DNA of 64,000 nucleotides from Candidatus Sumerlaea chitinivorans (GTDB lineage Bacteria > Sumerlaeota > Sumerlaeia > Sumerlaeales > Sumerlaeaceae), in assembly GCA_003290465.1 (NCBI GenBank), contig CP030759.1, positions 412,672-476,671 of the forward strand, given 5' to 3'. Shown here piece by piece: positions 1 to 64,000 of this stretch; position 1 is the stretch's first letter; each line of letters starts with the position of its first letter. A program made the translations under genes and the position numbers. The notes beneath the pieces are model-generated. The model did not search any database and was not told where the DNA came from. It was given only the letters and a program-made list of their open reading frames with translations.

Positions 1-937
1 TTTGTACACCGCCGCCCCATTCTGCAAGGGCCTGCCGCAGGGCTGGATACTCAGCAAACTCTGGGCGTGGGTAGTACACCACCGGCGTTGCGTTGGCCAT
101 ACATTCGCTCATGGTTCCGTAACCGGGCTTACCCAGCACCACATCGACCGAGGCGACGATATCGCAAAACGGCCATCTCAACGGGTCGAGTCGGTGACTT
201 GCTGCGAACGCTTCATTCAAGCTTACGAAGGAGAACTCTTCCTGCAGGTGATCGAACTCCTTTCTCCCGTGTTCACCGAGCCCCCAATTGCCGAAATAGA
301 GTAGAACCACTTTACGACTTAGGGGGACCCCCAGTTCCCGGCGCAGTTCAGCACGCCGCCGCTTTCCGCGATCCGCAATCAAAGGGATCTCGTAACGCTG
401 TCGGAAATAGGGAAGCCCGAGCGCAAATCCGGGGATCAGTGCCAAGGTCGCCGCGGCATACTCAGCACGCAAGGCGCGCAGAAAGGCTCGCCGGCTCGGG
501 GTAGTGGCTGCTCTGCGGAAGATTTCAACCCATGTGAAATTCGCCAAACAAACGCTGGGGATTTGGGCGCGTCGAGCCGCTACCAGTGGTGTCGACGGGA
601 TGTCGGTAACGACGACGTTTACGTTCTCTCGGAGTAAGAATGCCGTTTCGGCTGGCAACCGAGCGGTCGCCTCCTCGTGGACCTTCATCGCCGCCTCAAA
701 TGTGCGATCCCAGTTGATCTCGAAATTCGACTCCTGCCACGCGCCAAAGTCCCAAGCCTCGCGGTAGAGATCCATCTGCCGCCCCTTTGTCAAATGGACA
801 AGGAAGTCCGCCGGCGCGAGAGATTTAACGATAAGGCGTGCCTCCTTGGGCAAGGCATTCATTACCTTTGCAGCTCGACTGGCATGGCCGAGCCCGTGAC
901 TCGAAATATAGTAGGCGATGGTAAGGCGTTTTGCCAC
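1..937 (-). CDS. MurG-like GT-B glycosyltransferase (C-terminus cut by window edge)
   Basis: The reverse strand reads open for 312 codons from a GTG start, beginning VAKRLTIAYYISSHGLGHASR. The glycine/histidine-rich N-terminal loop (SHGLGHASR) is typical of GT-B glycosyltransferases of the MurG and YjiC type and of the N-terminal domain of L-arabinokinase-like proteins. Near the visible end, the KPGYGTMSECMANATPVVYY segment matches the nucleotide-sugar donor loop of that fold. An in-frame TAA lies four codons upstream of the GTG, so no earlier start is possible. The enzyme probably transfers a sugar from an NDP donor in the cytoplasm; the acceptor cannot be told. The gene is divergent from anmK. 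The family call is firm, the substrate unknown. Confidence 0.75.
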   Translation of the reverse strand, partial: MAKRLTIAYYISSHGLGHASRAAKVMNALPKEARLIVKSLAPADFLVHLTKGRQMDLYREAWDFGAWQESNFEINWDRTFEAAMKVHEEATARLPAETAFLLRENVNVVVTDIPSTPLVAARRAQIPSVCLANFTWVEIFRRAATTPSRRAFLRALRAEYAAATLALIPGFALGLPYFRQRYEIPLIADRGKRRRAELRRELGVPLSRKVVLLYFGNWGLGEHGRKEFDHLQEEFSFVSLNEAFAASHRLDPLRWPFCDIVASVDVVLGKPGYGTMSECMANATPVVYYPRPEFAEYPALRQALAEWGGGVQ

Positions 938-1048
938 GGCTCTTGTTTACTCTAAAGTCTTTACTTCCGATTCTGTTAGCAGCGAAGTTCGTCGCACAAC
1001 ATGTCACGTGGTCTTCGACGTGCAAGTACTCGATCCAGCGAGAATTCG

Positions 1049-2260
1049 ATGGTCAAGCGTCCCCGTTGTAGAATTCTTGGGGTGATGTCCGGCACAAGTG
1101 CCGACAGTATCGATGTTGCAGTCTGCGATCTATCTTTTACTCCGGCAAAGCGCATTCAAGCCGACCTGATTGCATTTTACGAGCACCCTATCCCCGCTCA
1201 CCTCCGACAAGCCTTGCTGAATTTGTTCCGTGACCGTCGCGGCTCACTTAAATGGGTCTGTTCGCTGAACTTTGCGTTGGGTCAAGCTTTCGCCGATGCA
1301 GTCGAAGCGTGCCTTAGGCGTCACCACATTTCCCACTCGAGTGTTGTCGCAATCGCATCTCACGGGCAGACCGTCTATCACGTTCCCCCCTCGCAAGCTC
1401 ACAAGCGCGACTTGACTGCTTCCACGTTGCAAATCGCTGAGCCAGCCGTGATCGCTGAGCGGACGGGCTTGATGGTCATCCACAATTTTCGCGCCGCCGA
1501 CGTTGCGGTGGGAGGGGAGGGGGCACCGTTGGTGCCATTTGCAGACTATCATCTTTTCGGCCACCCGCGAAACACAATTGTGGTGGGGAACCTCGGCGGA
1601 ATCGCGAACGTCACGGTTCTACCTGCCAGCAATCGACTGGAGGACGTGATTGCGTTTGATACGGGCCCCGGCAACATGCTGTTAGACGCAATTGTTCATA
1701 GGTTCTGGCCCGAGCGGCAGTACGACGTCGGTGGACGCCTCGCAAGCGCAGGCCGCGTGCATGTGGAACTACTTGAGCGCTGGACGCGCATGCCTTTCTT
1801 TCACCTGCCCCCGCCGAAAAGTACCGGACGCGAACTCTTTGGGGAACAGTTTTTAGAAAAAGAGCTCCGTCACTCCCAGAGCATCTCACCGCAAGACCTG
1901 TTGGCCACTGCTGTGGAGTTTACGGCGCGGTCATTTGTTGAAAGCTTATCCAGATTTGTAGAACCCCGATGGCCAATCGCGGCAATTTATATGGGCGGGG
2001 GTGGAGCAAGGAATCGCTTTCTCATGCAGCGCATCCGCATCTTGGCGAAACAATTGCTCGTTCGGTGTCCTGAGGTGGCTCCGCTCGAGAAACTTGGGAT
2101 GCCAGCAAAGGCTCGTGAGTGTGTTGCGTTTGCGGTGCTTGGGTTTGCGCGTCTCTTGGGCTTACCCGGCAATGTCCCTTCCGCAACAGGGGCCTCGCGG
2201 TCGGTTCTTTTGGGTTCAATTACCGAGCCGACAGTGTTGCGTGGTTGCCCATGGCGCTGA
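1049..2260 (+). CDS. anmK: Anhydro-N-acetylmuramic acid kinase AnmK
   Basis: AnmK phosphorylates and hydrates 1,6-anhydro-MurNAc to MurNAc-6-phosphate during cytoplasmic peptidoglycan recycling. The protein shows the family's ATP-binding opening GVMSGTSADSID at about residues 10-21, the NLGGIANVT segment in the middle and FDTGPGNMLLDAI after it, all features of the ASKHA kinase fold. From the ATG at 1049 the length is 403 residues, slightly more than the roughly 370 usual. An in-frame ATG at 1001 would add 16 residues not seen at the family N-terminus, so I prefer 1049, although neither has a strong ribosome binding site. aroQ follows on the same strand after about 110 bases. No other recycling gene is in view. 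Confidence 0.93.
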   Translation: MVKRPRCRILGVMSGTSADSIDVAVCDLSFTPAKRIQADLIAFYEHPIPAHLRQALLNLFRDRRGSLKWVCSLNFALGQAFADAVEACLRRHHISHSSVVAIASHGQTVYHVPPSQAHKRDLTASTLQIAEPAVIAERTGLMVIHNFRAADVAVGGEGAPLVPFADYHLFGHPRNTIVVGNLGGIANVTVLPASNRLEDVIAFDTGPGNMLLDAIVHRFWPERQYDVGGRLASAGRVHVELLERWTRMPFFHLPPPKSTGRELFGEQFLEKELRHSQSISPQDLLATAVEFTARSFVESLSRFVEPRWPIAAIYMGGGGARNRFLMQRIRILAKQLLVRCPEVAPLEKLGMPAKARECVAFAVLGFARLLGLPGNVPSATGASRSVLLGSITEPTVLRGCPWR

Positions 2261-2371
2261 AGCTTCTTCAAGTCCAGAGTTGCATTTCGCGTTGCGGCGA
2301 TGCAGGCAGGGTAGTGTAACCGGTGTGTCACCGCTGAGTTTTCTACAATTCGAGTGAAGGGCAGCGACACG

Positions 2372-2860
2372 ATGTGCGCGGAAAAGAACAAGACCAAAGC
2401 CGCTCGGAAGCCTCACGTCCTTTTCTTAAATGGCCCAAATCTAAACTTGCTTGGACGCCGGGAAGTGGGGGTTTATGGCGCAACCACACTGGCAGAGATC
2501 GAGAAATTGGTGCGTGAGGAGGCCCAAAAGTTGGGCTGCACGGTGACCTTTTCTCAAAGCAATCACGAGGGCGAGCTCGTGGATGCCATTCAGCAAGCTC
2601 CAAGTGTGGTGGATGCCATTGTGATCAATCCGGCAGCCTATACGCATACAAGTGTGGCGCTGCGCGATGCAATTGCGGCGATTGCCCCACTGCCCGTGAT
2701 CGAAATCCATCTTAGTAACGTCTATGCACGTGCGGAGGAATTCCGCCACAAGAGTCTGACTGCTCCAGTGTGCGTGGGTCAAATCGCCGGCTTCGGTCCC
2801 TACAGCTATGTTCTTGGGCTCCGCGCCGCATTACTTGTGTTGAACCGCCGCGTGAAATGA
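2372..2860 (+). CDS. aroQ: Type II 3-dehydroquinate dehydratase
   Basis: This enzyme dehydrates 3-dehydroquinate to 3-dehydroshikimate, step three of the shikimate pathway for aromatic amino acids. The 163-residue size and the motifs [15 protein letters not shown] (the flexible active-site loop with its catalytic Arg and Tyr just after), [21 protein letters not shown] and [18 protein letters not shown] identify the small dodecameric type II family. The ATG at 2372 is preceded by AAGGG at a suitable distance; a GTG at 2354 is in frame but lies upstream of that site, so I use 2372. The first 15 residues are Lys-rich and precede the domain. The gene is convergent with the nucleoside phosphorylase on the other strand. 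Confidence 0.95.
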
Positions 2861-2891
2861 ATGCCCCGGAGTCTCTTGCGCGCCGAGTTGG

Positions 2892-4199
2892 TTATGTGAG
2901 GCGCTCATAAATGAGGGGCGGAGCGGCCACGGGCTCGGATTGGATCACGAACGCTTTTCTCAGGCGAGCAAGACACTCGTCGAGCCCTTTGCCCCCACGA
3001 TGGATAATCCTCACCAGTGGCTGTTTGGGTTCGATGCGGTCACCGATTTTCACAAGCATTTCGAGTCCAACGCCATGGTCAATGGAATCAGTCATTTTGT
3101 TCCGACCAGCGCCGAGCACGACAGCGGCATTGCCAATGGCCCTGCAGTCGGTTGCTGCAAGGTAGCCTGCAGTCTCTGCTTCCAGAACAGCCACATCTGG
3201 TGCAACTTCGAGCCGAGACGGGTCGTCCACGATGCGCGGATCTCCGCCCTGCGCCTCGACTAACTCGCGGAATTTCGTCAGGGCGCTTCCATTTTCAATG
3301 GCACGGACGCACCGGGCAAACGCTGCTTCTTCGGTTTGCTCAACGCCTCCCAAAATCAGCATTTCGGCGGTGAGTCGGAGCGTGATCTCTCGCAAGTCAG
3401 AAGGGCCTTCGCCGCGCAGGCATTCCAAAGACTCCAGCACTTCCAGCGAATTACCAATCTTTCGTCCAAGCGGTTGATTCATGTCGGTAATGAAAGCATG
3501 GACTGGGCGTTGCATCTCCTTACCCACGCCAATTAGCCCCTGAGCAAGAGCTCGGGAGTCGTCGAGTGTTTTCATGAACGCGCCGCTGCCCGTTTTCACA
3601 TCCATCACGAGAGCCCGCGCACCCGAAGCAATCTTCTTGCTCATGATCGAAGCACAAATCAGAGGGATAGATTCCACCGTACCGGTCACGTCGCGCAGGG
3701 CGTAGAGCCGTTTATCTGCGGGAACAAAAGTGTCGCTTTGTCCGGCCATCACCACACCAATTTTCTCAAGCTGGCGGAAGTACTGTTCACGCGTCAGTCG
3801 AACATTGAAGCCCGGTATGGACTCCAGTTTATCAAGGGTACCCCCCGTGTGACCCAGTCCCCGCCCGCTGACCATTGGCACCGCTACGCCACAAGCCGCA
3901 GCCAAGGGGGCTAACGGCAGGGACACTTTGTCGCCCACACCGCCCGTACTGTGCTTGTCCACTGGAAATGGGATATTGAGAGACGAAAGGTCGTAGACCT
4001 CTCCCGAGGAGATCATCTCGCGCGTGAGAGCAGCGGTCTCGGCTGGCGTCATTCCTTGAAAAAAAATCGCCATGAGTAGGGCAGCCATTTGGTAATCCGC
4101 TGCTTCATCACGCAGATACGCTTGGATGGCGTACGCAATCTCTTCGTCTGTTAGTGTGGCACCGTCCCGCTTCCGAATAATGATATCGACAAACCGCAT
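2892..4199 (-). CDS. pdp: Pyrimidine-nucleoside (thymidine) phosphorylase
   Basis: The enzyme splits thymidine, uridine or deoxyuridine with phosphate to give the free base and (deoxy)ribose-1-phosphate in nucleoside salvage. The sequence starts with the alpha-helical domain MRFVDIIIRKRDGATLT, then has the phosphate-binding signature VDKHSTGGVGDKVSL near residues 78-93 and GRGLGHTGGTLDKLE soon after, both diagnostic of the DeoA/Pdp/TrpD fold. The 435-residue length is normal. AGAGG lies six bases before the ATG. The sequence resembles Pdp of Gram-positive bacteria slightly more than DeoA, so it may accept both thymidine and uridine; that is inference. It is a single gene convergent with aroQ, and no deoC or cdd is adjacent. 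Confidence 0.94.
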   Translation of the reverse strand: MRFVDIIIRKRDGATLTDEEIAYAIQAYLRDEAADYQMAALLMAIFFQGMTPAETAALTREMISSGEVYDLSSLNIPFPVDKHSTGGVGDKVSLPLAPLAAACGVAVPMVSGRGLGHTGGTLDKLESIPGFNVRLTREQYFRQLEKIGVVMAGQSDTFVPADKRLYALRDVTGTVESIPLICASIMSKKIASGARALVMDVKTGSGAFMKTLDDSRALAQGLIGVGKEMQRPVHAFITDMNQPLGRKIGNSLEVLESLECLRGEGPSDLREITLRLTAEMLILGGVEQTEEAAFARCVRAIENGSALTKFRELVEAQGGDPRIVDDPSRLEVAPDVAVLEAETAGYLAATDCRAIGNAAVVLGAGRNKMTDSIDHGVGLEMLVKIGDRIEPKQPLVRIIHRGGKGLDECLARLRKAFVIQSEPVAAPPLIYERLT

Positions 4200-4295
4200 G
4201 ATGAACCTCTTTCCCTCGTCGAGTTGAATAGGGATGTATTACCTCTCATCGCGCATGAATCAACGGAAAAGCACAAATTCCGCGGGCGTAGCGGA

Positions 4296-4703
4296 TTACT
4301 GCGATGCCGCACTACTCGCAAGGATCTGCGCGAGGCGCATACCTTCTTCGGCTCCAGTGTACAGGATTTCCGCGCGCTTTGCAGCAAGTGCTTTGCCTAG
4401 GTATCGAATGTCTTCGTCGGATGCTGCAATCGCACGTTCGAATGCTGAGCGGGAGCAGACTTGAACGTGATAGAGTCCGGGCAACCATAAGTACCCCATT
4501 CCCGGAAATCGAAATGAACCGGTTTCCTCCCCTTCTGGCCCACGATACCTTTCGTAAACTTCAAAGACGTAACAGTCCTCGACTGGTTCCACGATGTCGT
4601 ACCACACAGCCAGAAGTAGGGCCCCGTACTCGGAGTTGTGCGAGCTCTGATATGCCAGCAGGCTCAGCAGATTGTTTCGAGCGGTTGCGCGATCAATTGG
4701 CAT
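4296..4703 (-). CDS. Hypothetical protein, 135 residues
   Basis: I do not recognise this protein. It is soluble-looking, with a helical start (ARNNLLSLLAYQSSHNSEYG), a central acidic and aromatic part, then a glycine/proline-rich stretch GMGYLWLPGLYHVQV. It ends in an alpha-helical segment rich in Ala and Arg. There is no signal peptide or membrane span. It stands about 100 bases upstream of the pyrimidine phosphorylase on the same strand and downstream of the GT39-like gene, so it could be co-transcribed with either. Codon use looks like its neighbours and no other frame offers a better gene, which is why I treat it as real. Confidence 0.6.
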   Translation of the reverse strand: MPIDRATARNNLLSLLAYQSSHNSEYGALLLAVWYDIVEPVEDCYVFEVYERYRGPEGEETGSFRFPGMGYLWLPGLYHVQVCSRSAFERAIAASDEDIRYLGKALAAKRAEILYTGAEEGMRLAQILASSAASQ

Positions 4704-4815
4704 TCTGATTCATTCTACTAACACCAGCCTATTATGTTTTCCGGATCAAAGTAGCGTCGGCTTTTCACCCTGTATTCGAAGTGAAAGGGGTGCAGATTTG
4801 TTGGGAAATGAGCTC

Positions 4816-6531
4816 TTAAGGAGCGGTGAGTTGCTGCCGCGTTGTCACGGACACATATCGAACTGGGATCTGTGCGTAGACCGCAGTGGTCTTGCCGTCA
4901 GGAACAGAAAGCGCGACACTATGACCATCCGAGTAGAAACGCTGGCTCTCAGGTTTTCTTAACTGCCCTTGCGAATCGAGATCTTCCGGCTGAATCATCG
5001 CAACCCAGTACCATCCGGGAATTCGCATGGGAAGAGTGACAGTAGAAGTCGTGATGGGTTCAACACCACCCGCGACAAGCAGCGGAGACTTCGTTGGAGT
5101 CCCAGCAATCTTTAAGTAATGTCGCTCGATAAACGATAAGTCAGCAGCCGGCAGACTGCGAATTCGCGAATCCGCAACGACGAACCGAACGCGTTTCTGA
5201 ACCAACGACTCCGTCACCTGAAAATCGATTTTGCCCTGCCGATACGCCTCCTGCAGATAATTGACGAAGGAGTTGGTCGAGATTGGACTACGCCGAAAAA
5301 TGGGGACGCCAAGGCCAGAAAGCACATAGTCCGCTGGTCGGGTATGGGCCTGCAAGCGCTGAGCTTGTCCAAGTTGCCACGACAAAATGCCGTTCACGTA
5401 GTGGTTGTTATGCAACATGTGGTAAGCCTGCAGGAGAGCGCCCGCCAGCATGAAAAGGATGACGAGGCATTTTAGCACTGGTTTCCCCAGCCGTCCAACC
5501 CACCCATAAAACAATAGGAAAACATGAGCGCCAAGCACCGCAATCAGCGGATGAACAGGCAGGAGTGATTGTGAATGTTTACTGGGTAGGAGAAAGAAAT
5601 ACTGAAAGAGCAGAAACGCTAAAGGGGGCCAGAGCCAGCGCTCGCCCGGCAATGCCTTATGTGTCCACTCTCGATGAACAGAGCGAGCGAGAGCCACGCC
5701 CGCAAGACCCATCCAAATGGGATAGGATTTGACCGCACCCGACAAAGGCCCAATAGCGAGTGTGAAATCTCGATCCATGCTCGAATGAAAAGCCTGCGCA
5801 AGAAAGTCCTCAGAAATGCCCTGCAAAGCAATCCATCCTGCAGCGGCAATAATAGGCAATATCGTGCCAAGGCCGAACATTACTAACTCGCGTAAGTGAG
5901 CCCCCACGTTCCTTCGCCATGCCGATAACAGAATGATCCCAGCTGCAACTGCGACGATTGCAAACTTCACGCTGAACAACGCCGAAGCCCCCAGCGCAAT
6001 GCCAGCTAACCAAAACACCCGAACAGAACTACGTCTTAGACCCGCGAAAAGCAAAACTACGGAGGCGACCCAGCAGAGGTTCATCAGATTGTCGCCCCGG
6101 ATCTCCCGTGCTTTCATGATGAAAAGTTCACTTGATAACAGAAACGCTGCGCTGGCCAAGGACACATGGCGTTGCTCGGGAAAAGCCAAGCTTGCAGCGA
6201 CTGCGGTGAGCCCGACGAAAACCAAAGTGATGAGGAATGCCAGTGCGCGAAAGCCTAAGAAGGATTCGTGTACAGGTGGGAAAAAGTGAAATGGAAGGCC
6301 GTAGATATAATTTGAGAGAATTCCGTGGTTGTCCCAAAAATCGCGATAGGGTATCAGGCCTTGGGTGGTGGCCCACCCGTTCTTGAGGTACTGTAGCTCA
6401 TCGAGGTTCCAATTTCCGCGGAGTGCGGCACAAGCGTGGAGCGCGATCCCCAGCGTTATCAGGAACCACAGAAGGAGCCGAAGTGGATCGCACAGAAGAT
6501 GTGACTTCTCTTTGAACACGGGAACAATCAC
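4816..6531 (-). CDS. GT39-like polytopic membrane glycosyltransferase
   Basis: This is a 571-residue protein with about ten hydrophobic segments in the N-terminal two thirds and a soluble C-terminal part. The first extracytoplasmic loop carries NLDELQYLKNGW and PYRDFWDNHGILSNY. An acidic residue in that place is typical of ArnT/PMT (GT39, GT-C fold) enzymes, which use a polyprenyl-phosphate sugar donor on the outer face of the membrane. It therefore probably adds a sugar to a lipid, glycan or protein, but acceptor and donor are unknown. Translation begins at a GTG; no strong ribosome binding site is visible. The gene is divergent from the methyltransferase to its right. Confidence 0.72.
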   Translation of the reverse strand: MIVPVFKEKSHLLCDPLRLLLWFLITLGIALHACAALRGNWNLDELQYLKNGWATTQGLIPYRDFWDNHGILSNYIYGLPFHFFPPVHESFLGFRALAFLITLVFVGLTAVAASLAFPEQRHVSLASAAFLLSSELFIMKAREIRGDNLMNLCWVASVVLLFAGLRRSSVRVFWLAGIALGASALFSVKFAIVAVAAGIILLSAWRRNVGAHLRELVMFGLGTILPIIAAAGWIALQGISEDFLAQAFHSSMDRDFTLAIGPLSGAVKSYPIWMGLAGVALARSVHREWTHKALPGERWLWPPLAFLLFQYFFLLPSKHSQSLLPVHPLIAVLGAHVFLLFYGWVGRLGKPVLKCLVILFMLAGALLQAYHMLHNNHYVNGILSWQLGQAQRLQAHTRPADYVLSGLGVPIFRRSPISTNSFVNYLQEAYRQGKIDFQVTESLVQKRVRFVVADSRIRSLPAADLSFIERHYLKIAGTPTKSPLLVAGGVEPITTSTVTLPMRIPGWYWVAMIQPEDLDSQGQLRKPESQRFYSDGHSVALSVPDGKTTAVYAQIPVRYVSVTTRQQLTAP

Positions 6532-6704
6532 CTTGTTTACTGGTCAGCGTTGTTCGTAACCCACTACGCTTCATTATTTTCTTTTTCCGCACCTGGTACG
6601 GGGATGTCTTGCGGAGCGCTATCGGTAACGGTTATGGTTGTGAGCAAAACGAGTACGAAAAATCAATAAGGGATCCACACTTCGCACGAAAACGGAGCAA
6701 AACG

Positions 6705-7697
6705 ATGCAACCGCGTACCCCAATGGACATTCAAGAACTGGCACGTGCCTTCATGCTCTCACGCACGATTTTAACGGCGCACGAGCTACGCGTCTTTGAT
6801 CGAATTGCGGACGGACATTGCCGTGCAGAGGAGATCGCACAGGCGACTGGTACGGATACGAGGGCCATGGATCGCCTGCTCAATGCGCTTGTCGGGTTCG
6901 GCTTATTGACCAAGAGCGAAGACGCGCACTTCGACCTAACCGAGATAGCGCGCCAAGCCCTTGTGAGTGAGTCTCCCGACTTTGTGGCCGGGCTCGACCA
7001 TACTGCCCAACTCTGGAATCGATGGCACTATCTTACCGAGTCAGTGAGGTTGGGAACTGCAGCGGCTCCTGACCTGAACCAGCCGAGGTCACGAGAATGG
7101 ACCGAACGATTCATTGCTGCTATGCAGGCAAACGCGGCCCCGAAGGCCGACGAACTGGTTAGCATGCTGGATTTGAGTGGCGTGCGTAGAGTCTTAGATT
7201 TGGGAGGGGGATCGGGGGCATACGCAGCCGCGTTCGCGCGACGAGATGAGCGGATTGAGCCAATACTTTTTGATTTGCCTGATGTGCTTGACATAGCTGC
7301 CGGCTATCTCGGAAAGGCTGGGATTCTCCACCGCATTCGAATGCTTGCAGGGGACATGCTGCGCGATCCCTTAGGTGGGCCCTACGATTTGATTTGGGTC
7401 TCAGCAATCGTTCACATGTTCTCGCCAGAGGAAAACGCTAAACTTCTCCAACGTTGCGCTGAGGTCCTTGCTCCGGGTGGACAGCTTGTCATCCATGATT
7501 TTATTATGGATGAGACCCGAACTCAACCGCCCGCTGGCGCGCTCTTCGCCTTGAATATGTTGGTAAATACGCGTCGAGGCGATTCCTATACCGAGCAGGA
7601 AATTAGAGAGTGGATGGAAAACGCAGGCCTCCGCTATCAGGAGACCAAGCAGACACGTCATCCCACCGCTCTTATGATCGCGAAAAAAGACAAGTAA
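6705..7697 (+). CDS. SAM-dependent O-methyltransferase, acetylserotonin-OMT type
   Basis: The protein has a winged-helix N-terminal domain (about residues 10-90, including ELRVFDRIADGHCRAEEIA) and a class I methyltransferase domain. The SAM-binding glycine loop reads RVLDLGGGSGAYA at about residues 160-172, followed by the acidic ribose-binding strand and a GGPYDLIWVS strand. This layout is that of plant and bacterial O-methyltransferases acting on small phenolic or polyketide molecules. I take the ATG at 6705 because GGAG stands about eight bases before it; the open frame extends 32 codons further upstream without a site. The substrate cannot be inferred. ubiX follows convergently, so a link to quinone methylation is possible but unsupported. 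Confidence 0.8.
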   Translation: MQPRTPMDIQELARAFMLSRTILTAHELRVFDRIADGHCRAEEIAQATGTDTRAMDRLLNALVGFGLLTKSEDAHFDLTEIARQALVSESPDFVAGLDHTAQLWNRWHYLTESVRLGTAAAPDLNQPRSREWTERFIAAMQANAAPKADELVSMLDLSGVRRVLDLGGGSGAYAAAFARRDERIEPILFDLPDVLDIAAGYLGKAGILHRIRMLAGDMLRDPLGGPYDLIWVSAIVHMFSPEENAKLLQRCAEVLAPGGQLVIHDFIMDETRTQPPAGALFALNMLVNTRRGDSYTEQEIREWMENAGLRYQETKQTRHPTALMIAKKDK

Positions 7698-7755
7698 GGC
7701 TCACCGAGTTGAACGGAATGTACGTTGTCTTTACACTTGCGACGACATATCGGGG

Positions 7756-8391
7756 CTACTCTCGATCCACAGGTGCTACGTTGTCTTTCCAGCGATATGG
7801 GATCTGATGTGGGATTTGCATCACATCTAAGATCTTCAGCACCACGTGGCGGACAAGATCCTCGATCGTTTGTGGACGGTGATAAAAGCCGGGCATAGCC
7901 GGGAGAATGATTGCCCCCGCCTCCGTAAGCGTGACCATACTGCGCAGGTGGATAAGATTAAGCGGCGTTTCGCGCGGAACGACCACAAGGCGCCGCCGCT
8001 CTTTGAGACACGCGTCTGCGGCTCGCGTGATGAGTGTGCTACCCGTTCCTGCGGCGAGGGTAGAGAGAGTTTTCATGGAGCACGGGCAGATCACCATTCC
8101 AAGCGAGCGAAAGGTACCGCTTGCGGGAGCTGCCGCCAGATCGGTGTCATCATACATCACAACTTTGCCGGGAGGCACGTGACTCCCGAGAAAGGTCTCA
8201 AGGTCAAATTTCCCGCCCACAAACGAGGTCCCTAATTCTTCGCGCATGACAATCAAAGCGGCCGCGCTGACAATGAGATGGATCTCCACCTCGAGTGAAA
8301 GAAGCTCCTTCAAGAGAGCCTTACCATAAATAATGCCACTTGCGCCCGTGACCCCGACGAGGACTCGGCAGGGGATATTGCTGTGAGTCAT
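7756..8391 (-). CDS. ubiX: UbiX-type flavin prenyltransferase
   Basis: UbiX links dimethylallyl phosphate to FMN and makes the prenylated flavin cofactor needed by UbiD-type decarboxylases. Diagnostic parts are VGVTGASGIIYGKALLKEL at the N-terminus (FMN phosphate site), VICPCSMKTLSTLAAG in the middle and RRRLVVVPRETPLNLIHLRSM, where the family's conserved Arg and Glu bind the substrate. The length of 211 residues is normal. AGGAGG is five bases before the ATG. The gene abuts the GH84 gene upstream on the same strand with only about 10 bases between, so they may be co-transcribed although functionally unrelated. No ubiD is present here. A ubiA homologue lies far away at 54.6 kb. Confidence 0.93.
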   Translation of the reverse strand: MTHSNIPCRVLVGVTGASGIIYGKALLKELLSLEVEIHLIVSAAALIVMREELGTSFVGGKFDLETFLGSHVPPGKVVMYDDTDLAAAPASGTFRSLGMVICPCSMKTLSTLAAGTGSTLITRAADACLKERRRLVVVPRETPLNLIHLRSMVTLTEAGAIILPAMPGFYHRPQTIEDLVRHVVLKILDVMQIPHQIPYRWKDNVAPVDRE

Positions 8392-8402
8392 GATGCCTCC
8401 TA

Positions 8403-10289
8403 CTACCTCGGCGAGCGGACTCGAATTTCACGAATCACAACTCGATCGCGAATATCCTCCGTGGCAACAATGCGGAGGCAACGGAATGCGGTTGTGGAGA
8501 CCCACTGCCCCTCCTTGTCTTGGATTGTGCCAATTGTCGTCCATTGTACGCCATTCGAGGAGACTTCCACCGTCGCGTTTCTGATGGCCTTGCCCACACC
8601 TGCCACTTCCATGCTCACGATCTCGATCTGCGAACTTGCGGGATATTCTCTTTCGAAATCGACTGCGAAGGTCTCGCCGGTTTTCCACCCGGTCATCGAG
8701 CAGTAAAAAGTTTCTGGATTTTCATCGAATGCGTATTCAGCAAAGTGACCACGATATGCAGGAGGCACAGTGATAAGGACAGGTGCTCGCACGCCACGTT
8801 TCCGCAGATCGCGGCTGAAAAGCGCTTGTTGAATTCGAGCGAACATGTGATCACCGGCATTGGCTTTGGTAAGTCGTGCCTCATCGAAGATCAGTGCCTC
8901 CCATTGTTCCTTGGTGGCTGAAGTTGGCTTGGTAGCTTCGGGGGAAGTGTCGAGAGTGTCCACTGCTTCGAGACCCGCACGCAGTTCACTGCGCAGACGG
9001 TCAATTTCCGGCGCAGTGGTGGGGAGCTGATCGATGGCGAGAGCAAGTTTGAGGTTGGAAGCATGTCGTTTGAGCTTCTTAAGGCTTGGCTTGAGGTCGC
9101 GATAGAGGCTCTTGTTGCTCAATGTGCGCGCGAGCTGCTCATCAAGCTTCAAGAGATCGTCCAAATAAAGATTCAGACTGGCGAAGTTCTCAGCGGTAGG
9201 CGCGTTAAGGTAGTCCCCTGCAAGTGTCGCAAGGAGTCGCCCTTCGTCTCCGCTTAAAAATGAGTTCGCCAGCAAATCGGCGAGTGTCCGCAGGTAGGGG
9301 TATGCGCGTTTCCCACCCACAGTAAGAATGGCCCGTCGCCAACTTTCTTCCGGATCAAACGAGTCGGGGGACTTGAAGAAATCTGCGATCGTCAGCAACG
9401 GGATTTTAGACGCTTCCGCCTCATTCATGGGGTTTGCCCAATAGCCACTGAGATTTAGCGACAAGACGGGGGTGCGGCCGCGGATGGGCCCGAGATAAAG
9501 ATGTCCGGCATCGTAGTCGTTGACCGGGTAATTGTCCCACAGAAACGGCTTCCGTTTTATGCTCGATCGAATGCGTAACAAATCCTCCGGGGTGATGAAT
9601 TGAGAGGTAACTCCCATTCCAGTCCAAACGATTGGGATTTCTGCATGAAGTGTTTCTCCAAGCTCGCGTAAGTAGGGCGTGCTGTCAGGGTGATAGTATT
9701 CGGTAGGGCACACAATGAGGGAGTTTTTCGGATCCCATTCCTTCAACTTAGCGTACATGCGATTGGCAAGGTCCGCATGCGCTGCTGCAAAGCTTGCATA
9801 CCGTTTCAGGTCGGACGCGTGGGGAAAGCTCGATGGCACATCGTCGAAAAACAGAGCAAACGCGTGGACCCCAACCTCATGAACGCGGCGTAGCTTCTCC
9901 ATGAGCAGGTCAAATTCTTTTGCACTCCCATACTCGATGTCGAGACCCGGACTGATCGCAAAGACGAACGTCACGCGATACTTTTGGCACGCGCGCACAA
10001 GCTCTGTTAGCTTTGCGAAATCGGCCGGCGGATACGGCTCACGCCACTTTCTCCGGTGATAGGGATCATCCTTTGGCGCATAACAGTATTGGTCAAAACC
10101 ATGTTCGCCAAGAAAGCGGATCATGGATATGCGGTCTTCGTGTGACCACGGTCTTCCGTAAAAACCCTCCACTATACCGACAGGGATTCGGTTGAGTGAC
10201 TCACTGGATTTTCGCACCGGTCTCGCCCCTACAGATGTTGTTAGAAGAATCGTTCCCAAAAGGGTTACAAGCAAGATCCTTGGCCCCAT
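8403..10289 (-). CDS. Secreted GH84 beta-N-acetylglucosaminidase
   Basis: The first 25 residues form a signal peptide (basic start, hydrophobic LLVTLLGTILLTTSV, then Ala-Arg). The catalytic domain opens with VGIVEGFYGRPWSHEDRI and contains YAPKDDPYHRRKWREPYP and FALFFDDVPSSF. The paired aspartates in the last motif (about residues 149-150) match the acid/base and oxazoline-stabilising pair of GH84, which uses substrate-assisted catalysis on terminal beta-GlcNAc. A helical region follows. The C-terminal 150 residues look like a discoidin/F5-8-type carbohydrate-binding fold. GAGG lies eight bases before the ATG at 10289; a GTG at 10298 is less likely. The protein probably acts in the periplasm or outside the cell on chitin fragments, mucin or glycosaminoglycans. 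Confidence 0.9.
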   Translation of the reverse strand: MGPRILLVTLLGTILLTTSVGARPVRKSSESLNRIPVGIVEGFYGRPWSHEDRISMIRFLGEHGFDQYCYAPKDDPYHRRKWREPYPPADFAKLTELVRACQKYRVTFVFAISPGLDIEYGSAKEFDLLMEKLRRVHEVGVHAFALFFDDVPSSFPHASDLKRYASFAAAHADLANRMYAKLKEWDPKNSLIVCPTEYYHPDSTPYLRELGETLHAEIPIVWTGMGVTSQFITPEDLLRIRSSIKRKPFLWDNYPVNDYDAGHLYLGPIRGRTPVLSLNLSGYWANPMNEAEASKIPLLTIADFFKSPDSFDPEESWRRAILTVGGKRAYPYLRTLADLLANSFLSGDEGRLLATLAGDYLNAPTAENFASLNLYLDDLLKLDEQLARTLSNKSLYRDLKPSLKKLKRHASNLKLALAIDQLPTTAPEIDRLRSELRAGLEAVDTLDTSPEATKPTSATKEQWEALIFDEARLTKANAGDHMFARIQQALFSRDLRKRGVRAPVLITVPPAYRGHFAEYAFDENPETFYCSMTGWKTGETFAVDFEREYPASSQIEIVSMEVAGVGKAIRNATVEVSSNGVQWTTIGTIQDKEGQWVSTTAFRCLRIVATEDIRDRVVIREIRVRSPR

Positions 10290-10390
10290 TGTCTGCACCT
10301 CGGTTTCAGTAGCTCACCATGACCCGTTGAGCTTACGGGCCGGAACGATTACGCTTGTCTCACACAGCTCTTGCAATCCTAAATACGTGC

Positions 10391-11956
10391 ATGGGCACGC
10401 GTAAAGGTATAGTTTATCTCGTGGGGGCAGGGCCGGGGGACGCCGGACTGCTTACGCTGCGGGGGGCGGAGTGTCTCGCCCGTGCTGACGTCATCGTCTA
10501 TGATCATCTGGTGAACGAAGCACTTCTCTGTCATGCATCCCAAAACGCTGAGCGCATCTACGTAGGGAAACGCGCCGGCAGCCACACGATGCCCCAAGAT
10601 GAAATTAACAAACTCCTCGCGACGCACGCCACACAAGGCAAGACAGTGGTGCGCTTGAAAGGCGGCGACCCCTTCCTTTTCGGACGGGGAGGAGAAGAAG
10701 CTCTCTATTTAGCCGATCATTCCGTCCCATTTGAGGTCGTTCCGGGTGTGACTTCGGCGATCGCTGTTCCTGCGTATGCGGGGATTCCGGTCTCCCAACG
10801 CGGCTACAACGTGTCAGTACATATCATCACGGGCCACGAGGCGCCGGAAAAGTCCGAGTCAGATCTCGATTGGAAAGCATTAGCCCGATGCGAGGGGACA
10901 TTGGTTTTTCTAATGGGAGTCGCGAATCTCGATCGAATTGCGAAGGAACTCATCCGCCATGGCCGTCCATCGTCTACCCCTTGCGCGGTGATCCGGTGGG
11001 GGACTTTGCCTGAGCAGACGACTGTCGTTGCGCCGTTGGGGGAGATTGCAGAGAGGGTGCGGGCTGCGCAGATTAGTCCACCCGCAATTACTGTTGTCGG
11101 AGAGGTCGTTCGATTGCGCGAGCAGCTGAAGTGGTTTGAGCGTAAGCCTCTCTTTGGGGTGCGCGTGGCAGTGACGCGCCCACCCGATCAAAGCCGTGAA
11201 CTGATAGCTTCTCTTCGAGAAGCCGGAGCGGATGTGCTTCTTACGCCGACAATCGAAATTCATCCTCGACCGCTGACCGAGGAGGTGCGTAAGGAGCTCG
11301 AGCTGCTCCATTCCTATGACTGGGCAGTTTTTACGAGTGCGAACGGGGTCCACATCTTTTTTGAGTACCTTGGGCGAATGGGGCAAGATGCGCGATCGCT
11401 CGCCGACTTGCGGATTGCGGCGATCGGCGACAAGACGGCGGAAGCGTTGAGTCAGCACGGGATTCATGCGGATGTCACTCCTGATCGCTTTGTGCAAGAA
11501 GCTCTTGCCTCTGCGATTCCGGTCCTGTCCGGCGACCGTGTGCTCATTCCTCGCGCCGCTGCTGCACGCGATGCGCTGGAACGCGATCTTACCGCGCGAG
11601 GAGGAAAAGTCCGTGTCCTCCCCCTCTACGATACGAGGGTTTGTGAATCGGGAGTGACTCAACTATTGCGAGAACTCAGGGAAGGCCGTGTGCACGTCGT
11701 GACGTTCACCTCTGCTTCCACGTTCGAGAGTTTGGCAGAAAGCGCTCATGACGCCGACCTTCCACAACTCCTCCAAAACGTATTGCTCGCGAGCATAGGT
11801 CCAATCACATCGGCGGCAATCACCCGCAAAGGTTGCCGCGTTGCAATCGAGGCTTCCCACCACAACGCACAGGGGCTTGCCGAAGCGATCATTGAATTTT
11901 TCACAAATGAGCGGAGCCGCTCCGCGCTCGAAGAAACAAAGGAGGTTTCCTCATGA
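10391..11956 (+). CDS. cobA-hemD: Uroporphyrinogen-III C-methyltransferase / uroporphyrinogen-III synthase fusion
   Basis: Two tetrapyrrole enzymes are fused. The N-terminal half (to about residue 250) is SUMT, which methylates uroporphyrinogen III to precorrin-2: IVYLVGAGPGDAGLLTLRGA, TVVRLKGGDPFLFGRGGEEA and VPGVTSAIAVPAYAGIPVSQ are its signatures. The C-terminal half, from GVRVAVTRPPDQSRELI on, is HemD, which closes hydroxymethylbilane to uroporphyrinogen III. It has the usual low conservation but a recognisable TSANGVHIFF and TFTSASTF. The fusion is known in many bacteria. The ATG at 10391 starts the conserved domain; a TTG 12 codons upstream is possible. The stop overlaps the start of the phosphoesterase by four bases (ATGA), suggesting translational coupling with an apparently unrelated gene. 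Confidence 0.94.
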   Translation: MGTRKGIVYLVGAGPGDAGLLTLRGAECLARADVIVYDHLVNEALLCHASQNAERIYVGKRAGSHTMPQDEINKLLATHATQGKTVVRLKGGDPFLFGRGGEEALYLADHSVPFEVVPGVTSAIAVPAYAGIPVSQRGYNVSVHIITGHEAPEKSESDLDWKALARCEGTLVFLMGVANLDRIAKELIRHGRPSSTPCAVIRWGTLPEQTTVVAPLGEIAERVRAAQISPPAITVVGEVVRLREQLKWFERKPLFGVRVAVTRPPDQSRELIASLREAGADVLLTPTIEIHPRPLTEEVRKELELLHSYDWAVFTSANGVHIFFEYLGRMGQDARSLADLRIAAIGDKTAEALSQHGIHADVTPDRFVQEALASAIPVLSGDRVLIPRAAAARDALERDLTARGGKVRVLPLYDTRVCESGVTQLLRELREGRVHVVTFTSASTFESLAESAHDADLPQLLQNVLLASIGPITSAAITRKGCRVAIEASHHNAQGLAEAIIEFFTNERSRSALEETKEVSS

Positions 11957-13779
11957 GTATTCGTCACATTGTCGGCATTCTGGCCGGTTTTTGCGCAGTG
12001 GTTTCATTCGCCGGCACGCCTCCGAAACTGGGAAAGCCCATCGAGCGGCCCAATGCTCCTATGAAGGAGCAAACATACGGATTGCTCCGCACAGATCCCG
12101 TGGCGCGAATTGTGGAACCCGGAGTAGTTGAGATTCAGTTTGAGACGGAACACCCGACCCCGCCCGCAGTGGGGTATTTTGGCCTCAATACGCTTGATGA
12201 AGATCTCGATTTTCCCCGTTACCGCGATAGTGTTCGCGAAGATGGGACAACGACAGAATTGCGGACGCGCCACCGTATTCGCTATGAGTTTGCGAAACTC
12301 GTCAAGCGGGCGCCCACGACGCCGATTGACGCGCGGCTGACATGGCGTGTGGAGGTTTATGTTCCCCAGAAAAATGCATCACGTTTTTTTCAGGGGCGCC
12401 TCAACTTCGCTCGCGGATCTTTGGCAGATACAGTAACTGTGTACGCGGGACCGTTTGTGGACCAGATAAGCGCGAGCTCCGCCCTCGTTTCATGGGAAAC
12501 GGATCGGCCGAGTACAGGCGCTATTCAAGTGGCTGGCAAAGTTTATCATTCTGATTCAGAAACGACCGTCCATTCGGTGCGTGTTTCTGGGCTACAGCCA
12601 GCGACCGAATACGAATATCGAGTGGTTTCTGGCGACACGGTGCTGCGTCCATACCGTTTCAGAACGGCTCCCACGAGTGGCGAGTTTCGGTTTGCCGCGA
12701 TGATTGATTGCCGGGAAGGTTTTGGCGGCGGCGAGATCAATGCCTATGGTGTCGAAGCTCGTGCGCTCAATGCGTTGCTCACCCATGCATACCGGGCGAA
12801 AGTCGAGTTTGTGCTGTTTGGTGGAGATCTTTCCAGCGGTTACGTCACAAAAGCCGACGAACTTCGTCGCATGCTGGATAGCTTCCGAACCGTGGTCCAA
12901 CCTGTTCATGCCCGAATTCCAATTTACGAAAGCATGGGAAACCACGAAAGCTTGCTCGACATTTTTGAATTGGACGGAAAACGCCTCAGCGTGGATAAGG
13001 CTTCTCCCTCAAGTACCGAAGATTTGTTTGCGCAGCTATTTTGGAATCCTGAGAATGGGCCGAAGGATGAGGGACCCGGATCTCCGCCTTATTTAAGAAA
13101 CGTCTACTTCTTTGATTACGCTGGTGCGAGGTTCATCGTCCTAAACAATGATTACTGGTACTGCAGCAATCCACACCGCTACGGCGGCTGTCTGGATGGC
13201 TATGTCTTACCTCAGCAAATGAATTGGCTGCGTGAGCGTGTTGCGGAAGCAAGCCGGAATGCAACGATCCACTCGATCTTTTATCTCATCCACAAGCCCC
13301 CTTTCCCAAACGGCGGCCACACGGCCGACGCGATGTGGTATAAGGGCGGCGATACCAATCGCGATGGCAAGGTGGACGACTCGGACATTCCGATCATTGA
13401 ATGCCGCAACACGCTGTGGGAAATCGTTGCTTCGACGCCTAAGAGTGTTGCTCTGATCACAGGGGACGAACACGCCTACTGCCGCCTGCTTATCACGGAC
13501 TCGACCCCTGTGGGGCCCAAGCGCAAACTCGACGGTGAGACCGCGGTTTTTCGGCATCCAGTTTGGCAAATTACGGCGGGCGGCGCCGGAGCACCGTGGT
13601 ACGATCGGGAAACGCATTTGCCATGGAGCCGTGAAGTGCGAGCGCATTCCACACAACCGCACTACGCGTTGTTTGAAGTGAAGCCTGCAAATGTGAACTT
13701 AACCGTCGTCTCTCAAACGGGCCAAGTCATCGATCGGGTGCCCTTGAGGAGCGGCGGCAAAGTGACAGCCAAGCGCTAA
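11953..13779 (+). CDS. Secreted calcineurin-like metallophosphoesterase with Fn3-like domain
   Basis: A signal peptide (ending about AGTPP) is followed by a pre-domain and a purple-acid-phosphatase-type Fn3-like domain (about residues 160-235; SSALVSWETDRPSTGAI, YRVVSGD). A metallophosphoesterase domain comes next. Metal-site motifs are FAAMIDCREG, FVLFGGDLSSG, ESMGNHESL (the GNHE box) and ALITGDEHAYCRL. The first motif lacks the usual D-x-H, reading DCREG, so the metal site is slightly unusual. Around residues 467-478 there is a calcium-loop motif DTNRDGKVDDSD of EF-hand/dockerin type inside the catalytic domain. It probably hydrolyses phosphate esters outside the cytoplasm. It overlaps the upstream cobA-hemD gene by four bases, and AAAGGAGG stands just before the start. 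Confidence 0.85.
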   Translation: MSIRHIVGILAGFCAVVSFAGTPPKLGKPIERPNAPMKEQTYGLLRTDPVARIVEPGVVEIQFETEHPTPPAVGYFGLNTLDEDLDFPRYRDSVREDGTTTELRTRHRIRYEFAKLVKRAPTTPIDARLTWRVEVYVPQKNASRFFQGRLNFARGSLADTVTVYAGPFVDQISASSALVSWETDRPSTGAIQVAGKVYHSDSETTVHSVRVSGLQPATEYEYRVVSGDTVLRPYRFRTAPTSGEFRFAAMIDCREGFGGGEINAYGVEARALNALLTHAYRAKVEFVLFGGDLSSGYVTKADELRRMLDSFRTVVQPVHARIPIYESMGNHESLLDIFELDGKRLSVDKASPSSTEDLFAQLFWNPENGPKDEGPGSPPYLRNVYFFDYAGARFIVLNNDYWYCSNPHRYGGCLDGYVLPQQMNWLRERVAEASRNATIHSIFYLIHKPPFPNGGHTADAMWYKGGDTNRDGKVDDSDIPIIECRNTLWEIVASTPKSVALITGDEHAYCRLLITDSTPVGPKRKLDGETAVFRHPVWQITAGGAGAPWYDRETHLPWSREVRAHSTQPHYALFEVKPANVNLTVVSQTGQVIDRVPLRSGGKVTAKR

Positions 13780-13984
13780 GCTTGAGAATGATGCTTCGAG
13801 GGTTTCGAAAGCGAGTCTATGGCGAGACGCGGTAAAGAAGCCCGAGCGCAGAGGGTCGTGACCTGTGCCTCCATACCTCCAGCGAATGAATGACCATGCG
13901 GCTACAGCTCAAGTGTTGGACAGGCGTCTGGGAATGCAATTTGAGCGTTGACACTTATGCACTTCGCATGGCGCGACACGCCCA

Positions 13985-14458
13985 CTAAGGCTCTGGCCCA
14001 AATAGCTCGATAATCTTCGCCCGACGAAAAGAAAAAATCTCCTCGATTCGCGGCCGTACAAGCCAGCGATGCAGTGTACTCTCCAGCACGGGTAGCGGCA
14101 GCGCGTAGTGGACAAGATCAACCATCCGGACGCCTCCGGCGATGGGTTCAAATTCGTGACGATGATGCCAAAAGCGATAGGGTCCAAACCGCTGCTCATC
14201 CACAAAAAAGTGGAGGGGAGCAACGTGAGTAATTTCGGTCACCCATTGCATCGGAATCCCGAAAAGAGGTCGCACGGTGTATTCGATGATGAGTCCTGCC
14301 TCCATCTGCGCCGAGACGGGTGTCAGGATGTCGAAGCCCATGTAGGGTGGGGTAAGAATCTTGAGGTTACGGGGATCTGAAAAGAAACCCCACACCTTTT
14401 CTATCGGCGCCGGTATCACCTGCACTGCCTCGAAACGGAAGAGCTTCACGTTTAGCAC
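13985..14458 (-). CDS. SRPBCC-superfamily (polyketide cyclase/dehydrase-like) protein
   Basis: A 157-residue protein with the START/SRPBCC helix-grip layout: an opening strand FEAVQVIPAPIEKVWGFFSD, the common PxxxVWxxFSDPRNL motif, a beta-sheet core, and a long C-terminal helix from the WLVRPRIEEIFSFRR region. Members bind small hydrophobic ligands or act as cyclases. The YRFWHHRHEFEPIAGG and MVDLVHYALP parts are typical of the uncharacterised ligand-binding protein group often annotated as cell division inhibitor-like. No function can be assigned. It lies alone between two plus-strand secreted-enzyme genes and is convergent with the phosphoesterase and divergent from the lyase gene. Confidence 0.8.
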   Translation of the reverse strand: MLNVKLFRFEAVQVIPAPIEKVWGFFSDPRNLKILTPPYMGFDILTPVSAQMEAGLIIEYTVRPLFGIPMQWVTEITHVAPLHFFVDEQRFGPYRFWHHRHEFEPIAGGVRMVDLVHYALPLPVLESTLHRWLVRPRIEEIFSFRRAKIIELFGPEP

Positions 14459-14684
14459 CTAAGTTGTTCTGATTTTGATCTGCCATACTGTTCCGCCCGA
14501 CGCCTCTTCACAAAGTAAGAGATTCCCACACCACGTAAAAATGGTGTTGAAAAATATCTGACTGTAGTCGCGGCTGAGGGGCGGGACGGTGCGTATGGAA
14601 AACTCATTTTGTTTGAATCAGGATGCTCGTTCAAATGCACACCGGTGTGCCTCCTGTCCGGTACAGTCTGAGGTCACGCGCATC

Positions 14685-17069
14685 ATGCGAATCCTCGGCT
14701 TGCCTTTATTTCTTGTCATGGCGAGTATCGTCGGGGGCGGGGGGCATCCGAACACGGGGGTGGATCTGGAACCGCCAAGAGACGGTCTCGGCTACCTGCC
14801 GCGCGACGGGGCGACTGTATCCGTGAATCCTCCGCCATTGCTATGGGTCCCAGTCCCGGGCGTAAAAGGTTACGATGTTGAAATCCATATGGTGGGAGTC
14901 GGGACAAGTGAAACTACTCCTACCCAAATGGCAAAGGGCGACGTTCGCACGCCGGATCCGGTTCGCGCGGTCACCTCGCACTCGCCATATTGCCTGCATA
15001 TCTTGGATCAGCCGTTGCCTCCGGGGCGCTTTGCGTGGCGATATCGCGTGCGTTGGACCGACGACGGCACCAGCGTGAGCGTATGGAGTCGCGAGCGAAG
15101 ATTCGAGGTTCCTACGACCGCAACCATTTTTCCTCGGCCAGCTCGAGAGACTGTTCGGGCGCGGATACCCAGTAATCACCCACGGATGTTTCTGCGGCCG
15201 GAAGATCTGTCGAGGCTTCGCGCAAGCCGCACGCGTTTTCCTCACGCGTGGGCGAAAATGTTGGAGCAAGCGGATAAGGTTCTCACTGCGCCTCTCATGG
15301 AAGAACCTCGTCCGTGGACCGGAGGCAAATGGAACGCGGAGGAGTGGCTCAAGTATTACGGCCAAATTGTGGAGGCTGCGCGGTGCACCGAAACGCTTGC
15401 TTTTGCTTATCTGCTCACTGGCAGCAGACAGTACGGCGAGGCCGCAAAGCGTTGGTTGATCCAGTTCGCTTCTTGGGATCCCCACGGCACAACCAGTCTT
15501 AAAGTGAATGATGAACAGACGATGCACATCATGTTCAGTGGGGCGCGAGCGTACAGCTGGATTTATGATCTTCTCACAGACGAGGAGCGGGGTCGCGTGC
15601 GCCGGATGCTTGCCGAGCGTGCCGCCGACGCCTATCGCCACTTGCACGAAGGTCCAACTCCTTTTGAGCAGTGCCCATACGACAGCCACAACGGGCGACT
15701 CTGGCACTTTCTCGGTGAGACTGCACTTGCTCTCTACGGCGAGGTCCCAGAGGCCGAGAAATGGTTGGATTACGCTCTTACAATCTTTTGGGGGTGGTAT
15801 CCCATTTGGGGAGATGAAGATGGCGGGTGGGCCGAAGGACTCCACTACTACACTTCCTACAATGAGTACGCTCTTACGTGGCTCCAGCATGCCCGCGCCG
15901 TGCTACAACTTCCCGTGGAGCGCAAACCGTTCTACGCGCATGCCGCAGACTTTCCTCTCTACGTCGGTCCCCCCGGAGCCGTAATGTCGGGATTTGGTGA
16001 TTTTTCAGAAGCGCCTCCCTCCGCAGGGCGTGGACGGGTAGCAGCCGGTTTTGCTGCGTTACTGAGGAACCCCACATGGCAATGGCTGGCGGAGGGAGTC
16101 GGTGAGAGCAAGCGATTCTCCCCCCTCGATTTTCTCAACGCGATTGCTGAGAAGCCCAAGAGTGCGGCTCCTTCCGCATTTCCGCGCCTGCGTGTCTTTC
16201 GTGGGGCAGGATGGGCCGTCTATAACGGAGAGATCAGTTCGCCCCAAGCAAACCTGCAACTCATGATGCGCGCGAGTCCTATGGGAAACATTAGCCATAG
16301 CCACTGTGATCAGAATGCCATCGTTTTGGGTGCATTTGGGTCGCCCCTTTTGGTCAATACAGGTATGCGCGATTACTATGGAAGCCCCTTCTGCAAAGAG
16401 TGGTACTGGCATACTCGTAGCCACAACAGCGTGCTCATAGACGGTGAAGGTCAAGAGCGTGGAGCTCACACAACTGCTCAGCTGGTAGCGTGGGGAGAAG
16501 AGGGCAACTTCGCGTGGGTGACCGCAGATGCGACGAAAGCCTATGGCGCTCGTGTTCGCAACTATCGTCGTTATGTGAGTGTTCATCGCGAAAACGAAGA
16601 CCGCTACTACCTTTTGGTCTTAGATGACATTGCCACCACCGCGAAGCACGTTCAGGTGTTGTACCACGCGCGTGTGCCGATCCTCCTCGAGCCGTCCACC
16701 CATTCGTTTGCGCTGGAAACCACAACGGCAAAGCTTCACGCCAAAGTGTTCGCAGATTCGAACCTCGAGTTCAGTGTCTCCGATCGTTATTCCGTTCCCT
16801 TTCAACCAGTGGATGCGCGTAAAACGATGCCGCCCCCGGAGTGGCATCTTTCTGTCGACGTGCCAGCCCAGCCGAACACGGCCCGAGTTCGTGTTCTCAC
16901 GGCGATGGTGATCCAGCGCAAGGGGACGGCGTCGGCCCCTGAAGTCCAATGGCAAACTGAGCTTGGAAAAGAAAATGTTCAAGTAACGTGGTCAAGGACT
17001 GGTAACGGCCAGAAATTGCAGCAGCAAGTGGTATTTCATACAACCAATGGCTTTATAGAGTGCAAATAG
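14685..17069 (+). CDS. Secreted heparinase II/III-like polysaccharide lyase (DUF4962 N-terminus)
   Basis: The ATG at 14685 opens a signal peptide (MRILGLPLFLVMASIVGGGG). An Fn3-like DUF4962-type segment follows (about residues 30-145, LGYLPRDGATVSVNPPPLLW). A helical alpha/alpha-toroid domain comes next, then the heparinase II/III beta-sandwich with SHSHCDQNAIVLGAFGSPLL, MRDYYGSPF and HTRSHNSVLIDGEGQE. Enzymes of this type cleave acidic polysaccharides (heparan sulfate, alginate, other uronic-acid glycans) by beta-elimination; which one cannot be read from sequence. An in-frame start at 14589 would place 32 polar residues before the signal peptide, so I reject it. The context (GH84, phosphoesterase) suggests a small set of secreted polymer-degrading enzymes. 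Confidence 0.85.
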   Translation: MRILGLPLFLVMASIVGGGGHPNTGVDLEPPRDGLGYLPRDGATVSVNPPPLLWVPVPGVKGYDVEIHMVGVGTSETTPTQMAKGDVRTPDPVRAVTSHSPYCLHILDQPLPPGRFAWRYRVRWTDDGTSVSVWSRERRFEVPTTATIFPRPARETVRARIPSNHPRMFLRPEDLSRLRASRTRFPHAWAKMLEQADKVLTAPLMEEPRPWTGGKWNAEEWLKYYGQIVEAARCTETLAFAYLLTGSRQYGEAAKRWLIQFASWDPHGTTSLKVNDEQTMHIMFSGARAYSWIYDLLTDEERGRVRRMLAERAADAYRHLHEGPTPFEQCPYDSHNGRLWHFLGETALALYGEVPEAEKWLDYALTIFWGWYPIWGDEDGGWAEGLHYYTSYNEYALTWLQHARAVLQLPVERKPFYAHAADFPLYVGPPGAVMSGFGDFSEAPPSAGRGRVAAGFAALLRNPTWQWLAEGVGESKRFSPLDFLNAIAEKPKSAAPSAFPRLRVFRGAGWAVYNGEISSPQANLQLMMRASPMGNISHSHCDQNAIVLGAFGSPLLVNTGMRDYYGSPFCKEWYWHTRSHNSVLIDGEGQERGAHTTAQLVAWGEEGNFAWVTADATKAYGARVRNYRRYVSVHRENEDRYYLLVLDDIATTAKHVQVLYHARVPILLEPSTHSFALETTTAKLHAKVFADSNLEFSVSDRYSVPFQPVDARKTMPPPEWHLSVDVPAQPNTARVRVLTAMVIQRKGTASAPEVQWQTELGKENVQVTWSRTGNGQKLQQQVVFHTTNGFIECK

Positions 17070-17663
17070 AGCGGGCCCACGTTGTGATGTCATTTTGGAT
17101 TTTCGATTGCGCCGGATTTTGGTCGAAGAGTCATGTAGGCAGAGGGAGAATCTTGGTCCGCTCAAAAAAATCTGAAAACCGTTGAATAGGCTTTATTTTA
17201 CTTAGTATCAGTACGCCGGACTGAGAAGCTGCACGCGGGAGCAGTTTTTTGCGCCTGTTCGTGCACCTTCCCACCCACAAAAGCAATTCCAATTCCCACA
17301 AATGCGAAGGCATCTTGTGGGGCGGCGGTCGGCTCCCTCACCGACCTGCCGATCGAGTGAGATGAGTGCCTCCCGCAGATGAGGCGAGGCGGAAGACGAG
17401 GGCGACTTCGGAACGATACTCGGGCAACGAGTGTCAGTCGCAGGTGAATTCCTGCACATCATGACCTGCAGCAAACCCGAAGCGTTTGGCGAGTGCAAGG
17501 TGTGCACGTCGCGGATAACCGCGATGGCGCCGGGCACCACTAAGCGGAGGTTCCGCGACGAAATTTAGGTTTTGGGCGTACTCGGGTAGACGAAGCCTGG
17601 GAGCCCAGAAGGGCAGTCAACCGACCGCCTTGGGTAGTGCAAAATTACGGAGGAAAACATAGT
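17070..17663 (+). promoter_or_regulatory. Long hairpin-rich leader upstream of tuf
   Basis: These 594 bases hold no gene I can support. A possible promoter is TTGAAT (17182-17187) with TAGTAT (17203-17208), spacing 15, only a fair match. Downstream are several local inverted repeats: 17324-17350 (GGCGGTCGG with CCGACCTGCC, one bulge), 17418-17432 (ACTCG/CGAGT), 17440-17455 (GCAGG/CCTGC) and 17509-17524 (TCGCGG/CCGCGA around ATAA). The GCAGGT at 17440 could pair instead with ACCTGC at 17464-17469, giving two exclusive states. ACGGAGG at 17647-17653 is the ribosome binding site of tuf. A structured, possibly regulatory 5' UTR for the translation operon is inference. Confidence 0.4.
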
Positions 17664-18857
<1,194 letters not shown>

Positions 18858-18890
18858 TGAACGCAAAAACCGAAAGGTAGCGGGGAGTGA

Positions 18891-18933
18891 GTGTTGGGCG
18901 GTGACACCGTCTACAACGGCCACCGCCCGACAC
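18891..18933 (+). promoter_or_regulatory. Strong hairpin between tuf and rpsJ
   Basis: GTGTTGGGCGGTG (18891-18903) pairs with CACCGCCCGACAC (18921-18933), 13 base pairs with one G-T wobble; the 17-base loop itself contains CCG/CGG. No T-run follows, so it is not a classical terminator. It could be an attenuator, an RNA processing site or a ribosomal-protein binding site setting the ratio of EF-Tu to S10 operon expression. Confidence 0.5.
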
Positions 18934-18957
18934 AATCCCTCAAGTGACTGAGAGACA

Positions 18958-19269
18958 ATGGCTGGACAACGAATCAGAATCTATCTCAATGCGTTTGACC
19001 ACCGCCTGCTTGACGCAAGCGTGCAGGAAGTCGTGGATACGGCAAAGCGAACAGGCGCTAAGGTGGCTGGGCCAATCCCGCTGCCAACGCGCATTCGCAA
19101 GTACACAGTGAACCGGTCCCCTCACGTGGACAAGAAAAGCCGCGAGCAGTTTGAAATGCGCAAACATAAGCGCGTGGTGGATATCATCGATCCGAACCAG
19201 AAAACGCTCGACGCGCTTACGGAGCTGGATCTGCCGGCGGGCCTGCACGTTGAGATCAAAATTGTGTAA
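18958..19269 (+). CDS. rpsJ: 30S ribosomal protein S10
   Basis: S10 sits in the 30S head and also acts as NusE in antitermination. The 103-residue sequence has the conserved [14 protein letters not shown] start, the [19 protein letters not shown] loop and the [11 protein letters not shown] and GLHVEIKI end, all normal. It opens the S10 gene set, 100 bases after tuf and 108 bases before rplC. The tuf-rpsJ order without rpsL-rpsG-fusA upstream indicates that the str operon has been split in this genome. Confidence 0.99.
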
Positions 19270-19377
19270 AGCAGGCGCGTAACTGAGCGTAACTCGCTAC
19301 GCACACGGCGCTGGTACATCAAAGGGTGTACCGACATGCTGAATTAATAGGCGTCGGAGACGCGGAGACAACGAACT

Positions 19378-20136
19378 ATGCCAATTGGACTATTAGGTAG
19401 AAAACTTGGAATGTCACAGATTTTCGACAAGGACGGCAAACTCGTCCCTGTGACATTTATTGAGGCCGGGCCGTGCTTCGTTCTTCAGAAGAAGACCAAG
19501 GAGACGGACGGCTACAATGCCATCCAGCTTGGATTCGGCATCAAAAAAGAAAAGAACACCACGAAGCCCCTACTTGGGCACTTCAAAAAAGCAGGGGTCC
19601 CACCGCTGCAATTTGTGCGCGAGTTCCGCCTCGAGGACAATGGTCAGGTAGAATCACTACCCGACGTAGGGCAGACGCTTGACCTTGGGATCTTCAAAGA
19701 AGGCGAGCATGTGGATGTCATTGGCATCTCCAAGGGGCGTGGCTTCGCATCCCCGATCAAACGGTGGCATACGCGCCGGGGCCCGGAGACTCACGGCTCG
19801 ATGTATCACCGCCGACCGGGGTCGCAAGGTGCTTCGAGCTTCCCCTCGCGCACGTGGAAGAATAAGCATGCAGCAGGGCACATGGGCAACGCCCGATGCA
19901 CGGCCCTCAACCTAATGATCGTGCGTACGGATAAGGATCGCAACCTGATTCTGGTGAAGGGCAGTGTTCCCGGCCACAACAATAATTTCGTCATCATCCG
20001 GAAAACAGTTCGAGCCAAGAAAGCTGAGCGTATGATTCGCCTGCGCGAGACCGCAGCGCAACGTTTGGCTGAAATCGCAGCGAGACAGCTCAACCCGCTT
20101 AAGGCTTCGAAGAAGCAGGCTGGAGGTAAGAAGTGA
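19378..20136 (+). CDS. rplC: 50S ribosomal protein L3
   Basis: L3 is an early 23S rRNA assembly protein near the peptidyl transferase centre. The sequence begins PIGLLGRKLGMSQIFDKDGK, and holds the W-finger region (HTRRGPETHGSMYHRRPGS) and GHMGNARCTALNL. At 252 residues it is about 40 longer than E. coli L3, because the C-terminus carries a basic Ala/Lys/Arg tail from about residue 215 on. Such tails occur in several phyla. Its stop overlaps the GTG start of rplD, indicating coupling. Confidence 0.98.
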   Translation: MPIGLLGRKLGMSQIFDKDGKLVPVTFIEAGPCFVLQKKTKETDGYNAIQLGFGIKKEKNTTKPLLGHFKKAGVPPLQFVREFRLEDNGQVESLPDVGQTLDLGIFKEGEHVDVIGISKGRGFASPIKRWHTRRGPETHGSMYHRRPGSQGASSFPSRTWKNKHAAGHMGNARCTALNLMIVRTDKDRNLILVKGSVPGHNNNFVIIRKTVRAKKAERMIRLRETAAQRLAEIAARQLNPLKASKKQAGGKK

Positions 20137-20768
20137 GCATGGCTACGTTAACCTTACTCGATGCTAAAGGCGCTCAAAAGGGCTCGTTGGAAGTGAAGGA
20201 TGAAATCTTTGCGATCGAGCCAAACGTCAACGCCGTGCGTCAGGCACTTCTTGCCTACGAAGCTAATCAGCGGCAGGGCACGCATTCAACGAAAACGCGC
20301 GGCATGGTCAGCGGCGGTGGGCGTAAGCCGTGGCGGCAGAAGGGGACTGGGCGAGCTCGCCAAGGCTCCATTCGTGCGCCACAGTGGCGGCATGGTGCCA
20401 TCATCTTTGGCCCTCAGCCGCGCGACTACAGCATGAAGGTGAACCGCAAGGTCAAACGTCTTGCGCTTTATTCTGCGCTCAGCGATCTTAGACGGCAGGA
20501 TCGGATCCGTGTCGTAGAAAGCTTTGGGATCACGGAGCCGAAAACGAAACACTTCGTGGCGTTTCTCGAAGGGCTTGGCCTTGCGGACGAGGCACGAGTG
20601 CTTGTGTTGCTGCCGGAAAAGGATGAAAAGGTGTTGCTGGCAGCTCGCAATCTTCCGAATGTCCTCGTCATTCCTGTGAATAACATTAACATTTACTGCT
20701 TGCTAACGTGCGACAGTTTGATAACGACACCGGAAGCTCTCCGGCAGCTTGAGGAGTTGATCGCATGA
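20133..20768 (+). CDS. rplD: 50S ribosomal protein L4
   Basis: L4 lines the exit tunnel; in E. coli it also represses the S10 operon. The tunnel loop shows STKTRGMVSGGGRKPWRQKG and TGRARQGSIRAPQWRHGA, both family signatures. I use the GTG at 20133, which overlaps the rplC stop (GTGA) and is six bases after GGAGG; an ATG at 20139 would be 12 bases after it and remains possible. The length is 211 residues. The last four bases overlap rplW. Confidence 0.98.
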   Translation: MSMATLTLLDAKGAQKGSLEVKDEIFAIEPNVNAVRQALLAYEANQRQGTHSTKTRGMVSGGGRKPWRQKGTGRARQGSIRAPQWRHGAIIFGPQPRDYSMKVNRKVKRLALYSALSDLRRQDRIRVVESFGITEPKTKHFVAFLEGLGLADEARVLVLLPEKDEKVLLAARNLPNVLVIPVNNINIYCLLTCDSLITTPEALRQLEELIA

Positions 20769-21052
20769 AAAGCCCCTACGAAATTCTTATCCGTCCGGTG
20801 ATTACGGAGAAAGCTACGTTGCTTGCCGAGCGTAAGGACGGCCCTCAGTACGTCTTCAAGGTGCGCCTGGATGCGAACAAGATCGAAATCAAGCGCGCCA
20901 TTGAAGCTGCGTATGGGGTGAAAGTCAAGGCAGTGAACACTGTCCGACTCAAAGGTAAGTCCAAGCGTCAGGGGCGCTTTGAAGGGCGTCGTTCTGATTG
21001 GAAAAAAGCATACGTAACGCTTCAGGAAGGCCAGAAAATCGAGGTCATCTAA
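20765..21052 (+). CDS. rplW: 50S ribosomal protein L23
   Basis: L23 stands at the tunnel exit and docks trigger factor and SRP. The 95 residues include [20 protein letters not shown], the conserved N-terminal signature, then [21 protein letters not shown]. The basic loop [21 protein letters not shown] matches the usual extension. Start and stop overlap the neighbours (ATGA with rplD, TAATG with rplB), so the three genes are translationally coupled. Confidence 0.98.
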
Positions 21053-21882
21053 TGGCACTGAAAACGTTCAAACCGATTACGCCAGGCCGTCGGCAGATGA
21101 CGGTGTCGAGTTTCGAGGAGATCACGAAGACTCGACCGGAGCCATCGCTGACCGAGCCATTAAAGAAAACGGGTGGTCGCAACAACCAAGGGCGGATTAC
21201 CTCGCGCTGGATCGGTGGCGGACACAAGCGCCTTTACCGAATTATCGACTTTAAGCGCGACAAGGACGGGATCCCCGCAAAGGTTGCTGCGATCGAGTAC
21301 GATCCCAATCGCACGGCACGCATCGCTCTTCTGCATTATGCGGATGGCGAAAAGCGCTACATCTTGGCGCCAGTGGGCCTGAATGTCGGCGACACCGTGA
21401 TGAGCGGAGAGAATGCTGAGATTCAGGTCGGCAATGCACTCCCGTTACGGGCGATTCCTGTTGGAACTACCGTGCACTGCGTTGAGCTACGCCCGAAAAA
21501 GGGTGCTCAATTGGCCCGCAGCGCAGGCGCGTGTGTGCAGCTGCTTGCGAAAGAGGGCAAGTACGCAACGCTTCGCCTGCCCTCCGGCGAAGTGCGTCTC
21601 GTCCATCGCGATTGTAAAGCCACGATTGGCCAAGTTGGGAATCTTGAGCACGAGAACATCTCGCTTGGCAAAGCCGGACGCAGCCGCTGGCTTGGCAAAC
21701 GTCCGGAGGTACGTGGTGTGGCCATGAACCCTGTGGATCACCCCCTCGGTGGTGGTGAAGGAAAGACCTCGGGTGGTCGTCATCCTTGCTCGCCGTGGGG
21801 TTGGTTGACGAAGGGTAAGAAAACTCGTAATCCGCGAAAACCAAGCTGGAAGTACATTATTAAGCGCAGAGGACAAAAGTAA
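21052..21882 (+). CDS. rplB: 50S ribosomal protein L2
   Basis: L2 is needed for subunit joining and peptidyl transfer. The 276-residue sequence starts [20 protein letters not shown] and has [20 protein letters not shown] and, near the C-terminus, [19 protein letters not shown], including the conserved histidine near the active centre. The ATG at 21052 shares bases with the rplW stop; the open frame upstream of it is the shadow of rplW. The stop overlaps the first base of rpsS. Confidence 0.99.
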
Positions 21883-22166
21883 TGCCTCGCAGTGTATCCA
21901 AAGGACCATTTGTTGAAGAGCGACTGATGAAGCGCGTTTTGGCCGCTCAAAAGAGCGGTGACAAGCGCACCATCAAAACCTATAGTCGTGCATCCACCAT
22001 TACCCCTGAAATGGTGGGTTTGACGATTGCGATCCACAACGGCAAGACGTTCGTGCCGGTGTTCGTGAACGAAAACATGGTTGGCCATAAGCTTGGCGAG
22101 TTCGCCCCCACGCGCACCTTCCGCGCCCATGGTGGTAAAACTGCCAAGGCTACGGGCCTGAAGTAG
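21882..22166 (+). CDS. rpsS: 30S ribosomal protein S19
   Basis: S19 lies in the 30S head next to S13. The 94-residue sequence has [18 protein letters not shown] at the start, [20 protein letters not shown] and the C-terminal [15 protein letters not shown], all standard. It overlaps rplB by one base and precedes rplV by 13 bases with GTGGAG as ribosome binding site for the latter. Confidence 0.99.
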
Positions 22167-22179
22167 GTGGAGTGACGAA

Positions 22180-22548
22180 ATGGGTAAGCCGAAACGCGAA
22201 AAGAATTACGAGTGCGTCAGCGAAGCCAAGTATCGGTTTGCACCGATGCCAGCTCGCAAAGCGCGCCTCGTATGCGATCTGATTCGCGGCAAGAGTGTAA
22301 AAGAGGCTTTGGATCTACTGAAGCTAACGCACAAGCCAAGTGCCGCACCTGCCGTGATGAAAGTGCTCAAGAGCGCACGAGCCAACGCTGTCCAGAAGAA
22401 AGTCAACGATCCCGACTCACTAATTGTCTCGCAGGTGTTCGTTGATGGGGCTTTTATGTTGAAACGGTTGCGTGCTGCACCGATGGGGCGTGCTGTACGC
22501 GTTCGGAAACGGTTTTGCCATATTACAATCAGACTAAACCATGCGTGA
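22180..22548 (+). CDS. rplV: 50S ribosomal protein L22
   Basis: L22 lines the exit tunnel with L4. The protein has the conserved APMPARKARLVCDLIRGKSV start and the beta-hairpin loop RLRAAPMGRAVRVRKRFCHI. At 122 residues it is slightly longer than usual owing to about ten charged residues at the N-terminus. The tunnel-tip APMGRA is intact. It is followed after 19 bases by rpsC. Confidence 0.98.
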   Translation: MGKPKREKNYECVSEAKYRFAPMPARKARLVCDLIRGKSVKEALDLLKLTHKPSAAPAVMKVLKSARANAVQKKVNDPDSLIVSQVFVDGAFMLKRLRAAPMGRAVRVRKRFCHITIRLNHA

Positions 22549-22567
22549 GTAAAAGGTTCGGGACCAA

Positions 22568-23242
22568 ATGGGACAAAAAGTAAATCCGATTGGACTTCGA
22601 CTCGGAATCGTAAAGACGTGGGAGAGCCGGTGGTATGCTCGGGGCAAGCAGTACGCCGACTTGCTCCATGAGGATATCGAAATCCGTAAGGAAATCAAAA
22701 AGCGTTTCTACCACGCAGGAATTGCTCGTGTGGACATCGAGCGTGCCGGCGATCGCGCGAAGATCACCATTCATACTGCTCGGCCGGGTATCATCATCGG
22801 GCGTAAAGGGCAGGAGATTGAGGCGTTCCGGAAGAGTCTGGAGACTCGGACAGGTAAGAAAATTGCAATCAACATTGAAGAGATCAAAAAGCCCGACCTT
22901 TCCGCGCAGTTGGTTGCAGAGAACATCGCGAGTCAGTTGCTGCGACGTATTGGCTTCCGCCGCGCCATGAAGAAAACCGTTTTGGCGTCGGTAAAAGCCG
23001 GTGCCTTGGGAATCAAGATTCAATGTGGTGGGCGCTTGGCGGGTGCTGAAATTGCGCGTACAGAATGGTACCGCGAGGGACGAGTTCCCCTGCATACCCT
23101 TCGCGCGGATATTGATTACGGGTTTGCTGAGGCGCGGACCAAGTACGGCGTGATTGGCATTAAGGTTTGGATCTTCTTGGGCGAGATCCTTGAGGAGAAA
23201 AAGGCGCCCAAGCAAGCGGTTGAGCAACCCGCGGTGGTGTAG
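22568..23242 (+). CDS. rpsC: 30S ribosomal protein S3
   Basis: S3 forms the mRNA entry site of the 30S subunit. The 224-residue sequence begins [20 protein letters not shown] and contains the KH-domain loop [18 protein letters not shown] and the [20 protein letters not shown] signature, plus the C-terminal [15 protein letters not shown]. The C-terminal tail after that is short. A 115-base space separates it from the unusual small ORF that follows instead of rplP. Confidence 0.99.
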
Positions 23243-23357
23243 TAAGCCATTCGCTGGGCTCGGGAGTTTCGTACGACCGCACGCAAAGGTTTGCCGGTAG
23301 CACGCTCGAGAGTGAAGAGTGAGCCGGCCGGAGGACTAAGCAAGGAGGCATGAAACC

Positions 23358-23570
23358 GTGAACTTTGCTCCGGGAGAAAAAGCGGTCGTTCGAATTCTCA
23401 CAGCTGGAGACGAACTGTCTCTGGAGGAGAAGATTAACGAGTATCTTGAAACGCATCCCGAGGAGATCCTCGAGGATTTGCAGGTGGAACAGGTCGAGTA
23501 CCATGCGAGGACCGGTTCCGTGGAATTCGGCCTAATCGCCGTTTTAGTGATGAAGGTCAATAAGGCATAA
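23358..23570 (+). CDS. Small acidic protein inserted between rpsC and rplP
   Basis: A 70-residue ORF with a GTG start; AAGGAGG stands nine bases ahead, a strong site in a place where only rpsC and rplP are normally found. The sequence reads as a strand (AVVRILTAGDEL), an acidic helix (LEEKINEYLETHPEEILEDL) and two strands (VEQVEYHARTG, EFGLIAVLVMKV). This beta-alpha-beta-beta pattern recalls the small Cse60 (DUF2758) proteins of Gram-positive bacteria, but the resemblance is one of pattern only. It is strongly acidic, unlike the basic ribosomal proteins around it. Its placement suggests co-expression with ribosomes and maybe a role on them. I do not know its function. Confidence 0.7.
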   Translation: MNFAPGEKAVVRILTAGDELSLEEKINEYLETHPEEILEDLQVEQVEYHARTGSVEFGLIAVLVMKVNKA

Positions 23571-23643
23571 AAACGAGTTTCGTCCGGCACCAGTTGCCAG
23601 AACGCTCTGGGAGTAGCCGGAACCTTGAGAGTGGATTGGGACA

Positions 23644-24057
23644 ATGCTGCTACCAAAACGAGTAAAACACCGTAAGGTTCAAAAAGGCCGCCGGCGCGGC
23701 AAGGCGTACCGCGGCTGTGAGCTTCACTTTGGGAGCTTTGGGCTCCAAGCCCTCGAAGCTGGCTGGATCACGAACCGTCAGATCGAGGCTGCACGTGTTG
23801 CAATTTCGCGCCACGTTAAGCGCGGTGGAAAGTTATGGATTAACATTTTCCCCGATAAGCCGCTGACGAAAAAGCCAGCTGAAACCCGTATGGGTAAAGG
23901 GAAAGGTAATCCCGAACAGTGGGTGGCAGTCGTCAAGCCCGGGCGCGTGATGTTCGAACTTGAAGGCGTCAGTCAGGAAATCGCCGAGGAAGCGATGCGG
24001 CTCGCGGCACACAAGCTCCCGATCAAGTGCAAATTCCTGGTTCGCGAGGAGGCATAA
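23644..24057 (+). CDS. rplP: 50S ribosomal protein L16
   Basis: L16 organises the A-site and the central protuberance. The 137-residue sequence has [20 protein letters not shown] at the start, [20 protein letters not shown] and the [20 protein letters not shown] and [20 protein letters not shown] signatures. It is separated from the preceding small ORF by 73 bases and from rpmC by only three. Confidence 0.99.
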
Positions 24058-24060
24058 GCA

Positions 24061-24270
24061 ATGCTGAAGAGCAAGGAATTGCGAGCCTTATCGCTCGATG
24101 AGTTGAAGGAAAAGCTCGACCAGTTGCTCAAGCTCCATTACGAGCATCGTGTTCAGGCTACACTTAAAGAGTTGCAGAACACATCGCTCCTGCGCCTTGA
24201 GCGTCGCGATATTGCTCGCCTCAAGCAGGTGATTGCTGAGAAAATGCGGGAGGCGAACGCGTCCAAGTAA
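24061..24270 (+). CDS. rpmC: 50S ribosomal protein L29
   Basis: A two-helix protein of 69 residues near the tunnel exit. Helix one includes ELRALSLDELKEKLDQLLKL and helix two LLRLERRDIARLKQVIAEKM, as expected. It follows rplP after three bases and precedes rpsQ by 59 bases. Confidence 0.96.
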   Translation: MLKSKELRALSLDELKEKLDQLLKLHYEHRVQATLKELQNTSLLRLERRDIARLKQVIAEKMREANASK

Positions 24271-24329
24271 CGCACTTGGTCGTGCAGGGGCGCAAAGAGC
24301 GGTCAGGCAAGCGTTGAAGAGAGGAAACG

Positions 24330-24617
24330 ATGGCAAACGAAAACAAAGCAACATCTGCTCAGAAGCAGCGTGGTCACCGCAAGGTCCGGATTGGGCGTGT
24401 GGTGAGCGAGAAGATGAACAAGACGGTCGTTGTTGCTGTGGAGCGATTCGTGAAGCATCCGCTTTACAAAAAGTATATCAAGCGGACTTCTAAGCTCTAC
24501 GCTCACGATGAGAAAAACGACGCTCATGAGGGCGATCTGGTGCGGGTCATCGAAACGCGGCCTCTGAGCAAGACGAAGCGGTGGCGTGTGCAGGCGATTA
24601 TCGAGCGCGCCAAGTAG
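24330..24617 (+). CDS. rpsQ: 30S ribosomal protein S17
   Basis: S17 is an OB-fold protein and primary 16S rRNA binder. The 95 residues contain [40 protein letters not shown] and [20 protein letters not shown], all conserved. A short polar N-terminal tail ([12 protein letters not shown]) precedes the fold. It closes the classical S10 gene set; a stem-loop follows before rplN. Confidence 0.98.
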
Positions 24618-24653
24618 GTAAAGAGGGCGTCGTTGCCTGCACAGCCAGGAGCC

Positions 24654-24678
24654 TGCCACTCGCCGCGTGCGAGTGGCA
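24654..24678 (+). promoter_or_regulatory. Perfect 10-bp hairpin at the S10/spc boundary
   Basis: TGCCACTCGC (24654-24663) and GCGAGTGGCA (24669-24678) form a perfect stem with a five-base loop, between rpsQ and rplN. This is where the S10 and spc operons are separate transcription units in E. coli. No T-run follows, so full termination is unlikely; partial attenuation or RNA processing is possible. Confidence 0.5.
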
Positions 24679-24715
24679 ATCGTGTGAGAAGTTTCGTTGT
24701 GAAGGATAGGGAAAG

Positions 24716-25084
24716 ATGATTCAGGAATATACGGTTCTCGAAGTAGCGGACAACACCGGTGCGAAGAAGATTCGTTGCTTCAAGGTGCTGGGTGGAACCC
24801 GGCGGCGTTATGCACGAATCGGGGATGTAATCGTGGCAAGTGTCCGAGAGGCATCCCCTGATGCGACGGTGAAGAAGGGTTCTGTTGTCCGCGCAGTGGT
24901 TGTTCGCACGACGAAGGAATTGGCTCGTGAAGATGGGTCGTATGTGAAATTCGACAGCAATGCAGCAGTGATCATTAACAAGCAAAACGAGCCCATTGGA
25001 ACACGCATTTTCGGGGCAGTTGGTCGCGAACTTCGTAAGAAAAACTTCATGAAGATCATCTCGCTTGCCCCCGAAGTGATTTGA
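24716..25084 (+). CDS. rplN: 50S ribosomal protein L14
   Basis: L14 forms inter-subunit bridges with 16S rRNA. The 122-residue sequence has [40 protein letters not shown] and the C-terminal [20 protein letters not shown], all standard. GGGAAAG precedes the ATG. It is first in the spc gene set and lies 13 bases before rplX. Confidence 0.99.
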
Positions 25085-25097
25085 GGAAGAGAGAACC

Positions 25098-25409
25098 ATG
25101 GCACTGAGAATCAAAAAGAACGATCAGGTGGTAGTAATCGCCGGGAAAAACGCAGGGGTGGTTTCGCGTGTTCTCTACGTGATCCCTAAAAAGAACCGCG
25201 TAGTCGTCGAGCACGTGAACATGATTAAGCGCCACATGCGCCCACGCGCGCAAGGGCAACCTCACGGTATCGTGGAGCGCGAGGCACCCATTCACATTTC
25301 GAATGTGATGCTCTACTGCGAGAAGTGCAAAAAGGGTGTCCGCTTCGGCGTGGTCGAAGGGCCCGAGGGCAAGCAGCGCGTTTGCAAAAAGTGTGGCGCG
25401 ACTCTGTAG
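25098..25409 (+). CDS. rplX: 50S ribosomal protein L24 with C-terminal zinc ribbon
   Basis: L24 starts folding of 23S rRNA. The KOW motif is seen in [20 protein letters not shown], and the [17 protein letters not shown] segment is typical. The C-terminal third has two Cys pairs (C74/C77 and C96/C99), which probably bind zinc, as in many non-proteobacterial L24 proteins. The length is 103 residues. It is 13 bases after rplN. Confidence 0.98.
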
Positions 25410-25478
25410 AAGCAAAAACGCTCAGCAAGTTTCCAGTGACGCACAAAGCCGTCACACATGAAGGAAGGGAAGACTGAG

Positions 25479-26138
25479 ATGGCGGAAGCCAAACAGAAAA
25501 AGGACAAACAAGCAGCTGACGCTGGCAAAGAGAAAAAATCGGAAGAGACTCGCCGTGAGTTGTCCGCCGAGGAACTCGCGGAACTGAAGAACTATGTTCC
25601 AACGCTCAAGCGCAAGTATCGTGAAGAGATCGTCCCAGCGCTGATGAAGCGGTTTGGATATAAGAATGTGATGCAGGTGCCGCGGATCGAAAAAGTGGTC
25701 GTGAATATGGGGGTTGGCGAAGCGGCGCGCGATGCCAAGATTCTTGAGGCAGCCATGAGAGACCTCGCTGCCATTACTGGCCAAAAACCGAAGCTGGCCC
25801 GGGCCACGAAATCCATCAGCGCATTCAAACTGCGCGCCGGGATGCCAGTCGGGTGCTTTGTGACCCTGCGCGGGAATCGGATGTACGAGTTTCTCGAAAG
25901 GCTGATCCGAATCTCGATTCCGCGTATTCGCGATTTCCGTGGGCTGCCCACTCGGAGTTTTGACGGTCGAGGCAACCACTCCATGGGAATTCGGGAGCAC
26001 ACGATTTTCATGGAGTTGGACATCAACAAGGTAACCACGGTGTTAGGAATGAATATCACGACCGTGACAACCGCTAAAACGGATGAGGAAGCCCGTGAGC
26101 TTCTCAAGCTGATTGGCTTCCCATTCCGCGAGAAGTAA
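25479..26138 (+). CDS. rplE: 50S ribosomal protein L5 with N-terminal extension
   Basis: L5 binds 5S rRNA in the central protuberance. The conserved body starts near [20 protein letters not shown] and includes [40 protein letters not shown] and [17 protein letters not shown]. The ATG at 25479 follows AAGGAAGGG at good distance; a further ATG at 25458 lies upstream of that site. From 25479 the protein has 219 residues, about 40 more than E. coli L5, because of a Lys/Glu-rich N-terminal extension without known role. Confidence 0.98.
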
Positions 26139-26161
26139 GTCTGTAGGAAAGGCTAAGGACC

Positions 26162-26347
26162 ATGTCGACAGCAGCAAAAGAATATAAGGCGAAAATTAAG
26201 CCGAAGTTCTCCACGCGGCAACGCAATCGTTGCCCTCTTTGCGGGCGAGCTCGAGGCTTCATGCGGGATTTCCGCATGTGCCGAATCTGCTTCCGGACGT
26301 TGGCCTCGAAGGGTCAAATTCCGGGCGTGACGAAGAGCTCGTGGTAA
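26162..26347 (+). CDS. rpsZ: 30S ribosomal protein S14, zinc-binding type Z
   Basis: The short (61-residue) zinc form of S14. Zinc ligands are C24, C27, C40 and C43 in [11 protein letters not shown] and RMCRICFR; the [17 protein letters not shown] end is diagnostic. It lies between rplE and rpsH, as usual for type Z. A 120-base space with a two-part stem-loop follows. Confidence 0.98.
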
Positions 26348-26399
26348 ACTTTACGAAGCGAGTCGTGAGTCTGACAAAAACTAAGAAATGAGTGAATAC

Positions 26400-26441
26400 G
26401 GCGGCAAACAGAGGGGCGGTCCGCCCCGCTGAACTACCGCC
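26400..26441 (+). promoter_or_regulatory. Two-tier stem-loop upstream of rpsH
   Basis: Nested complementary parts surround a GC-rich core: GGCGG (26400-26404) with CCGCC (26437-26441), CAG (26409-26411) with CTG (26429-26431), and GGGGCGG (26413-26419) with CCGCCCC (26421-26427). It sits between rpsZ and rpsH. In E. coli S8 represses the spc operon by binding a structured mRNA site within this gene region; a similar role here is only a hypothesis. Confidence 0.45.
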
Positions 26442-26467
26442 AGAGACGGAGGAAGAACTAAACCGAC

Positions 26468-26869
26468 ATGCCAGTGACGGACCCAATTGCGGACATGCTA
26501 ACGCGCATCCGGAATGCCAATATGGCGTTCCATGAAGAGGTGGAAATCCCGTACTCGAAATTGAAGTGGGAAATCGCGAAAATTCTCCGCGATGAAGGCT
26601 ACATCAAAGCCTGCTTCTGGAATCCGAAGGGGAAAAAGAAGCCCCCGATCAAGATCATGCTGAAGTACGGGCCGAATGGGGAGCGCGTTATCCACGGTTT
26701 GGAGAGAATCTCGAAACCCGGCCGTCGCATTTATGGTGGTGTGGATCAGATCCCGCGGACTCTTGGTGGGTTAGGCATAACCATCGTTTCCACCAGCCGT
26801 GGGGTAATGGTGGACCGTGAATGTCGGCGCAAGCGCATCGGTGGCGAAATCCTGTGCGCCGTGTGGTAA
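26468..26869 (+). CDS. rpsH: 30S ribosomal protein S8
   Basis: S8 binds helix 21 of 16S rRNA and is the spc operon repressor in E. coli. The 133-residue protein starts [20 protein letters not shown] and ends with the [20 protein letters not shown] and ILCAVW parts that carry the RNA-binding surface. All are intact. An upstream 120-base space holds a stem-loop. Confidence 0.99.
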
Positions 26870-26922
26870 GGTGAGAGAAGTTTTGCCGACTATCAACCTG
26901 CGAAGGATACGGACGTAAGACA

Positions 26923-27462
26923 ATGAGTCGAATTGGAAAAATACCAGTTCCTCTGCCCAAAGGCACTGAGGTGAAGATTGACGGCAACGAGGTCTCGGTA
27001 AAGGGGCCGAAGGGACAGTTGTCGATGAAGTTGCCGGGGCGTGTATCAGTTGAGGTGCGGGATGGCGCCGTTCACGTGACACGTCATGGCGACGACAAGC
27101 AGGCCCGTGCATTTCATGGACTGACCCAGCGTCTCATCCGCAATATGGTCATTGGGGTAACCGAGGGCTTTAAGAAAGAGTTGGAGATCAACGGCGTCGG
27201 CTACCGAGCCTCGCTTGAAGGTAAGAAGTTGGTGCTCCAGTTGGGCTACTCTCATCCCGTGGAGTATGAGCCGCCCACTGGGATCACCCTCGAGGTTCCT
27301 AAGCAGACCTCGGTGATTGTTCACGGGATCGACAAGCAATTGGTAGGTGAAGTTGCTGCGAAGATTCGCTCCTTCCGTCCGCCGGAACCCTACAAGGGCA
27401 AAGGTATTAAGTATGTGGATGAGCGGATCCTCCGCAAAGTGGGTAAGGCTGGAGCGAAGTAA
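26923..27462 (+). CDS. rplF: 50S ribosomal protein L6
   Basis: L6 sits near the GTPase-associated centre. The sequence begins [20 protein letters not shown] and ends [20 protein letters not shown], with the usual two repeated alpha/beta domains in between. The length of 179 residues is normal. It lies 53 bases after rpsH and 76 before rplR. Confidence 0.99.
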
Positions 27463-27538
27463 TTAGCAACGCCAGCAGGACCTTTAAAAGTCATTTAGGG
27501 CTTACCTATGATTCGGTGAGCGAAAGGGAATAGAGAAG

Positions 27539-27907
27539 ATGCTAACGAAGGACAAATACGAAAAGCGGTTACGCCGCCGGTTGAGAATCCGGAAGAAGAT
27601 CTCCGGAACCCCCGAACGGCCGCGATTGTGCATCTACAAGAGCCTGCGACATCTGTATGGGCAACTCGTAGATGACACGACCGGCCACACGCTTGCGTTC
27701 GTCACAACAAATACGAAGGAGTTCAAAGCGGAGGGGCGCAAGACATTCGCGAACATTGAGTACGCGAAACGCCTCGGCAAGAAGATCGGTGAAAAAGCCG
27801 TAGCGGCGGGGGTGACGAAGGTGGTCTTCGACCGCAGTGGCTATCCGTATCACGGTGTGGTGAAAGCGTTTGCTGATGCTGCCCGTGAAGCTGGTTTGAA
27901 ATTCTGA
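27539..27907 (+). CDS. rplR: 50S ribosomal protein L18
   Basis: L18 binds 5S rRNA together with L5. The basic N-terminal tail ([20 protein letters not shown]) leads to [18 protein letters not shown] and the C-terminal [20 protein letters not shown] signature. The length is 122 residues, normal. rpsE follows after 43 bases. Confidence 0.98.
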
Positions 27908-27950
27908 GTCTTTCAATCGTCAGGAATTTGTAAGGAAAAGGCAGGTTACC

Positions 27951-28682
27951 GTGAGCACGAATCCAGAAGCACCGGAAACCATGACAGGTCCGCAGGAGAA
28001 TCTGCAACAGGCTCCGGCATCCCAAGAGCCTGAGGCTGCTGCCCAGCAGGCCAGTGGTGCTGCTGAGCCTCAGCAAGAATCGTTGTACCGGATTTGGGAA
28101 AGCGCGCAAAGCCGGATTGATCCGAAGACCCTCAACCTAAAAGAAGAGCTTGTGATGCTCAACCGTACCGCGAAAGTCGTGAAGGGTGGTCGTCGGTTTA
28201 GTTTTGCGGCTTTGGTAGTCGTTGGGGATGGCGAAGGGCATGTTGGCGCCGGATTCGGGAAAGCAAACGAAGTTCCCGATGCCATCGCGAAGGCCGCCGA
28301 AGACGGCAAGAAGAATCTCATCCGTGTCCCTCTGAAGGGGCGTACCATCCCGCATCCGGTAATTGGGAAGTTTGGGGCGGCGCGTGTGATGCTCAAGCCG
28401 GCATCCGAGGGTACTGGTATCACGGCCGGACCTGCAGTCCGTGCGGTCCTTCAGATGGCGGGGGTTCAGGACGTCCTGACGAAAGTTATTGGAACGAACA
28501 ACAAAATCAACGTCGTGAAAGCGACAATCCAAGGATTGTCGCAGTTGCAGAGCCCGGAGGCAGTAGCTCGGGCGCGCAACAAAGAAGTCGAGGAAATCAT
28601 CGGCAGTCGAAAGAAGCGGCAGGCCACCGAGGGTGCATCCCCTCAACCGTCCTCGACACCTGAGTCGCAGGAGGCGAAGTAA
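27951..28682 (+). CDS. rpsE: 30S ribosomal protein S5 with terminal extensions
   Basis: S5 controls translational accuracy. The conserved body (about residues 55-215) has [40 protein letters not shown] and the [20 protein letters not shown] signature. Translation starts with GTG. At 243 residues it is about 75 longer than E. coli S5: an N-terminal tail of about 55 residues rich in Gln, Ala, Pro and Glu, and a C-terminal tail rich in Ser, Pro and Gln. Both are low-complexity and probably disordered. Confidence 0.98.
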
Positions 28683-28685
28683 GCC

Positions 28686-28877
28686 ATGACCGAGAAGGTG
28701 AAAGTCACGTGGGTAAAAAGTGGGATCAACCGCCTACGGCATCATCGCCGCACGTTGCGGGCACTTGGTTTCACCCACTTGAACCAAACGAAAGTTCACA
28801 CCCTGACCCCACAAATCAAAGGCATGCTCGATCAGGTGGGCTATCTCTGCAAAATCGAAAAGGTTGAAGAGCAATGA
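28686..28877 (+). CDS. rpmD: 50S ribosomal protein L30
   Basis: A 63-residue protein with the usual KVTWVKSGINRLRHHRRTLR start and LRALGFTHLNQTKVHTLTPQ, in the right place between rpsE and rplO. Its last four bases overlap the rplO start (ATGA). Confidence 0.96.
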   Translation: MTEKVKVTWVKSGINRLRHHRRTLRALGFTHLNQTKVHTLTPQIKGMLDQVGYLCKIEKVEEQ

Positions 28878-29332
28878 AGATTCACGAGCTTGGAAAAGAT
28901 CCCGGACGAAAACAGAAACGTAAGCGCGTGGGCCGCGGTGAGTCCAGTGGCCACGGCCGAACTGCGGGATATGGCAACAAGGGTTCTCAAGCACGGAGCG
29001 GCCGCGGGAAGGGCTACACGGGAGCTTTTGAAGGCGGCCAGATGCCGTTGATTCGCCGTATCCCGAAACGTGGTTTCACGAACATCTTCCGCAAAGAGTA
29101 CGAAATCGTCAATCTTTCTGTCCTTGAAAGCTTCGATGATGGTTCAGTTGTGGACCTTGCTGCGCTGAAGCAGGCTGGCAAGCTCAAGGGCCGTGTTGAG
29201 CGGCTCAAAGTTCTTGGTAAAGGTGAGTTGACAAAGAAGCTCGTTGTGAAAGCTCATGCTTTCTCGAAGAGCGCTAAGGAAAAAATCGAAGCTCTGGGTG
29301 GCAAAGCGGAGGTAGTTGGGTCGGCAGCCTAA
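28874..29332 (+). CDS. rplO: 50S ribosomal protein L15
   Basis: L15 is a late-assembly 23S rRNA binder. The glycine-rich N-terminus has KRKRVGRGESSGHGRTAGYG and KGSQARSGRGKGYTGAFEGG, followed by MPLIRRIPKRGF; the C-terminal domain ends with KVKAHAFSKSAKEKIE-like sequence. The length is 152 residues. It overlaps rpmD and precedes secY by 45 bases. Confidence 0.98.
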   Translation: MKIHELGKDPGRKQKRKRVGRGESSGHGRTAGYGNKGSQARSGRGKGYTGAFEGGQMPLIRRIPKRGFTNIFRKEYEIVNLSVLESFDDGSVVDLAALKQAGKLKGRVERLKVLGKGELTKKLVVKAHAFSKSAKEKIEALGGKAEVVGSAA

Positions 29333-29377
29333 GCTGCGCAAGCTCCGCCCATTTTCCTACAGTGGAAGGCTAAAAAC

Positions 29378-30796
29378 GTGATCCGTAGCATCGGCGCGCT
29401 GAAAAATATCTGGAAAATCCCGGACCTAAAACAAAAGGTCCTCTATACGCTGCTCATTCTCGCAGTTTACCGCATCGGAGCTCACATCCCGACGCCATTT
29501 ATTGATCGTGGCAAGCTGACCGAATACTTGGGGCGCCTGCGGGGAACCGGTGGGGGACTGTTTGAGGTAGTGGACCTTTTTGGTGGATATGCTTTCCGGA
29601 ATATGAGCATATTCGCTCTCGGGATTATGCCCTACATCAGCATGTCCATTATCCTCCAGCTGATGGCGGTCGTGTTTCCCCGCCTTCAAAAGATTCAACA
29701 GGAAGGTGTTCTTGGACAGCGCAAAATCAATCGCTGGACACGCATCGGCACAATTTTCCTCACCGCCTTTCAGGCCTTTGGGTTGGGGCTTTACCTGCTA
29801 CAGCAAGACTTAACCTACATGAAAGGGAGCTACACAGGGCTGTTCCTTGTCACAACGGTGTTCGCCATGACCACAGGCACGGCGTTTATTATGTGGCTTG
29901 GCGAGAGAATCAGTGACAAGGGGATCGGCAATGGTATGTCGCTGATCATTGCCGCGGGTATCATGGCGCACTATCCGACAGATGCAGCTGCTCTGTGGGC
30001 GCAGATCAGTACCGGAAGCCTTGCAGCAATTTGGGCACCGGTAACGATCGTCCTTTTCGTTATCTCCTCGATGGCCATTATTCTTGTTCAGGAAGGCACG
30101 CGGCGCATTCCTATCCAACAAGCGAAACGCGTGGTGGGCCGACGGGTCATGGCCGGCGGGACCAATTACTTGCCCCTCAAGATTAACACGGCCGGCGTCA
30201 TCCCCGTTATCTTTGCGTCCGCAATTCTTAGCTTTCCAAGTTTCCTCGGTTCCTTCTTGAGTGGCGGAAGTGAGCAGGGTGGGATTTTGGGTTCCCTTTT
30301 TAGCCAGAATTCCCCTTACAACCTCTACAACCTTTTCAGCCGATGGTTTGGCCTCGAGCAGGGTGGAATTTTCCTGCTGCTGAAGAGCTTCAACCTGTAC
30401 ATCATTTTCTTTGCCCTGCTGACAGGCTTCTTCTGCTACTTCTATACCGCAATCGTCTTTAACCCCGACGATATCGCAAACAACCTCAAGAAAGCAGGGT
30501 CTTTTATCCCGGGAAAACGGCCCGGTAAACCCACCGCCGAGTACATTGATTATATCCTTACGCGCATCACGACTGCTGGCGCTGTCTTCCTTGTGTTGAT
30601 CGCCGTGACGCCTCTCGTGTTGGAAACCTCCTTCGGGATGCCTTACAACGCGGCGTCTTTCGTGGGGGGCACCGGACTCATCATCGTCATCGGTGTCATG
30701 CTGGATACGCTCAAGCAGATCGAGTCGCAGTTGCTTATGCGCCACTACGAAGGCTTCGCGATGCGTAAGGCGGCCTCGGTCGCTCGGTGGCGTTGA
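29378..30796 (+). CDS. secY: Protein translocase subunit SecY
   Basis: SecY is the channel of the Sec translocon. The 472-residue protein has ten predicted membrane helices, with the early PDLKQKVLYTLLILAVYRIG and GAHIPTPFID, the plug region, LGIMPYISMSIILQLMAVVF, LGERISDKGIGNGMSLIIAA and the large cytoplasmic loop QEGTRRIPIQQAKRVVGRR. An extended external loop (about residues 285-335, Gly/Ser/Asn-rich) makes it longer than E. coli SecY. It begins with GTG. adk, which often follows, is missing. Confidence 0.98.
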   Translation: MIRSIGALKNIWKIPDLKQKVLYTLLILAVYRIGAHIPTPFIDRGKLTEYLGRLRGTGGGLFEVVDLFGGYAFRNMSIFALGIMPYISMSIILQLMAVVFPRLQKIQQEGVLGQRKINRWTRIGTIFLTAFQAFGLGLYLLQQDLTYMKGSYTGLFLVTTVFAMTTGTAFIMWLGERISDKGIGNGMSLIIAAGIMAHYPTDAAALWAQISTGSLAAIWAPVTIVLFVISSMAIILVQEGTRRIPIQQAKRVVGRRVMAGGTNYLPLKINTAGVIPVIFASAILSFPSFLGSFLSGGSEQGGILGSLFSQNSPYNLYNLFSRWFGLEQGGIFLLLKSFNLYIIFFALLTGFFCYFYTAIVFNPDDIANNLKKAGSFIPGKRPGKPTAEYIDYILTRITTAGAVFLVLIAVTPLVLETSFGMPYNAASFVGGTGLIIVIGVMLDTLKQIESQLLMRHYEGFAMRKAASVARWR

Positions 30797-31170
30797 TGAA
30801 ACCAGCATTTAGTGTGGACTGCGTGCGCGGATGAGTTGGTGCCACGATCTACTCTGCTGATCGGGTGCGAGGCGACGCGACCCCAACGGAGAAATGCTGT
30901 GGTCGCCCTCAAAGCAAAATCCGCCGGCGACCAGTCGAGGCATACGTGAGGCGACAACAGGCAAGTCAGTCGCCGAATTCCTTTTGCTCCGCTCGTCAAC
31001 TCCATCTCGGCCGGGGAATTTGCGTTGCGGGGGACTTCCGTGTCGAATGCGAAACGTCGCCGCCTCGCTCTGAATGTGGCGCAAATTCCGGTTGCGTCAA
31101 TTGCCTCGCCGCAGCTCAAATGCTCCACAGTTTTGCGGCATGCGGTATTGCTTAGAAAGTTGTTAATGGA
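30797..31170. other. 374-base gap between secY and map, no gene supported
   Basis: In many bacteria adk occupies this spot. I find no P-loop or other adk trace in any frame. Short open frames here (for example 30865-31155 on the plus strand) have an odd, Arg/Cys-rich composition and no ribosome binding site. No clear promoter or terminator is visible. Confidence 0.6.
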
Positions 31171-31929
31171 ATGAACGGATCTTCCCGAATCGAGATCAAG
31201 ACACCCAAAGAAATCGAGAAGATGCGTCGAGCTGGGCAGCTGCTGAGCTCGGTTTTTCGTGCCCTTGCTCCGCAGATTGTTCCCGGCGTTAGCACTGCGG
31301 AACTCGACGCTTTTGCCAGAAAGCTGATTGAGGAGGCGGGGGCGATCCCAGCTTTTCTCGGCTATCACGGCTATCCCGCGACTCTTTGCACCTCTGTTAA
31401 CGATCAGGTAGTCCACGGAATTCCTGGCAAGTATGTCCTAAAGGAAGGTGATATTCTTTCGGTGGATTGTGGGCTTGTTCTCGATGGTTTTTACGCGGAT
31501 TCGGCGATCACGTTCCCAGTTGGGGAGGTCGGTGAATTAGCCCAGCGCCTCATCGACACAACCCGACGAGCGCTCGAGGCAGGAATCGAGCAGATGGTTC
31601 CCAACAATCGCTTGGGCACACTGCAAGCCGCCATTCAACAAGTCATCGAGAGCGAAGGTTTTTCCGTGGTACGCGAATACACTGGCCACGGCATCGGGCG
31701 CCAAATGCATGAACCGCCGCAGATTCTGAATTTCGGAACCCCCGGCACGGGACTGCGCTTGCGACCGGGCATGGTCTTTGCCATTGAGCCGATGGTGAAC
31801 GCGGGTACTTGGAAAACGCGCGTCCTTGAGGATGGATGGACCGTGGTGACCGCAGACGGCTCCCTCTCAGCGCACTTCGAACATACCATTGCTGTGACGG
31901 ACGATGGCCCGCTTGTCCTGACGGCGTAA
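31171..31929 (+). CDS. map: Methionine aminopeptidase, type I
   Basis: Map removes the start methionine from new proteins. All five metal ligands are visible: the two Asp in SVDCGLVLDGFYADSAI, His in YTGHGIGRQMHEPP, Glu in VFAIEPM and Glu in AHFEHTIAVT. The length of 252 residues is normal for a type Ia enzyme without zinc-finger extension. It lies 374 bases behind secY; infA, rpmJ, rpsM, rpsK, rpsD, rpoA and rplQ do not follow, and a glycosyltransferase cluster begins instead. Confidence 0.98.
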   Translation: MNGSSRIEIKTPKEIEKMRRAGQLLSSVFRALAPQIVPGVSTAELDAFARKLIEEAGAIPAFLGYHGYPATLCTSVNDQVVHGIPGKYVLKEGDILSVDCGLVLDGFYADSAITFPVGEVGELAQRLIDTTRRALEAGIEQMVPNNRLGTLQAAIQQVIESEGFSVVREYTGHGIGRQMHEPPQILNFGTPGTGLRLRPGMVFAIEPMVNAGTWKTRVLEDGWTVVTADGSLSAHFEHTIAVTDDGPLVLTA

Positions 31930-32121
31930 GTGTCGTTCCGAAGCTTCCGCACTCTTTGCGCTTGGCGTCCACACGCAACACTATCGGCGTGGGCCGCTCA
32001 CATTGTAGCGCTTCAAGGCACAGCTTGATAAAGCCACGTTGAACTTGGCTGCAGCCTAACGAATGCAAGGTTGACAGCCCACTGAAAATAGCTCGGAATC
32101 GGCAATCGCACTGTGACGACA

Positions 32122-33387
32122 ATGAGAATCTTAGTCCTGCACCAGCATTTTTATCCAGAGACAGTTGGAACCTCCACGCGCGCCGTGGAAATCGTGGAAT
32201 ACCTTGTCCAAAGAGGGCACGACGTAACGGTCGTGGCTGGGATTCCGAGTCACCCGTCAACGATGCGCAGTGGGGAAGTCAGCCGCAACCAACCACGTTT
32301 CGAAAAATTCCGTGGCGCCACACTCTACCGCGTGTGGACGTTCGGAACAGCAAAGCCTGATAATTTTTGGCGGCGGATGGCGGCGTATAGCTCGTTTATG
32401 TTCTTCGGCTTTCTTAAGGCGCTCTTCGTTCCGGGCAAGTTCGACGTCCTCGTCGCCATCAGCCCCTTGCCTGACGGAATCGCTGGGATGTGGGTTAGCG
32501 CACTGCGCCGGATTCCCCTCATGTTTGACGTTTGCGACATTTGGCCCGACTGCGCAATTGCGGTTGGAATGTTGCGGCATCCGCTTTTGATTCGTATCGC
32601 CCAGTGGCTTGAGAAATGTGTGTATGCACGATCGCGCCGCATCGGGGTTGTCACACGTGGGTTCATTGAGAACCTCTCGGCGAAAGGGGTCCCACGTGAG
32701 AAGATCCGGCTTCTACCTGACTGGGTGGACCCGGACGTGTACGATTCCTCAAAAGCACCCCGTGACGCCACTCGCCGTGAGTATGGGCTCGATGGTTACT
32801 TTGTCGTTTCTTTCTTTGGAAATTTCGGACTCTTGATGGGTTTGGAAACCATTCTCGAGGCCGCGAGAATCCTCAAAGACCAACCAGACATCCTGATCTT
32901 GTTTGTGGGCAAGGGCGTGGCTCAGCCAATGATGGAGGAGAAAATCGCGGCTTGGGATCTGCGGAATGTCCGGATCCTGCCGTATCAACCACGGTCGAAG
33001 GTTCCGGCCCTCTTAGCTGCGTCCGATGCGCTCATTGTGACGTACATGAAAAATGAGATTACGCGCATCACTGTTCCGTCGAAAATCTATGAGTACATGT
33101 CCAGCGAACGCCCCATCGTTGCCGGCGTGGAAGGGGTGATCGCGGAGATTCTCACAGAAGCAGGGTGCGGCTTAGTCAGCCGAACTCGTGACCCAAAAGA
33201 GATCGCCGAGCACATCCTCTACCTAAAACAAAATCCCGAAGTGGGACAAGAGATGGGCAAAAGAGGTCGAGAATACGCGATTCGCCACTTTGCTTTTGCG
33301 CGGGTTGCACAAGACTACGAGCAAACCGTACGGGAAGCGGCTGGCGAACTCGGGCAGGCGTCCGCAGCCGCTGCTGCAGCGCCTTAA
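32122..33387 (+). CDS. GT4-family glycosyltransferase
   Basis: A GT-B enzyme of 421 residues, WbuB-like. The N-terminal domain begins MRILVLHQHFYPETVGTSTR; FDVCDIWPDCAI and VLVAISPLPDGIAGM follow. The C-terminal donor domain contains VSFFGNFGLLMGLETILEAA, the ALLAASDALIVTYM strand and PSKIYEYMSSERPIVAG, whose Glu is part of the retaining-GT E-x7-E type site. Such enzymes add GlcNAc/FucNAc-like or hexose sugars in O-antigen or capsule synthesis. A GTG three codons upstream of the chosen ATG is possible. It heads an envelope-polysaccharide group with the GT2 gene next. Confidence 0.88.
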   Translation: MRILVLHQHFYPETVGTSTRAVEIVEYLVQRGHDVTVVAGIPSHPSTMRSGEVSRNQPRFEKFRGATLYRVWTFGTAKPDNFWRRMAAYSSFMFFGFLKALFVPGKFDVLVAISPLPDGIAGMWVSALRRIPLMFDVCDIWPDCAIAVGMLRHPLLIRIAQWLEKCVYARSRRIGVVTRGFIENLSAKGVPREKIRLLPDWVDPDVYDSSKAPRDATRREYGLDGYFVVSFFGNFGLLMGLETILEAARILKDQPDILILFVGKGVAQPMMEEKIAAWDLRNVRILPYQPRSKVPALLAASDALIVTYMKNEITRITVPSKIYEYMSSERPIVAGVEGVIAEILTEAGCGLVSRTRDPKEIAEHILYLKQNPEVGQEMGKRGREYAIRHFAFARVAQDYEQTVREAAGELGQASAAAAAAP

Positions 33388-33532
33388 GGCACTGAGACTC
33401 AGCGACTTTTCTTGTCGGAGGCTGGTCGAGACCTCGCAAAACGGATTGCTTTGACGTGTGAGGCCTGAATCACAATCTTTTTAATAAGAAGTTCCGAACA
33501 CAGCGTTTCTTGACGAAGCACGAAAAACGCGG

Positions 33533-34465
33533 ATGAGCACGACGAGTCCACCTCAGACGAATCAGTCCAATGTGACGACTACCCCTCGTCTATCTGTCGT
33601 GCTCATCAACCTGAACACTCGCGAGTTCTTGCGTGCCTGCCTAAAGTCCTTTGGTGCTCGGCTCAACGATCCCAGTTACGAAGTGATCGTGGTGGACAAT
33701 GGGTCCACCGACGGAAGCCTTGAGATGGTGCGTGAGGAGTTCCCATCTGTCCGCCTCATGCCTCAAGGCGAGAACCTTGGATTTACGAAAGCCAACAACA
33801 TTGGCCTCCGAGCAGCCCGAGGGCAATACCTTCTCATTCTCAATAGCGATACAGAGATCCTCGACGATGCCCTTGAGCGAATGTGCGCCTTTATGGAGGC
33901 GCATCCCGACATCGGTGCGTTAGGCCCCAAGCTCTTGAACCCTGACTTCACGCTCCAATACTCGTGCCGGCGTTTTCCCTCGTACCGCACAGCACTATTC
34001 CATCGCTATTCCATCATCACGCGCCTCTTTCCCAACAACCGTTATTCGCAGGAATACCTCATGAAAGACGTCGGCCACGACACCACCATGGACGTGGATT
34101 GGGTGAGTGGAGCCGCCCTTCTGACGCGACGCGAAACTCTTGCGCAGGTTGGGCTTTTTGACGAAGGATTTTTTGTTTATGCAGAGGATGTGGATCTGTG
34201 CTACCGCATCAAGCAGGCGGGGTGGCGCGTGGTGTACTTGCCGGAGGCGCGCATCATCCATCACATCGGAAAAACGTCGCGCCAGGTCCCGTACCGGGCA
34301 ACGTGGGAGCGCCATCGCAGCATGTGGCGTTTTTATCGCAAGCATTATAGTCGCGGCATTGTCCTCGTGGACGTAGCCACTTTCGTGGGAATTGCGTTAC
34401 GTTGTGGCCTTATGCTTGCACATACGTGGGTCACTCATCGTTTCCGCAAAGGAGAAAAAGGATGA
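33533..34465 (+). CDS. GT2-family glycosyltransferase (rhamnosyltransferase-like)
   Basis: A GT-A enzyme of 310 residues. LSVVLINLNTREFLRACLKS and VIVVDNGSTDGSLEMV are the GT2 donor-binding start, GYLLILNSDTEI-like LILNSDTEILDD carries the DXD-type metal site, and FDEGFFVYAEDVDLCYRIKQ the acceptor/catalytic ED motif. Members transfer rhamnose or other sugars to glycan chains. The stop overlaps the start of the next gene, a membrane protein of the WecA type, by four bases, which suggests a shared pathway. Confidence 0.9.
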   Translation: MSTTSPPQTNQSNVTTTPRLSVVLINLNTREFLRACLKSFGARLNDPSYEVIVVDNGSTDGSLEMVREEFPSVRLMPQGENLGFTKANNIGLRAARGQYLLILNSDTEILDDALERMCAFMEAHPDIGALGPKLLNPDFTLQYSCRRFPSYRTALFHRYSIITRLFPNNRYSQEYLMKDVGHDTTMDVDWVSGAALLTRRETLAQVGLFDEGFFVYAEDVDLCYRIKQAGWRVVYLPEARIIHHIGKTSRQVPYRATWERHRSMWRFYRKHYSRGIVLVDVATFVGIALRCGLMLAHTWVTHRFRKGEKG

Positions 34466-35364
34466 GCCGAGCATTTGTCGAACTCCTGATCGGCGCCGTG
34501 GCTTGCCTTGCCGGCATGGTGCTCGGTTACCGTGGCTGGAAACGCTCGCAACCAACTGGTTCCGTCCGCTCATCGCAAGTCTCTTACTATGCAGCGGCGC
34601 CTCTCGTGGGCGGATTTGTTGCCGGATTGCTGGTGCTGATCGCAGCACTCCAAACAATCGTTGGAACGAATGATCGGTTTTATAGTGTCACCAGTGCTTT
34701 GCGAGTTTCGCTCGGCGTGCTGGTTGGTGTTCTTCTGATTTTCGCTGGGTACTATCGTTATCGGCCCTATTCAGAGGTCGAGGATCGGGGGGCGGCCGCG
34801 TCATCCGCATCTTCCAATCGTGTGTGCGGGCTGCCGCACTGGCTGTACCGCCTTATCCTCGAAGTCCTTGCCGGATTGAGTGCCGTGGCTGTTGGCGTGC
34901 AATTCTCCATCCTCAGTATTGGTGCTGGGAAGGAAATCGCGCTGGGCGGTTGGTCACTCATCCTTACCCTCGCGTGGATTCTGCTGGCGATGAATGTCGT
35001 GAAGCTGCTTGATGGATTAGAGGGGGCAGTGGTGGTTCTCGTGCTCGTTGCGGCAGTTGCGGTGTGTTATACCACCCTCGGGACCGGTGAACATTTTCTC
35101 AATGCGCTGAGTGCGTGTCTGATCGGTGCCTCACTGGCTGCTCTTCGCTTTAACGCCTATCCTGCGCGACTATCGCTGCGCGGACCGGGTACTGCGTGTG
35201 CCGGATACCTCTTCGCCGTACTAACCGTCTTAGCCCGCCAGAAAACAGTAGCCGCATTGCTCCTCATTTTCCCCGTCTTTTTAATTTTGCTTATTCTTGC
35301 CGGTGCGATGTTGTCAGTTTTGGAACGTACTTTGTTTTCGGCGAATGAGGATCGTGAGGGATGA
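34462..35364 (+). CDS. Degenerate WecA/MraY-like membrane protein
   Basis: A 300-residue protein with about nine hydrophobic segments. It follows the WecA/MraY (PNPT) plan in order: PLVGGFVAG near residue 48 (family PxxGG), LLIFAGYYRYRP near 91-102, WILLAMNVVKLLDGLEGAV near 172-190, and IGASLAALRFNAYPARL near 221-237. Active enzymes have DD where this has Y97-Y98, a second Asn where this has K181, and a GD-type motif where this has R240-G241; only N178, D184 and N231 look kept. It is therefore probably not an active sugar-phosphate transferase. AAGGAG eight bases before the ATG fixes the start. It overlaps GT2 and Maf by four bases each. Function unknown, probably a scaffold, flippase-like or regulatory protein. 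Confidence 0.75.
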   Translation: MSRAFVELLIGAVACLAGMVLGYRGWKRSQPTGSVRSSQVSYYAAAPLVGGFVAGLLVLIAALQTIVGTNDRFYSVTSALRVSLGVLVGVLLIFAGYYRYRPYSEVEDRGAAASSASSNRVCGLPHWLYRLILEVLAGLSAVAVGVQFSILSIGAGKEIALGGWSLILTLAWILLAMNVVKLLDGLEGAVVVLVLVAAVAVCYTTLGTGEHFLNALSACLIGASLAALRFNAYPARLSLRGPGTACAGYLFAVLTVLARQKTVAALLLIFPVFLILLILAGAMLSVLERTLFSANEDREG

Positions 35365-36080
35365 CATCAACACCCCTGTTGGACTCTGATGGGCAGGATG
35401 CCTGCAAAGCAGCAAAATCGTGTGCGACGCCGAATACTCCGATCGTTCTGGCTTCGGCCTCACCGCGGCGCCGCGAGCTTTTGGAGAAAATCGGATTACA
35501 ATTCGTGGTTGCTCCCGCCGACGTGAATGAGGAGGCCCTACCTTATCGCACACCACGCGAGCTCGCAATCAAGGCAGCTTTTGCCAAGGCGTGCGCGATA
35601 GAACCTCGCTTTCCACGAGCCATTTTGCTTGCTGCGGATACCGTCGTTGCCCTCGACGGGAAAGTGTACGGCAAGCCAGTTACGCCTGACGACGCCGCGC
35701 GCATGCTCCGCGAGTTGAGTGGCCGACGCCACAGCGTGATTACGGGAGTCGTCGTGAAGGAATCCGGGAAAATGGCAGTGTTGGACGCGGTCGAGACGTG
35801 GGTATCGTTCCGCGAACTCACGGAGACAGAAATTGAGAACTACGTCGCATCCGGAGAGCCCATGGATAAGGCCGGCGCCTACGCCATCCAAGGCGGAGCG
35901 AGTGCGTTTGTGACGCATATCGAGGGAGACTATTGGAATGTGGTGGGGTTACCAGTCGCGCGACTCGTTGAACTGCTGGGCTCCTTTTTGGATGTCCGCC
36001 CCTTCCAGCAGAAGCTCCGCGAGTTGCGTACTCAAGTTCCTGTGCTCGGTCCACAGTTCCAGAATCCTGCGGAAGGATAG
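35361..36080 (+). CDS. maf: Maf-family nucleoside triphosphate pyrophosphatase
   Basis: Maf proteins hydrolyse dTTP/UTP or modified nucleotides and affect septum formation. The signature IVLASASPRRRELLEKIGL comes after about 30 residues of unconserved N-terminus; the catalytic Asp is in LLAADTVVALDGKVYGKP, and YAIQGGASAFVTHIEGDYWN is the typical C-terminal binding segment. The 239-residue length includes the extra N-terminal tail. Start overlaps the preceding gene (ATGA). YhdE-type specificity for dTTP/UTP is likely but not proven. Confidence 0.92.
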   Translation: MTSTPLLDSDGQDACKAAKSCATPNTPIVLASASPRRRELLEKIGLQFVVAPADVNEEALPYRTPRELAIKAAFAKACAIEPRFPRAILLAADTVVALDGKVYGKPVTPDDAARMLRELSGRRHSVITGVVVKESGKMAVLDAVETWVSFRELTETEIENYVASGEPMDKAGAYAIQGGASAFVTHIEGDYWNVVGLPVARLVELLGSFLDVRPFQQKLRELRTQVPVLGPQFQNPAEG

Positions 36081-36086
36081 TAAGGA

Positions 36087-38591
36087 ATGCCGAAGCCGAA
36101 TATAAAGCAAGTCGAACGCCCGTGGTTTCGGCTCACGCTGGTCTTGCTTTGTGGCATTGGATTCTACTTGGGGCGCCTGATTTGGAGCGCAGATCAGCTT
36201 CCCGGCTGGCTGAATTCGCCTTCCGTCGCCGTGTTTTACCCTATTGCGCAAAGTCTTTCGCAGATCCATGCTGGGACCGCCTCAACGAAGCTTCCCCTTT
36301 GGCATCCGCTACTGGGTACTGGCGTCCCCTTATGGGCTACGTGGGAGGGACAGAACATCTGCGGAAACCCCATTCAGTGGCTGCTGAGTTTCTCAGATTG
36401 GACAGCTCGTCTACGGTGGCTTGTCACCATTGAGTTGTGTTTGGCGGCAGTGGCATTTTGGCGGTTTGTTGTGCTACTGCGGATGCCTGCCCCCCTCGCA
36501 TCGTTAGCGACCATCCTATTTGCGGGAAACCCGTGGCTTGTGGGACAAGTTTGGAATGGGCGCTATGACGTGGGGTTGGCTGCAATTTGCGTCCCGTGGG
36601 CCTTGCATACACTCGTGCGCCGACGCAGAGAGAAAAGCTTCTCTCCCGTGGGACAATGTTTCCATGCTGGATTACGCCTTGCACCCGTTGCTTTCACCAA
36701 TGGGTTGGCCGCATGGGCAGTCATCGTTGGAGCTGCGCTGTGGGTAGCCTCAATATGGAAGAGTGGGCTGGAAGCGGACAGCAAACGTGGGTGGTTTTTT
36801 TCGCCAAAGGCTATCTTGCGGTGGGGAAGAGCGATCCTTGGCACAACCGCCTTGGTCGGTTTGCTGTGCGCTCCATCCCGTTTCCCTTCGTGGGAACTGT
36901 TGGCAAACAGTGTGTCTATCCCATTCGGTTTGCCAAACTACGACAGCCATCTCTCAGACCTCTTAGGAGCATTTGTGCCGGTGGTGCTCATGGAGCATCT
37001 ATCGACTGGCGCGGAGGCTGGGACGTCAGAGCTCCATTCTCTCGTACCACGCAAATTTGCTTTTCCTTACTATGGACTAATCTTTGCGGGAGTAGCTTAC
37101 GGAGTCGTGCGGCTTCTGGTTGCGGCGCGCAATTCGCACCTTGCCCGGTCACAACTTCGAAATCCGCGGGTGTGGCTTCAACTGATTGGGCGGGCAGCCG
37201 TGTTATGGGCAACGTTGATTGTCTTTGAACACGGATTGCATCGCTGGCAACTGGGGACATTGTGGGGGATTTCCATCCCTGCTTTAGGCTTCGTGGTGGT
37301 ACTGAGCGCCCTTGCTATCGCGATTCCCCAGGCTGTCGTCGTATGGCCCCGCTCCCAGCGCGAGCGGGGCCACTGGATTGCGCTCTATGCGTCACTGGCA
37401 GCCGCCTACCTTGCCTTTGCCTGTGCGATCTGGATCCTACCTGATACCATATGGACAAACTTAGTGGGGGGTGGGCATAGCAAAAGTACCGAGGTCCGAA
37501 CAGCATTCGACTCGATGCCGACGTCGGCTGAACCGCCTGCCTTAGGTGTGGAGTCTTCCAAATCAGATGCTCTGTTTGTGTGTGTAAGGCAAGCGGTGTT
37601 GGCTTTGCTTTTTGTCCTTTGCCTCGTGGGTACAATGAAGGGCGAAACGCGCCGCCGCTTACTCTGGTTGATTGTTGTCCTTACGCTTGTGGATTTGCGT
37701 ATGGCGTCGGCTCCCCTGATGGGGCTTTCCCGTATCCACGCTCTCCCCAGGTCCCCAAATCTTGACTCATCACAGGAAAATTCCTCTTCCCACCAGAGGG
37801 TCTTGGTCTTCGGTTCTCCCGAGCAAGTTTTGTTTCCCCTACTCAGTGGCAATGCGGTGCTGAATCCGCCGCTTACGAAAATCCCACAGGATTTTGGAGA
37901 AAACGCAGAGCTTTGTCCTGCGCTTTATATTTCTGATAAAAAGCGAGTTAGCAACGAAACGTTAAAGCGATTGTTTGCATCGAACGGAGTGCGGTACGCT
38001 TTTGTTGCACCCGAGAACATCCAGTTTGTTCCAGAATGGTGGGGGAGTTTGTTTCACCCGTGCCGGGAAGTGGACCGGACGCAGGGCTGGAAATGCTACA
38101 AGTTTCAGGAACCTTGGCCTCGAACAACCGTGTGGCATAGAATTGTCGGCGTGAGCGGGGGACGCGAGGGGAGGTTGCGAATCCTGACCCAAGAGTGGAG
38201 CGGATCTGAGATCTACGTGGACGGTTTGAGACAGCTTGAACCGTCGGCGCGTGACCTATTGAACTCATTGGCCCGTGGTCCTGCGTCAACAGGCAGTACC
38301 AGAGTGCTATGGGATCTCGGGAACGATTTCCTGGCCGAATGCCAGACTCAGATTCCGGGGATCATTGTTGTTCAAGATGTTACATATCCTGGATGGAAGT
38401 GTTTTGTGAATGGGGTACGCGTGTCGCCATTGCGAACAAACGGTTGGATGCGAAGCGCGTTTGTGAAAGACGGTTTCTCGCGGGTTCGTTTCCTCTTTGC
38501 GCCTTACAGCGTTCGGTTTGGGTTCTACTTTGGAGCGATTGGCTTGGGAATCCTAACCTTTGTCAGTTTTCGCAAGCGCTTTACCGGTTAA
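36087..38591 (+). CDS. YfhO-like polytopic membrane protein
   Basis: A protein of 834 residues with about ten to twelve membrane helices, then an extracytoplasmic C-terminal part. The first loop TKLPLWHPLLGTGVPLWATW fits the YfhO family (GT-C-like membrane proteins that transfer glycosyl groups on teichoic acids or glycans). The end VTYPGWKCFVNGVRVSPLRT ... FAPYSVRFGFYFG matches its C-terminal beta domain and last helix. A membrane glycosylation role is inferred from family and from the GT genes upstream. It follows Maf by six bases with GGAAGG ahead of the ATG. The next gene is convergent. Confidence 0.8.
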   Translation: MPKPNIKQVERPWFRLTLVLLCGIGFYLGRLIWSADQLPGWLNSPSVAVFYPIAQSLSQIHAGTASTKLPLWHPLLGTGVPLWATWEGQNICGNPIQWLLSFSDWTARLRWLVTIELCLAAVAFWRFVVLLRMPAPLASLATILFAGNPWLVGQVWNGRYDVGLAAICVPWALHTLVRRRREKSFSPVGQCFHAGLRLAPVAFTNGLAAWAVIVGAALWVASIWKSGLEADSKRGWFFSPKAILRWGRAILGTTALVGLLCAPSRFPSWELLANSVSIPFGLPNYDSHLSDLLGAFVPVVLMEHLSTGAEAGTSELHSLVPRKFAFPYYGLIFAGVAYGVVRLLVAARNSHLARSQLRNPRVWLQLIGRAAVLWATLIVFEHGLHRWQLGTLWGISIPALGFVVVLSALAIAIPQAVVVWPRSQRERGHWIALYASLAAAYLAFACAIWILPDTIWTNLVGGGHSKSTEVRTAFDSMPTSAEPPALGVESSKSDALFVCVRQAVLALLFVLCLVGTMKGETRRRLLWLIVVLTLVDLRMASAPLMGLSRIHALPRSPNLDSSQENSSSHQRVLVFGSPEQVLFPLLSGNAVLNPPLTKIPQDFGENAELCPALYISDKKRVSNETLKRLFASNGVRYAFVAPENIQFVPEWWGSLFHPCREVDRTQGWKCYKFQEPWPRTTVWHRIVGVSGGREGRLRILTQEWSGSEIYVDGLRQLEPSARDLLNSLARGPASTGSTRVLWDLGNDFLAECQTQIPGIIVVQDVTYPGWKCFVNGVRVSPLRTNGWMRSAFVKDGFSRVRFLFAPYSVRFGFYFGAIGLGILTFVSFRKRFTG

Positions 38592-38754
38592 GCGCTTAGC
38601 AACCGTCGCTCGCAGCAGTTCAGCGTGAGCCCTGTCATCTTTTCATCGCAGTTATAAAAACTTCTCAACTGGTTCAACTGGTATCCGACCAAGGGTTGCA
38701 ACGCGTGAGCGGTCTTCCCATAGCCACGCGCCCACCGAGTCTGCACGAACCACT

Positions 38755-39519
38755 CTATCGTGCCAAACCATACCGACGGCGGATCCGCTTTTCTAAGTTT
38801 CCGAAAATCACTGAGTCAACGAAGAGTCCGACGCATATGATCATGATCATGGCAGCCAACATCATGGGGACATCGTTGAAGGAACGGCCGGTTTCGAGAA
38901 GACGCCCAAGCCCCATGGCATCCGCACGAATAAGTTCAGCCGCCATCAAACTACGCCACGCAAAGGACCATCCCAGCTTGAGGCCGCCCATGAGCTCGGG
39001 GAGCGCAGCAAAGAACAGGATGTCGCGGGCAAAAATCAGGCGTCGAGCTCCAAGAACCTCACCTACTTTAAGATAGATCGGCGGGATATTTCGAATCGCA
39101 CTCTCCGTTGCGACCGCAATTGAGAAGACTGCGCCGAGTATGACAACTGCAATGACTGCCTGTTCGTTGATTCCCACCCAGATCAAGGCGAGTGGCAACC
39201 AGCAGATACTTGGCAGAGACTGAAGAGAGAGCACCAACGTACCAAGCGTTTCTTTTGCAAGGGTGCTTCGGGCCAACAAGATTCCCAAAAGGATTCCCAC
39301 CACAACCGAGACGGTGTAACCGATGATCATCCGTGCCATGCTCTTTCTCACTGCGGTCCAAAGTACTCCATCAAGCAACATTTCCCACAAGCTGTGTCCA
39401 ACTTGCACTGGACCGGGCACCAAGTAATCAGGAAGAATTTGCAAACGAACGATCCCTTCCCAGCAAAGAACAAGAAGTACGAAGAAGCCAATTTTAAGAA
39501 TCAATCTTCTACCAATCAT
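38755..39519 (-). CDS. ABC transporter permease, SsuC/TauC type
   Basis: A 254-residue inner-membrane protein with about six helices. The EAA-type loop LGARRLIFARDILFFAALPE couples to the ATPase, and GLKLGWSFAWRSLMAAELIR is typical of nitrate/taurine/sulfonate permeases of the SsuC family. It is the last gene of an ATPase-binding protein-permease set, 45 bases after the binding protein. Near cysK and an Rrf2 regulator, transport of an organosulfur compound or sulfate-like anion is the best guess. Confidence 0.9.
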   Translation of the reverse strand: MIGRRLILKIGFFVLLVLCWEGIVRLQILPDYLVPGPVQVGHSLWEMLLDGVLWTAVRKSMARMIIGYTVSVVVGILLGILLARSTLAKETLGTLVLSLQSLPSICWLPLALIWVGINEQAVIAVVILGAVFSIAVATESAIRNIPPIYLKVGEVLGARRLIFARDILFFAALPELMGGLKLGWSFAWRSLMAAELIRADAMGLGRLLETGRSFNDVPMMLAAMIMIICVGLFVDSVIFGNLEKRIRRRYGLAR

Positions 39520-39564
39520 GTTCTGTAGTCCTATTGTACGCTAAAGATAACTATATAAGACATC

Positions 39565-40743
39565 CTATGGGCTTTGTTTGTCCGTTGTAACTGTCTGCCC
39601 TGTTTGGGCCAAAAAGAAATCGTCCAATCTTACGGCGTTTTTTGGCATGTACCTCAACTGACGAGCGATCAGTACCAGACGTTCCAACCCCTCACGGTGG
39701 GCTGAGGTTGTGAACTCGATGCGCTCAAGCGAGCTTGCAACAAGCGATTCCGGAAAGGGTTTGTGCGTAAGCCTGTGCATGGCCTCTGACAAGACTGGCA
39801 CCAGCGATTCCTTATTTGCTCGGAGTTCGAGCGTCAGAGAAGTATGGCAGTCGAGAAGTGCACTTACAATGTCCCTATGCTCCTCCGCGAACTTCTTCCG
39901 AGCAATCACCACTGTCAGAGGAGTGCGCCCGTCTGGCCAAAGGCTTTTCTCTTCGGTGAGGAGCACGCCAGTTCCTTTCGTTACCAATTGCGAGCCCCAT
40001 GGTTCAGGAACCCACGCTCCATCCAATTGATCTTTTGCCATAAGGATTTCGATGTCGGAGGGCGCGATGGGGACGATGTCGGCTGACTTCTGGCTTCGAC
40101 ATGCAGTACCAGCTGCTCCAAGAAAGTAGCGTGCAGCAAGATCTTGTGTGTTGCCCATTTGCGGCGTCGCCACGCGACGACCGCACAGGTCCTCGAGCTT
40201 TCGGATGTTGCGCCGTGGATTTCCAATGACAACCGTTCCGTTTTCGGCTGCTCCCGAGAGCAACCGAATCTCTTGCCCTCGGCTCCTAAGGTAGCCGTTC
40301 AGAGCCGGGATGGGCCCAACATAGGCAACATCAAGATGTCCCGCATAAATCGCCTCGATAATGGCTGGCCCCGCTTGGAAGGCTTGCATTGTGCAATCGA
40401 AACCCGTAGACCGCAGTGCCGCAGTAAAATCACCTCGCTGATATGCAATCAGTGCCTGCGCGTGCGTGATGTTCTGCAGAAAACCAACTCGCACAACTCC
40501 AGCCCCGGATGGCGATTTGCTATTCTCGCGGCAGCCAGCCAGGATTAAAATTAGAAACGATGGCAGCAGCACGCTCGAATGCACCGTGAGTAGGGGAGGA
40601 GCACACCGAACGAGTTGTTTCCGAAGCGAGCCCGCAAAAAAGGCGATGTTATGGGTGAGCGCGGCCCTCCAGCACCTTACACGCCCGCAGAATTTTCCTA
40701 CTAATTCTATCAATTTAGTCGTATTTGGCGTTAGTGTTCTCAT
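39565..40743 (-). CDS. ABC transporter substrate-binding lipoprotein, SsuA/NrtA type
   Basis: A periplasmic-binding-protein-like II fold with VRVGFLQNITHAQALIAYQ, DVAYVGPIPALNGYLRSRG and IEILMAKDQLDGAWVPEPWG, characteristic of the NMT1/SsuA/TauA family that binds sulfonates, nitrate or thiamine precursors. A lipobox LAGC follows a hydrophobic stretch, so the protein is probably a membrane-anchored lipoprotein. The start is uncertain: ATG at 40743 (just past the ATPase stop) leaves about 70 residues before the lipid Cys, which is too long for a signal peptide; a GTG nearer the hydrophobic stretch is possible but has no good ribosome site. Ligand unknown. Confidence 0.87.
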   Translation of the reverse strand: MRTLTPNTTKLIELVGKFCGRVRCWRAALTHNIAFFAGSLRKQLVRCAPPLLTVHSSVLLPSFLILILAGCRENSKSPSGAGVVRVGFLQNITHAQALIAYQRGDFTAALRSTGFDCTMQAFQAGPAIIEAIYAGHLDVAYVGPIPALNGYLRSRGQEIRLLSGAAENGTVVIGNPRRNIRKLEDLCGRRVATPQMGNTQDLAARYFLGAAGTACRSQKSADIVPIAPSDIEILMAKDQLDGAWVPEPWGSQLVTKGTGVLLTEEKSLWPDGRTPLTVVIARKKFAEEHRDIVSALLDCHTSLTLELRANKESLVPVLSEAMHRLTHKPFPESLVASSLERIEFTTSAHREGLERLVLIARQLRYMPKNAVRLDDFFLAQTGQTVTTDKQSP

Positions 40744-40765
40744 CTTGGAGCCAGGCCAAACAGAA

Positions 40766-41608
40766 TTAAATCCCACTTGCCGGATCTGGAGTCGGTTGCA
40801 CTTGTAGCTCGGGCGTCCAGTCCTCATCGAACTCGCGGGCCGCAACTTTCTCCACTTCCTCCCGAATGGAGGTGTGAAGCTGCCCGGCGAAGACCCGTAG
40901 GTCGGCGGAAGAGCTCACGCGTGGGCGCGCAAAGGGGACCCGCACCAACCGTTTGATGGAACCGGGTGGCGCCGTCATGATCAACACGCGATCCGCAAGG
41001 TACACGGCTTCATTAATGTTGTGCGTTACGAAAATGATGGTGACATGAGTTTCGAACCAAATGCGTTGCAGCTCGTCGTGGAGCACATCTCGCGTTTGTG
41101 CATCCAATGCGCTAAATGGCTCGTCCATGAGTAGGACGTTCGGCTCAAGCGCCAGTGCGCGGGCGATGCTTACTCGCTGACGCATCCCCCCCGATAACTC
41201 ATGGGGCAAGGCGTGAGCATATTTCGACAGATGCACCATTTTCAGAAAATGCATGGCGCGCTCGCGGCGCTCAGTCTTTGGAATACCCCGTAGCTTGAGG
41301 CCGTACTCGACATTACCCAGCACGGTCATCCAAGGCATAAGTCCAGCCTCTTGAAAGACGACCGCGCGATCCGGCCCCGGCCTTTCCACACGTTTTCCCT
41401 CCACCAGCACTTCGCCGGTGTCGGGGCGCTCGAAACCTGCGATAAGGTTCAGTAGCGAGGACTTGCCACAACCCGACGGGCCGATGATTGCAAAGAACTC
41501 ACCCTTTTCAACCGTCAGCGTAAGCGGCGCCAAAGCAAGAATACGGCGAGTCGAACCGTTGCCGCGCTGCACATAAGTTTTGCTGACGTTTCGTAATTCA
41601 ACTGCCAT
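40766..41608 (-). CDS. ABC transporter ATP-binding protein, SsuB/TauB type
   Basis: A 280-residue ATPase. Walker A is IIGPSGCGKSSLLNLIAGFE, the Q-loop VVFQEAGLMPWMTVLGNV, the signature LSGGMRQRVSIARAL, Walker B VLLMDEPFSALD and the H-loop IFVTHNINEAVYLADRVLIM. The overall match is to the nitrate/sulfonate/taurine subfamily. The start is followed closely upstream by a lipoprotein gene; the binding protein and permease follow downstream, forming a complete importer. The C-terminal tail is about 40 residues, acidic. Confidence 0.94.
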   Translation of the reverse strand: MAVELRNVSKTYVQRGNGSTRRILALAPLTLTVEKGEFFAIIGPSGCGKSSLLNLIAGFERPDTGEVLVEGKRVERPGPDRAVVFQEAGLMPWMTVLGNVEYGLKLRGIPKTERRERAMHFLKMVHLSKYAHALPHELSGGMRQRVSIARALALEPNVLLMDEPFSALDAQTRDVLHDELQRIWFETHVTIIFVTHNINEAVYLADRVLIMTAPPGSIKRLVRVPFARPRVSSSADLRVFAGQLHTSIREEVEKVAAREFDEDWTPELQVQPTPDPASGI

Positions 41609-41708
41609 GAGATCGCTGATTTTCTCCTAAGCTCTCGCCTCAGCCGTGGATTCCTCCTCCGGACCCCTTCGGTGGCTGCTTGCTGCGGCTTTTCCTTGTT
41701 GGCCGTTT

Positions 41709-42119
41709 CTATGGCGCTGAACCCTCCGTTGCGCTCCGCGATGCCACGATTGTGATACCGGAGTTCGGGCGGTGAGTGAGCTCCACCCGAACCCCGTCTT
41801 TCTCGAACATGTAGTAAACCTCATTCACTCGAATATCTGAGCTCATTTGTCGCCACCCCTCTTTGCGCATGCGGGCGACAACCGCTTCAAGTTCGCTCAG
41901 TTTGCCCGAAGGAATCAGCGCCGTCTCCTCAATGCGCTTTCCAACTCTGACAGCGGAGGTTGTCGTCGGTAAATCCGATTTGAAGCCTGTCAGTGTCACT
42001 GGGACACTGCTAAATGTGAGCTCGCGTTGTTGGCCACACCCACTGAGGCCCAGCACGGTCACGACGACAAATCCGCTCAGCAGAAGCCACCCGAGCGTAA
42101 TTTTATGAGCCCTTCTCAT
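41709..42119 (-). CDS. Small lipoprotein of unknown function
   Basis: A 136-residue protein with a signal peptide (MRRAHKITLGWLLLSGFVVV) and lipobox LSGC, so probably an anchored lipoprotein. The mature part contains a strand-rich region (ELTFSSVPVTLTGFKSD), a helix (KLSELEAVVARMRKEGW) and the VYYMFEKDGVRVELTHRP hairpin. I do not recognise it. It stands between cysK and the ABC transporter on the same strand, about 100 bases before the ATPase, and may be part of the same unit. Confidence 0.75.
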   Translation of the reverse strand: MRRAHKITLGWLLLSGFVVVTVLGLSGCGQQRELTFSSVPVTLTGFKSDLPTTTSAVRVGKRIEETALIPSGKLSELEAVVARMRKEGWRQMSSDIRVNEVYYMFEKDGVRVELTHRPNSGITIVASRSATEGSAP

Positions 42120-42154
42120 TTTAGCCCCCGCACTTTATAGTAGCCAATTAGCAA

Positions 42155-42193
42155 GGGAACGCGTAGCCCTCTCTCGCGGGCTACCAAGCTCCC
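42155..42193 (-). terminator. Stem-loop behind cysK
   Basis: GTAGCCC (42163-42169) pairs with GGGCTAC (42178-42184), extended by GGGA/TCCC outside. It lies just after the cysK stop. A T-rich run follows only when read on the plus strand (TTATTATTTTA), so on the minus strand it is at best a weak terminator or attenuator between cysK and the lipoprotein gene. Confidence 0.45.
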
Positions 42194-42196
42194 TTA

Positions 42197-43171
<975 letters not shown>

Positions 43172-43192
43172 GTTGTGTCCTTTCTCCGTTTT

Positions 43193-43624
43193 TTAAATGT
43201 ACCACATCAACTCTTCGACTTGCTTTTCGGTCGTCGAATTCTCGCAGAGCTGTGCGAGGGAAATCTGGCGAGTTTTTGCACTGACGCACCGACGAATATC
43301 CTCAAGTAGCGTTTCAAGCGTGCTGGAACCGGTCGAGCTCCGGGAGCGCTTTCCAGCCCGAGATGCCAAACGATCGCCCACTGCATTGAGAATATCTGCC
43401 AGCGAAATTGACTCGGTGGGGCGTGCAAGACGGTATCCCCCGTGAGGCCCTGCATGGCTTTCCACCAGACCTTGCGCTTTGAGGGCCAGGAGTATTTGTT
43501 CCAGAAACTTTTTCGGAAGGCCTTGCGACGTGGCGATTCGCTGGATCGTCACGGGCTGATCTCCAGCCCGACCCAGCGCAATCATTGCTCGAATCGCATA
43601 CTCTGCTTTCTTGGTCAGTCTCAT
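43193..43624 (-). CDS. Rrf2-family transcriptional regulator (CymR-like)
   Basis: A 143-residue protein with the Rrf2 winged-helix start MRLTKKAEYAIRAMIALGRA and IQRIATSQGLPKKFLEQILL, and the wing segment GLVESHAGPHGGYRLARPTE. The three closely spaced cysteines that hold an Fe-S cluster in IscR and NsrR are missing; only two separate Cys are present. This favours a CymR-type cysteine-metabolism regulator, in line with cysK directly downstream. The ATG at 43624 is chosen; an in-frame start seven codons upstream is less likely. Overlapping palindromes upstream may be its operator, so it may regulate itself. Confidence 0.85.
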   Translation of the reverse strand: MRLTKKAEYAIRAMIALGRAGDQPVTIQRIATSQGLPKKFLEQILLALKAQGLVESHAGPHGGYRLARPTESISLADILNAVGDRLASRAGKRSRSSTGSSTLETLLEDIRRCVSAKTRQISLAQLCENSTTEKQVEELMWYI

Positions 43625-43651
43625 TGTTCCGATATTCAATACCATAAATAG

Positions 43652-43675
43652 CTACAAAAATTGTAGACGTCTACA
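43652..43675 (-). promoter_or_regulatory. Overlapping palindromes upstream of the Rrf2-cysK genes
   Basis: TGTAGACGTCTACA (43662-43675) is a perfect 14-base palindrome. CTACAA (43652-43657) and TTGTAG (43661-43666) form a second inverted repeat sharing the middle half-site. The set lies 28-51 bases upstream of the regulator's start, where promoter elements are expected. The likely reading is an operator for the Rrf2 protein, two dimers in overlapping register; this is inference. Confidence 0.55.
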
Positions 43676-43997
43676 GTTTTCTTCCGTTTTTCTACTGCCA
43701 TTGGTCGAATACTGCCGATTTCGGAGCTTGACTGAGTGTCTGAATCCACGACTGCCCCCTATCGAAGAGGGTCAAAATTCCTACACCGCAAAATTGGGTG
43801 GGCCCACGCAATTTCTGTTTTACCCACGGCGCGGACTTTTCTCAAAATTACTTACGTTGAGATGAGTTGCCCTGGGCAAAGATTAGAGCAAATTTGTGCG
43901 TGTCCGGTCGGTCAGGGATTAGATCATGAACCTTTTTTCGAATGAAATGCATTCCCTGTGTTGGCGATAACCTATCAACGGAGTTAGGGTCACGCAG
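43676..43997. other. Intergenic stretch, no gene supported
   Basis: This gap lies between the divergent Rrf2 regulator and the plus-strand zinc-ribbon protein. Small open frames on the plus strand (for example 43736-43945) lack ribosome binding sites and have no recognisable composition. Beyond the palindromes at its left edge it probably holds the promoters of both neighbours, but I cannot pick out clear -35 and -10 boxes. Confidence 0.5.
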
Positions 43998-44615
43998 ATG
44001 CACATCGCTGTTCAGAAAATCGCCCATCCATGGGCCGACGGCCAGCAGTCGCTCCCAGCTACCGGGGTGACGGTTGCCGAGGCCTCGTTGTCCGCCCTGT
44101 GGCAGTTGCTTGCACTGGCGTTGGTTGCGCGCGTGGTTTGGCGATTGTGCCGTCGAGGACAACCCTCTCAGCCCAAAGAAGAAACTGGCGCGTCCGTTGA
44201 GCCAGAACCCACTCCGCTCGAGGACGAGTTGCCGGCGGCGGATTGCAGCAGCGACTACATAGCCTCGTTTGAGGCGGAGGATGTTCTTGGCTGCCCAATA
44301 TGCGGAGCGCGCTACCTGCGCAGCTCTGACACGTGTGAAGATTGTGGAGTCGAGCTTGTGGAGGAAGAGGAGTTACCAGACGCCTTGCCTCGCCGCAAGG
44401 ACGAGGGTATTGTGCGGGTGGCGCGCATTGTGGATCCAGTGAAAAGCCAACTTATCGCGGGAATGTTGCGGGCACAGGGTATGCCAACCCTTCTGAGCCG
44501 GAGTAGCGTTTTGGATATCTGGGGGACGGATCTCTATGTTTTCGAAAGTGATGCCTTGAGCGCCAAGCGATTAATTCGCCAAATGCTTGCCGAGATGGAA
44601 GTGCACGTGCCGTGA
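43998..44615 (+). CDS. Membrane-anchored zinc-ribbon protein with DUF2007-like domain
   Basis: A 205-residue protein in three parts. An N-terminal hydrophobic span (about residues 27-50, SALWQLLALALVARVVWRLC) comes first, then an acidic linker, then a zinc ribbon with two Cys pairs (GCPICGARYLRSSDTCEDCG). The C-terminal domain VARIVDPVKSQLIAGMLRAQ ... GTDLYVFESDALSAKRLIRQ fits the DUF2007 (putative signal-transducing) pattern. Function unknown. It precedes holB by 43 bases on the same strand, which may mean co-transcription. Confidence 0.7.
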   Translation: MHIAVQKIAHPWADGQQSLPATGVTVAEASLSALWQLLALALVARVVWRLCRRGQPSQPKEETGASVEPEPTPLEDELPAADCSSDYIASFEAEDVLGCPICGARYLRSSDTCEDCGVELVEEEELPDALPRRKDEGIVRVARIVDPVKSQLIAGMLRAQGMPTLLSRSSVLDIWGTDLYVFESDALSAKRLIRQMLAEMEVHVP

Positions 44616-44658
44616 GAAACGTGTGGGTTTACACTGATTGCTCAAGGGGAGGGGAGAA

Positions 44659-45753
44659 ATGACGTCTCGCTTCGGTCAGGTACGCTCGGCTCAGCAGCAC
44701 GTTTTTGAGACGCTCATTGGCCATGATTCGGCGAAAATCTATCTTCGCAATGCGGTTGAGATGAGTGCCTTACCCCATGCTCTTCTCATTCACGGGCCGC
44801 AAGGCGTGGGAAAGCTGAGTCTTGCCTACGCACTTGCCAAGTACATCAATTGTGCGTCGCAGGCACCCACGAACTGCTCGTGCTCCGTATGTCGAAAAAT
44901 TGCTTCCGATGCGTTTGCAGACATCTTGATTGTCGAGCCCCGCGGTGCCGCTGGCCAGATTACACTTGCCGGCTGGAAGGCTGGACGCGATGAGTCCGAC
45001 GGAGACCCAGCCTACTACCGATTCATTGATACTGCTCCATTGGAAGGGGTCCGCAAGGTACTCATCATCCGTCAAGCTGAGCGGATGAATCTTGCACTTG
45101 CGAACTTCCTATTGAAGCTGATTGAAGAGCCTCCTTCCTATTTACAAATTATCTTGATAACAGATCGGCCCGGGGAGATACTCCCGACGATCCGTTCGCG
45201 CTGCGCTCCGGTAAAACTGTGTCCATTAAACGGAGCGGAAATGACCCAATTTGTTTCAGCCGTTGCTCCAGATCTTGCGGAGCGAAATCGAGCGCTCTTA
45301 CTCCGGCTTTCAGCTGGGAGTCCGGGAAGATTACTTGAAATGTTGAGCACTGACCCCGCAAAGGAACAAGACGCGGTTGCCAAGGAAATGAACCTTTTTC
45401 TCGAGAACGGATTTCCCGCTCTTTTCCGAGTGGCACGAAATCTTGCTGGGATAGGAGAGCAGCGCGGAGGAGGCTCTGCAGATGCTCTGACCCATACATT
45501 GAACGCCATGCTTGCATGGTTTCGGGATGCAATGTTGGCAAAAGTTGTTTGCCCAACAGCCTTTCAGCGTCTTTCCCTGCACATTGAAGCGGATACCTTT
45601 GGACGCTTTGCTTCGGGAACTTCGCTCGAAGGGCTTGCAGAAGCTTTTCTTGCGACCCAGCAAATGGCAGAGTACGTCCCTCGGCAAACAGATAGGCAGT
45701 ACGTTCTTGAATTGGCGCTCAGTCGCATTGGGCGAGCACTCCGCGCCCGCTAA
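44659..45753 (+). CDS. holB: DNA polymerase III delta' subunit
   Basis: Delta' is part of the clamp loader. The sequence has LIGHDSAKIYLRNAVEMSAL, a Walker-type HGPQGVGKLSLAYALAKY near residues 45-62, a zinc module with C65, C73, C75 and C78, the LIEEPPSYLQIILITDRPG motif and IRSRCAPVKL, which carries the SRC-type arginine finger. The 364-residue size fits. GGGGAGGGGAG precedes the ATG at 44659. The lysine of the P-loop is kept (GKL rather than GKT), as often in non-hydrolysing delta'. It is convergent with the radical SAM gene, only 15 bases apart. Confidence 0.9.
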   Translation: MTSRFGQVRSAQQHVFETLIGHDSAKIYLRNAVEMSALPHALLIHGPQGVGKLSLAYALAKYINCASQAPTNCSCSVCRKIASDAFADILIVEPRGAAGQITLAGWKAGRDESDGDPAYYRFIDTAPLEGVRKVLIIRQAERMNLALANFLLKLIEEPPSYLQIILITDRPGEILPTIRSRCAPVKLCPLNGAEMTQFVSAVAPDLAERNRALLLRLSAGSPGRLLEMLSTDPAKEQDAVAKEMNLFLENGFPALFRVARNLAGIGEQRGGGSADALTHTLNAMLAWFRDAMLAKVVCPTAFQRLSLHIEADTFGRFASGTSLEGLAEAFLATQQMAEYVPRQTDRQYVLELALSRIGRALRAR

Positions 45754-45768
45754 CGGTGGAGGACTCTT

Positions 45769-48495
45769 TTAAGCCGTAAGTAAGGGGGCCGGCTTGCTGC
45801 GCAGGTGTAGCGTAATTCGGGCAGCGTGCGTGCGAGCGCTGAGATCTAAGCCAAGCACATGACCCAACGCAACGACTGGGTTCACGTGCTCATTGTCCGC
45901 AAACGACATTCTTACTGAGAAAACTACCTCTGAGCCGGTTGCCGACCACTCGATCGCCTGGACAGAACGCTTCAAATCCCGCCGCCGAGTGCCGTCTTTT
46001 TTCCGAATTTCGATTGGCCAGCTTTCTGCAGCGAGAAAGTCGCGAATACGACGTTCAGCAAGCTTAGGCGGAATGAGATCTGTCCCAACAGCCACGCGAT
46101 AATCGGCAGCAACGACGTCAGCACCCAAGGCAGGCGCACTGAGAGGAACTGTGCTCGCTTCCAACCATTCGAGGCCATCGAGAGGGATACGTCGCACGGC
46201 TTCCAGAGCCACCTCTGCCAAGAGAGGCTCGGTGAACCAAACATCTACCAGTTCTTGCTCGCCAAGGAAGCCCAAAGGAAGTGGGGGAGCAAACTGAACT
46301 CTGGCTTGCGGGTTGAAACCGTGGGAGTAGGCGAGAGGGAGTTCGGTTCGCCTGAGAACAAGTGTCACGGCGCGCGCAAAATCCAAATGTGAGATATAGC
46401 GCAGAGCCCCCCGACGTGCATAAGTAAACCGAATGCGTGAGACCGGTGATGGAACTTCTGGTTTCCGTTTTTGTTCGCGACGTAACTCTTCAACGAGGCC
46501 ATCCTCTTTGGCGGAGAGGATGTTTTTGACCTCTTTGAAATCGCAAGCTTCGCACCCTGCGCATTTCGTTGTTGAGCAATCTGTCGTCACTGCGGCGCGT
46601 TCACTGCGCTCCTTCTCTTTCCACAGGAAATCCTTTCCGAGTGAGGCACTGATGTGATCCCACGGCAAGACCTCATCGCGACTTCGCTCGCGACAGGCGT
46701 ACCAGTGCGGGTCGATCCCGGTTTCGGCAAAGGCTTGCATCCACAGGTCGTAACGGAAACTTTCGTCCCAATTATCAAAACGGCACCCCAACTGCCACGC
46801 TCGGTAGAGAGCTGAGCACACGCGGCGATCCGCTCGACTCAGAACGCCTTCGATAACACTCTGATAAACGTTATGTTTCTTCAGCGAAGCGTAACGCTTG
46901 TTGAGCCTCGATTCCACGTACGCATAGATTCGCTCCAGCTCCTCAATGGTGGGCTGAGCGTGCCACTGGAATGGGGTTTGAGGTTTTGGCACAAACGGCG
47001 AGATCGAAACATTGAGCTGAAAGTTGCGCCCGGCATAGCGCTTTCCCAGCTCAATCGCTTTTTCCGTAATTCGAATGATTCCGTCCAAATCTTCCTGAGT
47101 TTCGGTCGGCAGGCCGCACATAAAGTAGAACTTGAGCGTCCGCCAGCCGCGCTTGAGGACCTCCTCGATGGTGCGTTCGAAACGCTCTTCATCCACTACC
47201 TTGTTGATCACGCGGCGCAACCGCTCGGTTCCAGCCTCTGGGGCAAAGGTAAATCCGCTCTTACGGACCGACCCAATTTCATCCGCCAGCTCGACATCGA
47301 AAGCGTTGATGCGTAGGGACGGTAGCGAAAGGGAAATCCCTCGCTGGGCAAACTCAGCGCGCAGCAAGCGCGTGAGCGGAATGATTTGCGAATAATCTGC
47401 GCTTGAGAGCGAGAGCAGCGAAATCTCCTCGTAACCGGTATTGCGAATGCCCTCTCGGGCGATTTCGAGAATCTGCTGAGGGCTTCGCTCCCGAAGAGGG
47501 CGAGTGATCATGCCGGCCTGACAAAATCGGCAGCCCGTCATGCAGCCACGCTTAATTTCGATGGCGAAGCGATCGTGAACAACCCGCATGAGTGGCACAA
47601 CGGGCCGCACGCTGCCCCAATGGGTTCGAAGGTCGAAATTTGTTTTCGTGACCACAGCGGGAACTTCGGGGTGTGTGGGCACAATTTTCTCCAACGTGCC
47701 ATCGGGACGGTATCGGCATTCGTAAAACCGGGGCACGTACACCCCCGGGATTTGCGCGAGGCTGAGTAAAAGATCCTCGCGACTCACCGCCCCTTCACGG
47801 AGCCAAGAACGCCGATTCAATGCCTCGTCCGAATCGAATGTGGGAACCGCGCGCCGCCGCGCACGCGTCCCATCCCCACGATAACGCACTAACTGCCTCT
47901 CACCTGTGGGCGACTGGCCCTTTCGCCAAGCCTTGACCGTCTCAAGGATTTGCAGCAAAGCCCATTCGCCGTCGCCAATCACGAATGCATCCACAAAGTC
48001 GGCAAGCACTTCCGGATTGAACGCGCCGTGTCCGCCTGCGATCACAATAGGATCCGAAGCGGTGCGATCATGCGAAAACACCGGTACTTCACCGAGCTCC
48101 AACATGGTGAGAATATTTGTGTAGTTGAGCTCGTGGGGGAGAGAAAACGCCAAAACGTCGGTCTCGCGAAGTGGACGCTTTGTTTCCAGAGTGTAAAGCG
48201 GGATCGCGTGCTCTCGCAGAACCGCTTCGAAATCAGGAGCGGGGGTGTAAACGCGCTCGGCTTGAAATTCGGCGACCGCATTCACCAGTTCGTAGAGGAT
48301 TTGAAAGCCATGGTAGCTCATCCCCACTTCGTACACGTCGGGGAATGCGAGTGCCACGCGGACTGCAACCTCGTCGTCCGGCTTTACCACGGTGTTCAAT
48401 TCACCGCCCACGTAGCGCCCCGGCTTTTCAACGCCAAGGAGGTACGGAGCAAGCCGATCCATGATGTCATGTCGTGTTGGCGTCATTTCACTCAT
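45769..48495 (-). CDS. TIGR03960-type radical SAM protein with C-terminal DUF2344 domain
   Basis: A 908-residue two-part protein. The N-terminal part has an opening DIMDRLAPYLLGVEKPGRYV, a B12-like fold region and the radical-SAM cluster C318-x3-C322-x2-C325 in RGCMTGCRFCQAGM, with EISLLSLSSADYS and the TFAPEAGTERLR strand. The C-terminal 250 residues start RIRFTYARRGALRYISHLDF and belong to DUF2344 (TIGR03936). Fusions of these two are widespread and often lie near rng and ribosomal protein genes; the chemical role is not established. It starts ATG with AAGG ahead. A CxxC pair in the linker, KCAGCEACDF, may bind metal. Confidence 0.92.
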   Translation of the reverse strand: MSEMTPTRHDIMDRLAPYLLGVEKPGRYVGGELNTVVKPDDEVAVRVALAFPDVYEVGMSYHGFQILYELVNAVAEFQAERVYTPAPDFEAVLREHAIPLYTLETKRPLRETDVLAFSLPHELNYTNILTMLELGEVPVFSHDRTASDPIVIAGGHGAFNPEVLADFVDAFVIGDGEWALLQILETVKAWRKGQSPTGERQLVRYRGDGTRARRRAVPTFDSDEALNRRSWLREGAVSREDLLLSLAQIPGVYVPRFYECRYRPDGTLEKIVPTHPEVPAVVTKTNFDLRTHWGSVRPVVPLMRVVHDRFAIEIKRGCMTGCRFCQAGMITRPLRERSPQQILEIAREGIRNTGYEEISLLSLSSADYSQIIPLTRLLRAEFAQRGISLSLPSLRINAFDVELADEIGSVRKSGFTFAPEAGTERLRRVINKVVDEERFERTIEEVLKRGWRTLKFYFMCGLPTETQEDLDGIIRITEKAIELGKRYAGRNFQLNVSISPFVPKPQTPFQWHAQPTIEELERIYAYVESRLNKRYASLKKHNVYQSVIEGVLSRADRRVCSALYRAWQLGCRFDNWDESFRYDLWMQAFAETGIDPHWYACRERSRDEVLPWDHISASLGKDFLWKEKERSERAAVTTDCSTTKCAGCEACDFKEVKNILSAKEDGLVEELRREQKRKPEVPSPVSRIRFTYARRGALRYISHLDFARAVTLVLRRTELPLAYSHGFNPQARVQFAPPLPLGFLGEQELVDVWFTEPLLAEVALEAVRRIPLDGLEWLEASTVPLSAPALGADVVAADYRVAVGTDLIPPKLAERRIRDFLAAESWPIEIRKKDGTRRRDLKRSVQAIEWSATGSEVVFSVRMSFADNEHVNPVVALGHVLGLDLSARTHAARITLHLRSKPAPLLTA

Positions 48496-48829
48496 AAAAA
48501 CCTTACCATAAATGGGTTATTCGTTGGTCCTATTTTCAAATGTCGCAACGGCGCGTTATGATTGCATCGCCCCTAGCCTGAGCCTATCTCGCAGAGAGTA
48601 CGGTTGGTGCCGACCGGGCAACGTTGAATCGGTGAAGGAGCTTATGGCATAATGCAGAGTCAACTTTTCCTTTGGGACAAAGGCGAGTGGCAATTCTGCT
48701 GCACTCTGAGTTGGCTCACGTCGGAAGCCCAACTGGCATACCATATCACTCAAGCGATCAAGTTCAGCTACCACTGCGTCTCGAGTATTTCAAAGCACAC
48801 GCGATAGCTTTTACGTGCCAACGCCTCAC
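48496..48829. other. Intergenic stretch, no gene supported
   Basis: The gap lies between the radical SAM gene and the M48 protease gene, both on the minus strand. One minus-strand open frame (48556-48774, 72 residues) begins MVAELDRLSDMVCQLGFRRE. It has no ribosome binding site and no recognisable fold, so I do not call it. The left edge should hold the promoter of the radical SAM gene. Confidence 0.5.
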
Positions 48830-50317
48830 TCACTCGTGAATCACGTGTTGAAGCTGATAGAGCATCTCGAGTTCGTTTGCATCGAACCACGTTACGTCGC
48901 ACACAAAACACCGATCCACGATTATGTTGAATTGGTAACTAAAGTAATTCCGTGTCATGGTCTGTTTGCAAAGGGGGCATAGATGTTTTGGCCTCGGATC
49001 AGAGAACTCAGGCGACTTGCTCCGTAAATAATTCTTCCGAAAGAACTCCTCAGCCTCTTCGGGAGAAATCGTGTTTGCCCTCCAAGTCGCTCGAGTCAAC
49101 ACGCGAACCATCTTCGCGTCTTCCACGAGCCGGCCATGACAATGGGGACATGAAGCAATGAGGACACCTGCCCATCTGTCGGGTTCGAGCGAGATTCCAC
49201 ACTCTGGACAACTTCCAACTTGTGCGTTTAGCTCTCCTCCCAAGGGTTCCTGGATCAAATCTGTAGGCAAATCCTCCTTTACGGCACCGTAGACCTTCTG
49301 GCGCAGGGATGTTTTGTGTTCCAGGCGGTCAAGCAATTCAGGCATGTTTATCCCAGCCATTTCCAGCAGTGGCGCCAATCGGCGACCGAGCGGCGGGTGT
49401 GTGGTAAAAAGCTCGGCAAGAAACCCATCCCGGCCGCCGTCCGGACCAGCAGTTGGATCAGCGATAAAGATGGGGGCATAAGCGTTGCCAATCATGTCAT
49501 CGCAGACGAAATGGTTCTCGCGTGTAACAATCCAAATCGCTTCTGCGAGCGCCACTGGGTTGCGCGTCAATTCCACAGCTTCGGCATCTGCGCGTAGCTC
49601 CCGCCGCCGCTCCACCAATGTAGCAAGCAGGCGCAGGATGAAAACCACCAAAAACAAGTAGGCTTCGCCCAGCCCAATGGAGCCACCTGCCCGCGACCGC
49701 GTGTTCTGCAGGTTTTCGCGCGAAGCTCGTGCTTTTTCGTAGAGGGTGACAAAGGGCACGATCATTGAGCAGATGAGTGTGGTCAGAGTGGCGTCGCCTG
49801 ATCGGAGGTGAGCTATTTCGTGCGCGACCACGCATTGCAGTTGTTCCCGATCCAACTTTCCCAAAAGCCCCTCTGTCACGCCGACAACTGCGCCGTGAAG
49901 TTGATCCGTGGCAGCAAAAGCATTCACTGAGACCAAGCTTGAAATTACCGGCTGGATCTGGACGGGTACGCCTGCCGCCAAACGCATCTCTTCCACCACA
50001 TTTCTAAATCGGACGTGGTACGAATCTGTTGGGTCAGGCGGGTGCGCGCGGATCATCTCCAGAATATGCGGCAGCGCATGGCGTCGGGCAAACCGGTACT
50101 GGGCAGCAACGAGTAGTGATCCGATTCCAAATGCAGTCAGTGCGCTTCCTTGTAAAACCGGCAGCTCCCCGAATGAAAAGCCGTACAAGCGCAGAAGCAA
50201 GTAGACGCCAATTAAGAGAACCCACAAGAACAGGAAGTAGAGGATGGTAAAGATGGCAAAGACAACGAACGCCCGACGCCGGTGTCGGGAAGCAATTTTC
50301 CAAAAGCTTTCGGCCAT
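48830..50317 (-). CDS. M48-family membrane metallopeptidase with C-terminal zinc ribbons
   Basis: A 495-residue protein with two N-terminal membrane helices (FVVFAIFTILYFLFLWVLLI, then a second), a zinc protease site HEIAH at residues 166-170, and a further span after it (TLICSMIVPFVTLYE). The glutamate ligand lies downstream in the ERRRELRADAEAVELT region. The C-terminal quarter has two zinc-ribbon units: SCPECGISL with SCPHCHGRL, and LCPLCKQTM with CFVCDVTWFD, like the TFIIB-type zinc finger. HtpX-like quality control of membrane proteins is the family role; the ribbons are an addition. The start has no strong ribosome site. Confidence 0.85.
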   Translation of the reverse strand: MAESFWKIASRHRRRAFVVFAIFTILYFLFLWVLLIGVYLLLRLYGFSFGELPVLQGSALTAFGIGSLLVAAQYRFARRHALPHILEMIRAHPPDPTDSYHVRFRNVVEEMRLAAGVPVQIQPVISSLVSVNAFAATDQLHGAVVGVTEGLLGKLDREQLQCVVAHEIAHLRSGDATLTTLICSMIVPFVTLYEKARASRENLQNTRSRAGGSIGLGEAYLFLVVFILRLLATLVERRRELRADAEAVELTRNPVALAEAIWIVTRENHFVCDDMIGNAYAPIFIADPTAGPDGGRDGFLAELFTTHPPLGRRLAPLLEMAGINMPELLDRLEHKTSLRQKVYGAVKEDLPTDLIQEPLGGELNAQVGSCPECGISLEPDRWAGVLIASCPHCHGRLVEDAKMVRVLTRATWRANTISPEEAEEFFRKNYLRSKSPEFSDPRPKHLCPLCKQTMTRNYFSYQFNIIVDRCFVCDVTWFDANELEMLYQLQHVIHE

Positions 50318-50375
50318 CCCATTGCTTTATAACGCTCACTTTGCCATGGCGGCAATGGAAAACGGCCTGAGCTCA

Positions 50376-50452
<77 letters not shown>

Positions 50453-50527
50453 GCACCAATCGCAAATACAACAAAAGCGAACTAAACGTTCCGGTAGCAC
50501 TCGACTTTATCGCCGGTGACCAAGTCA

Positions 50528-50574
50528 CTCAAAAAGAATGAGGACATCGCCTCGTTTAGAAGGCTTTGTCCTCA
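50528..50574 (-). terminator. Rho-independent terminator of clpC
   Basis: TGAGGACA (50539-50546) pairs with TGTCCTCA (50567-50574), and inside it GCCT (50549-50552) with AGGC (50561-50564). On the minus strand the stem is followed by TTCTTTTTGAG, a T-rich run. It lies about 40 bases beyond the clpC stop codon. Confidence 0.8.
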
Positions 50575-50615
50575 GGCTGGCCATCTATGGCCGCAACCGC
50601 CTGCGTGCAACCCCT

Positions 50616-53093
50616 TCACGAGGCTGCAGTGACTTCTTCCAACTTGTTCGCCTGCGTAAACGCCAGTTCGTCGCCTTCACCCGTGTAGTCGGCTACCACG
50701 TTGCCCTCAAGCAAGCGGCCCTCCACAATTAGTTGCGACAAGGGGTCTTCCACATATCGCTGCATGGCTCGGCGCATTGGCCGGGCACCGTATTCGCTGT
50801 CGTAGCCTTTCGTCACCAGGAAGGCTTTCGCTGCAGGGGTGAGTTCGACTTTGATTCGTTTGTCCACCAGCCGTTTGTTTACCCGCTCAAGCATGATATC
50901 CACGATTTTCTCAATGTCTGAGCGGTCGAGTGCCTTAAAGACAATGATCTCGTCGACTCGGTTGATGAATTCTGGGTTGAAGAGCTGCTTCATTGCACCG
51001 AGGACTTTCGCCTTCACAGCCTCGAAATCCTCGATTTCGTTCCCCGAAGTAAAGCCGAGTTTACCGCCCTTGCGGAGATTCCGGGTGCCAACATTAGATG
51101 TCATGATGATGACCGTGTTGCGGAAATCCACCACATGGCCCCACGAATCTGTGAGCCGTCCGTCATCGAGGACTTGCAGAAGCAGGCTGAAGACGTCGGG
51201 ATGTGCCTTCTCGATTTCGTCGAGAAGCACGACGGAATAGGGCCGACGTCGCACTTGCTCCGTGAGCTGGCCACCTTCCTCGTAGCCAACGTAGCCAGGA
51301 GGTGCGCCAAGCAGGCGAGACACGGAATATTTCTCCATGTACTCGCTCATGTCCACCCGGATGAGCGCATTCTCGTCGCCAAATAAGAACTCTGCGAGCG
51401 CTTTTGCCAGCTCGGTTTTCCCAACGCCTGTGGGTCCAAGGAAGATGAAGGAGGCAGTTGGGCGATTGGGATCTTTCAATCCAGCACGCGCCCGACGAAT
51501 GGCCTTGGCAATCGCGCTAATCGCTTCTTGCTGCGAAACCACGCGCTTGGACAGCACTTCCTCCATTTTCAGGAGGCGTTGCATTTCGGCTTCTTCCAAT
51601 TTCGAGACTGGGATGCCAGTCCACTTGCTTACGATGTACGCCACATCTTCGGCAGTAATGGTTTGCGCGAACTGCCGCTCGGTTTTTCGCATCTGCCACT
51701 CTTCCATGAGCTGCGCCTTCTTTTGGATGAGGGCATCCCGCTCGAGTTTAAGCTCCTGGCATTTCTCGAATTCTTGCTGGTGACTGTAAGTGCGCAGGGC
51801 TTCTTCGATTTCCATGAGCTTTTTCTCGAGGTCACGGATTTCTTGAGGCTTCGTGTTGGCCTGAAGTCGCGCCCGGGACCCAGCCTCGTCAATCACGTCG
51901 ATTGCCTTATCCGGTAGCTGCCGGTCGGTGATATAGCGGTCGCTCAAGTACACAGCTGCTTCAATGGCCTCATCGCTAATCACCACGCCGTGATGCTCCT
52001 CGTAACGGGAGCGAAGGCCACGGATAATCTCTATGGTCTGTTGGCAGGTAGGTGGTGCAATAATGATCGGCTGGAAACGCCGCTCCAACGCACCGTCTTT
52101 TTCGATGTACTTCCGATATTCCTCAAGTGTTGTTGCGCCGATGCACTGAATTTCACCCCGCGAAAGCGCAGGCTTGAGCATGTTCGAGGCGTCAATGGCG
52201 CCTTCGGCCGCGCCGGCACCCACCAGCGTGTGGAGCTCATCAATGAAGATCAGCACGTCCTGCGAGCGGCGAATTTCTTGCATGATGGCCTTCAGCCGCT
52301 CTTCAAATTGTCCGCGATACTTTGTGCCCGCGACCACAGCAGCCAGGTCGAGGGAGAGCAAGCGCTTGTTGAGCAGGATTTCAGGCACATCTTCGTTCAC
52401 GATTTTTTGAGCCAAACCCTCAACAATGGCTGTCTTCCCCACGCCGGGCTCGCCCAAGAGGATGGGGTTGTTCTTGGTTCGACGGCACAGAACCTGAAGA
52501 ATGCGCTCAATTTCGTTTTCACGGCCAATGACTGGATCCAGCTTTCCCTCCCGAGCCAGCTGGGTCAGGTCTCGCCCAAAGGTATCGAGAGCTGGTGTCT
52601 TAGATCGTTCTGGAGTTTCTTTTGATTTCCCCAATGTAGATCCCCCCTGATTGGTTCCCTCAAGTACGTTCAAAACTTCACGCTCAACTTTCTCGTAGCT
52701 CACCCCGAAGCGTTTCAACGCTTTCCAAGCGATTGTCCCTTCCTCCTTCATCAGACCTAGGAGGAGGTGCTCTGTTCCAACCCAGTTGTGTCGAAGCTGC
52801 CGACCAATCTCTTTCGTGGTTTCCAGAACTCGCTTGGCCTCGTTTGTCGGCATAAATGAATTCATGCCCGGGCCCTTTCCGACTTCCACCATCTGCTCGA
52901 TTTCGCGCTTGAGTTCGTCCAAGTCCACGTCGAGGTTGCGCAGCGTCTGAACGGCCAGACCGTCACCCTTTCGGATGATACCCAGCAAATAGTGCTCAGG
53001 CCCGATGTAATCGTGACCGAGCCGGCCCGCCTCAGTTTTACTCAACCGCAGGACTTCCCGCATTCCCGGGGTGAATGGTGGTTTGTCGTACAC
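50616..53093 (-). CDS. clpC: ATP-dependent Clp protease ATPase subunit ClpC
   Basis: ClpC unfolds proteins for ClpP. The 825-residue protein has two Clp-N repeats ([20 protein letters not shown] and [31 protein letters not shown]), AAA domain 1 with [19 protein letters not shown], a UVR/coiled middle domain (about residues 410-455) and AAA domain 2 with [20 protein letters not shown]. The ClpC-typical [16 protein letters not shown] stretch is present. Translation starts GTG, with GGAGG ten bases ahead. ctsR, mcsA and mcsB, usual partners in Firmicutes, are absent. Confidence 0.97.
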
Positions 53094-53477
53094 TCTCTTG
53101 GACCTCCTGCCCCGCGTTGGGGGCTATCCGTACTTCTTCTTGAAGCTAGTTATCAGCTCCAACGGTTGCTAAGCTTCGTACCCTACCCACCCAGCTGGTA
53201 GTGGACCAAAGTACTCTTTTTTTTATACTCTTCCCTCGATGCTCTATGCCAAATTGCTTTCATCTTTTGCGTGGAACGCCTTTTGGGCATCACCCCCTCA
53301 TATCTCATCATTTTGGTTTCGGCTCTCTTTCACTTAGATTATACAACGCAACCACGCACTCTTGTATCACGAAAAGGAAGAAAATGTGAGCATTCATCTT
53401 GAATGAGTGATAACTGTGTTCCGAACAATCATGCCCCAACCCGTCACAGCGACGTGGGAGCGGGCTCTGGCTTATTC
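53094..53477 (-). promoter_or_regulatory. Upstream region of clpC with candidate promoters
   Basis: No gene is supported in these 384 bases. On the minus strand there is a perfect TATAAT at 53343-53338, about 245 bases ahead of the clpC start, with only a poor -35 (TACAAG). A second candidate is TTGGCA (53252-53247) and TATAAA (53227-53222), spacing 19. I find no CIRCE (GAGTGCTAA-type) or other heat-shock operator. A small inverted repeat CATTCA/TGAATG near 53400 may follow recF. Confidence 0.4.
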
Positions 53478-54599
53478 TTATTGAGGATAGGCTCGTCCTT
53501 CTTGTACTCGAAAGACTCTCTCGGGTTTTAGCGCATCATTCACAAGTTTCAGATCTGTCGTAGTTAGAAAGCACTGAGTGCCTGACGGAAGATTCGCGAG
53601 CAACGCGCGCCGACGTTCCTCATCTAACTCACTCATCAAATCGTCCAAAAACAGGATTGGTCGTTCCCCCACTTGGTTGTGAATGTATTCGACCTCAGCG
53701 AACTTCATCGCTAAGACGCACGCTCTCTGCTGCCCCTGCGATCCGAACAATTTTGCATCTCGTTCATTCAAAAGAAACACGAAATCGTCACGATGCGGCC
53801 CAACCGAAGTAGCCCCTCCCAGCAAATCCTCTCGAAAGCTTTTCGCAAGAGCTTCTAACAATCCCGCCTCAAGGGCAGCGAAGGCCACTGGCTCCTCTCC
53901 AATTTCGAAACTTGGAAGATATTTGAGCTGCAGGAACTCGTCGCGAGCGCTTACCCGCGCAAAAAAACGATTCGCTAATTCGGAAAGGGTGGCGAGCGCC
54001 TTGGCACGAGTTAACATGATAAAAGCCCCGCTTTCGGCCAACTGCACATTGTACGGGGCAAGCTCGTTCGCGAGGTCGCCTCGCTCACGATGCAGCCTGA
54101 GGAGAACATTCCTTTGCCGCAGCACACGATCAAAACGCTGCAGTTCGTGCAGGTAGCGATGAGAAACCTGCGATAAGCACAAATCCATAAATCGCCGCCG
54201 GCCTTGTGGAGTGCCACGGATGAGATTGAGTTCCGCAGGTGTGAAAAGCACGGCATTGATCCTGCCAAGGAGTTCTCCGAGCCTACGGAGGGGTTCGCCA
54301 TTCACCGAGACATATTTTTGCGTGAGGTTAAAACTCATCAGGAAGCGGTCGCAAAGACCTTGGTGCCTCACCGTCGCGCGAATCACGGTTGCCTCGTAAT
54401 CTTCGACCAGCCACGGAACCAGCTCTCGCTCCGAGCGAGCCCGAAAACTACGTCCCGTGACCAGCATGTAGATGGCTTCAATAAGGTTCGTCTTGCCCTG
54501 AGCGTTTGGGCCGTAAATCACGTTCAGACCCGGAGCAAATTGCAAGCGCATCTCCCGAATGTTTCGGAAATTCAGGATTTGCACATCTTCCAGAAACAT
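53478..54599 (-). CDS. recF: DNA replication and repair protein RecF
   Basis: RecF helps load RecA onto gapped DNA. Walker A is VIYGPNAQGKTNLIEAIYML near residues 27-46; the ABC-type signature region is in GSQGQQRACVLAMKFAEVEY, and the Walker B RPILFLDDLMSELDEERR and TTTDLKLVND follow. The 373-residue length is typical. It is 14 bases behind ubiA and thus the last of a dacB-ubiA-recF run. dnaA, dnaN and gyrB, usual neighbours, are not here. Confidence 0.96.
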   Translation of the reverse strand: MFLEDVQILNFRNIREMRLQFAPGLNVIYGPNAQGKTNLIEAIYMLVTGRSFRARSERELVPWLVEDYEATVIRATVRHQGLCDRFLMSFNLTQKYVSVNGEPLRRLGELLGRINAVLFTPAELNLIRGTPQGRRRFMDLCLSQVSHRYLHELQRFDRVLRQRNVLLRLHRERGDLANELAPYNVQLAESGAFIMLTRAKALATLSELANRFFARVSARDEFLQLKYLPSFEIGEEPVAFAALEAGLLEALAKSFREDLLGGATSVGPHRDDFVFLLNERDAKLFGSQGQQRACVLAMKFAEVEYIHNQVGERPILFLDDLMSELDEERRRALLANLPSGTQCFLTTTDLKLVNDALKPERVFRVQEGRAYPQ

Positions 54600-54613
54600 G
54601 CGCCTTCCTTACT

Positions 54614-55474
54614 TCACTTGAGAAAAACATCGAGGCAGCAAAACACAAAAAGGACAAGTCCCACCCAACTGTTCACTGTGAAAAAAGCTGCATGAATTTT
54701 GGCAGGGTCTCGCGGATCCACAATCAAATGCTCGATTGTGAGAAGCGCTGCGACGAGGCCGACACCAACGTAATACCAACTGCCGAGATGCATCGCAACA
54801 CCTACCGCGATAAGAAGCAAGACTGTGGATAGGTAGAGCAACGCGGAGAGTCGTAAGGCCCATCGCAAACCAAATCGTGCAGGGATGGAGTACAAACCGT
54901 GGGCACGATCAAATTCGTAATCTTGGCATGCATAGATGAGGTCAAAGCCAGCCGTCCAAGTGAGTACTGCTGCAGACAAGAGAACAGGTGGGAGGTCCAG
55001 CGAGCCGCGAACAGCGATCCATGCACCTGCGGGCGCGATCCCCAGAGCAAGACCAAGCACAAAATGCGATGCCGAGGTGAAGTGTTTCGTATAGGAATAA
55101 CCGAGAAGAACAAAGAGTGCGACGGGCGACAACCAGAGGGCGAGGCGATTGAGCATTGCCGCGCTGATTACAAACAGAGCGCTGGACAGAAGCGTCACTA
55201 CAAGAGCGAAGTTTCGTGAAAGTTTGCCCGCTGGAATTGCCCGAGTTGCCGTACGCGGATTCTTCGCGTCGATGGCTGCATCCGCCCACCGATTGAAACT
55301 CATGGCCGCCGTTCGCGCAAAGACGCACGCGGTAACAATCCAAAAGATCGTTGCAAGGCCTGGCCAGCCATGTCCCGCCAACAGCATCCCTGAGAGCGCA
55401 AACGGCAAGGCAAACACGGAATGCTGAAATTTGATCATTTCAAGTAGGGTAGCCAGATCGTGAAGCAGGCGCAT
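54614..55474 (-). CDS. ubiA: UbiA-family polyprenyltransferase
   Basis: A prenyltransferase of about eight membrane helices that joins a polyprenyl diphosphate to an aromatic acceptor. The first Asp-rich motif is MSFNRWADAAIDAKNPRTAT and the second DYEFDRAHGLYSIPARFGLR, both intact. The sequence resembles the group annotated as putative 4-hydroxybenzoate polyprenyltransferase, found with UbiX and UbiD homologues in bacteria that make menaquinone by the futalosine route; that link is inference. The ATG at 55474 lies two bases after the dacB stop. The length is 287 residues. Confidence 0.9.
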   Translation of the reverse strand: MRLLHDLATLLEMIKFQHSVFALPFALSGMLLAGHGWPGLATIFWIVTACVFARTAAMSFNRWADAAIDAKNPRTATRAIPAGKLSRNFALVVTLLSSALFVISAAMLNRLALWLSPVALFVLLGYSYTKHFTSASHFVLGLALGIAPAGAWIAVRGSLDLPPVLLSAAVLTWTAGFDLIYACQDYEFDRAHGLYSIPARFGLRWALRLSALLYLSTVLLLIAVGVAMHLGSWYYVGVGLVAALLTIEHLIVDPRDPAKIHAAFFTVNSWVGLVLFVFCCLDVFLK

Positions 55475-55476
55475 AA

Positions 55477-57102
55477 CTATTCGACTCGGCACAGAAGCTC
55501 GCACAAACGGTCTTGGGCGTTTTTGATGCTGTCGGGAGAGGTTTTCACGTTGTTCACGAGAAACGAGAACGCAAAACGACGGCCCGACTTTGTGTCAGCA
55601 TAGCCTGAGAGACATACCACGTTAGCAATGTATCCCGTTTTGGCGTGAACGCGCGCCAACGTCGTTTCATTTCGCATCCGACCACGCAAGGTTCCATCGA
55701 GCCCGCCGACCGCCAGCGAATCAAAGAACTCCTTTGCGGCTGGATGACGGTGCATAGCGACCAGAAGTGAGCACACGCTTGCTGGCGAAACGTTATTTAG
55801 TCGCGAGAGGCCGCTGCCATCTTCCGCGCGCAGCTCCGACACCGGCAAGCCGCAGCGCCGCAGAAAATCTTGCTCGAGCACTCTTGTTTGAGAATAACCG
55901 CCACGCCCTCTCTTGACCGCACTAATCGAAACATAAATCTGCTCAGCAAAGTGGTTGTTACTGTGTTTCATCATGGTGCGCACAATTTCTGCCATGGGCG
56001 GAGAAATATAAACCGCGAGAACATTGGACGTTGTAGGGCGCTCCAATGCTCCTTTACGTGTCTCCACCCGAAGGTTACCATTCACAGGGATCCCAGCGCG
56101 GTGCAGGTGGCTTCGGAAAACTGCAGCAGCGTAGAGCGTCGGATTGTCGCACGGAATCTCGGGAAGGGGTATGGGTTTACTGTCGGTAGGAATGCTTCCC
56201 GTAACTTCAACCCGTTCGTCCGGCGTCAAGCGGACACTGATGGAACGTTTGCCGCCGGTGACCGTCCGGTTAAGGATGGGGTACCCTTCTGCCGGCGGAG
56301 CAAACTCGATGATCGCAGGCGAGCCGGGGGAACCGGGCTTAGCGATCATTTGCAAGAGATTTTCATTGAGGGTTAAGGGGCTCGTGCGGGGGGCGTACGT
56401 ATCTTGAAGAATCCTCTGTGACCATCCTTTGGGGCGTAGATCGTTCAGATCCCACTCGGAGCAATCCACAATCAGCTCGCCTGCAACTGAACGGATGTTA
56501 GCTGCTCGTACTTTCTCAACCCAGTCGCGAAAAATCCAGTCCGTGGGGACTTGAGCTTCCCGCACCAACCGGTTCGAGAAAGTGGGGTCCCCTTGCGGAC
56601 GGATGATAAGATTTCCTCGGAGGGTCCCATCTGGCTCAATCTGACCTGTGTGGTAGAGGTAGGTGCGATAGGTGAAATCCGCACCTAACTGATCGAGGGC
56701 AAGGGCCCCCGTGAACAGTTTCCGATTCGATGCGGGGATAAAAGAATCGTGCGCCCGATGCTCGACAAGCGGCTGACCACTTGTCACGTCCACGACCATG
56801 ATTCCCCATGTGCTGACGCGCTCGAGTCCCTGGATCACTTGCGCCGCTAACGCAGGTAGAGACTCCACTGAAACAGTCGTCAGCTCGGGTGCACGAGCCT
56901 GTGTCTGCTGCTTGGGAGTTGAGGATGGCTTGGTTTTCGTAGACTGGCCACGCCGAACTTTTTTTGCTTGGGACGAGCTCGCTTTTTGAGTTGCAGACGA
57001 TTTCTTTGAACCGGATGCACCGCGAGTTTCACCCGCAGCAGGAAAATGCGGCAAAATAGTAAGCAAACCCACCAGCCCAAAAACCGTTAGCTTTTGGAAC
57101 AT
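55477..57102 (-). CDS. dacB: D-alanyl-D-alanine carboxypeptidase/endopeptidase (PBP4, S13 family)
   Basis: A periplasmic low-molecular-weight penicillin-binding protein that trims and cuts peptidoglycan cross-links. A signal peptide (about residues 1-24) leads to a Ser/Lys/Thr-rich segment (25-75), then the domain with SNRK (S125-x2-K128, in SFIPASNRKLFTGALALDQ), an SxN motif in HSNNHFAEQIY and the KTG box in HAKTGYIANVV. The insertion between SxxK and SxN is as long as usual for class C enzymes. The length is 541 residues. ubiA follows after two bases. Confidence 0.94.
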   Translation of the reverse strand: MFQKLTVFGLVGLLTILPHFPAAGETRGASGSKKSSATQKASSSQAKKVRRGQSTKTKPSSTPKQQTQARAPELTTVSVESLPALAAQVIQGLERVSTWGIMVVDVTSGQPLVEHRAHDSFIPASNRKLFTGALALDQLGADFTYRTYLYHTGQIEPDGTLRGNLIIRPQGDPTFSNRLVREAQVPTDWIFRDWVEKVRAANIRSVAGELIVDCSEWDLNDLRPKGWSQRILQDTYAPRTSPLTLNENLLQMIAKPGSPGSPAIIEFAPPAEGYPILNRTVTGGKRSISVRLTPDERVEVTGSIPTDSKPIPLPEIPCDNPTLYAAAVFRSHLHRAGIPVNGNLRVETRKGALERPTTSNVLAVYISPPMAEIVRTMMKHSNNHFAEQIYVSISAVKRGRGGYSQTRVLEQDFLRRCGLPVSELRAEDGSGLSRLNNVSPASVCSLLVAMHRHPAAKEFFDSLAVGGLDGTLRGRMRNETTLARVHAKTGYIANVVCLSGYADTKSGRRFAFSFLVNNVKTSPDSIKNAQDRLCELLCRVE

Positions 57103-57242
57103 GAGCGACTGTCTTCCTCAAATTCGTTCTTATTCACGACAAGCAGGAGCATAACGCCTCACACTGAAGCAAAAATAAACTTTGTCCGCTCCATTATAGT
57201 CACACGAATGAGACGATTCTCCAACCCAGAGGGCAACTGACG

Positions 57243-57653
57243 ATGTCATCACAAGTACGCCAGCAGCCGCTTGAGGCTTTATTAGCCAGCAGCTCCGCGA
57301 CACCTGAATTTCAGGAGGCGGTGCGTGCACTTGCTGCGGGGCACACCCATCCTCTTATTCAGTTCCCCCCCGCGCTGCCTAAGGTCAAAATCCTTCGCGC
57401 CATTATGAAGCTTCTCGAAGAGGCTCCGTCGCTCAAAATCCAAAATGTCCACGTGCAAGGTTTTTCGGGATGCAGCGACTTTGTTGGTAAGCTGACTGTG
57501 AACGACGGTGAGGCAGAATTCGAGTTTCACTGGGACTGCCGCTGGCGCGCCGAGCAGGAGCAGATGCTGGATTGGTGGGGCAATCCCGACCAAGCGCGTG
57601 CGGCGCGCGAATTTGGGTACCAGTGTTTTCGGAAGTTCGAGCGTACGCGATGA
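57243..57653 (+). CDS. Hypothetical protein, 136 residues
   Basis: Unrecognised. It appears soluble. The first half is helical (LEALLASSSATPEFQEAVRA, ILRAIMKLLEEAPS). The second half forms strands with NVHVQGFSGCSDFVGKLTVN and EAEFEFHWDCRWRAEQEQML, then a Trp-rich helix DWWGNPDQARAAREFGYQC. The charged, Trp-rich end is the most distinctive part. It is divergent from dacB and convergent with the aminotransferase. A strong hairpin follows 52 bases after its stop. I think it is real because of its coherent composition and clean terminator. Confidence 0.65.
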   Translation: MSSQVRQQPLEALLASSSATPEFQEAVRALAAGHTHPLIQFPPALPKVKILRAIMKLLEEAPSLKIQNVHVQGFSGCSDFVGKLTVNDGEAEFEFHWDCRWRAEQEQMLDWWGNPDQARAAREFGYQCFRKFERTR

Positions 57654-57704
57654 GCCATCTGCGCGGGATGCCTCGATTGGGGAGTTGCCCGTATTATAAA
57701 GAAA

Positions 57705-57742
57705 CTGCCGCACAAGCCATCCTCTGATGACTTGTGCGGCAG
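57705..57742. terminator. 12-bp perfect inverted repeat, bidirectional terminator
   Basis: CTGCCGCACAAG (57705-57716) and CTTGTGCGGCAG (57731-57742) form a perfect stem with a 14-base loop, between two convergent genes. On the minus strand it is followed by TTTCTTTATAATA, a T-rich run; on the plus strand by ACCCTACTTTTCGGG. It should stop transcription of the aminotransferase well and that of the small gene in part. Confidence 0.8.
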
Positions 57743-57771
57743 ACCCTACTTTTCGGGTGTCCCCACACCTT

Positions 57772-58911
57772 TTATGGGTTCTGGCGCAAATACTCCATGG
57801 CGGCGTTGACACCTGCTCCGGGCTGGAATTTGTGCCCAAGTTCAGCGAGCACCTCTTCGATCGCCGCGATGATTGTGAGCACGTCGTAGTCATTGTACCA
57901 GCCAAGGGTCGCGAAGCGGAAGATCTTGCCCTTGAGTGGCCCTTGCCCGCCCGCAATGGTGATCCCTTTTGCCTTCAGCGCTTTGACGATCTTACCCCCC
58001 TCAATGCCTTCTGGGGCAAGAACTGCCGTGCAAGTGTTGGCCGGATTTTTCGAATAGAGCTCAAGGTTCATAGCTCGCACTGCGCGTCGCGAAGCCTCAG
58101 CAAGTCGCGCATGGCGCTTCCAGATGTTCTCAATGCCCTCTTCGCGAATCATGTCCAGTGCCACTTCCAACCCGAAGAGGAGCGAAACCGCTGGCGTAAA
58201 GGGCGTGGTATTCTTCTCGAGTTCCTTGAGCGCTTTCTCCAACGAGAAGTAGAATTTCGGCGTCGTGGATTTCTTGATTGCTTCGCGAGCTTTTGCGCTC
58301 ACAGCCACAAAGCCCAGTCCCGGTGGCAACATCATAGCTTTTTGTGAGCCCGCGCCGACGAGGTCCACGCCCCACTCATCCATCCGAAGTTCGTCCGCAG
58401 CCAGACCACTCACTGCGTCCACAATTAGAAGCGTCTCCGTATTCCGAGTCACCTCTGCCACGGCCTTCACGTTCTCAAGTGTAGCTGTGGAGGTTTCGCA
58501 GAGCTCGAGGTACACCGCCTTCGTTTCCGGATGCTGCTTGAGTTCCTCAGCTACCACGTTGGGGTCCACGGCCTTGCCCCACTCACACGCGCGCCGCTGA
58601 ACGTTGAGTCCAAACGCTTGAGCAATCTCACCCCATCTTTCGCCGAACTTTCCGGCCTCAAGACTGAGGACACGGTCGCCGGGGCTGGCGCTGCTCACAA
58701 TGGCGGCCTCCATCGCGCCCGTCCCGCTCGATGCAAAAATAACCACGGGGTTCGTGGTTTGAAAAACATACTTCAGTCCTTCGCTAACTTTCTGAAATAG
58801 CGGATCAAAATCGGCCGAGCGGTGGTGGATGATTGGCTTTGCAGTGGCAGCTAAAACTTGTGGCGGAACACTGACTGGACCCGGAGCGAAAATGTAATTC
58901 CGTCGAATCAC
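57772..58911 (-). CDS. Class V aminotransferase (serine-glyoxylate/alanine-glyoxylate type)
   Basis: A PLP enzyme of 379 residues. FAPGPVSVPPQVLAATAKPI is the typical opening, IFASSGTGAMEAAIVSS the phosphate-binding loop, LIVDAVSGLAADELRMDEW carries the cofactor Asp (D165), and GAGSQKAMMLPPGLGFVAVS the PLP lysine (K191). The family includes serine-pyruvate, alanine-glyoxylate and some phosphoserine aminotransferases and the so-called 42 kDa soluble hydrogenase subunit; serine or alanine metabolism is likely. It starts GTG, with AGGAAGGG about six bases ahead. A CRP/FNR-like palindrome is about 110 bases upstream. serA is not adjacent. Confidence 0.9.
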   Translation of the reverse strand: MIRRNYIFAPGPVSVPPQVLAATAKPIIHHRSADFDPLFQKVSEGLKYVFQTTNPVVIFASSGTGAMEAAIVSSASPGDRVLSLEAGKFGERWGEIAQAFGLNVQRRACEWGKAVDPNVVAEELKQHPETKAVYLELCETSTATLENVKAVAEVTRNTETLLIVDAVSGLAADELRMDEWGVDLVGAGSQKAMMLPPGLGFVAVSAKAREAIKKSTTPKFYFSLEKALKELEKNTTPFTPAVSLLFGLEVALDMIREEGIENIWKRHARLAEASRRAVRAMNLELYSKNPANTCTAVLAPEGIEGGKIVKALKAKGITIAGGQGPLKGKIFRFATLGWYNDYDVLTIIAAIEEVLAELGHKFQPGAGVNAAMEYLRQNP

Positions 58912-59242
58912 GGTTTACCCTTCCTCATCAAAAGAATTCTTGCGCGAAGGACTCTCTCAGCGCATTACTTGAAGAAGGTAGTGGAGAGTGTGGCCCAGCA
59001 AGTCAAATGCGAATCAGCGAAATTGTGACAAATGTCACAATTGTGTCACAAAATCGGTTTTCGGCCGCAGCCCAGGAATGATGGAAGCGTCAAGTAGTTC
59101 GCACGGTTATAAACCCCGATCTCACGACGAGATTCGCGGTGAGAGCAGGTGCTCCGCTGACGCCTTTGCAAACGAACTTGACGACCACGGGGAAAACTGA
59201 ACGAGATGAGTCCTCTGCGGTAAAACATAAACTAAGGCCACC
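58912..59242. other. Divergent intergenic region with palindromic operator
   Basis: No gene is supported in these 331 bases between the aminotransferase (minus) and the radical SAM gene (plus). A TTGACT at 59006-59001 on the minus strand could be a -35 box, but no good -10 follows. The main feature is the palindrome at 59021-59051, described separately. Confidence 0.6.
59021..59051. promoter_or_regulatory. CRP/FNR-type palindromic site plus a second palindrome
   Basis: AATTGTGAC (59021-59029) and GTCACAATT (59034-59042) form a 9+9 inverted repeat around four bases. It contains TGTGA-N6-TCACA exactly as in the CRP consensus. Directly after it TTGTGTCACAA (59041-59051) is another palindrome; TGTCACAA occurs twice, 11 bases apart. 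It lies about 110 bases before the aminotransferase start and about 200 before the radical SAM start. A CRP/FNR-family regulator would be the reader. Confidence 0.6.
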
Positions 59243-60673
59243 ATGCGCAAACGTGTATTTTTAATGAATCCGCCTTCCGGTCTCTACCGGCGGGATGACC
59301 GATGCCAGTCCAAGGTTGAGGACCAAACGGTGCGCGTCGTTTTTCCGCCTGTAGAGCTCGGGGTATTGGCAGCAATGGCACGGCAGCGCGGTGCAGAGGT
59401 TCTCCTGCGTGACTATCCCACAGTTCACGCCACCAAGGCAGATTATCTGCGCGACTTGGAAGCCTTTCAGCCGGACCTTATCCTTCTCAATGCTACTGTC
59501 CATACGATTCAGGACGATTTAGAGGCCTTTGCGCTGGCACGCGAACGTTTTCCAAACGTCGTGACCATTGCTAAGGGAGAGGCTTTGGCTGTTAGTGCGG
59601 AGGAAATCTTTCCCCAGTATGCGCAGGTGCTGGATTTCATCATCGACGGAGAGCCTGAGCTCACGTTCTGCGACATTCTCGAAGACGTTCCGCGCGAAAA
59701 GATTCCTGGAGTGATCTGGTGGGAACAGGAAGCGGGAGTCGTTCGGAATCCTTCCCGGCCACTTCTGGAGGACTTGGACCAGCTTCCACTTCCCGCGCGG
59801 GATCTCATGGATCACTCACTTTACCGAAGCCCCGAAAACAATCGGCCAATCACTGCCATCTACGCCCAGCGCGGCTGCCCAGCAAAGTGCATCTTCTGCC
59901 CAGCAGGCTCGATGTTTGAGTATCGCGTGAGGGAAAGAAGTGTAAGTCATGTAATGTCAGAGCTTAAAGAATGTGTGGAACAGTATGGCATTCGTGACTT
60001 TCTGTTTCACGGGGATACGTTTACTTTGCACAAGCGATGGGTCATTGACCTGTGCAAAGCCATCGTCGAAGAAGGCCTCAATATCCATTGGGGATGCAAC
60101 TCGCGTGTGGACACGATTGACGACGAACGGGCGGAGTGGCTGAAGCGCGCTGGCTGTTGGGTGGTCGCCTTTGGGTTCGAGCACGGCTCCCAAATGATGC
60201 TCGATAAAATGAAAAAGGGCGCTCGGGCACAACGCGCGTTCGATGCGGTCGCAACCTGCCGTCGCCACGGGTTGAAGGTCCACGGCTTCTTTGTTATTGG
60301 ACTTCCGTGGGAAACGCGTGAGACGCTGGAAGAGTGTTACCAGTTTGCCAAAGCGCTGGATCCCGACTTTTTCGATTTCAACATCGCGTATCCACTCCCG
60401 GGAACGGAGTTTTACGAAATCGCCAAGAACGATGGGCTTTTTGAGTTGCCTGACCCTAAGGAAGGGGGATACGCGGTGGCCGCAGTCCGTACGTATTCGC
60501 TCTCAAGCCAGGAACTTACGGAATGGCGTCGGCGTGCGCTTTTGCGGATGTATTCTCGCCCACGTTATGTCATGCGAATGCTACGCCATGCCGCAGCGAC
60601 TGGAAACACGCGACATTACGCACGCGCCGCCATGCAGCGAGTGGCTTCGCTTTTGAACCTGACGGGCGCCTAA
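59243..60673 (+). CDS. B12-binding-domain radical SAM protein
   Basis: A 476-residue protein. The N-terminal part (about residues 1-150, KRVFLMNPPSGLYRRDD, VVFPPVELGVLAAMARQRGA, FQPDLILLNATVHTIQDD) is a B12-binding-like Rossmann domain. The radical-SAM cluster is C212-x3-C216-x2-C219 in QRGCPAKCIFCPAG, followed by ERSVSHVMSELKECVEQYGI, FLFHGDTFTLHKRWV and GCNSRVDTIDDERAEWLKRA. The B12-binding DxHxxG motif is not evident in the N-terminal domain. It may be a methylase or a hopanoid/lipid-modifying enzyme such as HpnP/HpnJ relatives; this cannot be decided. No regulator is adjacent apart from the palindromic site upstream. Confidence 0.85.
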   Translation: MRKRVFLMNPPSGLYRRDDRCQSKVEDQTVRVVFPPVELGVLAAMARQRGAEVLLRDYPTVHATKADYLRDLEAFQPDLILLNATVHTIQDDLEAFALARERFPNVVTIAKGEALAVSAEEIFPQYAQVLDFIIDGEPELTFCDILEDVPREKIPGVIWWEQEAGVVRNPSRPLLEDLDQLPLPARDLMDHSLYRSPENNRPITAIYAQRGCPAKCIFCPAGSMFEYRVRERSVSHVMSELKECVEQYGIRDFLFHGDTFTLHKRWVIDLCKAIVEEGLNIHWGCNSRVDTIDDERAEWLKRAGCWVVAFGFEHGSQMMLDKMKKGARAQRAFDAVATCRRHGLKVHGFFVIGLPWETRETLEECYQFAKALDPDFFDFNIAYPLPGTEFYEIAKNDGLFELPDPKEGGYAVAAVRTYSLSSQELTEWRRRALLRMYSRPRYVMRMLRHAAATGNTRHYARAAMQRVASLLNLTGA

Positions 60674-60743
60674 ACTGGTAGGGCGGAGAGAATTTCATTC
60701 TTGGACGAAAACACCCGTGTCAGCGGTCGCTCTGGGATTTGCG

Positions 60744-61870
<1,127 letters not shown>

Positions 61871-62224
61871 ATGCCTGACATGCAAACAGCCAAATACGCA
61901 AGCCTGCTCCTGTATAGCACGCTTCTGAAACTGCTCGCGGTCATCGGAGCAGTGGGGGGAATTATTAACGGAATGATGTCCTCATGGGCGTATCTTCACC
62001 AACCGCAAGGCACACCGATTTCGGTCATCAAGCTCGTTTATCTTTTTGCCCAAGGTCTCTTTGGTGGAGTCTTGGTTGCAGTCTTCCTGCTTGCCGTGGC
62101 GGCACTCATTCCAATCCTCGTTCACATTGCGCTTAATCAGCAAGAACAGTCAGAGCATTCTTCCGGCACGGTTTCTCTTCCATCCCAAGATCCTGAGATT
62201 TCCGAAGCGAGTGAGGCAGAATAG
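61871..62224 (+). CDS. Small two-helix membrane protein, first of three
   Basis: A 117-residue protein. Two hydrophobic spans: LLKLLAVIGAVGGIINGMMS and LVYLFAQGLFGGVLVAVFLL (longer, up to VHIAL). The tail is acidic and Ser/Glu-rich. I choose the ATG at 61871, because the open frame before it carries Arg/Ser-rich sequence with no site; a second ATG three codons later is possible. It has the same two-span layout as the next two genes. Function unknown. Confidence 0.65.
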   Translation: MPDMQTAKYASLLLYSTLLKLLAVIGAVGGIINGMMSSWAYLHQPQGTPISVIKLVYLFAQGLFGGVLVAVFLLAVAALIPILVHIALNQQEQSEHSSGTVSLPSQDPEISEASEAE

Positions 62225-62382
62225 AGTGTCTGATAGGCGGAAGAATTCCCGATGCGACTACACCATTTACGCCCGGATGGGGATACGGTGTGGGCCTAAT
62301 CTCGCCTGTGAGAGTGACGGCGTGGCTTTGCAACGGACCGGTCGAATCATACAAAGAAACGGTCGTCGGCTGAGGTGAATGG

Positions 62383-62727
62383 ATGATTCGCATACGTCAT
62401 CGTGCAGTTCTTTGGTGCTCGGTGCTCATGAAGGTTGTAGCGGCAGTGTTGCTGATTCGAGGTGGGATTGGCATGCTGCATTTATTGTGGGTTTGGTGGC
62501 ACCCATCCCGATTAATGTCGGAGCTCGAACTTCTCCAAGGATTTAAGCAACTGATTGTGTATTCGATTCTTCCAAGCTCTGTGGCCTACGCTGCGAGTGT
62601 TGCACTGCTTCTTGTGCTTGATATCGAGTCGCACACTCGACGAGTGCTGGAAATGAGGGGGGGAGCAACGTTTGGGGCTACGCCTCTCCAAGATGACCCC
62701 ATGCCTCAGGAGCACCGTCTGGGGTGA
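62383..62727 (+). CDS. Small two-helix membrane protein, second of three
   Basis: A 114-residue protein with a basic start (MIRIRHRAVLWCSVLMKVVA), first span VVAAVLLIRGGIGMLHLLWV, a loop, then second span SVAYAASVALLLVLDIESHT. GAGG lies about eight bases before the ATG. The LLLVLDIESHTRRVLEM end resembles ALLADCEAWTNRLAHA of the third protein, suggesting that the two are related. Function unknown. Confidence 0.65.
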   Translation: MIRIRHRAVLWCSVLMKVVAAVLLIRGGIGMLHLLWVWWHPSRLMSELELLQGFKQLIVYSILPSSVAYAASVALLLVLDIESHTRRVLEMRGGATFGATPLQDDPMPQEHRLG

Positions 62728-62839
62728 CGAGGTCCGCCATGTTGGCGCAAGGTAGAAGCCCGGACTTGCAATTGTTGTTCCACCCCGCTCAATTCTGCCA
62801 AGTATACGATTCTTTCCACGGAGGTCGACCAAAAGCAAC

Positions 62840-63142
62840 GTGGCAAGCCGCAATGCTCGTTATCCGATGATCCCGTTTGTCATGTTTTCCTTGCGACTGA
62901 CGGCTGTGCTTTTGGTCGCGGGGTGTTTAGGGACTGAGATCCTACGCGTTGTGAACGCCTTAAAAAGCGCACCTCACCCTGTCTTGGAGCTGTGGGCTGC
63001 GCTCGTTAAGATTTACGGTGCAATCGTGGGAGGTGTGATCTTGTTGGTTTTGGCTCACGTTGTGGCACTGCTCGCCGACTGCGAGGCATGGACCAACCGC
63101 CTTGCCCACGCTCGCACGGACCGCAAACCGCGGACTCAATAG
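62840..63142 (+). CDS. Small two-helix membrane protein, third of three
   Basis: A 100-residue protein that probably starts at GTG 62840; the GGAGG at 62820 is rather far (15 bases), and an ATG at 62867 is the alternative. First span FSLRLTAVLLVAGCLGTEIL, second IYGAIVGGVILLVLAHVVAL, then a short basic tail LADCEAWTNRLAHA. Arrangement and end resemble the second protein. Function unknown. An epimerase gene follows. Confidence 0.6.
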   Translation: MASRNARYPMIPFVMFSLRLTAVLLVAGCLGTEILRVVNALKSAPHPVLELWAALVKIYGAIVGGVILLVLAHVVALLADCEAWTNRLAHARTDRKPRTQ

Positions 63143-63234
63143 CGTCCTTGCAACCGCTCCTCAGCGAGGTATTTTCTGGAGCAACGTAGCACACCCAGAA
63201 TTCTACGACTATGGAAGGAGGCCGCGATTAGCGA

Positions 63235-64000
63235 ATGGCCCATATTTTGATCACCGGGGGAGCTGGATTCATTGGCTCACATTTGGCCGAAGAGCTGCTC
63301 GAGCAGGGGCATTGGGTGTGCGTTATTGACGATTTGTCCACAGGGACGATTTGGAATCTCGACGGCATCCGAAGCCACGAGCGATTTAGCTACCACATTG
63401 CCTCCGTCATGGACTACCCGCTAATGGCTGAGCTTGTGGATCGGGCAGATGAAATCTATCATCTCGCGGCTGCAGTAGGGGTGCGCCTTATAGTCGAGAA
63501 GCCAGTCCATACAATCGAAACAAACATTCGCGGAACGGAGATCGTTCTCGAGCTTGCTGCACGCAAGAAAAAGAAGGTACTGATCACGTCAACCAGCGAA
63601 ATCTACGGTAAGAGCGCCAAAGTCCCCTTTAGCGAAAACGACGATCTGGTGTTGGGCTCCACCACACGACCTCGCTGGGCCTATGCGTGTTCCAAAGCAA
63701 TCGATGAATTCCTCGCGCTTGCCTATTACCGGGAGCAAGGGGTCCCTGTGGTCATCGTGCGCTTGTTCAATACGGTCGGTCCGCGACAGACGGGCCAGTA
63801 TGGCATGGTGATTCCCCGCTTTGTGGAGCAAGCGCTCCGCGGTCAGCCCTTGACCGTGTATGGCGATGGCACTCAGACTCGGGCATTTGCGTACGTGGGC
63901 GATGTGGTGAAGGCGCTCGTGGCGCTGATGAATGAGCCACGCGCGATCGGCGAGGTGTTCAATGTCGGGAACGATAGAGAAATTGCGATCCGAGACTTAG
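63235..64000 (+). CDS. NAD-dependent nucleotide-sugar epimerase/dehydratase (C-terminus cut by window edge)
   Basis: An extended SDR enzyme, 255 codons visible. The NAD-binding glycine motif is ITGGAGFIGSHLAEEL at residues 5-20; LITSTSEIYGKSAKVPFSEN carries the catalytic Ser region, and WAYACSKAIDEFLALAYY the Tyr and Lys of the YxxxK site. FNTVGPRQTGQYGMVIPRFV and YGDGTQTRAFAYVGDVVKAL are typical of UDP-glucuronate decarboxylase and GDP-/UDP-sugar 4,6-dehydratase-like proteins. It makes a sugar nucleotide for envelope glycans; the exact product is unknown. AAGGAGG about 14 bases ahead is the likely ribosome site. Confidence 0.92.
   Translation, partial: MAHILITGGAGFIGSHLAEELLEQGHWVCVIDDLSTGTIWNLDGIRSHERFSYHIASVMDYPLMAELVDRADEIYHLAAAVGVRLIVEKPVHTIETNIRGTEIVLELAARKKKKVLITSTSEIYGKSAKVPFSENDDLVLGSTTRPRWAYACSKAIDEFLALAYYREQGVPVVIVRLFNTVGPRQTGQYGMVIPRFVEQALRGQPLTVYGDGTQTRAFAYVGDVVKALVALMNEPRAIGEVFNVGNDREIAIRDL

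Follow-up and report, generated by a model that had tools for sequence, protein, structure and literature searches.

A WecA/MraY-type membrane protein lacking its catalytic residues is retained beside a glycosyltransferase gene in Sumerlaeota

Results and Discussion

Genes and features at the locus

The stretch of DNA analyzed here (64,000 nucleotides, hereafter the window) comes from Candidatus Sumerlaea chitinivorans, probably strain BY40, whose genome was the first in Sumerlaeota to be completed (PMC8092238). A gene at 34462–35364 (+) encodes a 300-amino acid protein with nine predicted membrane helices, an inactive protein of the WecA/MraY type that we call pseudo-PNPT. Its constant neighbor, immediately upstream (33533–34465, +), encodes a GT2 glycosyltransferase (PF00535/PF13641) that looks active, and the motifs N-x-D-T, DWVSGA and EDVD are kept in the aligned GT2 orthologues. 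Further upstream lies a WcaI-like GT4 glycosyltransferase gene (32113–33387, +), which matches NCBIfam NF007640 with an E-value of 1e-50, below the curated cutoff. The GT2 gene stops at 34465 and the pseudo-PNPT gene starts at 34462; the latter stops at 35364 and the following gene starts at 35361. The four-base overlaps reported on both sides in the initial annotation are therefore present. That annotation also placed glycosyltransferases on both sides of the gene, which proved wrong for the downstream side, where the product is a Maf-family nucleotide pyrophosphatase (35361–36080, +; TIGR00172, E 7e-52, above cutoff).

In the translated open reading frame, the WecA/MraY motifs occur in the order and at the residues first described: P47-L-V-G-G51, Y97-Y98, N178-V-V-K181-L-L-D184-G-L-E-G, R229-F-N-A-Y-P-A-R236, and R240-G241. 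The extracytoplasmic beta-hairpin, TM5 and loop C (residues 145–188; 34894–35025, +) were delimited from the structural model and the alignment columns. Loop C reads N178..K181..D184, with K181 replacing the Mg2+-binding Asn. Loop D (residues 229–242, RFNAYPARLSLRGP; 35146–35187, +) has Gly241 where the Mg2+-binding Asp is expected. The extracytoplasmic turn between TM8 and TM9 (VLARQKTVAALL; 35227–35262, +) is the most conserved segment of pseudo-PNPT.

Pseudo-PNPT has the PNPT fold

The Pfam family PF00953 matches the window protein with an E-value of 4.9e-14 and 53 bits, against a cutoff of 27 bits. A profile built from eight close orthologues (family f1) aligned with 21 intact PNPTs at 99.6 % probability (hhalign), while the same profile gave 0.2 % against an unrelated permease family used as control. 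The AlphaFold (AF2) model of the window protein (pLDDT 85.8, pTM 0.84) shows nine long helices and, at residues 150–160, the extracytoplasmic hairpin typical of MraY. When this model was compared with the PDB by Foldseek, the top eight matches were all MraY, with probability 1.00 and TM-scores of about 0.5–0.6. The tenth PNPT membrane helix is absent from the model, in which the C-terminus ends after TM9. The kinship with WecA/MraY proposed from motifs is thus borne out by profile and by structure.

Among the homologues described below, PF00953 is matched by 7 of 8 members of family f1 and all three of f12, and matched weakly by only 2 of the 12 members of f7, f13 and f15. Profile–profile comparison nevertheless assigns the f7/f13/f15 class to PNPTs (97.2 %, E 4e-11; controls 0.1 %). 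A second AlphaFold model, made for this class, has a pLDDT of 82.9, and its top twenty fold matches in the PDB are MraY or DPAGT1; a sequence search of the PDB with the f7/f13/f15 profile returned nothing meaningful. Generic similarity between membrane proteins was rejected as an explanation, as the unrelated-family controls reached only 0.1–0.2 % in the profile–profile comparisons. In both sequence classes, the product is a PNPT-fold protein by descent.

The GT2 and pseudo-PNPT genes are paired across the phylum

Homologues were sought using GT2 as a guide, since it changes more slowly than the membrane protein. The pair was found in 24 of the 40 Sumerlaeota genomes examined, which are mostly metagenome assemblies, and in five families (eight genomes in f1, three in f12, five in f7, seven in f13, and one in f15, the last lying outside the class). 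At the thresholds used, neither gene was found in the other 16 genomes, some of which are incomplete. Wherever the pair exists, pseudo-PNPT directly follows GT2 (24/24). The two genes overlap by exactly four bases (ATGA or GTGA) in 17 of 24 genomes and lie within about 12 bases of each other in the remainder, some gene starts in this count having been picked by script. Misassembly was rejected, as the pair recurs in 24 separate genomes.

In f1, the order GT4–GT2–pseudo-PNPT, mostly followed by Maf, is kept in 8/8 genomes at different chromosomal sites. The upstream GT4 of the WcaI type is present in all eight, and Maf follows pseudo-PNPT in at least five f1 genomes besides the window. In f7 and f13 (loci L098–L104 and L109–L112), the GT2 protein preceding pseudo-PNPT mostly has two GT2 domains in tandem, encoded by a single frame of approximately 600 amino acids.

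Searched alone against 84,980 species genomes, the window protein found no relative; the f1 alignment, run against the same genomes, found matches only in Sumerlaeota. Both pseudo-PNPT profiles were also run against 386 genomes, and among the matches listed, those from outside the phylum score far below the family. The outside matches that we examined, namely those adjoining a GT2 gene and a few others, are intact PNPTs.

Catalytic residues are lost in all 24 homologues

In DPAGT1, Mg2+ is bound by Asn185 and Asp252, and the N185A and D252A mutants keep 1.2 % and 7 % of activity; the DD pair is a structural element that activity does not strictly require, its mutants retaining at least 10 % (PMC6218659). 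The initial annotation had centered on the DD pair of loop B. Its loss is real in the window protein, which has neither Asp, but it is not the critical one, because the Mg2+ ligands of DPAGT1 lie elsewhere and DD mutants stay partly active (PMC6218659). Across the 24 pseudo-PNPTs, the first Asp of the pair is never present, the second is present in 16, and the Lys that follows in none. Nor is the Tyr-Tyr replacement a conserved change: it is limited to the three closest sequences, since the sequence of loop B is not conserved within f1.

In the alignment columns corresponding to DPAGT1 Asn185 and Asp252, both ligands are lost in 24/24 pseudo-PNPTs, whereas 24 intact PNPTs, mostly from the same phylum, keep the Asn in all cases and the Asp in 23. 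No homologue in this position retains either ligand, so that the catalytic loss deduced from one sequence extends to all 24. The Lys noted at the Asn position is less general: this position holds Glu in 16 sequences, Lys in 6 and Arg in 2, with Lys or Arg in f1. The Asp position holds Lys in 14, Gly in 7, and Leu, Ser and Thr in one each. In families f12, f7 and f13, the two positions have become Glu and mostly Lys. Two further losses had escaped the initial annotation, the His motif of loop E, absent in 24/24, and the tenth helix.

These columns bear on two explanations in which the protein is still an enzyme. It might still function as a PNPT, with a changed metal site, if the preserved fold and the remaining parts of loops C and D were sufficient. 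We consider this very unlikely, given that both Mg2+ ligands are changed in all members, that f1 carries Lys or Arg in place of the Asn, that the His loop is gone, and that single ligand substitutions are so damaging in DPAGT1 (PMC6218659). Alternatively, the old active site could have been rebuilt for another reaction, which the near-uniform Glu and Lys at the ligand positions outside f1 and the D..S..H motif retained in f7 and f13 would fit. However, the polar residues kept at the ligand positions differ between f1 and the other families. Moreover, only G248, K261 and P271 are invariant among the 23 aligned pseudo-PNPTs, and counterparts of K261 and P271 are common in intact PNPTs too. A Glu-Lys salt bridge standing in for Mg2+ outside f1 is plausible from the alignment, and a Glu-Lys pair is equally expected from such a metal-free structural element. 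We therefore regard a new enzymatic activity as improbable.

The gene is under purifying selection

The reading frame is open in 24/24 pseudo-PNPT genes, and a frameshifted pseudogene was rejected on this ground. Between close pairs, dN/dS is 0.12–0.28 for pseudo-PNPT and 0.05–0.21 for GT2, values that are approximate as dS is near saturation. The low overall identity between families could suggest a decaying relic, carried along only by its coupling to GT2. The open frames and the dN/dS range already contradict this idea, as does an extracytoplasmic segment at 0.90 identity (see below), and we give it almost no credence. Pseudo-PNPT has lost its catalytic residues, and its gene is retained by purifying selection. 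The conserved pseudoenzyme suggested at the outset is thus upheld by orthologue retention, synteny and dN/dS; the roles suggested along with it, as scaffold, flippase partner or regulator, are putative.

In an unrooted tree, a branch supported at 100/99 sets all 24 pseudo-PNPTs apart; one f15 sequence and one f1 sequence have very long branches. This single branch fits one loss of metal binding and of the sugar-nucleotide loops, which would have occurred before the phylum radiated.

Relatives of GT2 outside Sumerlaeota accompany initiating transferases

In three genomes from outside the phylum (G331, G363 and G232), a relative of the GT2 gene is followed by an intact PNPT gene. The PNPTs encoded after related GT2 genes at loci L122, L128 and L133 are homologous to pseudo-PNPT and hold the same position behind the GT2 lineage but, unlike pseudo-PNPT, have all catalytic motifs intact. 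In genome G364, the GT2 relative is followed by an initiating transferase of PF02397. In G187, it is fused to a PF02397 bacterial sugar transferase, a monotopic initiating transferase, in a 783-amino acid frame (L132, 2515–4863, −). The GT2 lineage therefore tends to be encoded together with initiating phosphoglycosyltransferases, whichever of the two folds these have. Other GT2 relatives from outside Sumerlaeota are often followed by a gene for a Wzy_C O-antigen ligase.

The simplest history would start from an active GT2–PNPT pair; in Sumerlaeota, the PNPT would then have become non-catalytic without the two genes being separated. The argument relies more on where the genes lie than on the tree, in which the outgroup PNPTs show no specific grouping with the pseudo-PNPTs.

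A putative non-catalytic partner of GT2

Many pathways for lipid-linked glycans begin with a PNPT protein, and one member of the superfamily, MraY, is a target of antibiotics. A natural PNPT that has been stripped of its active site and is nonetheless selected would reveal other uses of the fold. In the literature searched, which covered few subscription journals, we found no description of a pseudoenzyme in the PNPT superfamily or of WecA.

Since catalysis was lost phylum-wide and the gene is still selected beside one working GT2 gene, pseudo-PNPT probably aids GT2 instead of catalyzing a reaction. Intact PNPTs are encoded elsewhere in the same genome (L031 and L032), so that initiation need not depend on pseudo-PNPT. 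In addition, the protein retains the TM4-TM5-TM9 region, where active relatives have their polyprenyl groove; the helices lining this groove were defined in DPAGT1 (PMC6218659). Together with the kept GT2 motifs, these observations favor a non-catalytic role. The reading we prefer, to which we give about an even chance, is that pseudo-PNPT is a putative membrane partner, co-translated with GT2, to which GT2 docks and which keeps the lipid-linked acceptor of GT2 in place. Sequence and gene neighborhoods support descent from an active initiating phosphoglycosyltransferase that was encoded beside GT2 and worked with it; in the inferred order of the pathway, GT2 adds a following sugar. Metal binding and the sugar-nucleotide loops would have gone before the radiation of Sumerlaeota. 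What is left is the part of the protein within the membrane, with the TM4-TM5-TM9 region, and an extracytoplasmic rim that is conserved more strongly. Today, one of the intact PNPTs of the cell would make the lipid-linked acceptor, and pseudo-PNPT would dock GT2 and hold this acceptor for GT2 to glycosylate. Simple membrane anchoring of GT2 was given less weight, since the C-terminus of GT2 is itself hydrophobic and an anchor may not be needed.

Constraint has shifted to the extracytoplasmic side

To locate the constraint, we compared mean pairwise identity in pseudo-PNPT and in intact PNPTs of the same family across six matched f1 genomes, with region boundaries set from the model and sidedness inferred from the known topology of MraY. 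Over the whole protein, identity is 0.44 for pseudo-PNPT and 0.60–0.63 for intact PNPTs. In cytoplasmic loops A and B, where PNPT enzymes have residues that bind the substrate, pseudo-PNPT falls to 0.10 and 0.14, against 0.51–0.76. Two extracytoplasmic segments behave in the opposite way, P3 (TLGTGEHFL) with 0.67 against 0.53–0.56, and P4 (LARQKTVAAL, residues 257–266) with 0.90 against 0.74–0.75. Compared with catalytic PNPTs, pseudo-PNPT thus shares the fold, the extracytoplasmic beta-hairpin, nine of ten helices, the order of loops C and D and a genetic link to glycosyltransferases, but lacks the Mg2+ Asn and Asp, the DD pair, the loop-B Lys, His loop E and the tenth helix, and its loops A and B are unconstrained.

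GT2 should act in the cytoplasm, whereas the strongest residual conservation is extracytoplasmic. Docking by itself leaves this conservation unexplained, which is why we consider a regulatory alternative. Pseudo-PNPT might form mixed dimers or compete with an intact PNPT, sense flipped lipid-linked precursors on the extracytoplasmic side and so match initiation to demand. In MraY, a lipid II site has been proposed on the extracytoplasmic side of the dimer interface, involving the periplasmic helix 221–228 (PMC10914600). Our alignment puts this helix between TM6 and TM7, in the same segment as P3, so that the same face and the same TM6-TM7 segment are under constraint in pseudo-PNPT, whose P3 and P4 both exceed those of the enzymes in conservation. 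MraY, however, is an active enzyme. Furthermore, the constant neighbor is GT2 and not an intact PNPT, dimer surfaces vary among members of the superfamily (PMC6218659), and the conservation comparison covers only six matched genomes. We consider regulation of this kind possible but rather doubtful.

The shift of constraint to the extracytoplasmic side would also suit a protein that handles the lipid-linked product there, aiding its flipping or its hand-over to a ligase or polymerase, and the Wzy_C ligase genes that often follow related GT2 genes outside the phylum point the same way. The block itself has no ligase, though, and we know of no lipid-transporting member of the PNPT superfamily; such a role appears unlikely.

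A broader idea is more tentative. Phylum-wide, these dead PNPTs could perhaps represent a cytoplasmic transferase fold turned into an extracytoplasmic-facing sensor or chaperone of lipid-linked sugars that controls a specific glycosyltransferase. Pseudo-PNPTs could also be used to probe a separate regulatory function of the extracytoplasmic PNPT face, as proposed for MraY (PMC10914600).

Chromosomal context of the block

In G000, G001, G003 and G007, the sugar-transferase block (29378–36080 in the window, +) comes after two genes of the ribosomal protein operon, secY and map; it lies elsewhere in G002, G004, G005 and G006. After Maf, the window encodes an 834-amino acid polytopic protein (36087–38591, +) that matches neither Pfam nor NCBIfam, and its homologue is found behind Maf in G001 and G007 as well. 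Beyond the block lies an ABC uptake system of three genes, for a permease, a binding protein and an ATPase (38755–41608, −), likewise in G001, G003 and G007.
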